From an uncultured Clostridia bacterium (GTDB lineage: Bacteria; Bacillota; Clostridia; TANB77; CAG-508), in NCBI GenBank assembly GCA_947626765.1, contig CANQTQ010000013.1, positions 1 through 39,905 of the forward strand: a stretch of DNA of 39,905 bases, in the 5' to 3' direction. Shown here one piece after another: positions 1-39,905 of the stretch (the first letter of the stretch is position 1; each line of letters begins with the position of its first letter). The notes beneath the pieces were generated by a model. That model made no database searches and was not told where the DNA came from. It saw only the letters and a list, made by a program, of their open reading frames with translations. The translations under genes were made by a program, and so were the position numbers.

Positions 1-101
1 TTTTAAATTTAGCGAGCCTTCCTGTTTCAAGGAAAGCCCGTTATTTTTTATCTAAAAGTATTATCAAGTAACATTTTGTAAGCAGAATAATTTAATAATA
101 T

Positions 102-130
102 TTGACATTTATAAAAATATTAAGTATAAT
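102..130 (+). promoter_or_regulatory. Sigma-A type promoter upstream of the 142-417 ORF
   Basis: TTGACA at 102-107 and TATAAT at 125-130 are both perfect consensus hexamers with a 17-nt spacer. The predicted start of transcription is near 136-137, only about 5 nt before the ATG at 142, so the transcript would be almost leaderless. It drives the small ORF at 142 or an RNA reading convergently into mazF. Confidence 0.75.
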
Positions 131-141
131 AAATATAGGAA

Positions 142-417
142 ATGACAATTGATGGAAACCAAGTAGCGCAAACAGGAAATACTATAATCTTTGCCGAGGA
201 TGGCTTAAAAAAACTGGAAGACTTTAATTTGCCAGACAACATAACAACAGATGGAGGAGGAACAATTAATATTTTTGATAGAAATATTAATGAAATCAAA
301 AATTTGTTAGGTACTCCGAAAATTGTTGTTATATGTTCACAGCTTGGTGTACCAATTGCCGTTTACGGTGGCAAAAGTGTCTATTTTATAAAATGTTACT
401 TTAATTTCTATTCATAA
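142..417 (+). CDS. Small protein of unknown function (91 aa)
   Basis: I do not recognise this protein. It is a 91-residue soluble-looking product with a glycine-rich turn (TDGGG, about residues 36-40) and a hydrophobic beta-like segment ([19 protein letters not shown], about residues 60-78). The last dozen residues ([11 protein letters not shown]) look unlike a folded domain end and may come from read-through past a truncation. A perfect sigma-A promoter lies just upstream, with only a weak AGGA in front of the ATG. It converges on mazF, overlapping its last codons by 10 bp. It could be a real gene, the 5' remnant of a longer one, or a chance ORF over an RNA; the promoter favours real expression. 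Confidence 0.4.
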
Positions 418-758
418 ATGCCAAAGCTAACGCCTAGTGCATTGTTAATTTGCGACATAATATTTTCATCATCAATATGCCCTATTTTTTCTTTTAACCT
501 GCTTTTATCTATTGTTCTAATTTGTTCTGTTAAAACAACTGATTCAGCCTTTAAACCACTTTTTTCTGGTTCTATTTCAATATGAGTTGGTAATTTACTT
601 TTTCCCATTTGAGATGTAATTGCAGCTGCAATTACAGTAGGACTATGTTTATTTCCTATATCATTTTGAATTATTAAAACAGGTCTTACTCCACCCTGCT
701 CTGAACCTACTACTGGACTTAAATCTGCATAAAACATATCTCCTCTTTTTACTACCAT
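408..758 (-). CDS. mazF: MazF/NdoA-type endoribonuclease toxin (PemK family)
   Basis: This is a 116-residue mRNA interferase of the MazF/PemK/NdoA family, which cleaves RNA at short sequence motifs. The family signature is complete: VKRGD near the N-terminus, [12 protein letters not shown](V)RPVLI, then the QND and T/S-rich loop and [13 protein letters not shown]. The length equals that of Bacillus NdoA. I chose ATG at 758 rather than the in-frame GTG at 767, because the Shine-Dalgarno AGGAG (767-771) overlaps the GTG and is correctly spaced for the ATG. No antitoxin gene (NdoAI/MazE-like) precedes it: the 84 bp up to the GerS-like gene are non-coding. It is the last gene of the minus-strand train that begins with minD. 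Confidence 0.93.
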
Positions 759-842
759 TTTCTTCACTCCTATTTTTTTGCTTTTGATATATTTTAAGGA
801 TTAGCGAATAAAAACAATAGTTGTAAGAGTAGATAATAATTT

Positions 843-1526
843 TTAATATTGTTTGGCAGTAATCTCTTTTAATTTAAAAGCTAATACCTCCTCTTTTTTT
901 AAACTATTTATTTTTATCTCATTATATAATATGTAAACTAAGTTTTTTTGGTTCTTATCTTGTACTACTAATTTTGTAATCTTGCTTTCATCTTTATTAA
1001 TAAATAGCTTTTTAGAAGATATATAAGGGTTATCTGCTTTTAAAGTTACTTCCATTAATAATTGGTTTCCTTCTTCATACAATTTACGATCTTGCGAATT
1101 TTTATAGTCTTCAATAAATGAATTTAGCCATAAATAATTATCTGTAATATATGGATAATTTTCATAAACTGTACTTAAGTTTAATTTTGTATTAGTAATT
1201 GTAAGCTTATTACCATCATAAGTTGTTTGCAAACCTTCAATATTACTTGGCTCTTCAACAATTTGTTTTTCTATATTTGGACTTACATAACTTTGTTTTA
1301 ATTTATATCTTGTAGTATTTTTATTACTTTGTATTTCTACTTCAATATCTGCTTCATACGAGCTAATATTTAAAATATATTCTTCAATTTCTTGATTTGT
1401 TTTATTACTTAAATTATTTCCAAAATTTAAATTTTTATTAGTGTTTTTAGAAAAAAAGTAAATTAAAATTATTAATGATATAATTAAAATTATTCCTAAA
1501 ATAATAATTAATTTTTTATTTTTCAT
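843..1526 (-). CDS. GerS-like, LolA-fold membrane-anchored protein
   Basis: This is a 227-residue protein with an N-terminal membrane segment (residues about 5-26, very Ile/Leu rich), a short Asn/Lys-rich linker, and a beta-rich extracytoplasmic domain resembling the outer-membrane-lipoprotein-sorting (LolA) fold. Features include SYEADIEVEIQSNKNTTRYKLKQ, an early Tyr/Asp repeat and a C-terminal beta-strand series. Clostridial germination lipoprotein GerS and relatives have this shape and are often encoded near mazF and alr, so the neighbourhood supports the match. Unlike GerS it has no lipobox cysteine, so it is probably held by an uncleaved N-terminal helix. It lies 84 bp upstream of mazF and downstream of a terminator that separates it from dusB. 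The function is inferred from fold and context only. Confidence 0.6.
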   Translation of the reverse strand: MKNKKLIIILGIILIISLIILIYFFSKNTNKNLNFGNNLSNKTNQEIEEYILNISSYEADIEVEIQSNKNTTRYKLKQSYVSPNIEKQIVEEPSNIEGLQTTYDGNKLTITNTKLNLSTVYENYPYITDNYLWLNSFIEDYKNSQDRKLYEEGNQLLMEVTLKADNPYISSKKLFINKDESKITKLVVQDKNQKNLVYILYNEIKINSLKKEEVLAFKLKEITAKQY

Positions 1527-1570
1527 GTTCTCCTCCTAATTTTTAATACTAATTCAAAAATATAATGAAA

Positions 1571-1608
1571 AAAAGAATAGAAATAATAATTAATTATTCT
1601 ATTCTTTA
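1571..1608 (-). terminator. Rho-independent terminator after dusB
   Basis: A long inverted repeat (AAAGAATAGAA and its complement) is followed on the minus strand by a run of seven T. It lies between the dusB stop and the GerS-like gene and should end the minD-minE-rodA-dusB transcript. Confidence 0.75.
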
Positions 1609-1617
1609 AAATCATAT

Positions 1618-2589
1618 TCATAAATTATTAAAATATTCTATAATGCAATTTTCCAATTCTTTTTTTGTTTCTATTTGATTAATCTTTTGCCTAATGGCTG
1701 ATGCTCCATTTAAGTTTTTTAAATAATAAGCCATGTGCTTTCTTAGTTCTTTAATACCTGTACTTTCTCCTAAGTATTGAACTTGTAGATTAATGTGTTC
1801 CAAAATTATATCTAGTTTTTGTTTATTTGTAATAGTTTCTATTTCTCTTCCATTTAAGTAGTCTATAATTTGTTTGAAAATCCATGGATTTCCTATTGCT
1901 CCTCTACCTATCATAATTCCATCTACATTAGTTTTTTCAAACATTTCTAGAGCTTCCTCTGGAGTTTTTATATTTCCATTTCCAATGACTGGTATTGAAA
2001 CAGCTTCTTTTACTCTTTTTATAATATCTAAATCTATATCGCCTGAGAAAAATTCTTCTCTTGTTCTACCATGAATAATAATTGCTGATGCTCCTTTTAA
2101 TTCTGCTATTTTAGCAAGTTCTACTGCAGAAATGTTATTTTCGTTCCAACCTTTTCTCATTTTAACTGTTACTGGAACTTCAGAAGATTTTACAACTTCT
2201 TCTATTATGCTTCCTGCTAGTTCTAAGTTAAGCATTAGTTTGCTTCCCTCACCATTTTTTACTACTTTTGGAGCAGGACAACCCATATTTATATCTAAAA
2301 TATCTGCAATTTTGCTTACCTCTTTTGCTGCTATACTCATTGCTTCTATATCATTTCCAAAAATTTGCACAGCAATTGGCCTTTGTTCGTTTTCCATGTT
2401 TAGTAATTGCTTGGTTTTTTCATCATTATAATATAAACCTTTGCTACTTATCATTTCTGTACATACTAAGCCAGGACCAAATTTTTTACATATTAATCGA
2501 AATGGCAGGTTTGTTATTCCTGCCATTGGAGCTAATAATATATTATTTTTTAGTGTAACATTTCCAATTTTTATTTCGTGTAAATACAT
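1618..2589 (-). CDS. dusB: tRNA-dihydrouridine synthase (DusB family)
   Basis: This is a flavin-dependent reductase that makes dihydrouridine in the tRNA D-loop. The 323-residue TIM barrel shows the N-terminal LAPMAGITNLPFR motif, the catalytic-cysteine motif NMGCPAPKVVKNGEGS (Cys near residue 103), VTVKMRKGW, the FMN-phosphate motif GNGNI and IGRGAIGNPWIF, and the C-terminal helical tRNA-binding domain. Length and motifs are those of the DusB/YhdG family of Firmicutes. It is 22 bp downstream of rodA and ahead of a terminator, so it is probably the last gene of the minD operon. Confidence 0.96.
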   Translation of the reverse strand: MYLHEIKIGNVTLKNNILLAPMAGITNLPFRLICKKFGPGLVCTEMISSKGLYYNDEKTKQLLNMENEQRPIAVQIFGNDIEAMSIAAKEVSKIADILDINMGCPAPKVVKNGEGSKLMLNLELAGSIIEEVVKSSEVPVTVKMRKGWNENNISAVELAKIAELKGASAIIIHGRTREEFFSGDIDLDIIKRVKEAVSIPVIGNGNIKTPEEALEMFEKTNVDGIMIGRGAIGNPWIFKQIIDYLNGREIETITNKQKLDIILEHINLQVQYLGESTGIKELRKHMAYYLKNLNGASAIRQKINQIETKKELENCIIEYFNNL

Positions 2590-2611
2590 ATATTTTTCCT
2601 TTTATATAAAA

Positions 2612-3724
2612 CTAATTTACAAATATAGTTTTTTGTCTTCTTCCACTTATATTTAATAAAAGAGCTATTAAAATTAAGTTTGTTAATAATGAACTTCCAC
2701 CATAACTAACAAATGGAAGTGGTATACCTGTAATTGGCATTAGCCCCATTGTCATTCCTATATTTTCTAACATATGAAAGAAAAATATTCCTGCAATTCC
2801 TATTGCTGTATATGAGCCTAAGTCATTTTTAGCTGTTTTGGCAACGTGTACAGCTTTGCTTATAAGCACAATATAAAGTAAAATAACAGCTCCTGCTACT
2901 ACAAACCCCATTTCTTCACCAATTACCGCAAAAATAAAGTCAGTAGTTTTTGGATATAAATAACCAAGTTGTGTTTGATTTCCTTTTAATATTCCCATTC
3001 CAAAAGCCTCACCTGCTCCTATTGCAAGTTTAGATTGAATAATATTATAGCCTGCGCCTCTTGGGTCAATATTTGGATTTAAGAATACATCAATTCTAGT
3101 TTTTGCATGTTCTGGTAGAATAAAAAAGTATGCTACTGGTACTAATGTAACTACTAATAATATAGCAATAAAAATATACCTTTTACTAATTCCAGCTGCA
3201 AATAGCATGAAAATTAGTGCTGAAATAAATGCTAATGCTGTACCATAATCTGGTTGCTTTATAATTAGTAAAACCGGTAGTGCTACTGTTATAAGTATTA
3301 TACATAGTTTCCAAAATTTATTAATTTCTTCTTTATCTTTTTTTTGCAACTTAACCATTATATCTGCTAAAAATAATACTATTGCAATTTTAGCAAATTC
3401 TGATGGTTGAAGTGTAAATGGACCTATACTAAACCAGCTAGTTGCTCCATTTATTGGTTCTGTAAATAAAACTGCAATTAGCATTAATATACTAAGTGCA
3501 TAAATTACAGGAGATATTTTATTAAAAAATTCATAATCTATTAATATAATTATAATAATAATTGGCACACTAATAGCAAGCCAAATTATTTGTTTTTTTA
3601 ATTCATCATAATTAGAATTTTGAGTGGAAGAAAATAGTGCAACTAGACCTATTGCAATTAGCAATATTGTGCATACTAAAATTCCCCACTCAATATTACG
3701 TAAAATTTTTTTCTTCATACCCAA
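2612..3724 (-). CDS. rodA: RodA, SEDS-family peptidoglycan glycosyltransferase
   Basis: This is a 370-residue polytopic membrane protein of the SEDS family (RodA/FtsW/SpoVE), which polymerises lipid II in the elongation complex with a class B PBP. There are about ten hydrophobic segments. Signatures include QPSEFAKIA, KQPDYGTALAF (the conserved Asp region), FAVIGEEMGF and the C-terminal GIPLPFVSYGGSSLL block. The position directly after minD-minE is the classical clostridial arrangement and favours RodA over FtsW or SpoVE. It starts at 3724 or at the second Met two codons later; it is 7 bp from minE and so translationally coupled or nearly so. Confidence 0.94.
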   Translation of the reverse strand: MGMKKKILRNIEWGILVCTILLIAIGLVALFSSTQNSNYDELKKQIIWLAISVPIIIIIILIDYEFFNKISPVIYALSILMLIAVLFTEPINGATSWFSIGPFTLQPSEFAKIAIVLFLADIMVKLQKKDKEEINKFWKLCIILITVALPVLLIIKQPDYGTALAFISALIFMLFAAGISKRYIFIAILLVVTLVPVAYFFILPEHAKTRIDVFLNPNIDPRGAGYNIIQSKLAIGAGEAFGMGILKGNQTQLGYLYPKTTDFIFAVIGEEMGFVVAGAVILLYIVLISKAVHVAKTAKNDLGSYTAIGIAGIFFFHMLENIGMTMGLMPITGIPLPFVSYGGSSLLTNLILIALLLNISGRRQKTIFVN

Positions 3725-3731
3725 ACCTCAT

Positions 3732-4478
3732 TTATGAATTTGCTTGTGTATCTTGATTATTGCTTCCTTCTTCGGTTTGTTCTATTTCTTGTTTTTGTAC
3801 TCCTTCTTTTGTTGTTTCTTCCATATTACTACTTTGAGTTTCTTTATTTTGATCTACATCTTGTAAGCTACTATTTTCTGTTTGTGCAGTTTCATTTTTA
3901 GATATATCTTCTACATTGCTGTTTTCTAATTTCATAGTTGCTTCTTTTGTTTTAGACTCTTCACTACTTTTGTTTTCATTTTCTTCAGATTTTAATTCAT
4001 CATTGTCTTTGCTATTATCGAAGTCTTTCTTTACTTCATTTTTATCTTCGTTTGCTTCTTTGTTTTTATTATCTTCTACATCTGAATTTTGCGAAGTTAT
4101 ATTATTGTTTTTAGCTTCTTGCTTTTCTTCTTTTTTACTTGGAAGCTGTTTACTTTCTTCTTGTTTTACTATGTTTAATTTTCTAGCATCATTTTTTATT
4201 GTAATAATTGGAATGTTAGCATATAAAGCTGGTGCACCAACTGTACCATCTTCATTTGTTTTATTTGTTAACTTAACATCTATTGCTTTTTCGTCTATGT
4301 CTATGTATTTTTTTATTACTTCAATAATTTCTTGTCTCATTAATTCTAGAAAGTCTGCAGATACATTAGCTCTATCTTGCATTAAAACTAAATGTAATCT
4401 TTCTTTTGCAGTATTAGAACTTTCCTTTTTTTCTTTTTTTCCGAGTTTCTTAAAGAAATTTATAATGTTTTCAAACAT
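3732..4478 (-). CDS. minE: MinE with a long disordered C-terminal tail
   Basis: Residues 1 to about 100 form the MinE topological-specificity factor that stimulates MinD ATPase and drives Min patterning: an N-terminal amphipathic membrane helix (MFENIINFFKKLGKK), the MinD-contact segment ERLHLVLMQDR, and the dimerising beta strand/helix ending in the ANIPI motif. From about residue 110 to 248 the protein continues as a low-complexity tail rich in Glu, Asn, Ser, Lys and Gln, with no predicted fold. Typical MinE proteins have only 80-100 residues, so the tail more than doubles the protein. The frame is intact and the base composition matches the surroundings. minD lies 23 bp upstream; no minC is seen between minD and the upstream terminator. 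Confidence 0.93.
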   Translation of the reverse strand: MFENIINFFKKLGKKEKKESSNTAKERLHLVLMQDRANVSADFLELMRQEIIEVIKKYIDIDEKAIDVKLTNKTNEDGTVGAPALYANIPIITIKNDARKLNIVKQEESKQLPSKKEEKQEAKNNNITSQNSDVEDNKNKEANEDKNEVKKDFDNSKDNDELKSEENENKSSEESKTKEATMKLENSNVEDISKNETAQTENSSLQDVDQNKETQSSNMEETTKEGVQKQEIEQTEEGSNNQDTQANS

Positions 4479-4501
4479 ATTTTACCTCCCGCTGTAGTAA
4501 T

Positions 4502-5296
4502 TTATTTTCTTTTAAAGAAATTTTTTATTTTTGCAAAAAATCCCTCTTTTTCTCCTGGAATGGTAACTTCTATATTCTCTCCTAATATTCTGCTAGCAAT
4601 TTCTATATATGCTTTACCAGATGGTGCTTTATGATTTGATACTACTGGTTCTCCTTTATTGGTTTGTGTAATAATATATTCATCATCTGGTACAACACCA
4701 ATTAAATCAATAGATAATAAATCAACTATATCATCAACATCCATCATTTCGCCTTTTTTAACCATATTCGGTCTTAAACGATTAATTACAAGTTCTGGAT
4801 TTTTAATATCAGATGCCTCTAAGAGTCCTATAATTCTATCTGCATCACGGATTGCAGATATTTCTGCTGTTGTAACAACTAAGGCTCTATTTGCCCCTGC
4901 AATAGCATTTTTAAATCCTTGCTCAATTCCTGCTGGGCAATCTATAAGTACATAGTCAAATTCTTCTTTTAATTTTCCTATTAATTCTTTCATTTGTTTT
5001 TCATTTACTGCACTTTTATCTCTAGTTTGTGCTGCTGGAAGTAAAAATAATTCTTCAAAACGTTTATCTTTTATAAGGGCTTGTCTTAATTTACATTTTT
5101 CTTCAACAACATCTACAATATCATATACTATTCTATTTTCTAGTCCCATTACAACATCAAGATTTCTTAGTCCTATATCTGTATCTACTAAAACTACTTT
5201 TTTATTTTTTAGTGCTAAGGCTGAGCCTACATTAGCAGTTGTAGTAGTTTTTCCAACTCCTCCTTTTCCTGATGTAATAACAATAACTTCTCCCAT
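4502..5296 (-). CDS. minD: MinD, septum-site-determining ATPase
   Basis: This is a 264-residue ParA/MinD-type P-loop ATPase that binds the membrane as an ATP dimer and recruits MinC and MinE. It has the deviant Walker A (GKGGVGKTTTTAN), VDTDIGLRNLDVVMG, DYVLIDCPAGIE, and a C-terminal amphipathic membrane-targeting helix (FFAKIKNFFKRK). Length and motifs are standard. It heads the minD-minE-rodA-dusB run on the minus strand; the upstream hairpin at 5411-5484 isolates it from the pilin-like gene. Confidence 0.97.
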   Translation of the reverse strand: MGEVIVITSGKGGVGKTTTTANVGSALALKNKKVVLVDTDIGLRNLDVVMGLENRIVYDIVDVVEEKCKLRQALIKDKRFEELFLLPAAQTRDKSAVNEKQMKELIGKLKEEFDYVLIDCPAGIEQGFKNAIAGANRALVVTTAEISAIRDADRIIGLLEASDIKNPELVINRLRPNMVKKGEMMDVDDIVDLLSIDLIGVVPDDEYIITQTNKGEPVVSNHKAPSGKAYIEIASRILGENIEVTIPGEKEGFFAKIKNFFKRK

Positions 5297-5410
5297 ATTT
5301 TTTCCTCCTTAAATTTGGGTAGTAATTTGTTTTTAAAAATGCAATTTTTTAACATTTTTATTATATATGAAAACTGGTCAAAAATCAATGTTTAAGGTAA
5401 AAAAATACAA

Positions 5411-5484
5411 AAAATAAGAATATAAATTAATTTATACGCTTTATATAGTATTTTAAGCCGAATTTTAATTTATATTCTTATTTT
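5411..5484 (-). terminator. Large hairpin between the pilin-like gene and minD
   Basis: 5411-5430 and 5465-5484 are perfect 20-nt inverted repeats around a 34-nt loop. On the minus strand the second arm runs into a T-rich stretch (TTTTTTGTATTTTTT). It most likely terminates the 5493-6029 transcript. Confidence 0.65.
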
Positions 5485-5492
5485 TATATAAT

Positions 5493-6029
5493 TTATTCGT
5501 TTGTTACTGTTATTGGTAAACTTATTGTTTCTATAGAGTTTTTATCTAAATCTGATGTTAATACATGTATATAATATGTTCCTTCTGAGGTAAAAGTTAT
5601 TTCTATATTATTTTCTTCTGCTGAAAGGCTTGATGCATATGCACTAACATCTATACCTATTGGAGAAGAATCACTATTATACGTATATGCACATTTGCTA
5701 TAATCTAACCTATCTTTATTATCTTTTTGAATTATAGTTACAGTTACAGTTTCACCTGCTGTAATAGTTTGAGGGCTTACTGATATTGTAGCTGTTGGTG
5801 CTACTTTATCTCTTCTTTTTTCTACTTCTGCTTCGTAAATTTCATATTTACTGCTTAAATATTTTTCATATACTTCTTTTATTTTTGGCATTGTTTGAAG
5901 TTGTCTTTTTCTTACACCTACTGCACTATATAAAATTGCACTTGAAACAAGTAAAAATGTAAGTACAGTAACTATAGCATAAATTGCCATAGAACCTTTT
6001 TCATTTTTATAATAGTTTTTCATTTGCAT
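5493..6029 (-). CDS. Pilin-like secreted/membrane protein with Ig-like domain
   Basis: This is a 178-residue protein. A short basic head with an EKGSMAIYAI motif precedes a hydrophobic helix (about residues 15-38) that continues into an amphipathic segment, as in type IV or Tad-type pilins and pseudopilins. The C-terminal part (about residues 70-178) begins with VAPTATISVSPQTITAGETVTVT and is rich in beta strands, like a bacterial Ig-like repeat. No catalytic motif is visible. KG before S could be a prepilin peptidase site, but Glu at +5 is absent. It sits alone between cca and minD, with its own terminator. It may be a minor pilin or a cell-wall exposed protein; the family is not recognised with certainty. 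Confidence 0.6.
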   Translation of the reverse strand: MQMKNYYKNEKGSMAIYAIVTVLTFLLVSSAILYSAVGVRKRQLQTMPKIKEVYEKYLSSKYEIYEAEVEKRRDKVAPTATISVSPQTITAGETVTVTIIQKDNKDRLDYSKCAYTYNSDSSPIGIDVSAYASSLSAEENNIEITFTSEGTYYIHVLTSDLDKNSIETISLPITVTNE

Positions 6030-6271
6030 TGTTCCTCTTAAATATGTTTAATACACATTCTTTCTTTTAGATTTTTTATTATAAATCTTAATTATATAAT
6101 AATTTAAAACTTATTTATTGTCAATTATTAATTCAAACATTTACATATTTAATTCAAGTATTTATATATAATTTTTTATATTTTGCCTACATTAACTTTA
6201 GGCTTACTTATATAATTTTATATATAAAATGTAATAAATGTAGCAAATAGCTTTAAATTTTTTATAATAAT

Positions 6272-7519
6272 TTACGTTTGTTCTATTCTTTTAATCCATT
6301 TTACTCTTTCTTCATGTAACTTTTGTCCAAATTCTTTACCATTTATGTTTTGATATTTTTGTTTAATAAAATCTCCATCTATTTCTAACAAACATTTCTT
6401 ACCAATTTCTTCAAAAGTAATAGAATTTAACATTTCTTGTAAGTTATTTCTTGCTTTATCACATGCAACAACTATTTTTAAACCATCTAAGCCTAAATAC
6501 GATTCTGAAACATTTTCTATTAAATCTACTTTTTTAGATGCTGTCATTTGGTTAAAAATGCCAGCCTTCATATGCCATTTGCAAGATGTTTTTCCACATT
6601 TAATCCATGAATTTGGAAGTCCAATTCTGTTTCCAAATTTTTTTACTAATTCTACTCCTCTTTCATCATGTCCATAATGGTGTGGCAAAATATCCTTTGG
6701 TGTATTTCCTTTTCCCAAATCATGTACTAAGCAGCTAAATCTAATTTCTAAGTTGTTTGTAAGGACTGCACTATTATCTACTACAATCATTGTGTGATTA
6801 TAGCTATCTCCTTCTGGATGGTATTTTTCCGGCTGAATTTTTCCTATTAAATTTGATATTTCTTTAAAATGAATATCTAGTACTTCTGCTTTTCTTAAAC
6901 TTTCAAAAAATATTGATGGTTTATTACTTGATAGGGCTTTTTTTAATTCTACAAATACTCTTTCTTTTGATAATGTATTTAGCTCATTTTTTAAAGATTT
7001 CATTAATTCAATAGTTTCGCTATCTATTTTAAATTCAAGGGTTGCTGCAAATCTTGCAGTTCTATAAGCTCTTAATGGATCTTCTTTAAATGCATTTGTA
7101 GTTTTTCTTAAAATTTTATCTTGTAAGTCTTTAATTCCATTAAATGGGTCTATTATTTCTTTAGTTAGTACATTTTCTGCTATACTATTTATAGTTAAAT
7201 CTCTTCTTGCTAAGTCTTGTTCTATTGTAATATTTTTATCTGCTAAAAATTCAAATGCTTTATGTCCTATTCCAGTTTTTCTTTCTTTTCTTGCTAAAGC
7301 AAATTCTATATTATTAATTGTAAAAACAGGAAAGTCTTTTCCTTGAATTTTTGCTTCTGGAAAAATTTTTTGGAACTCTTCCTTAGTAAGTCCTGTAACA
7401 CAATAGTCTTCATCTGTTACAGGCAAATTTAGAAATTTATTTCTAATAGCTCCACCTACTAAGTATAAGGTTCCACCTGCATTTTTTATTTTATTTGCAA
7501 TTTGTAAAATTTCTAGCAT
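6272..7519 (-). CDS. cca: CCA-adding tRNA nucleotidyltransferase with HD domain
   Basis: This is a 415-residue class II nucleotidyltransferase that adds or repairs the CCA end of tRNA. The N-terminus shows LVGGAIRN, the DED-type metal ligand site (VTDEDYCV), GKDFPVF, and the RRDLTINS motif with DPFNG. DPLRAYRTARFAA follows as in the tRNA-binding neck. The C-terminal half carries an HD-type phosphohydrolase region (FSCLVHDLGKG). This architecture and the GKDFPVF/EFALARKERKTG spacing resemble the HD-containing enterobacterial enzyme rather than the shorter Bacillus type. A GGGA-type Shine-Dalgarno lies upstream. It appears monocistronic. Confidence 0.93.
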   Translation of the reverse strand: MLEILQIANKIKNAGGTLYLVGGAIRNKFLNLPVTDEDYCVTGLTKEEFQKIFPEAKIQGKDFPVFTINNIEFALARKERKTGIGHKAFEFLADKNITIEQDLARRDLTINSIAENVLTKEIIDPFNGIKDLQDKILRKTTNAFKEDPLRAYRTARFAATLEFKIDSETIELMKSLKNELNTLSKERVFVELKKALSSNKPSIFFESLRKAEVLDIHFKEISNLIGKIQPEKYHPEGDSYNHTMIVVDNSAVLTNNLEIRFSCLVHDLGKGNTPKDILPHHYGHDERGVELVKKFGNRIGLPNSWIKCGKTSCKWHMKAGIFNQMTASKKVDLIENVSESYLGLDGLKIVVACDKARNNLQEMLNSITFEEIGKKCLLEIDGDFIKQKYQNINGKEFGQKLHEERVKWIKRIEQT

Positions 7520-7590
7520 TTATTTTTCCCTTTCTTTTATATTATTATAACCATTTTATTATTTTTTTACAAATTAATTTAGAAAAAAAA

Positions 7591-7612
7591 ACTCCGTCCT
7601 AAGACGGAATTT
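7591..7612 (-). terminator. Terminator of the por operon
   Basis: The stem TCCGTC/GACGGA with a 4-nt loop, followed on the minus strand by eight or more T, lies immediately behind the porB stop codon. It ends porC-porD-porA-porB. Confidence 0.9.
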
Positions 7613-7614
7613 TT

Positions 7615-8568
7615 TTATTCTTTATTACTCATTTCTTCTAATGCTAAAAGTGCTTCCCAACGCTTATCTACTTCTTTTTGGAATTCTTCAAGCATCCATT
7701 CATTTCCTGGTTTAAACATATGTTTAAATCTTTTTTGTGGTCTTAAAAATTCTTCAATTGGTAGCTTTTTAGCAGGTTTATATGTAATTTTGTATTTTCC
7801 ATTTTCTACTTCATACAAAGGCCAATAGCATGTTTCAACAGCTAATTTGTTAATTTCCATTAACATATCTGTTGGGTATCCCCAACCTCTAGGGCAAGGA
7901 GATAAAACATTTAAAAAGCATGGACCTTCTGTATAAATTGCTTTTTCAGCTTTTTCATATAAATCTTTAAAGTTCATATAAGCAATGGTTTGTGCAACAT
8001 ATGGTAAATGATGTGCAGCCATAACTTCTGTTAAATCTTTTCTAGACTGCATTTTTCCTGGAATTACGCTTCCTGCAGGAGATGTAGTAGTATCTGCAAA
8101 TTTAGGTGTTGCAGAAGAACGTTGAATACCAGTATTCATATATGCGCCATTATCATAACATACATAAACCATATCATGACCTCTTTCCATAGCACCAGAA
8201 AGAGCTTGAATACCTATATCATAAGTACCGCCATCACCACCAAAAGTAATAAACTTTGTGGTTTGGTCTTGAGGAAGTTTTCCTTGTCTTTTCATTGATT
8301 TATATGCAGCTTCAGCGCCTGCGCAAGTAGAAGCAGCATTTTCAAATGCAGTATGTATGAAAGAATCTGTCCAAGCAGTATATGGATAAATAAAAGTAGA
8401 AACTTCCATACAACCAGTAGCATTACTAATAACAGCATGGTCTTCTGGTTTTAAAGCTCTTAAAACCATTCTTGCAATAGGTGGAGCTCCACAACCAGCA
8501 CACATTCTATGACCTGCAGTTAATCTAGATGGCTTATTTGCCATAACTTCTTTTAAATTATATGCCAT
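7615..8568 (-). CDS. porB: Pyruvate:ferredoxin oxidoreductase, beta (TPP) subunit
   Basis: This is the thiamine-diphosphate-binding subunit of the four-subunit POR, which oxidises pyruvate to acetyl-CoA and CO2 and passes electrons to ferredoxin. In its 317 residues it shows CAGCGAPPIARM (cluster cysteines), the TPP motif GGDGGTYDIG ... DNGAYMNTG, and the LSPCPRGWGYP cluster ligand near the C-terminus. This is the usual length. It is last in the por operon, 17 bp after porA, followed directly by the terminator. It could in principle be another 2-oxoacid oxidoreductase of the family, but the subunit set and lengths fit pyruvate. Confidence 0.94.
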   Translation of the reverse strand: MAYNLKEVMANKPSRLTAGHRMCAGCGAPPIARMVLRALKPEDHAVISNATGCMEVSTFIYPYTAWTDSFIHTAFENAASTCAGAEAAYKSMKRQGKLPQDQTTKFITFGGDGGTYDIGIQALSGAMERGHDMVYVCYDNGAYMNTGIQRSSATPKFADTTTSPAGSVIPGKMQSRKDLTEVMAAHHLPYVAQTIAYMNFKDLYEKAEKAIYTEGPCFLNVLSPCPRGWGYPTDMLMEINKLAVETCYWPLYEVENGKYKITYKPAKKLPIEEFLRPQKRFKHMFKPGNEWMLEEFQKEVDKRWEALLALEEMSNKE

Positions 8569-8585
8569 TTTTTATTCTCCTTTCT

Positions 8586-9767
8586 TTACTTTCTTAATCC
8601 TACATAACGATAAGGATTATCTATATTTCCTGTTTTTGCAACTTCTTGTAAATAGCTATATACTTCTTCAATATCTTTAGAAGTAGTATCTCTACCACCA
8701 ATTCCGTATACATAGCTAACAGCAGGAACTTGTTTTTTTGCTACATACATAGCAGATGTTACATCTTCAAATAAAGCTCCACCTGCTGCATTTAAAGAAT
8801 CGGCTTTATCCATAATTGCTAATGCTTTTAAATTTCCTAAAGCTAAAGCTATTTCTTCTGCTGGGAATGGTCTAAATACACGAACTTTAACCATACCTGC
8901 TTTAACGCCTTTGTTTCTTAAATCATCTACAACTGTTTTAGTAGTTCCAGCAGTTGAATTCATACATACAACTGCAATCTCTGCATCTTCCATTTTATAT
9001 TCTTCAAAAAATGAATATTTTCTACCAGTCATTTTTTCAAAGTCTTTTGCAACTTCAAGAATTACTTTTTTAGCATTTCTCATAGCTTCAGCTTGTTGAT
9101 ATTTATGTTCAAATAAATAATGTTGAACATCTAATGGACCAATTGCTATTGGTTCTTTTGCATTTAATAAATAATGCTCAGGGTTATATTTTCCTACAAA
9201 TTCTTTTACTTTATCATCTTCAATTAGCTCTATATTTTCGATAGAATGTGATGTAATAAATCCATCTTGGCAAACCATTAAAGGAAGTAAAACATCTTTA
9301 TTTTCTGCTATGCGATGTGCCATAATTAAATTATCATAAGCTTCTTGATTGTTTTCTGAAAATAGCATTATCCAGCCACTATCACGAACACCCATTGCAT
9401 CTGAATGATCATTATGAATATTTAAAGGGCCAGAAACAGCACGGTTAACTAAGCTCATAACAATTGGAAGTCTTAAGCTAGAGGCAATATAAATCATTTC
9501 CCACATATAAGATAATCCATTTGCAGAAGTAGCTGTCATAGCTCTTCCTCCTGCGGCTTCTGCACCAATACAAGCACTCATAGCGCTATGTTCACTTTCT
9601 ACAGCAACAAATTCAGTATCTACTGTACCATTGCTAACAAAAGTAGAAAAGTACTGTGGTATTTCTGTAGAAGGTGTAATAGGAAATGCTGCAACAACAT
9701 CTGGGTTAATTTGTTTCATAGCAGTAGCAGCAGCTTCATTTCCACTTAATCTTTCTCTAATTCCCAT
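8586..9767 (-). CDS. porA: Pyruvate:ferredoxin oxidoreductase, alpha subunit
   Basis: This is the 393-residue alpha subunit of POR, containing the pyrimidine-binding and CoA-region domains. The N-terminus has GNEAAATAMKQINPDVVAAF and PITPSTEIPQYF; the central part has ESEHSAMSACIGAEAAGGRA and TSANGLSYMWE, all characteristic. The start codon ATG at 9767 lacks a nearby Shine-Dalgarno, which is unusual in this window. A good one, GAAAGGAG, sits about 160 nt upstream at 9926-9933, separated from the start by a REP-like element. Translation may therefore depend on RNA folding or on coupling to porD. The protein itself is intact. Confidence 0.94.
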   Translation of the reverse strand: MGIRERLSGNEAAATAMKQINPDVVAAFPITPSTEIPQYFSTFVSNGTVDTEFVAVESEHSAMSACIGAEAAGGRAMTATSANGLSYMWEMIYIASSLRLPIVMSLVNRAVSGPLNIHNDHSDAMGVRDSGWIMLFSENNQEAYDNLIMAHRIAENKDVLLPLMVCQDGFITSHSIENIELIEDDKVKEFVGKYNPEHYLLNAKEPIAIGPLDVQHYLFEHKYQQAEAMRNAKKVILEVAKDFEKMTGRKYSFFEEYKMEDAEIAVVCMNSTAGTTKTVVDDLRNKGVKAGMVKVRVFRPFPAEEIALALGNLKALAIMDKADSLNAAGGALFEDVTSAMYVAKKQVPAVSYVYGIGGRDTTSKDIEEVYSYLQEVAKTGNIDNPYRYVGLRK

Positions 9768-9788
9768 AATTCTTTGTTTACGCTAGTT

Positions 9789-9920
9789 TATTGGGGACAG
9801 GTCCAATTTGCTATAAAACAATGTTAAGTTTCCTTGGGCTGTGCGGTTTGCAAAGCAAAACTGCATATGTGGCAAAGTCACTTTTCTTGTTTTCAAGCTA
9901 TTAGGGACATGTCACGTAAC
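9789..9920 (-). repeat. REP-like element (copy A) between porD and porA
   Basis: The plus strand reads TTGGGGACAGGTCC at 9791-9804 and TTAGGGACATGTCAC at 9901-9915. The two are related quasi-palindromes that bound about 95 nt, including a GC-rich hairpin (GCGGTTTGC ... GCAAAACTGC around 9843-9864). The same two bounding motifs in the same order occur in copy B at 32865-32916. The base composition is richer in G+C than its surroundings. It falls between the Shine-Dalgarno and the ATG of porA. Confidence 0.7.
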
Positions 9921-9925
9921 TAGCT

Positions 9926-9933
9926 CTCCTTTC
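9926..9933 (-). promoter_or_regulatory. Displaced Shine-Dalgarno of porA
   Basis: GAAAGGAG on the minus strand lies 12 nt behind the porD stop but about 160 nt before the porA ATG. The intervening sequence is the REP-like element. CTAG-containing sequence flanks the insertion on both sides. Confidence 0.5.
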
Positions 9934-9944
9934 TATAATATATT

Positions 9945-10235
9945 TTATTTTCCTTCATCGACCATTTCTATTGCTTTAAATGGGCATACTTTTGCACATA
10001 CCCCACAACCTTTACAATAGTCAAAATTAAAGTCTTCGCGCTTTCCTTCTTTATTTACAGGAATAGCATCTTCAGGGCAAACAGGAAAACATAAACCACA
10101 TTGTGTACATTTTTCACTTAAATAAATTGGTTTTACACTTCTCCAGTCTCCTGTTTTAAATTCTAAAGCATTACCAGCTTTATAAATATTTCCACCAATT
10201 GTCATTTCAGACGCTGAGGTATCTTTATTAATCAT
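9945..10235 (-). CDS. porD: Pyruvate:ferredoxin oxidoreductase, delta subunit (2[4Fe-4S])
   Basis: This is the 96-residue ferredoxin-type subunit of POR that relays electrons out of the complex. It has two CxxCxxCxxxCP motifs: CTQCGLCFPVCP and CKGCGVCAKVCP. The N-terminal segment with GNIYKAGNALEFKTGDWRS is typical of PorD. It lies between porC (32 bp upstream) and porA. Confidence 0.95.
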   Translation of the reverse strand: MINKDTSASEMTIGGNIYKAGNALEFKTGDWRSVKPIYLSEKCTQCGLCFPVCPEDAIPVNKEGKREDFNFDYCKGCGVCAKVCPFKAIEMVDEGK

Positions 10236-10267
10236 TTTTGTCTCCTTTCTGTAGCTTTAGACACATA

Positions 10268-10840
10268 TTATTTAATTTCAGCTAGAGCAAGTTCTAAAGC
10301 TTTCATATTACCTTCTATTACTTCTGGTTTTTTTGCAAATTTATGAGCAAAAGAACCTTTCATATCTTCTAAAAATTGTTTTTCATCCATAATTCCTGAA
10401 ACTTTAACAATAGCTGCAAGCATTGGAGTATTTGGAAAATATTTTCCAAGAGCTTCTATTGATATTTTTCTAGCATCAATAGTATAAACATCTCCATTAT
10501 AATTAGGTAACAATTTTTTAATTTCATCTTTAGTTTTTGTTGTATTAATAATAATAGCTCCATCTTGTTTTAATCCAGCAGTAACATCAACTGTTTCTAA
10601 TAAAGTGTCATCAACTACTACAACATAGTCTGGTTCATAAATATTACTATGAATACGAATTGGCTCATTACTAATACGGTTATAGGCAGTAATAGGAGCG
10701 CCCATTCTTTCTGGACCATATTCAGGAAATCCTTGAATATATTTTCCAGTATTAAATGCAGCATCAGCAAGTAAAAGTGATGCTGTTTTTGCACCTTGGC
10801 CGCCTCTACCATGCCATCTAATTTCAATTAAATCTTTCAT
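10268..10840 (-). CDS. porC: Pyruvate:ferredoxin oxidoreductase, gamma subunit
   Basis: This is the 190-residue gamma subunit of POR. The N-terminal motif RWHGRGGQGAKTAS is characteristic, followed by FPEYGPERMGAP and the VVVVDDTLLE strand. The length is standard. It is the first gene of the operon, with an AGGAGGT Shine-Dalgarno and its own perfectly spaced promoter (10876-10904), placed downstream of the small RNA terminator. Confidence 0.95.
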   Translation of the reverse strand: MKDLIEIRWHGRGGQGAKTASLLLADAAFNTGKYIQGFPEYGPERMGAPITAYNRISNEPIRIHSNIYEPDYVVVVDDTLLETVDVTAGLKQDGAIIINTTKTKDEIKKLLPNYNGDVYTIDARKISIEALGKYFPNTPMLAAIVKVSGIMDEKQFLEDMKGSFAHKFAKKPEVIEGNMKALELALAEIK

Positions 10841-10875
10841 AGGTAGATTTACCTCCTTTTAATTTTTACAAATTT

Positions 10876-10904
10876 ATTTTATGCTTAATTGTGTTTGATG
10901 TCAA
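10876..10904 (-). promoter_or_regulatory. Promoter of the porCDAB operon
   Basis: On the minus strand, TTGACA (10904-10899) and TAAAAT (10881-10876) are separated by 17 nt. The predicted start is near 10869, giving a leader of about 30 nt before porC. Confidence 0.8.
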
Positions 10905-10919
10905 GAAAATTAAAAATAA

Positions 10920-11105
10920 AACTAAAAAGGTATGATGAATATTTACATCATACCTTTTAGTTATTATAAAGAGGAATAAAAATTGGGGCTCTCTTTATAA
11001 TATAGAGAGTAGTTTGCAACATCAGATGGCTTAATTATTTATATAATGTTCCCACCCTGATGAATTGCAATGATAATTTTTAAGTGAAAATTTCTTTTCA
11101 CTTAT
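10920..11105 (-). ncRNA. Candidate stand-alone structured RNA, about 185 nt
   Basis: A consensus promoter (11112-11140) is followed by four consecutive foldable segments and then an intrinsic terminator, with no ORF. The segments are a 5' hairpin AAGTGAAAA/TTTTCACTT; a long interrupted stem closed by TTGCAA/TTGCAA with CATCAG/CTGATG, TGG/CCA and ATTAT/ATAAT inside; a CTCTC/GAGAG hairpin; and a terminator stem at 10921-10961. The 5' TATTATAAG can also pair with CTTTATAATA upstream of the terminator. porC has its own promoter downstream, so this is probably an independent sRNA rather than a leader. I could not match it to 6S, SRP, tmRNA, T-box or any riboswitch consensus I know. Its size would suit 6S RNA, but the multi-hairpin shape does not. 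Confidence 0.55.
10921..10961 (-). terminator. Terminator of the candidate sRNA
   Basis: The 15-16 bp stem, ACTAAAAGGTATGATG with its complement CATCATACCTTTTAGT (one bulge), is followed on the minus strand by a T-rich run. It separates the RNA from the por promoter. Confidence 0.75.
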
Positions 11106-11111
11106 AATATA

Positions 11112-11140
11112 ATTATAGCCCTATTTTTTATGACAGTCAA
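11112..11140 (-). promoter_or_regulatory. Promoter of the candidate sRNA
   Basis: On the minus strand, TTGACT (11140-11135) and TATAAT (11117-11112) are spaced by exactly 17 nt. The start is expected near 11105. Confidence 0.75.
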
Positions 11141-11180
11141 TTTGTTTATGTTATTTTGTTTTTCCAATTTTTCCCATATA

Positions 11181-11360
11181 TTATTGTTCATTATTTGGTT
11201 CTGGTGCTCCAACTGGGCAAACTCCAGCGCAAGTTCCACATTCTATGCAAGAATTTGGATCTATTTGGTATTTGCTATCTCCTTGTGAAATGCAACCTAC
11301 AGGACAATTTGCAGCGCATGCTCCACATCCTATACATTTATCTGTAATTTTATATGCCAT
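11181..11360 (-). CDS. Small 2[4Fe-4S] ferredoxin
   Basis: This is a 59-residue clostridial-type ferredoxin with two cluster-binding motifs, CIGCGACAANCPVGC and CIECGTCAGVCPVGAP, the usual electron acceptor for POR encoded next door. I chose ATG at 11360 because the Shine-Dalgarno AGGTGG overlaps the in-frame GTG codons just upstream. It is on the same strand as ricT and downstream of it. No hairpin is visible between this gene and the sRNA promoter, so read-through into the RNA locus is possible. Confidence 0.95.
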   Translation of the reverse strand: MAYKITDKCIGCGACAANCPVGCISQGDSKYQIDPNSCIECGTCAGVCPVGAPEPNNEQ

Positions 11361-11398
11361 ATTTTTCACCACCTTTCAATGCTACGACTTATAGTTTT

Positions 11399-12328
11399 TT
11401 AAATATCATCTTCATTTGCTTTATCTAATTTTTCTAATTTTTCCAATTCTTCTAATTCTTTTTCATGTTCTTTTTCTTCTGGGTCAATTTCTTCTTTTCC
11501 TATGTTTTTAATAATTTTAACATCTGATGCTGGATATTTTTTATAAAATGTATCTTCTCCGTCTTTCAATTTTACTCTTATAATTTCTTTTAAAGTTTCA
11601 ATAGATTCAACTGTTCCTTCACCATCTTCTGTTTTTACAATAGCACCTATTTTAGGAAGTCTTTTTAGCTTATCTTCATAAACTTCTTCTTCATATTTTA
11701 AGCAACACATAAGTCTTCCACAATTTCCAGATATTTTAGATGGATTTAGTGAAACATTTTGCTCTTTTGCCATTTTTATAGATACTGTTTCAAAATTTCC
11801 TAAAAAAGAGCAACAGCAAAGTTCTCTACCACAAACTCCATTTCCACCTATTCTTTTTACTTCGTCTCTTACACCTATTTGCCTTAATTCTATTCTTGTT
11901 TTAAAAATAGATGCTAATTCTTTAACTAGTTCTCTAAAATCAATTCTACCATCTGCTGTAAAGTAAAATAAAATTTTACTATTATCAAATTTATATTCTA
12001 CTTCTGTTAAATTCATGTCTAATTTATATTTTTTTATTTTTTCTTCGCAGATTTTAAAAGCCTCTTTTTCCTTTTTTCTATTTTCTTCATCATGTTTTAT
12101 ATCTTTTGGTGTTGCAACACGAATAACTTTTTTAAGAGGAGCAGTTAAGTTCTCTTCCATAATTGATTTTTTACTAATTACTACTTCCCCTATTTCTTGC
12201 CCCATAGATGTTTCTACAATTACTTTACTTTGCTTTTCTATTTCTAAATCTCCTGGGTCAAAGAAATATACTTTTCCTGGCTTTCTAAATCTAACTCCTA
12301 TGATATTTTTCAAAATAATTCCTCCCAT
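11399..12328 (-). CDS. ricT: RicT (YaaT), PSP1-domain protein
   Basis: This is a 309-residue PSP1-domain protein. In Bacillus RicT forms the Y-complex with RicA and RicF, carries a [4Fe-4S] cluster and affects RNase Y-dependent RNA maturation and development. The key motifs are present: GVRFRKPGKVYFF, ELRQIGVRDEVKRIGG, and two cysteine clusters, GVCGRELCCCSF and GNCGRLMCCLKYE. A Glu/Lys-rich tail follows (about residues 280-309). The start overlaps the end of holB by 19 bp, as is usual for holB-ricT pairs in Firmicutes. Confidence 0.95.
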   Translation of the reverse strand: MGGIILKNIIGVRFRKPGKVYFFDPGDLEIEKQSKVIVETSMGQEIGEVVISKKSIMEENLTAPLKKVIRVATPKDIKHDEENRKKEKEAFKICEEKIKKYKLDMNLTEVEYKFDNSKILFYFTADGRIDFRELVKELASIFKTRIELRQIGVRDEVKRIGGNGVCGRELCCCSFLGNFETVSIKMAKEQNVSLNPSKISGNCGRLMCCLKYEEEVYEDKLKRLPKIGAIVKTEDGEGTVESIETLKEIIRVKLKDGEDTFYKKYPASDVKIIKNIGKEEIDPEEKEHEKELEELEKLEKLDKANEDDI

Positions 12329-13217
12329 AATTTTAATAGCATATTGTCAATTGACATATCATAATTGGAATTTGCTAAAATTCTTTGTTTTGTTTGTTCT
12401 ATTATTTGTATTCCATTTGCGTAACATATTTTATTTTCTTTTTTTAATAACTCATAAAATACTAATATCATATATTCTAATAATGGAATAATATTTTCTT
12501 TTGCATCATACAAAACTTGTGCTTTTTGCCATATTTCAGTAATATCTTGTGTTTTAATGTTTTGTATTAATTCTTCTATTTGCATATATTGCTGCTTTTC
12601 TTCTTCAATTTTAAGCGCTCTTCCTATACTTCCGATTGCAATTTTTTATCATTGATTCTGTAATATTTGTATATAAATTATTTTGTTTTAAATAATCTGT
12701 AATTTGCTCATCTGAAATTGGCATAAAATTTATTTTCATACAACGAGATTTTATTGTTGCTAATAATTTACTTTCATTAGACGTTATTAAAATAATTATA
12801 GCATATTCTGGTGGTTCCTCTAATGTTTTTAATAAGGCATTTGCTGCTTCCCTTGTCATGGTTTCACTATCATTTATAATATATACTTTTTTTGAAGATG
12901 TTATTGGTTTTTCTGCTATTTTTTCTCCGCATATATCTTATTTGTTCAATTTTAATTGATTTTCCATCTTCTGGTTCTATTTGCATAAAGTCTGGATGAT
13001 TTTTACTTTCGAATTGTATGCATGATTTGCAATTATTACATGATGTTTTATTTTCTCCTATGCAAAGTATCATTTTAGCAAATTCTATTGCAAATAGTTT
13101 TTTTCCTATTCCATTTTTTCCTACAAATAAGTAGCTATGAACTAAGTTATTTTCTGCTATTGATGTAGTTAGTAACTGTTTTATTTTTTCATTGCCTATT
13201 ATTTTTTCAAAAGCCAC
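12310..13217 (-). CDS. holB: DNA polymerase III delta-prime subunit, split by two +1 frameshifts at CGG
   Basis: The reading frame is interrupted twice, yet the three pieces together form one complete clamp-loader delta' of 301 residues. Piece 1 (from 13217) has VHSYLFVGKNGIGKKLFA and the zinc cysteines C-x8-C-x2-C-x2-C; it is in frame 0 up to codon 96 (ATG). The next codon, CGG at 12929-12927, must lose its C to give MGEKIAEKP and the delta' core MTREAANALLKTLEEPPEY. The second CGG at 12634-12632 must again lose its C to give CNGSIGRALK, a conserved helix turn. Without shifting, the products would end after 115 residues. 908 nt minus 2 is exactly 302 codons. Everything else is intact and it overlaps ricT normally, so I call it a functional recoded gene rather than a pseudogene. 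Confidence 0.85.
12632..12634 (-). other. CGG +1 recoding site, holB site 2
   Basis: The context is TGC AAT CGG AAG in frame 0. Skipping the C gives AAT GGA AGT ATA GGA (N-G-S-I-G). Frame 0 meets TAA seven codons later. The P-site codon is AAT. Confidence 0.75.
12927..12929 (-). other. CGG +1 recoding site, holB site 1
   Basis: The context is TAT ATG CGG AGA in frame 0. Skipping the C gives ATG GGA GAA AAA ATA GCA (M-G-E-K-I-A) and joins the frame that encodes the conserved delta' core. The P-site codon is ATG. Confidence 0.78.
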
Positions 13218-13237
13218 TTTTTGTGCCTCCTAATTTT

Positions 13238-13885
13238 TTATACTTTTCCAAATAAATTTAATGGCCAGAAACGAATCCATACTTTGCTTTCTATTCTTTC
13301 TATAGGAATACATCCGAACTCTCTACAGTCTGTAGATTTAGTTCTATTATCTCCCATAGCAAATACACAATTTTCTGGTACTGTAAAGTCGCTAAATGCT
13401 AATCCGCTTCCTGTTTTTTGTGGTGTTTCTAAACCTGGTCTTAAATAATCTTCTTGTAGTTCTTCTCCATTAATGTATACTTTTCCATCTTCAATTTTTA
13501 CATGTTCTCCTGGAAGAGCTATAACTCTTTTAATATAGCTTTCTTTATTCATTTCTAAAACATAATAAATAAATTTGCTCCACAAATTTTTTGGCTCTTT
13601 TGTATACTGTGCAACAGGACTTTCAGGATTAATTCCTTCAAAATTAATATAGCCTTTTATAGTAGGTGCTTCAAATGTAATAATGTCTCCTCTTTGTGGG
13701 GTTTGATGTGTTGTTCTAAATAATCTATTTAAAATAAGTCTTTGTCCTTCTTGTAATGTTGGAAACATTGATTCTTGACTAACTATAGTTGGTGTTCCAA
13801 CAAAATATTTAATTAAAACTGCTAAAACAAATGCTACAACAAAGCAAAAAATCCATTCTAATATATTTTTTAGTTTATCACTCAT
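13238..13885 (-). CDS. lepB: Signal peptidase I
   Basis: This is a 215-residue type I signal peptidase that removes Sec/Tat signal peptides at the outer membrane face. One N-terminal membrane helix (about residues 8-28) precedes the catalytic Ser in QESMFPTL and the general-base Lys in YIKRVIALPGE. The box E-type motif GDNRTKSTDCREFG is present, with Cys where Ser is most often found. Length and single anchor are typical of Gram-positive SipS-type enzymes. It is in the walR-walK-lepB-holB-ricT run, 27 bp after walK (true end) and 20 bp before holB. Confidence 0.95.
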   Translation of the reverse strand: MSDKLKNILEWIFCFVVAFVLAVLIKYFVGTPTIVSQESMFPTLQEGQRLILNRLFRTTHQTPQRGDIITFEAPTIKGYINFEGINPESPVAQYTKEPKNLWSKFIYYVLEMNKESYIKRVIALPGEHVKIEDGKVYINGEELQEDYLRPGLETPQKTGSGLAFSDFTVPENCVFAMGDNRTKSTDCREFGCIPIERIESKVWIRFWPLNLFGKV

Positions 13886-13912
13886 GATTTTATTATTCCC
13901 TCTTTCTAATGT

Positions 13913-15344
13913 TTATTTTTTGTTAACAGGAATTCTAATTACAACTTCTGTACCTTTGCCAACTTCACTTTTTATATCTATACTACCATTATTTTGGTTT
14001 AATATTTCTTTTGCAATAGGAAGTCCGTAGTCCTGTTCCACCCATTTCACGGGTTCTTGCTTTATCTACTCTATAAAATCTTTCAAATATTCTAGATAAG
14101 TCACTTTCTGGAATTCCAATTCCATTATCTATTACCTTAATATATGCATCATTATATACAAAACCTACATATACCTTAATTGTTCCATTTTCTTTAGTAT
14201 ATTTAATTGCATTTGAAATAATATTTAAAATTACTCTTTCTATGCCATATTTATCTGCATGTACTGGTGGAACATTTGCAGTTACAAAGCATTCTACATT
14301 ATGAGATTTCTTTTCTATTTCAAATTTTAGTCTTTCTATACATTTTTTAGTTAAATCGCCTAAATCAAATTCTGATTCTTCTTTTACAATTTTTTTATTA
14401 TCATATCTAGAAAGTATTAATAAATCTGTTACTAGTTTTGCCATTCTTCTTGCTTCTGAACTAATAACCTCCAAGAATTTAGTTTGCATTTCTTTATCAT
14501 ATTCACTTTCTAGTAAAGTATCTGCATACCCCATAATAGAAGTAATAGGCGTTTTAAGTTCATGGGAAACATCTGCTACAAATTCTTTTCGCATATTATC
14601 TAGTTTTACATGTTCTGTAATATCTTGAATTACAACAATTACACCTGCTGGCTTTTCATTTTCATCTTTAAATGGTGCAAAAAGAAGATTAACATATTTT
14701 TCTCCTATATTAAGTCTTTGCTCTGATGTTGTCCAATTTTCTAAATATACAATTTTTTCTAAATTAATATCTGATTGTAATTTATTAAATATTTGGTTAA
14801 AATTTTCATCTTGTTTACTTAAATTTAATAATTCAATAGCAGCAGGATTTATATGAATAATTTTTCCTTCCATATCAAATGCAATAATTCCATCTGTCAT
14901 GTGAAGCAAAATAGTTTCTATTTGTTTTTTTTGCTTTCCCATTTCATTTAAATTTTGTTTTAATTCTTTTGTCATTAGGCTAAAAGCATTAACAAGTTCA
15001 TCTATTTGTGTTTTTTTCTTGCCTGTTTCTTCTATTTCTACTTCTTCACCTTTAGCTATTTTCTCTGCATTTTGAATTAATGTATTAATTGGTTTTATAA
15101 CAGATTTTGACACAAAATAGCCTACTAATAAAGTGATAATAGAAAACACACCAATGGCTACTACTGTAATTATTTTAGTTTGCTCAATTTGAGTTTCTAT
15201 TAAGCTATATGTTTCTTGCATGTCTACAAGTGGTTTTGCAATTTGCCCAAGCATAATAATATGAAAAAGTGAAATTGCACTAATTATGGTTATGCCTAAT
15301 ATAAAAAAGATTAATATAATTTTCGTTTGTATACTTTTTATCAT
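13913..15344 (-). CDS. walK: WalK-type sensor histidine kinase with a +1 frameshift at CGG
   Basis: The full product is 476 residues: TM1 (7-31), a short extracytoplasmic loop of about 25 residues, TM2 (58-78), HAMP (80-130), PAS (140-245), HisKA with phospho-acceptor His261 (VSHELKTPITS), and HATPase_c (N box ISNAIKYT, G1 DNGIGIP). At the G2 box (GGTGL, residues 435-439) the frame-0 codon 440 is CGG. Reading on gives 12 meaningless residues and a stop at 13989; omitting the C gives GLGLPIAKEIL and a normal C-terminal beta segment (GSIDIKSEVGKGTEVVIRIPV) ending at 13913. 1432 nt minus 1 is 477 codons. It is paired with walR 12 bp upstream. The very short sensor loop is unlike Bacillus WalK, so PhoR-like is the alternative. 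Confidence 0.85.
14025..14027 (-). other. CGG +1 recoding site, walK
   Basis: GGA CTA CGG ACT in frame 0 becomes GGA CTA GGA CTT CCT ATT when the C is skipped, restoring the invariant G-L-G-L of the kinase G2 ATP-binding box. The P-site codon is CTA. Confidence 0.82.
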
Positions 15345-15356
15345 TTTAATATCCTC

Positions 15357-16154
15357 TTAGGCGTTAGCTAAATAGTAGCCAACTCCTCTTTTAGTAATTA
15401 GAATTTTTGGTGCAGATGTATCTTTTTCAATTTTTTCCCTAATTCTTCTAACTGTAACATCTACTGTTCTAATATCTCCATAATATTCATAGCCCCATAC
15501 TTTTTCTAGTAAGATTTCTCTTGTTACTACTTGTCCTGGTTGTTTTGCTAAATATCTTAAAACTTCAAATTCTCTTAAAGTTAAATCTATTACTTCTCCT
15601 CTAACTTTAGCTTCAAATTTATCTAAGTTAATTACTAAATCTCCTAGTTCAATAACATTACTTTCTTTATGATTGTTTTGTTCTACTTCTGTTTGAGTTG
15701 ATGCTTCAACTTTTCTTAAGTTTGCTTTTACTCTAGCCATTAGCTCTCTTACACTAAATGGCTTAGTAATATAGTCATCTGCTCCTAATTCTAGACCTAA
15801 AATTTTATCTATTTCTTCGTCTTTTGCAGATAAAATTAATATAGGAACATTTAAATTAGCTTTAAGTCTTTTACATACAGTTAATCCATCTATTTTTGGA
15901 AGCATAATGTCCAATAATATAAGATCTGGCTTTTTTTCGTTTGCAATTCTAATTGCCTCTTCGCCATCATTTGCTTCTATTGTTTGATAGCCTTCTTTTT
16001 GTAAATTATATACTAAAATATCTACAATTCTTTTTTCATCATCAACAACCAATATAGTCTTTTTTGATTCATTTTGGTTATTTTCTATAGTTTTTTGCTC
16101 CTTACTATTTTCTATGCTTTGGCTTTTTTCTTCCACAAAACCCCCGCCTTTCAT
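15357..16154 (-). CDS. walR: WalR-type response regulator (OmpR family)
   Basis: This is a 265-residue DNA-binding response regulator. The receiver domain (about residues 32-150) has VVDDE, the phospho-acceptor Asp82 in LLDIMLP, and KPFSVREL. The winged-helix domain has EVLRYLAKQPGQVVTRE, VWGYEYYGDIRTVDVTVRR and GVGYYL, which are very close to Bacillus WalR/YycF. It has a Ser/Glu/Asn-rich extension of about 30 residues in front. The start is uncertain: ATG at 16154, or GTG at 16136 behind a purine-rich AAAGGCGGGGG. It forms a two-gene module with walK and likely controls cell-wall hydrolase genes. Confidence 0.9.
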   Translation of the reverse strand: MKGGGFVEEKSQSIENSKEQKTIENNQNESKKTILVVDDEKRIVDILVYNLQKEGYQTIEANDGEEAIRIANEKKPDLILLDIMLPKIDGLTVCKRLKANLNVPILILSAKDEEIDKILGLELGADDYITKPFSVRELMARVKANLRKVEASTQTEVEQNNHKESNVIELGDLVINLDKFEAKVRGEVIDLTLREFEVLRYLAKQPGQVVTREILLEKVWGYEYYGDIRTVDVTVRRIREKIEKDTSAPKILITKRGVGYYLANA

Positions 16155-16296
16155 TTATACTTAATTAATGGCTTAATTTAGTATAAATATATCATATTAC
16201 TATTTTTTTAACAAGTTTTTTTATATAATTTTGTAATATTTTTGAAATGTTTTAGAAACAAGTCTGTCATGATTTTGAAATAATTTTTTTGCATAT

Positions 16297-16339
16297 AAAA
16301 AAATGCCAATGTACTAATAATTAGTAAATTGACATTTTT
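16297..16339 (-). terminator. Terminator of rpsB-tsf
   Basis: The hairpin AATGTCAATTTACT/AGTACATTGGCATT, with G-U pairs on the minus strand, is followed by a T run. It lies about 30 nt beyond the tsf stop. Confidence 0.7.
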
Positions 16340-16366
16340 CCTAAGATAAATACTTTATACATGCAT

Positions 16367-17245
16367 TTATTTTATTTGTTTTGAAACTTCCTCTGCAAAG
16401 TTTTCTTCTCTTTTTTGTAATCCTTCACCTTTTTCAAATCTTGCAAATCTAACTATTTTAGCGCCTTTGCTTTCTACTAATTTTCCAACTTTTTGGTCAG
16501 GGTCTTTTACAAAGTCTTGTTCTACTAAACAAATTTCTCCATAGAATTTTCCAATTCTACCTTGTACTATTTTCTCTGCAACAGCTTCTGGTTTTCCTTC
16601 ATTAATAGCTTGTGCTTTTAAAATTTCCATTTCATGGTCTACACGTTCTTGTGGAACTGATTCTCTATCTAAGTATTCTGGTCTTGCAGCAGCAATTTGC
16701 ATACAAATATCTTTTGCAAGCTCGCTATTTCCACCTTCTAATTCAACTAAAACTCCAATTTTTCCATCTCCATGAATGTAGCTTTCTATTAATCCTTGTG
16801 ATTCAAATCTTTCAAATCTACGAATTGACATATTCTCACCAATTGTAGCAATTTTATTTGTTAATACATCTTGAACAGTTTTATCTGGTTCAACTATAGA
16901 ATTTTGTGAAAGTAATTCTTCTACTGTAGCTGGATTTTTTTCAGCTATTTGTTTTGCAACATCTGCAACAAAAGTTCTAAATTCTTCATTTTTTGCAACG
17001 AAGTCTGTTTCTGCATTTACTTCTACTACAACTCCTAATTTATGGTCTTCTGTAACATAAGTTGAAACTAAACCTTCTGCTGCAATTCTATCTGATTTTT
17101 TAGCAGCTTTAGCAATTCCTCTTTCACGTAACAATTCAATTGCTTTTTCTTCGTCTCCATCTGTTTCAGTTAATACTTTTTTGCAGTCCATCATTCCTGC
17201 ACCTGTTTTTTCTCTTAACATTTTTACTTGTTCAGCAGTAATCAT
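16367..17245 (-). CDS. tsf: Elongation factor Ts
   Basis: This is a 292-residue nucleotide-exchange factor for EF-Tu. The N-terminal UBA-like domain (MITAEQVKMLREKTGAGMMD, then KAIELLRERG) contacts EF-Tu. The first core motif is VEVNAETDFVAKNEEF, and a second repeat begins with SYIHGDGKIGVLVEL. The ending IVRFARFEKGEGLQKREENFAEEV is typical of clostridial EF-Ts. It follows rpsB in the universal rpsB-tsf order, with an attenuator-like hairpin between. Confidence 0.98.
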   Translation of the reverse strand: MITAEQVKMLREKTGAGMMDCKKVLTETDGDEEKAIELLRERGIAKAAKKSDRIAAEGLVSTYVTEDHKLGVVVEVNAETDFVAKNEEFRTFVADVAKQIAEKNPATVEELLSQNSIVEPDKTVQDVLTNKIATIGENMSIRRFERFESQGLIESYIHGDGKIGVLVELEGGNSELAKDICMQIAAARPEYLDRESVPQERVDHEMEILKAQAINEGKPEAVAEKIVQGRIGKFYGEICLVEQDFVKDPDQKVGKLVESKGAKIVRFARFEKGEGLQKREENFAEEVSKQIK

Positions 17246-17270
17246 AAAAAAATCCTCCCTTTTTTTAAAA

Positions 17271-17316
17271 AAGATGTACCTTTTTTCCTTTTAGTATTTA
17301 GGATAAGGTACATCCT
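17271..17316 (-). terminator. Intercistronic hairpin between rpsB and tsf
   Basis: GATGTACCTT (17273-17282) and AAGGTACATC (17305-17314) form a 10-bp stem. On the minus strand it is followed by TTTTTT. It is probably a leaky terminator or processing site that sets the ratio of S2 to EF-Ts. Confidence 0.6.
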
Positions 17317-17336
17317 TTTATTTATTAACTATTTTA

Positions 17337-18269
17337 TTATTCAGCTGTTTCTTCTGTTTCAGCTTTTTTTCTTGTTCTTTTTGGTTTTTCTACTTCTTCA
17401 GTAGCTTCTTCTTCATTAACTTCTGCTTCTTCTTTTTTAGCTCTTTTAGTAGCTCTTTTTGGTTTTTCTTGAGCTACTTCTTCAGTAGTTTCAGTTTCAG
17501 CTTCTGCCTCTGCTTCTACTACTTCTTCCATATCTGTAGGCTCTACAGTTTCATCTATTACAGCTTCTTCTACTGTTTCCATAGATTCACCTTGTTTGCC
17601 TTCAATAACTGCATTTGCCATGCAATCTGCAATTAGTTTAACTGCACGAATTGCATCATCATTTCCTGGTATAGCATAATCTAGTTCTTCTGGATTGCAG
17701 TTTGTATCTACTAAACCAATAACTGGAATACCTAATTTTTTAGCTTCTAATATTCCAATTCTTTCTTTTTTAGGGTCTACTATAAACATAACTCCTGGTA
17801 AATCTTCCATGTTTTTAATTCCACCAAGATTTTTTTCTAGTTTTTCCATTTCTTTCTTTAAAAGAATAACTTCTTTTTTAGGTAATACATCAAATGTACC
17901 ATCTGTTTGCATTGTTTCTAATTGTGTTAATCTTTTAATTCTTGTTCTAATTGTTTCGAAGTTTGTTAATGTACCACCTAACCATCTTTGATTAACATAG
18001 TACATACCGCATTTTTCAGCTGCTTCTTTTACACATTCTTGTGCTTGTTTTTTAGTTCCTACGAATAGAACTGTTTTTCCTTCTTCTGCTTGCTCTTTTA
18101 AGAAAGCATAAGCTTCATCTAATTTTTTAGATGTTTTTTGTAAGTCGATGATATGGATACCATTTCTAGCTTGGAATATATATTCAGCCATTTTTGGATC
18201 CCATCTTCTTGTTTGATGTCCAAAGTGAACACCAGCTTCTAGTAATTGTTTCATTGCAACTACTGCCAT
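17337..18269 (-). CDS. rpsB: 30S ribosomal protein S2 with long acidic/basic tail
   Basis: This is a 310-residue S2. Core motifs run from [18 protein letters not shown] through [25 protein letters not shown] and [14 protein letters not shown] to the [21 protein letters not shown] region (about residues 1-225). From about residue 230 the protein carries an extra 80 residues rich in Glu, Thr, Val and Ala with Lys-Arg clusters ([23 protein letters not shown]). Such tails occur in some clostridial S2 proteins but are absent from the standard S2 of about 230-240 residues. It is the first gene of the rpsB-tsf operon, with a long structured leader. Confidence 0.98.
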
Positions 18270-18384
18270 AATTTAATTCCTCCTTTTAGTTATTCCTCCA
18301 TATTGCTAATAACGCATAAAAAGACTTAAAGTTTAAGCACTTTTTTTATGCTCACAATATGTGTGTATTTTCATAACGAGAACT
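18270..18384 (-). promoter_or_regulatory. Structured 5' leader of rpsB
   Basis: The leader is about 110 nt between the predicted start of transcription and the rpsB ATG. It contains a strong hairpin, GCATAAAAA ... TTTTTATGC with an inner arm, just upstream of the Shine-Dalgarno. Ribosomal protein S2 leaders are autoregulatory in several bacteria; this one is a candidate by position only. Confidence 0.45.
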
Positions 18385-18414
18385 ATTATATCATAAAAAG
18401 TGTTGCAAATGCAA
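18385..18414 (-). promoter_or_regulatory. Promoter of rpsB-tsf
   Basis: TTGCAT (18414-18409) and TATAAT (18390-18385) are on the minus strand with an 18-nt spacer. The -35 region overlaps the terminator hairpin of the upstream membrane-protein gene. Confidence 0.55.
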
Positions 18415-18422
18415 CACTTTTT
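18395..18422 (-). terminator. Terminator of the large membrane-protein gene
   Basis: The perfect 12-bp stem AAAAAGTGTTGC/GCAACACTTTTT with a 4-nt loop lies about 35 nt behind the stop codon of the 18459-20336 gene and in front of rpsB. Confidence 0.8.
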
Positions 18423-18458
18423 TAGATTAATTTTGCTTTTTTATATGGAATTTAACTT

Positions 18459-20336
18459 TTAACTAACCTGATTTTGCTTTTTTCTTGATTTTATTATATA
18501 TACTATAAAAGAACAAATTGTAACTAATGATACAATATCTGCATAAATATATAGTGGCTTTTCTTTATAATCTACTATTATTGTTCCAGATTTCTTTTCA
18601 GTTAAATTTACTCTAACTACATTATTATTTCCAATTGTTATATTTAATTTATTTCCATTTTCATCTTTTGCTACATATCCTGGGTAGTATAGTAATGGTA
18701 CTTCTATATAACCACTATCTACACCATTTGTATAATTTAGCACTATTTTACTTCCATTTTTTTCATAATTATTAACAACAATTGATTTATTTGAAGTATT
18801 ATATTGGTTTTCGTAAAATAATGAAGTATTAGTACCTTCCAAATAATATTCTGGATATGGAATAGGATTATAATTAATAATTTTATACTTTTCTTGTTTT
18901 GAATATGGTGCTACAATTATTGTAAAAATTGCTATTGATATTAAACCAATTCCAAATATTATTTTGTAATTTTCTATAAAGCTTTTGTTATTATCATATT
19001 TTGAATCTACATATTTGCCAATAATTATGCTCATTGCCATTGTAATTGTTACAGTTGTTGGTCCTAAAAATCTCCATGCAAATTGCATTGTTGCAGATAG
19101 CCATCTTATTATTTTGAAGTTATCCTGCAATTCTTTCCATGGGATAATTGATGTTGAAAGTATTAAAAATGCAAGTCCTAAAAGTGTTAATATTTTAATA
19201 AATTTATTGTTATCATCATTTTTAGTTTTCCATAAATATATTATGCAAAGTGGTATTCCTATTGTACATAGTAGTCCCAAAGAAAGATTCATTTCATCTG
19301 ACATACCCTTGCTTATATCTTTTGATAACCTATAGCTTTCAATGTCATCAAATACATTAAATAATTCTGCTGGTATTACATTATCAGAATCAAACGTATG
19401 AACATTTTCTTCTTCTGGTCTTGCTTTTACTGTTAAATTTAAACTATATCCTTGTAAAAATGGTACAATAAACCATAAGTTTATTAATATAATTGTAAAT
19501 CCAGATAGTATAATATACATGTATCTTTTTTCTTTAATAATATTTTTTATAAAGTATAAAAGTATTACTAAACATACAATTGCTGTTGTAATTATACTTA
19601 GTATGTGTGATTGTATTACACATGTAATTCCTATTACAAATATATACCATTTGTTTTTATTTCCTATACATATTTCATATAATCCCCATATTACTAATGG
19701 GAAAAAGGCCAGAGCTAATGTTTCGCCAATAGCACCCCTTGTATATATTGTTACCAACCTATAAGTTGCTGTTGCATATATAATTGCTCCTATAAGTCCT
19801 GCTGATGTGGATTTTGAGATTTTTTTAACAGATATATACATACAAAATACAGCTGCCATGTTTATAAAAAATAATAATATTTTGTATGAGAATACAATTG
19901 ATGTATTTAATGCTCTTAATATTGCTGGAATATAAATAAATAGTTCTGGGTACATCATTGGTACAGCATAGCCATAACCATTATTTACTAAAGGATATAT
20001 TCTAGCTGGAATTTGAAAGCTTTTAATAGCACTTTTTAGTCCATTAATCCTCATTAAGTTAAATTCTAGGTCATGAGAGTACACAATGTAATCATTATAT
20101 AGCGGATAGCTTACAAATAATACTATTGCTATTAGTACAAGTCCTATTTTAGTTTTATTACTCATATTTTTTTTGAAAAGTAATATTCCTATAGACAATA
20201 TAGTAACTAACAATAAAATTTCTTGTATATATATATCTGATGTTCCACTTTTATCATTATTAAATTTTAATATAAATAGCATTATTGCAATAATGCTAAT
20301 AATGCTATATGCTATTATACCTTTTTTAAGTTTCAT
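18459..20336 (-). CDS. Large polytopic membrane protein (GT-C / YfhO-like)
   Basis: This is a 625-residue integral membrane protein with about twelve hydrophobic segments and a C-terminal extracytoplasmic beta-rich region (about residues 510-600, with VVRVNLTEKKSGTIIVDYKEK) before a last helix. The early loop contains YIVYSHDLEFNLMRINGLKSA, with the acidic pair seen in GT-C glycosyltransferases and in the 6-pyruvoyl-tetrahydropterin-synthase-related/YfhO class. It may transfer sugars from polyprenyl carriers to the wall or lipids; this is inference from topology. I chose the ATG at 20336, preceded by GGAGAG, over an upstream in-frame ATG at 20384. It stands alone with its own terminator. Confidence 0.7.
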   Translation of the reverse strand: MKLKKGIIAYSIISIIAIMLFILKFNNDKSGTSDIYIQEILLLVTILSIGILLFKKNMSNKTKIGLVLIAIVLFVSYPLYNDYIVYSHDLEFNLMRINGLKSAIKSFQIPARIYPLVNNGYGYAVPMMYPELFIYIPAILRALNTSIVFSYKILLFFINMAAVFCMYISVKKISKSTSAGLIGAIIYATATYRLVTIYTRGAIGETLALAFFPLVIWGLYEICIGNKNKWYIFVIGITCVIQSHILSIITTAIVCLVILLYFIKNIIKEKRYMYIILSGFTIILINLWFIVPFLQGYSLNLTVKARPEEENVHTFDSDNVIPAELFNVFDDIESYRLSKDISKGMSDEMNLSLGLLCTIGIPLCIIYLWKTKNDDNNKFIKILTLLGLAFLILSTSIIPWKELQDNFKIIRWLSATMQFAWRFLGPTTVTITMAMSIIIGKYVDSKYDNNKSFIENYKIIFGIGLISIAIFTIIVAPYSKQEKYKIINYNPIPYPEYYLEGTNTSLFYENQYNTSNKSIVVNNYEKNGSKIVLNYTNGVDSGYIEVPLLYYPGYVAKDENGNKLNITIGNNNVVRVNLTEKKSGTIIVDYKEKPLYIYADIVSLVTICSFIVYIIKSRKKQNQVS

Positions 20337-20441
20337 TAATTCTCTCCATTTTCTATTTTTTGAAAATGACATTTTAAAATGCAATTTTCTTAAAAAAACA
20401 ATGTTATGTTTTATTAATTTACTTAATTTAATATTTTTTAT

Positions 20442-20990
20442 TTATGCAAAATATCTTTTTAATAATCCGTCAAATCCTCTTCCATGGCGAGCTTCATCTT
20501 TGCACATTTCATGAACTGTATCATGTATTGCATCATAACCAAGTTGTTTTGCCTTTGTTGCAAGTTCTTTTTTACCCATGCAAGCGCCATGTTCTGCCAT
20601 TGCTCTTAAAGATACATTTTTCTTTGTATCTGGGTAAACTACCTCTCCTAATAGTTCTGCAAATTTTGCAGCATGTTCTGCTTCTTCAAGTGCATATCTT
20701 TTGAATGCTTCAGCTATTTCTGGGTATCCTTCTCTATCTGCTTGTCTGCTCATTGCTAAATACATTCCAACTTCTGTACATTCTCCTGTAAAGTTTTCTC
20801 TTAATCCTTTTACTACTTCTTCATCTAAACCTTGTGCAACACCTATTACATGTTCATCTGCATAAGATTTTCCTCCTGCTTCTTCTTTTAATTCAAATTT
20901 ATCTTTTGGAGCACCACATTGTGGGCATTTTTCTGGAGCTTCTTCTCCAAAGTGGATATATCCACATACTTTACATACATAAGCTTTCAT
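20442..20990 (-). CDS. Reverse rubrerythrin (rubredoxin + ferritin-like diiron protein)
   Basis: This is a 182-residue oxidative-stress protein. The rubredoxin domain comes first (CKVCGY ... CPQCGAP, residues 6-27), and the four-helix ferritin-like domain follows with diiron ligands in [30 protein letters not shown] and DEARHG. Rubredoxin at the N-terminus defines the reverse-rubrerythrin type of anaerobes, which acts as an NADH-linked peroxide/oxygen reductase through a partner reductase. The AGGAGG Shine-Dalgarno is correctly spaced. It is monocistronic. Confidence 0.95.
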
Positions 20991-21289
20991 TGTTTTTCCT
21001 CCTAATTTTATAATATATGATGTAAAATTAATATCACAAAAAGTTTATTACATCATATTAATATTTTTTACAGTTAAAATAATAAAATATTTTTTTTAAA
21101 AAAGCAATATTTTTTTATTAATTAAAATTTAAAATATTTTAATATTTTTTGTATCTTTTTGTATTTTTTTATGATATACTTTTTTATTATAAATGAAAAT
21201 TTAAAAATTTATTTTTATTTTAGCAGATTTTTAATTACATAAGAATAATGTGACATGCATTTTATATTATTTTTTAGGAGGCTTAGTAT
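20991..21289. other. AT-rich intergenic region, divergent genes
   Basis: 299 bases between the divergent rubrerythrin and zinc-ribbon genes, almost wholly A/T with many short T and A runs. I see no ORF with a ribosome-binding site and no convincing hairpin. Promoters for both genes must lie here, but the low complexity prevents a confident choice. The Shine-Dalgarno AGGAGG for the 21290 gene is at its right end. Confidence 0.6.
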
Positions 21290-21550
21290 ATGAATTTTAA
21301 TAAATGTTGTCGTTGTGGATGTTTTTTTGTTTCAGAAAATGCAGTATGTCCAAATTGTGAGCAAAAAGATAATGCAGAAATGGGTAGATTAAGAAATTAC
21401 ATTGACGAAAATATAAATAATGCTAATGTTTATAATATGGATAATGTTATTTCTTGTACAGGTATTACAGCTAATAACTTAAACCGTTTTTTAGCGCAAG
21501 AACAGTTTGCTGATTTTGCAAGTCAAATTGAAAGAAGAAAATTAGATTAA
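21290..21550 (+). CDS. Zinc-ribbon / HTH-like small regulator (YvyF-like)
   Basis: This 86-residue protein has an N-terminal zinc ribbon (CCRCGCFFVSENAVCPNC, residues about 6-23) and a C-terminal helical half (NYIDENINNANVYNMDNVIS..TGITANNLNRFLAQ) that looks like a degenerate helix-turn-helix. The layout matches the flagellar-operon YvyF/TIGR03826-type proteins and small zinc-ribbon regulators. A strong AGGAGG Shine-Dalgarno precedes it. It is alone on the plus strand, converging on pdp with a shared terminator, and no flagellar genes are nearby, so its role is open. Confidence 0.75.
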   Translation: MNFNKCCRCGCFFVSENAVCPNCEQKDNAEMGRLRNYIDENINNANVYNMDNVISCTGITANNLNRFLAQEQFADFASQIERRKLD

Positions 21551-21592
21551 AAAATAGCAAAGGTGGCTGAAAGCCACTTTTGCTATTTTTTT
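21551..21592. terminator. Bidirectional terminator
   Basis: The perfect stem AAATAGCAAAGTGGCT-type (16-17 bp) with a GAAA-type loop is flanked by A and T runs. It serves both the zinc-ribbon gene and the convergent pdp gene, whose stop codon is at 21595. Confidence 0.92.
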
Positions 21593-21594
21593 AA

Positions 21595-22896
21595 TTATGC
21601 TATTACTTTTAAAATATTTTTCTTTAATTCTGGTTTTTGGTCTTTAATTTCATAAACCATTTGTAAATTTTTTGCTTGTATATTTGCTAGGTTTTCATTA
21701 TTTGCATGAATATATGCTAGCACTTCACCTTTTTGCACTTTGCTTCCTATTTTCTTTTCTAAAACAATTCCCACTTCTGGAGAAATAATATCTTCCTTTT
21801 TTATTCTTCCTGCTCCTAAATTCATAGATATTGTTCCTACTTTTTGAGCATTTAAACTAGCAACATATCCATTACTTTGTGCCACTACTGGCAATACATA
21901 TTTAGCCTTTTTAAAATTATTTGTATTCTTCAAAAAGCTTATATCTCCACCTTGTGATGATATCCAATTTTTAAATTTTTCAAAAGCTTTCCCATTTTCA
22001 ATATTCTCTAATATTTTTTTCTTGTTTTCTTCTATATTCTCTCCCTTATTTGCTAACTTCATCATGTAACTACCTAATTCTAAAATTACTTCTTTTACAT
22101 CTTGCTGCATATTTCCCTTTAAAAATTCTACTGCCTCTATAACTTCCAAAGAATTTCCTACTGCTTTTCCTAAAGGTTCTTCCATGTTTGTTATTACACA
22201 AACTGTTTTTTTATTTGCCAAATTTCCTATTTTTTTCATCATGTTAGCTAAATTTTCTGCATCTTTTAAATTTTTCATAAAAGCTCCGCTTCCACAAGTT
22301 ACATCTAATACAATTTTGTTAGCACCTGCAGCTATTTTTTTGCTCATAATACTAGAACTAATAAGTGGAATACTTTCTGTTGCAGATATAACATCTCTTA
22401 GTGCATATAACTTTTTATCTGCTGGAGCCAAGTTTAAAGTTTGACCAATTATAGATATACCATTTTGTTTAACATTTTGTATAAATTCTTCTATTTTAAG
22501 GTTTGTTTTATATCCTGGTATTGATTCTAGTTTGTCTATTGTACCTCCTGTATAGCCTAGTCCTCTTCCAGACATTTTTGCAACCGGAATATTAAAAGAT
22601 GCAATTATCGGAGCTAAAATTAAAGTTACTTTATCTCCTATTCCTCCTGTAGAATGTTTATCTACAACTGTTCCTAATTCTGATAAGTTTAAAATATCAC
22701 CAGAATTTGCCATAGCAAGTGTTAAGTTTGTAGTTTCCTCATCACTCATACCATTTATATAAATTGCCATTACTAAAGCTGCTGCTTGGTAATCTGCAAT
22801 ACTTCCATTTGTATAATTTGTAATAAAATATTCAATTTCTTCTTTATTAAGCTCTAATTTATCTCTTTTTTTAGCTATTATTTCTTGAATGTTCAT
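21595..22896 (-). CDS. pdp: Pyrimidine-nucleoside phosphorylase
   Basis: This is a 433-residue enzyme cleaving uridine/thymidine with phosphate to base and (deoxy)ribose-1-phosphate. The characteristic motif DKHSTGGIGDKVT binds phosphate, and MSGRGLGYTGGTIDKLESIPG and LYALRDVISATESI are the conserved substrate motifs. The C-terminal domain has the GAGRIKKEDIISPEVGIVLEKK block. The length fits Pdp/DeoA; the Firmicutes-type enzyme is favoured. It is encoded with rnhB 29 bp upstream on the same strand and feeds nucleoside salvage. Confidence 0.95.
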   Translation of the reverse strand: MNIQEIIAKKRDKLELNKEEIEYFITNYTNGSIADYQAAALVMAIYINGMSDEETTNLTLAMANSGDILNLSELGTVVDKHSTGGIGDKVTLILAPIIASFNIPVAKMSGRGLGYTGGTIDKLESIPGYKTNLKIEEFIQNVKQNGISIIGQTLNLAPADKKLYALRDVISATESIPLISSSIMSKKIAAGANKIVLDVTCGSGAFMKNLKDAENLANMMKKIGNLANKKTVCVITNMEEPLGKAVGNSLEVIEAVEFLKGNMQQDVKEVILELGSYMMKLANKGENIEENKKKILENIENGKAFEKFKNWISSQGGDISFLKNTNNFKKAKYVLPVVAQSNGYVASLNAQKVGTISMNLGAGRIKKEDIISPEVGIVLEKKIGSKVQKGEVLAYIHANNENLANIQAKNLQMVYEIKDQKPELKKNILKVIA

Positions 22897-22925
22897 TTTA
22901 GAAATTTTCCTTTCTTGATTTATTA

Positions 22926-23576
22926 TTATACAAAATGTGTTATAAAAGTTTTTCTATGAAGTGGACATGGTCCATATTCTTTAATTGCTTTAATATGTTT
23001 TGCTGTTCCATAACCTTTATGTGCTTCAAACCCATATTCTGGATAAACTTGATTCCATTGTCTCATTATTCTATCCCTTGTAACTTTTGCAATTATAGAG
23101 GCACATGCTATTGAATAACTAATTGCATCTCCATGTATAATAGATTTATATGGTATTCCATCTGTATCTATTTTAGTAAGTGCATCTACTAAAATAACTT
23201 CTGGTTTTTGCAGACCTTTTTTAGTTAAGTTTTCTTCTGCTTCTTTTATAGCTATTGTTAGCCCTTTTTTTGTAGCTTGTAGAATATTTATTTCATCAAT
23301 TTCTGTTTGATTAATGATTCCTATTCCATAACTAATTGCTTCATTTATAATTAATTCATATAATTTTTCTCTTTTTTTCTCTGCAATTTTTTTAGAGTCA
23401 TTTATACCCTCTATCATAGAATTTTTTGGCATTATACAACAGGCTACAACTACTGGCCCTGCTAAAGGACCTCTACCAGCTTCATCTATTCCCGCAATTA
23501 GTTTAACACCTTTTTTATAAAATTCTATTTCTTCTTTTTTTAAATTAGTTAATCTTTCTAATTCTTTTTCCTTCAT
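22926..23576 (-). CDS. rnhB: Ribonuclease HII
   Basis: This is a 216-residue endonuclease that removes ribonucleotides from DNA. The catalytic acidic residues are visible: IAGIDEAGRGPLAGPV (Asp-Glu), VILVDALTK (Asp) and the following basic/acidic residues in IIAKVTRDRIM. HKGYGTAKHIKAI and GPCPLHRKTF close the protein. The N-terminal helical extension is typical of the Bacillus type. It is upstream of pdp. Confidence 0.97.
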   Translation of the reverse strand: MKEKELERLTNLKKEEIEFYKKGVKLIAGIDEAGRGPLAGPVVVACCIMPKNSMIEGINDSKKIAEKKREKLYELIINEAISYGIGIINQTEIDEINILQATKKGLTIAIKEAEENLTKKGLQKPEVILVDALTKIDTDGIPYKSIIHGDAISYSIACASIIAKVTRDRIMRQWNQVYPEYGFEAHKGYGTAKHIKAIKEYGPCPLHRKTFITHFV

Positions 23577-23648
23577 TGCTTTTTCCTTTTACAATATTTA
23601 CTAAATTTTAATATTTTAAATCTACAGTTCTTTGTTAGTTTTTTAAAT

Positions 23649-24143
23649 TTACTCATTTATATTTGCGTGCAAATTTTCTATTTCTGTTAATTCGTAGTAA
23701 GTATTTCCATCAGAATAAGTAAAACCTTTTGTATAATAAACTTCATTTGTAGTGTACTCTACAATATAGTAAGTATTTTCTTCTAATGTTACTTGTTTTA
23801 AGTCAAGCTCTTCTAAATCTTTCTCACTTAATACATAATATTTTTTATCTTTTTGGCTAATATCAATATTTTCGTTTTCCAAAAATTGTTTAATAGTCTC
23901 GTTTTCTTGCATATCTGCAATTTTTGTTCCTTTTAGTACTTCTTCTTTTTTCTTTTCTAAAGTATATTCTCCTTGTATTGTTTTTACTTTTGCTTGAACT
24001 AACAACATATCTGTTTTAATATCTTCTAAATATTCTTTTGCATATTGCATTCTAGCATAATATACTATAGCAAAAACTAATGCAGTAATAACTACTACTA
24101 AAATAGCGGTTGTTATTAATGTCATTGCCTTTTCGCTTTTCAT
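23649..24143 (-). CDS. Pilin-like membrane protein
   Basis: This is a 164-residue protein with a type IV pilin-like N-terminus: a short basic leader (MKSEKA), MTLITT, then a hydrophobic helix (about residues 7-28) running into an amphipathic Lys/Glu-rich helix to residue 75, then a small beta-rich head with repeated Tyr/Thr (TYYIVEYTTNEVYYTKG). Ala before Met-Thr-Leu is a possible prepilin peptidase site, but the Glu at +5 of true pilins is Thr. It may be a minor pseudopilin or a cell-surface protein. No pilus assembly genes are adjacent. The frame and Shine-Dalgarno are good; I do not recognise the family. Confidence 0.6.
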   Translation of the reverse strand: MKSEKAMTLITTAILVVVITALVFAIVYYARMQYAKEYLEDIKTDMLLVQAKVKTIQGEYTLEKKKEEVLKGTKIADMQENETIKQFLENENIDISQKDKKYYVLSEKDLEELDLKQVTLEENTYYIVEYTTNEVYYTKGFTYSDGNTYYELTEIENLHANINE

Positions 24144-24282
24144 TTTTAATCACATTCCTTCCATATGCACAAATCTGCTTAAAAAAGATTTAAATTTTTC
24201 AACATTATTCTTCTTTTTTTGCTTTATTATTTTAATACTATATCATAAAAATACAAAATGAGCAATAATAGATTTTGGTTAA

Positions 24283-24341
24283 AATGGAGCTTAGATATAT
24301 ACTCTTAAGAAAATAAGAATACATATTTAAGCTCCATTTGG
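24283..24341 (-). terminator. Long hairpin behind the coiled-coil gene
   Basis: Arms AAATGGAGCTTA and TAAGCTCCATTT with an almost fully paired interior give a hairpin of about 56 nt. It sits 45 nt behind the stop at 24386 and is followed on the minus strand by TTTT. Confidence 0.75.
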
Positions 24342-24385
24342 TTTCGAAATAAGTGAATTTTTACACTATAATTTTGAAATAAATT

Positions 24386-24745
24386 TTAAGATGACATTTT
24401 TGATAGCCTTTTTGGGTCTTGACTAGAAATTGTTTCTAAGGCTGCAATTCTAATAGAATGAGTTTGAGTTACTTGTTCTAAATTTTCTACTTTTTCTTCT
24501 AACTCTTCTTGTTTTTGTTGATGCATAGAATAACCATCAAAAAGTGCTGGTATTTTATTTGTAACTGCATCTTCAACAATAAGCATTGTTCTTTGAAAGC
24601 TTTTCATCATTTCCTTTAATTCTTTTATGTCTTCATCATGCCTTTTTAATATAGCTTTAATTTCTTTCATGTCTTTATCATAAATGTCTTTCTTTACGCA
24701 TTGGCTTAATTCAGCCTTAACTTCTTTCATTAGTTGATCTTCCAT
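24386..24745 (-). CDS. Coiled-coil protein of unknown function
   Basis: This protein of about 119 residues is almost entirely charged helix: heptad-like Glu/Lys/Asp/Leu runs such as MKEIKAILKRHDEDIKELKE and EELEEKVENLEQVTQ, with a short non-helical centre (KIPALFDGY). Such proteins are common in clostridia without known function. I used ATG at 24745, since the Shine-Dalgarno AGGTGG overlaps the in-frame GTG at 24757. The leader GAAAGGTGGTGAAAAATATG is identical to that of the ferredoxin gene at 11360. It is monocistronic with a large terminator. Confidence 0.65.
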   Translation of the reverse strand: MEDQLMKEVKAELSQCVKKDIYDKDMKEIKAILKRHDEDIKELKEMMKSFQRTMLIVEDAVTNKIPALFDGYSMHQQKQEELEEKVENLEQVTQTHSIRIAALETISSQDPKRLSKMSS

Positions 24746-25004
24746 ATTTTTCACCACCTTTCTTTTAAAACTTCAAGTTTTATTAACTTGATAAAACCGA
24801 TTATATCAATTTTAATTTTTATAATCAACCTTTTTATAAAAATTTACCAATAAATTTTACGACATTTTTTTACATTTTTCTACATTGCTAATAGACTAGA
24901 AAAAATACAAAATATTCACATTTTTTTCACAAATATGTTGTATTATAATAGTGTTTTAAGATATTATATATTAAAATAAAATATAAAATTTCGGAGGTAA
25001 AACA

Positions 25005-26294
25005 ATGGATGACAATCAAAATAATAATGATTTAAACAATCAAACTTTTAAAAATGTAGCTGGAACTACTGCTCAAACAAGTTACAGAGCTTTTTATGAT
25101 GAAAATAAAAAGCAAAAATCTAATAGCGCAGGATTTGGTAAAACAGTGATATTACCTTTTTTATGTGGTGTTTTAGGCACTGCAATAGTCATTGGAAGCT
25201 CTATTACAATTCCAAGTTTAAAACAACTAATAGTGCAAAAATTAGTTACTGTTCCTTCTGACTATACTTCTAATGAAGATAATAACAACAGTTCTAGTAA
25301 TAATTTAAACACTTTAGCCATTTCTTTACAAAGCTATTCAGATACAGCTATAGGAGTTGCAAAAAAGGTTCAACCTTCTATTGTTGCCATAACTGTAGAA
25401 TATTCTGTTAATTCTATTTTTAGTAGAAATCCTCAAACTGCAACTGCAAAAGGTTCTGGAATTATAATTAGTGAAGATGGCTATATTTTAACAAATAATC
25501 ATGTTGTAAGTTCATCTAGTTCAAGTTCTTTTTATGAAATTGAAGAAGCTAGTAAGGTAACTGTTAAATTATATAATGATGATACTGAATATGAAGGAAA
25601 AATTATTGGTACAGATAGTCAAACTGACTTAGCAGTTATTAAAATTGAGAAAGATGGATTAACTGCTGCTGAACTTGGAGATTCTGATTCTGTTCAAGTT
25701 GGCGAGTTTGCAATGGCAATTGGTAGTCCTTTAGGCTTAGATAATAGTGTAACAGCTGGTATTGTAAGTGCAGTAAATAGAAAAGTTTCTGATGAAGATG
25801 GAAATGAATATGTTGCTATTCAAACTGATGCTGCAATTAATGCTGGAAATAGTGGTGGAGCTTTAGTAAATAGCAAAGGTCAAGTAGTAGGTGTTAATAC
25901 ATTAAAACTTTCTGGTACAGGTGTAGAAGGTGTTGGATTTGCAATTCCTATTAATTCTACTAAAGATATTTATGAACAGTTAATTGAGTATAGTAAAGTA
26001 AAAAGACCATACATTGGAATTAGTGGAACTGATTTAACTGAAGAATTAGTAAAGAAAAATAATTTATCATCTCTTGGTATATATATTCGTTCAATTGATG
26101 AATTTTCTGCTGCTGAAAAAGCTGGATTAAAAATAGGCGATATTATTATTGAAGCCGATGGTAAAAAAGTTACTAAAGTAGATGAATTAAACGAAATTAA
26201 AAATCAGAAAAAAATTGGAGATACAATCAAGTTAAAAGTTAATCGTAACGGAAAAGAAAAAGAATTTACTGTTACTTTACAAGAACAACCTTAA
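25005..26294 (+). CDS. htrA: HtrA/DegP-type serine protease
   Basis: This is a 429-residue membrane-anchored S1C protease for surface and secreted protein quality control. An acidic/Asn-rich cytoplasmic head and a TM helix (about residues 49-69) are followed by the trypsin-like domain with the catalytic triad: His in LTNNHVV, Asp in QTDLAVIKI, Ser in NAGNSGGALVN. One PDZ domain follows (about residues 335-425: GISGTDLTEELVKKN ... AEKAGLKIGDIIIEADG). The Shine-Dalgarno GGAGG is 8 nt before the ATG. A terminator follows at once. Confidence 0.97.
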   Translation: MDDNQNNNDLNNQTFKNVAGTTAQTSYRAFYDENKKQKSNSAGFGKTVILPFLCGVLGTAIVIGSSITIPSLKQLIVQKLVTVPSDYTSNEDNNNSSSNNLNTLAISLQSYSDTAIGVAKKVQPSIVAITVEYSVNSIFSRNPQTATAKGSGIIISEDGYILTNNHVVSSSSSSSFYEIEEASKVTVKLYNDDTEYEGKIIGTDSQTDLAVIKIEKDGLTAAELGDSDSVQVGEFAMAIGSPLGLDNSVTAGIVSAVNRKVSDEDGNEYVAIQTDAAINAGNSGGALVNSKGQVVGVNTLKLSGTGVEGVGFAIPINSTKDIYEQLIEYSKVKRPYIGISGTDLTEELVKKNNLSSLGIYIRSIDEFSAAEKAGLKIGDIIIEADGKKVTKVDELNEIKNQKKIGDTIKLKVNRNGKEKEFTVTLQEQP

Positions 26295-26321
26295 GGTATA
26301 AATAAATATTAAAATCGCACT

Positions 26322-26360
26322 TTAAAAAAGTAGCCATTTCTCTTTTGGCTACTTTTTTGA
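26322..26360 (+). terminator. Terminator of htrA
   Basis: The stem AAAAAAGTAGCCA/TGGCTACTTTTTT with an 8-nt loop and T run is about 30 nt after the htrA stop. Confidence 0.92.
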
Positions 26361-26565
26361 AAATAAAAGGGGATGTTTTACTAATTTATAGTCAACAACG
26401 GAGTAACTTTATTATTGACTACACATATAATATATCAATTGTTTTTGTTCTTTTTGTGAACTGTTAGTGACATGTTTGAAAATAATATCTTAATATTATA
26501 TTAAGGCTTAAAATAAATTAATTTCTAATTTGAGTATTACATATTTCAATTTTATTAATTGTATA
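26361..26565. other. Intergenic region between htrA and the M23 peptidase
   Basis: About 205 AT-rich bases with no supported ORF. It contains an inverted repeat TAGTCAA ... TTGACTA around 26387-26422. Near 26463 GTGACATGTTT weakly resembles the core of the REP-like element. Nothing else is evident. Confidence 0.55.
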
Positions 26566-26604
26566 AAAAAGCATTTTATTAAATATTTAATAAAATGCTT
26601 TTAT
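26566..26604 (-). terminator. Terminator of the M23 peptidase gene
   Basis: The near-perfect stem AAAAGCATTTTATTAAA/TTTAATAAAATGCTTTT lies directly behind the stop at 26606. Confidence 0.85.
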
Positions 26605-26605
26605 T

Positions 26606-27586
26606 TTAGTTATAAATATACTTTTGAGGGTTTACACTACTTCCATTTACTCTAATTTCAAAGTGTAAGTGGTTACCTGTTGAGTTACCTGTTGAACCAA
26701 CTGCACCAATTACATCTCCAGGTTTTACTTTATCTCCAACTTCTGCATATAATTTACTACAATGTCCATAGTAAATCTCTACATTATTTCCACAATCTAC
26801 AATGATTAAATTTCCATAGCTTCCTTTATAACCAGACCATGTAACAGTACCTTCTGCCGCTGCTTTAATTTTTGTTCCATAAGGTGCTGCAATATCTAAT
26901 CCTGTATGTGCATGTGAACGTATACTTTCTCTACTTCCAAATCTTGATGTTATTACACCTGTAATTGGTTTCTGAGCTAAATAAACACCATTTACAGAAG
27001 AAGACTTTATTTCTTCTAACTCGCTAGATATTGCTTTTTCTGCTACTTGTATATTTACTGTTTTATATTCATCTTTATTTTGTGTATAAACTTCATTAAT
27101 TCCAACTTCTGATGTAACATCAGAATATTTACTTTTTATTTCTTTAGCTAAACTTTCAGCTTCTTCTAATGTATTTACAATAGATTTTTGTTTATTATCT
27201 ATTGTAACAGCATAATATTTATAGGTAATTTTCGTTTGATCTTGTATTTTAGCAATTATTTCATTTTCATCTACTTTTTCATTTTTATCTACAAAAGCAA
27301 ATTCATAATTTACTGTAACACTATCTACAGCTACAACATTTTCAGATTCATTATTATATATTAACTCATTTACTTTTGTTTCAAAATTATTCTTATTATT
27401 TATATATCCTAGTTTTTCTCCATTTGCACTAACTATGCATACTGGCTTATATTTTATGAAAATTATTGTCATAACAATAAATAAAGCAATTGCTATTAGA
27501 TTTATACATCTAATTGTTTCTTTTGTGCAGTATTTTATTTTATTGTTTAAAATAAATTTCACTCTCCTTTTCGTTACACACGACAT
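26606..27586 (-). CDS. M23-family peptidoglycan endopeptidase, membrane anchored
   Basis: This is a 326-residue protein with an N-terminal TM helix (about residues 28-47), a middle beta-rich region with repeated AVDSVTVNYEF/TITYKYYAV strands, and a C-terminal LytM/M23 domain. Zinc ligands are HTGLD and HLHFEIR, with HCS (usually HLS or HMS) between. It cleaves peptide cross-links or acts as a SpoIIQ-like scaffold. The start is unresolved: the promoter -10 at 27592-27597 puts the RNA start at about the first ATG (27586), while AAAGGAGAG lies downstream at 27562-27570, 10 nt before an ATT codon at 27553. Either a leaderless ATG or a non-AUG start is used; mature function does not depend on this. 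Confidence 0.88.
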   Translation of the reverse strand: MSCVTKRRVKFILNNKIKYCTKETIRCINLIAIALFIVMTIIFIKYKPVCIVSANGEKLGYINNKNNFETKVNELIYNNESENVVAVDSVTVNYEFAFVDKNEKVDENEIIAKIQDQTKITYKYYAVTIDNKQKSIVNTLEEAESLAKEIKSKYSDVTSEVGINEVYTQNKDEYKTVNIQVAEKAISSELEEIKSSSVNGVYLAQKPITGVITSRFGSRESIRSHAHTGLDIAAPYGTKIKAAAEGTVTWSGYKGSYGNLIIVDCGNNVEIYYGHCSKLYAEVGDKVKPGDVIGAVGSTGNSTGNHLHFEIRVNGSSVNPQKYIYN

Positions 27587-27591
27587 TATTA

Positions 27592-27620
27592 ATTATACCA
27601 TATATTTTGCGTAATTTCAA
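27592..27620 (-). promoter_or_regulatory. Promoter of the M23 peptidase gene
   Basis: TTGAAA (27620-27615) and TATAAT (27597-27592) have a 17-nt spacer on the minus strand. The predicted start falls on the first ATG of the ORF. Confidence 0.65.
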
Positions 27621-27752
27621 ATAAATTATACCTATAAATACCATTTATATCTATTTAATGGAAATTTATTAATTCTTAAATTGGAATTTATATATGTTTT
27701 TCTTTATTTTTCTCTATTTTTCTCTTGTTTTCTTTGTTTTTATATGCTAATG

Positions 27753-30413
27753 TTAATAAATTTGTTTAGCTTCTTCTTTTGAATAAATTATTTTTCCAAA
27801 TCGAATTTCATTTATTTTTTTCTGCATTTCCATTATTATAAGTGGCATTATTGAAATTCCTACAGTATATAGCCACTGAATACCTGTTAATGGAACTAAT
27901 TTGAATAAATTTGCAATAGGTGGAATTACTACAACTATAACTTGCAGTATGCTTCCTAAGATAAATGCTCCTAACAAATATTTATTTTCTAAAAATCCTA
28001 CTTTAAATAAAGATTCATCTGTTTTAATATTAAAGCTATGTACTAATTCTAAAAGTCCTAAAGATACAAAAGCCATTGTTCTTCCAACTTCCACATTGTA
28101 TAAGTAATTGCCAATACTAAAGCTAAATAATGTTAATATTCCTAGCATTGTTCCTTCTGCAAATATTTTTGCCCATAATCCATCTGCAAAGATTCCTTTT
28201 TTACTATCTCTTGGCTTTTTATTCATAATATCTTTATCTGGCTTTTCTAGTCCAATAGCAATTGCTGGAAGTGAATCTGTTACTAAATTAATCCATAATA
28301 ATTGTATTGCTAGTAATGGCGATTTTAGTCCTAATATAAGTCCTAAAAATATTGTAACAATTTCACCAATATTAGTAGCAATTAAAAAATGAACTGCTTT
28401 TTTAATGTTATCAAAAATATTTCTTCCTTGTTTAACCGCTTCAACTATTGTTACAAAATTATCATCTGTTAATACCATATCTGCTGCATTTTTAGCAACG
28501 TCTGTGCCATTTTGTCCCATTGCAATACCAATATCTGCTTGCTTTAAGGCTGGTGCATCATTTACACCATCTCCTGTCATTGCAACTACTGCTCCTGTTG
28601 ACCTATAACTATTTACAATTTTAACTTTATGCTCTGGTGTAACTCTTGCAAAAACCGAATATTTCATAATGTTCTTTTTTAAAACATCGTCTGGAATTTC
28701 ATCTAATTCTTCTCCTGTTATGCTTAAATCTCCAGTTTTTAATATTCCAAGTTCTTTTGCTATTGCAGTAGCTGTTGCAATATGGTCTCCTGTAATCATT
28801 ACTGTTTTTATTCCGGCTTTTCTACAAGTTGCTACTGCTTCTTTTACACCTTCTCTTGGAGGATCTATCATTCCTATTAAGCCAACAAAAATTAAGTTTT
28901 GCTCTATCTTACTATCTATTACATTTGGAAGATTGTCTACATCTAAATAGCTAATTGCAAGTACTCTTAAAGCTTTTTGCGCCATTTGCAAGTTTTGTTT
29001 TTCTAGTTGTTTTAAAATATTATTATCTAATGGAATTAACTTTCCATCTTGATAAATTTGCTTGCACCTTTTTAGTAATACATCCGGTGCTCCCTTTGTA
29101 ATTATACGATAGCCCATATGTGTTTTGTGAATAGTTGTCATCATTTTTCTGTTAGAATCAAATGGAATATCTGCTACTCTATTCATTACATTATATAATT
29201 GTTCTTTATTTTCTCCTAGCTCTAGGGCTTTATTTACAATAGCAACTTCGGTTGGCTCTCCATTTACTTCTATCTTTCCGTTGTTTTGAAAAACATCTAC
29301 ATCTGTACACATTGTAGCAAGTTGCATTATCCATTTTGAAAAGCTAACATCTGTAATTTCTCCATTGCTACTTACAATATTTGTTACTTGCATTTTATTT
29401 TGGGTTAATGTTCCTGTTTTATCTGAGCAAATAACACTACTGCTTCCTAAAGTTTCTACGGCTGGAAGTTTACGAATAATACTATTTTTCTTAGCCATTT
29501 TTGTAACTCCAATAGAAAGCATAATTGTAACAATTGCAGGAAGCCCCTCTGGAATTGCTGCAACTGCTAGTCCAACAGATGTCATAAACATTTCTATAGG
29601 CTCAATTTTTTTCATAATTCCAATTAAAAATATGAAAACGCAAATTGCTAAGCATGCAATTCCTAATGTTTTTCCTACTTGTCCTAACTTTTTTTGAATT
29701 GGCGTTTCTGGTGATTCATTTACTAAAATCATTTTAGCAATTTTGCCTACTTTTGTGTTCATACCAGTTTCTGTTACTATCATCTCTCCATGACCATTTA
29801 CCACTATTGTTGTGCTAAATGCCATATTTGCCATATCTCCTAAAACTGCTTTTTCTGGTAAAATACTATTTGCGTCTTTTAAAATTGGAACATTTTCACC
29901 TGTTAAACTAGCTTCTTCTATTTTTAAATTAGAAGAAAATATTAATCTTCCATCTGCTGGTACATAATTTCCAGCTTCTAAAATTACAATATCGCCTGGA
30001 ACTACTTCTTCTCCTTTTATTGTAGCTATTTTTCCATCTCTTCTTACTTTGCAAGTTGGCGCAGACATTTTCTTTAGAGCTTCTAGAGATTTTTCTGCTT
30101 TTGTTTCTTGCACTAAGCCCATAATAGCATTAAAAACAACAATTGCAATAATTATAATTGAGTCAAAATAGTCATTGCTTCCTTCTAATCTAGCTACTAT
30201 TGCTGATATAACGGAAGCAATAAGTAAAATAATAATCATGAAATCTTGAAATTGTTTTAAAAATCTAATTATTATAGATTGTTTTTTTTGCTTTTCTAAC
30301 TCATTTAAGCCATATTTTTTTCTTCTCTCTTCTACTTGTTTACTGTTTAAGCCATTATTTAAATTTGTTTTTAATTTTTGCTCAACCTCTTTTGCTAATA
30401 ATGTATGCCACAT
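27753..30413 (-). CDS. Calcium-transporting P-type ATPase (PacL/SERCA type)
   Basis: This is an 886-residue P2A-type pump. Order of parts: N-terminal cation-ATPase domain, M1-M2 (ILLIASVISAI, FNAIMGLVQE), actuator TGE motif (SLTGENVP), M4 PEGLPAIVTIM with the ion-binding Glu, the phosphorylation motif ICSDKTGTLTQNK, the nucleotide-binding domain with KGAPDVLL, TGDGVNDAPAL, and M5-M6. M5 has TNIGEIV (Asn, Glu) and M6 has LLWINLVTDSLP (Asn, Thr, Asp), the same ligands as SERCA; hence calcium export. I placed the start at ATG 30413 because AAGGAGG lies just before it; an upstream in-frame extension lacks support. It is monocistronic. Confidence 0.94.
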   Translation of the reverse strand: MWHTLLAKEVEQKLKTNLNNGLNSKQVEERRKKYGLNELEKQKKQSIIIRFLKQFQDFMIIILLIASVISAIVARLEGSNDYFDSIIIIAIVVFNAIMGLVQETKAEKSLEALKKMSAPTCKVRRDGKIATIKGEEVVPGDIVILEAGNYVPADGRLIFSSNLKIEEASLTGENVPILKDANSILPEKAVLGDMANMAFSTTIVVNGHGEMIVTETGMNTKVGKIAKMILVNESPETPIQKKLGQVGKTLGIACLAICVFIFLIGIMKKIEPIEMFMTSVGLAVAAIPEGLPAIVTIMLSIGVTKMAKKNSIIRKLPAVETLGSSSVICSDKTGTLTQNKMQVTNIVSSNGEITDVSFSKWIMQLATMCTDVDVFQNNGKIEVNGEPTEVAIVNKALELGENKEQLYNVMNRVADIPFDSNRKMMTTIHKTHMGYRIITKGAPDVLLKRCKQIYQDGKLIPLDNNILKQLEKQNLQMAQKALRVLAISYLDVDNLPNVIDSKIEQNLIFVGLIGMIDPPREGVKEAVATCRKAGIKTVMITGDHIATATAIAKELGILKTGDLSITGEELDEIPDDVLKKNIMKYSVFARVTPEHKVKIVNSYRSTGAVVAMTGDGVNDAPALKQADIGIAMGQNGTDVAKNAADMVLTDDNFVTIVEAVKQGRNIFDNIKKAVHFLIATNIGEIVTIFLGLILGLKSPLLAIQLLWINLVTDSLPAIAIGLEKPDKDIMNKKPRDSKKGIFADGLWAKIFAEGTMLGILTLFSFSIGNYLYNVEVGRTMAFVSLGLLELVHSFNIKTDESLFKVGFLENKYLLGAFILGSILQVIVVVIPPIANLFKLVPLTGIQWLYTVGISIMPLIIMEMQKKINEIRFGKIIYSKEEAKQIY

Positions 30414-30699
30414 TTTAATTTCCTCCTTACATAAAATTAATCTTTTGCAGTTATACTTTTTAGTATTATATGAGGCTTGTCTTAAAATTATGACAAATAA
30501 ATGAGCCAAGTTAGTTGTTTTACCACTTACAAATCATTGTATGGGTAAAAAAAAATAGAGTAAAGGTATGAGACCTTTGTATCACATTTTATGGAAACTT
30601 ACAATTACTTTTTATTATATTTTACAAACTAAAAAATAGTATATGTTTTTATATGTGTTCATATTTTAAATTTATTGAATGAAATTTCTTGCAAATTGT

Positions 30700-30728
30700 T
30701 TGACAAATGTAAAAAATAATGCTATACT
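30700..30728 (+). promoter_or_regulatory. Promoter of the antitoxin-like RNA
   Basis: TTGACA at 30700-30705 and TATACT at 30723-30728 have a 17-nt spacer. The start of transcription is expected at about 30735. Confidence 0.8.
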
Positions 30729-30734
30729 AATAAT

Positions 30735-30804
30735 AGCTTAAGCAAAAAGTCAAATGAAGATGACAATATGTATGAAGGTGTGAATGTCGGTTCACATCTT
30801 TTTT
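30735..30804 (+). ncRNA. Antisense-type RNA antitoxin candidate (about 70 nt)
   Basis: A consensus promoter drives a short RNA that ends in a perfect intrinsic terminator: stem GGTGTGAA/TTCACATC at 30777-30798, loop TGTCGG, then six T. The body contains TCAAATGAAGA (30750-30760) and AATATGTA (30765-30772), both exact copies of the antisense strand over the toxin start region, in the same order and with 4-5 nt between. The loop TGTCGG is complementary to the loop of the toxin mRNA terminator. No convincing ORF is present. The arrangement resembles RNA II of the Fst/par type I systems; the function is inferred from complementarity. Confidence 0.7.
30750..30772 (+). repeat. Direct repeats DRa and DRb, copy in the RNA
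   Basis: TCAAATGAAGA (30750-30760) and AATATGTA (30765-30772). The second copies are at 30924-30934 and 30940-30947, inside the toxin coding start and its ribosome-binding region on the opposite strand. Confidence 0.85.
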
Positions 30805-30810
30805 ATGTAA

Positions 30811-30842
30811 AAAGCTAGGTAGCTGTCGGACTACCTAGCTTT
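30811..30842 (-). terminator. Terminator of the small toxin gene, with kissing-loop sequence
   Basis: 12-bp perfect stem AAAGCTAGGTAG/CTACCTAGCTTT, 8-nt loop TCCGACAG on the minus strand, then T5. The loop contains CCGACA, the exact complement of the TGTCGG loop in the neighbouring RNA. It can also act weakly in the plus direction on read-through of that RNA. Confidence 0.85.
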
Positions 30843-30850
30843 AACTATTT

Positions 30851-30937
30851 CTAGTCTTTGTCGTTATGGTCGTAATTATTTTTATTGCTTAAAAGTAATA
30901 AAACAATTAAACGCCATATTAAATCAAATGAAGACAT
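30851..30937 (-). CDS. 28-aa hydrophobic peptide, candidate type I toxin
   Basis: This very short gene has all the marks of expression: promoter TTGAAA-17-TATAAT, a 5' hairpin, the Shine-Dalgarno AAAGGAGGT (9 nt spacer) and the ATG at 30937. The peptide begins MSSFDLIWRLIVLLLLSN and ends in a polar tail with NKNNYDHNDKD. A single hydrophobic stretch with Trp/Arg near the N-terminus, followed by a charged tail, is typical of membrane-acting type I toxins of the Fst/Ldr and TxpA kinds. Its start region is mirrored in the convergent RNA. I do not know this exact family. A plain small membrane peptide is the alternative. Confidence 0.7.
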   Translation of the reverse strand: MSSFDLIWRLIVLLLLSNKNNYDHNDKD

Positions 30938-30947
30938 TTAATATGTA
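30924..30947 (-). repeat. Direct repeats DRa and DRb, copy over the toxin start
   Basis: TCAAATGAAGA at 30924-30934 spans toxin codons 2-5. AATATGTA at 30940-30947 spans the gap between the Shine-Dalgarno and the ATG. Pairing with the RNA would cover the ribosome landing site. Confidence 0.85.
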
Positions 30948-30986
30948 CCTCCTTTCTCAAAGATTTCCTTTGAAAAGGATGTTTTT

Positions 30987-31015
30987 ATTATACTTTATTT
31001 TTACACATGTTTCAA
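30987..31015 (-). promoter_or_regulatory. Promoter of the small toxin gene
   Basis: TTGAAA (31015-31010) and TATAAT (30992-30987) have a 17-nt spacer on the minus strand. The leader would begin near 30980 and contains a small hairpin TCCTTT/AAAGGA before the Shine-Dalgarno. Confidence 0.8.
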
Positions 31016-31147
31016 TAAAATTCTCAAATAAAAGACTCTTGATTTTTGGGTATATTTAGTATAATATATAAAAGTGAAAATTGCTTATAAAAACTTTAGC
31101 ATTTTATAATTTTTTTGTGTAAAATAAGATATGTTTAGGGGGATAAA

Positions 31148-32677
31148 ATGAAATTATATTTATTAAAGGACTATATTTCTGCCTTGCAAAAGGAAGATTT
31201 AATAGATTGTATTCCAGCTGAAATAGACTTTTCTATATTAGAAAATACAGCTATTGAAAAACTTAGTCATAATTCTAAAGACATTATACCTAATACTTTA
31301 TATTTTTGTAAAGGCTTAAATTACAAACCTGAATACTTAGAAGAAGCAATTAAAAATGGTGCTATTTGTTATGTTGCAGAAAAACAAAATATTACTAAGC
31401 CTAATTTTCCTCATATTGTAGTAAAAGATATTAGAAAAGCTTTAGCAGCCTTATCTTGTATGTATTACGACTACCCTGCTGAAAAAATTAATATGATTGG
31501 TCTTACTGGAACGAAGGGAAAATCTACTACTGCCTACTATATTAAAAGTATTTTAGATAATTATATGAAAGAAAATGGTATGCCAGATACTGCAATTCTT
31601 TCTTCTATTGATGCTTATGATGGAAAAAGCTGCAAGGAATCTTTAATTACTAGTCCTGAATCAATTGAAATTCAAGAACATATACGTAATAGCGTTGATT
31701 GTGATATGAAAAATTTTGTTATGGAGGTTAGTAGCCAAGCTCTTATGCTAAATAGAGTTCATGACATTTACTATAAAGTTGGTGTATTTTTAAATATTTC
31801 TGAAGACCATATAAGTGCTATTGAACATCCTAATTTTGAGAATTATTTTGAATGTAAATTAAAAATATTTGAACAAACAGAAACAGCTTGTGTTAACCTA
31901 GATTCAGACTATTCTGACATTATTTTAGAAAATAGTAAAAAAGCAAAAAGAGTTATTACATTTAGTACAAAAGATAAAAATGCAGATGTTTATGGTTATA
32001 ACATACAAAAGCAAGGTCATAATGCAATTTTTTTTAGAGTAAGAACTCCAAAGTTTGAACAGGACATGCTTCTTACTATGCCAGGCTTATTTAATGTAGA
32101 AAATGCCTTAGCTGCAATAAGTATTGCAATTAGCTTAGATATTCCTTATTCTAATATTTATGAGGGGCTAAAAGTTGCACGAGCAAGTGGAAGAATGGAA
32201 TCTCATGTAAGTAAAGATGGAAGTATTATTGTTATTGTAGATTATGCACATAATAAACTAAGTTTTCAAAAGTTATATGAATCTACTAAGCAAGAATACC
32301 CAGATAAAAAAATTGTTACTGTTTTTGGCTGCCCTGGTGGTAAAGCACAGCTTCGTAGAAGAGATTTAGGAACCTTAGCAGGTATAAATTCAAATATTAG
32401 TTATTTAACTGCAGAAGACCCAGGTCCTGAAGATACTGTTGAAATTTGCAAAGAAATTGCAGGTTACATTTCTAAGGAAAATGGAAATTACAAAATTATA
32501 GAAGATCGTGGAGAGGCTATTAAAAATGCAATTTTGGAAAATCCAAATAGTGTTATTTTAATTACTGGAAAGGGTAATGAAACAAGGCAAAAATATGGTA
32601 AACAATATCTTCCATGTCTTACAGATACGCAGTATGCTACAGAGGCCTTAGAAGAATATGATAAGAAGATTTCGTAA
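31148..32677 (+). CDS. murE: MurE-type UDP-N-acetylmuramyl peptide ligase
   Basis: This is a 509-residue Mur ligase that adds the third residue to UDP-MurNAc-dipeptide. The N-terminal UDP-binding domain precedes the P-loop GLTGTKGKSTTAYYI; the central domain has MEVSSQAL, SEDHISAIEHPNFENYFECKLKIFE with the likely carbamylated Lys, and FNVENALAAISIA; the C-terminal domain has VDYAHN, VFGCPGG and GKGNETRQ. The diaminopimelate-selective DNPR motif is not present; the equivalent position reads AEDPGPED. Substrate choice is therefore uncertain, and a MurE-like paralogue is possible. A GGGGG-type Shine-Dalgarno precedes the ATG. It is monocistronic, with a terminator at 32746. Confidence 0.88.
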   Translation: MKLYLLKDYISALQKEDLIDCIPAEIDFSILENTAIEKLSHNSKDIIPNTLYFCKGLNYKPEYLEEAIKNGAICYVAEKQNITKPNFPHIVVKDIRKALAALSCMYYDYPAEKINMIGLTGTKGKSTTAYYIKSILDNYMKENGMPDTAILSSIDAYDGKSCKESLITSPESIEIQEHIRNSVDCDMKNFVMEVSSQALMLNRVHDIYYKVGVFLNISEDHISAIEHPNFENYFECKLKIFEQTETACVNLDSDYSDIILENSKKAKRVITFSTKDKNADVYGYNIQKQGHNAIFFRVRTPKFEQDMLLTMPGLFNVENALAAISIAISLDIPYSNIYEGLKVARASGRMESHVSKDGSIIVIVDYAHNKLSFQKLYESTKQEYPDKKIVTVFGCPGGKAQLRRRDLGTLAGINSNISYLTAEDPGPEDTVEICKEIAGYISKENGNYKIIEDRGEAIKNAILENPNSVILITGKGNETRQKYGKQYLPCLTDTQYATEALEEYDKKIS

Positions 32678-32745
32678 GTAAAATATTTTAAAATTAATTT
32701 TCAATAATATTTCATTTTAGTTTAAGAAACTTTAATTTCTATAAT

Positions 32746-32791
32746 AAAAAGCAAAAATATATGAATTAAATTCATTATATTTTTGCTTTTT
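32746..32791. terminator. Terminator behind murE, facing smc
   Basis: The long stem AAAAAGCAAAAATATATGAA and its complement gives a hairpin followed by T. It lies 70 nt after the murE stop and can also serve smc from the other strand. Confidence 0.85.
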
Positions 32792-32857
32792 TATAAATCT
32801 AATATTTTATATTTTTTATAAAGCCTACAAATTTTAAGGCAAAATTTCAACTTATTT

Positions 32858-39905: not shown

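Follow-up and report, generated by a model that had tools for sequence, protein, structure and literature searches.

Trans-acting small RNAs (sRNAs) of the Firmicutes, such as RoxS/RsaE and SR1, are transcribed from an independent promoter, end at an intrinsic terminator, span 100-200 nt and contain several hairpins, with RoxS/RsaE also carrying a C-rich seed motif. More generally, a free-standing, terminated and structured non-coding RNA that is restricted to one clade is most often a trans-acting sRNA. The locus considered here lies in a stretch of 39,905 nt from an uncultured Clostridia bacterium (the window, from genome G000), where a first-pass annotation of the sequence had placed an unassigned structured RNA of about 185 nt between a ferredoxin gene and the por operon. 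A putative RNA of about 187 nt can indeed be delimited at this place, and homologues occur in five further genomes (G025, G009, G013, G027 and G005). With moderate confidence, we read it as a free-standing small non-coding RNA gene, most likely encoding a trans-acting base-pairing regulator and confined to a clade of six species.

The coordinates of the RNA, its signals and its neighbours are collected in Table 1. The promoter that had been proposed is found on the minus strand, with TTGACT at 11140-11135 and TATAAT at 11117-11112. In so AT-rich a stretch, promoter-like sites do not by themselves exceed chance (5 observed vs 6.9 expected), and the weight of the assignment therefore comes from the identity of the hexamers across the six species. 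The A-rich stretch upstream of the -35 box is a possible UP-like element. The proposed intrinsic terminator is clear, three such sites being found where shuffled sequences lead one to expect 0.4. A second promoter, described as perfect and assigned to porC, does exist as a separate site, although one letter departs from the consensus. As expected of an independent sRNA gene, the promoter and terminator of the RNA are conserved together.

Table 1. Features of the RNA locus and its flanks (window coordinates)
Feature	Position	Strand	Remarks
porC (Pfam POR), first gene of the por operon	10268..10840	-	Neighbour, outside the RNA unit
Promoter-like site TTGACA-17-TAAAAT ahead of porC	10876..10904	-	Separate site; 11/12 consensus letters
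RNA gene	10919..11105	-	About 187 nt, with both ends inferred (5' from the -10 box, 3' from the terminator); covariance model match
Intrinsic terminator, hairpin P4 and T-rich tail	10919..10961	-	Scores on the + strand as well
Hairpin P3, 12 bp (TATTATAAAGAG / CTCTTTATAATA)	10962..11002	-	Loop length and sequence vary between species
Linker J2/3 ACTACTCTCTA (relatives: ACTRCTCTT-like)	11003..11013	-	Mostly unpaired; second candidate seed
Hairpin P2 (TTGCAA..CATCA...GG / CC...TGATGTTGCAA) with AT-rich apical stem	11014..11070	-	Predicted fold
Linker J1/2 AAAATTATCA	11071..11080	-	Unpaired, invariant in six species; candidate seed
Hairpin P1 (TAAGTGAAAA / TTTTCACTTA)	11081..11104	-	Predicted fold
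Promoter TTGACT-17-TATAAT	11112..11140	-	11/12 consensus letters; both hexamers identical in six homologues
A-rich stretch upstream of the -35 box	11141..11176	-	Only modest conservation, 58-92% between species
2[4Fe-4S] ferredoxin (Fer4)	11181..11372	-	Neighbour, outside the RNA unit

The predicted fold is considerably more stable than chance, as an independent sRNA gene would require: the 187-nt RNA reaches -56.2 kcal/mol vs -25.7 kcal/mol for shuffled sequences (z -8.6, equalled by 0 of 200 shuffles), and the window RNA without its terminator still gives z -6.0. Hairpins P1-P3 alone score between -5.3 and -7.0 in the six homologues, and the full fold scores -9.4 and -7.3 in two homologues. 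Four hairpins and a terminator had been described in the first-pass annotation; the predicted folds instead show three hairpins plus the terminator hairpin. The stem that it had drawn from paired TTGCAA strings, with CATCA(G)/(C)TGATG inside, is invariant except for one outer pair in one species. Its CTCTC/GAGAG match is present in the sequence but competes with the longer 12-bp P3 stem, which wins in every homologue, and its closing match between the 5' and 3' ends is absent from every predicted fold.

Outside the G025/G009 pair, where identity is 99%, the RNAs are 85-95% identical between species at aligned positions. The four-fold sites of porC among the same six genomes are 65-82% identical pairwise, again excepting G025/G009 (96%). 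For pairs involving G027 or G005, whose flanks are mostly unalignable (~35-56%), the RNA remains 85-95% identical with unchanged hexamers. Set directly against porC in pairs whose flanks largely fail to align, the RNA is 85-92% identical and the porC four-fold sites are 65-79% identical. This comparison supports purifying selection on the RNA relative to synonymous sites of porC. Variation is also unevenly placed, with 7 of 107 paired ungapped columns variable vs 11 of 45 unpaired ones (Fisher p 0.004), and changes in length occur mostly in loops. The P3 loop is free in length and sequence, and no pair is lost from the 12-bp stem beneath it, the only change being A-U to G-U in one species. Of the 56 base pairs, 47 never vary, and the single compensatory pair (A-U to G-C) lies in the terminator hairpin P4. 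With stems so nearly invariant, the fold is supported by its energy and by the pattern of constraint rather than by covariation. A peptide gene can be set aside: by eye, the alignment shows that the sole ATG frame seen in the window RNA, which starts in P2, is not conserved, since in the relatives stop codons end or truncate it or indels move it out of register.

Whether such a segment belongs to one of its neighbours is decided by the arrangement of the locus across the six genomes. In G000, G025, G009 and G013 the order is ricT-ferredoxin-RNA-porC, with the por operon following on the same strand as the RNA, an arrangement that could be read as a cis-acting leader or attenuator of porC. The RNA nevertheless has its own terminator and porC its separate promoter-like site, and G027 and G005 have the por operon the other way round, with its last gene, porB, converging on the RNA. 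The segment is thus not upstream of and co-oriented with porC in all homologues, as a riboswitch or leader should be, and we reject this reading as scarcely credible. A second possibility is that the segment forms the end of the ferredoxin mRNA, serving as its 3' UTR and terminator and having no separate function; in the window only ~40 nt separate the ferredoxin stop codon from the -35 box on the minus strand, with no terminator between. In G027 and G005, however, ~0.9 kb and a small ORF on the opposite strand intervene between ferredoxin and the RNA, and the promoter and three-hairpin body are kept all the same. This explanation is likewise rejected, as very improbable.

The promoter, RNA and terminator thus persist as a block despite rearranged flanks, which identifies the three together as the selected unit and bears out the earlier proposal that the unit is independent. 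That the neighbourhood is rearranged in two species is stronger evidence for an RNA gene in its own right than either position or fold alone. Since this terminator scores on both strands, it might serve in G027 and G005 to end convergent por transcription. The suggestion of redox or carbon control, which had been drawn from position, loses its main support with the inversion of por and the distance to ferredoxin in these two genomes; the RNA probably lies next to the ferredoxin and pyruvate-metabolism genes by coincidence, and the case warns against reading function off adjacent redox genes.

Some further features of the window and its relatives were recorded alongside. Frameshifted-looking genes occur at window positions 12611-13217, 13989-15344 and 38038-39322; a DNA polymerase III delta' gene lies in two ORFs, a WalK-like histidine kinase ends GGTGLRTSYCKRNIKPK and an amidohydrolase is split in two. 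Such frameshifts are possibly assembly errors, or may be real. Towards its C terminus, the protein encoded at 36663-37658, which looks like an Rpn/PD-(D/E)XK-type nuclease, has repeated RKEGRQEG specified by a 12/24-nt tandem repeat (36782-36846). Beside ferredoxin, several members of the genus carry a small conserved ORF (~100 aa, of the MDSKLSLESALKKLERSP... type) with no Pfam match, located at L005:2244-2555 and L006:2171-2464, with relatives downstream of ferredoxin in L054, L069 and L070.

The distribution of the RNA is narrow. A DNA search returned five strong homologues (82-91% identity), and a covariance model built from all six RNAs, run against 30 genomes of the genus, recovered these six at 158-203 bits, with the next matches at no more than 31 bits. 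In each genome the RNA is single-copy and at one place. Across 143 genomes of the order, the model scored strongly only in G000 and G005, and a pattern scan of 84,980 GTDB genomes gave only five strong model matches; none of these searches turned up a close homologue beyond the six. Weak matches (L038, L039, L041 and L042) align mainly through the terminator or AT-rich sequence, and none retains P2 together with P3. No other match from the pattern scan was persuasive as a homologue, the lowest nhmmer E being 0.003 (L110). Nor did a divergent copy emerge between ferredoxin and porB in other members of the genus, by model search, by nhmmer or in the sequences inspected. Two genomes that lack the RNA carry short direct repeats of ~40-60 nt near ferredoxin, ATTCGAGC.TTTCGC.GCT.AAAAAA.. 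and AAATTGTAGTT.TTTA.CTACAAAATAATGA, located ~110-240 nt downstream of ferredoxin in G003 (L058) and ~710-820 nt downstream in G017 (L070).

In a PorC tree, the six hosts form one side of a branch (support 86/85), a pattern consistent with a single gain, or else with loss or unrecognizable divergence in other lineages. Presence in 6 of 30 genomes, as a single copy at one place, is also what one might see for a structured element that is selfish or newly acquired and does nothing for the cell. We consider such an element unlikely, given the signs of purifying selection, the single copy per genome and the lack of any match in the plasmid and phage collections searched; a distribution on plasmids or phages, or a wider one, was rejected after these searches.

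If the RNA is a trans-acting regulator, it would be transcribed from its own promoter and end at its intrinsic terminator, the hairpins would give it stability, and the unpaired linkers J1/2 (AAAAUUAUCA) and J2/3 (ACURCUCUU) would serve as seeds for pairing in trans. Complements of the two linkers in the six genomes identified no convincing target in a start region, recurring only within coding sequence or at chance level. One candidate, AGAGTAGTTTG, is present in five species within the 3' end of a gene for a small membrane-anchored protein, upstream of a gene for a secreted protein (MKKQLL...); it was discarded because protein conservation explains its recurrence.

Among 25 start regions in the window, the best duplex with the RNA is formed by rpsB (z -2.6), whose first codons complement both strands of P2. 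The complementary sequence is equally conserved in members of the genus that lack the RNA, and this complementarity is therefore no argument for rpsB, which was rejected as a specific target. A more adventurous reading, in which the RNA founds a new family with a partner or target that is novel among sRNAs, for example tuning translation via ribosomal protein S2 (rpsB), is a long shot. The rpsB start (window 18269 leftwards; L184-L209) merits a remark in itself: codons 1-11 are letter-for-letter the same (ATGGCAGTAGTTGCAATGAAACAATTACTAGAA) in 23 of 23 genus genomes with a pattern match, and CTAAAAGGAGGA upstream of the start is nearly identical where sequence covers that stretch; G005 differs at codon 2. 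By comparison, the porC four-fold sites of G003 and G015 are only 54-71% identical to those of the six. This suggests that the region is constrained beyond the protein that it encodes.

Rather than base pairing, the RNA might act by binding a protein, as a sponge or scaffold. The stems are conserved in sequence as well as in pairing, including all of P3 save the one G-U change, as such a role would favour; on the other hand, no repeated protein-binding motif is seen, and the RNA is neither 6S RNA nor a member of an Rfam family. We regard this second mode of action as less likely, and continue to favour a base-pairing regulator.

Comparison with described RNA families places the locus outside each of them. 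The first-pass annotation had called for an Rfam search: no Rfam 15 family reached its gathering cut-off anywhere in the window or at four homologous loci, and at E up to 10 the RNA stretch returned only noise, the best being a eukaryotic snoRNA on the other strand (E 0.61). Literature searches of titles and abstracts likewise found no matching RNA. With 6S RNA (RF00013) it shares a similar length and a stand-alone gene, but differs in having neither a model match nor a closing stem with a central bubble. The bona fide 6S RNA of this genome lies elsewhere, on another contig (G000:C37, 103 bits), and the new RNA is therefore not a missed 6S; a second 6S copy was also dismissed, G000:C37 being the only match to RF00013. 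The window sequence contains AGGGTGG, resembling the T-box motif AGGGUGG; a T-box leader was rejected, the relatives reading AAGGTGG or AAGATGG, with no downstream tRNA-related gene and no Rfam match.

On the best reading of the sequence, this locus is probably a real, lineage-restricted gene for a small RNA that is ordinary in kind and represents a new family. A well-delimited gene of this sort, with no Rfam match, is thereby added for a genus of gut Clostridia known here mostly from metagenome assemblies. The RNA differs from RoxS/RsaE, compared by motif rather than by sequence, in that no C-rich single-stranded seed is conserved: CCCC stands in the P3 loop of the window species only, in a loop that varies in sequence and length, and no CCC motif is shared among the homologues. 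Small RNAs have, in one account, been termed taxonomically restricted yet transcriptomically abundant (PMC8216469). In its own promoter, intrinsic terminator, size and several hairpins, the RNA most resembles the lineage-restricted sRNAs of the Firmicutes, RoxS/RsaE and SR1 among them.
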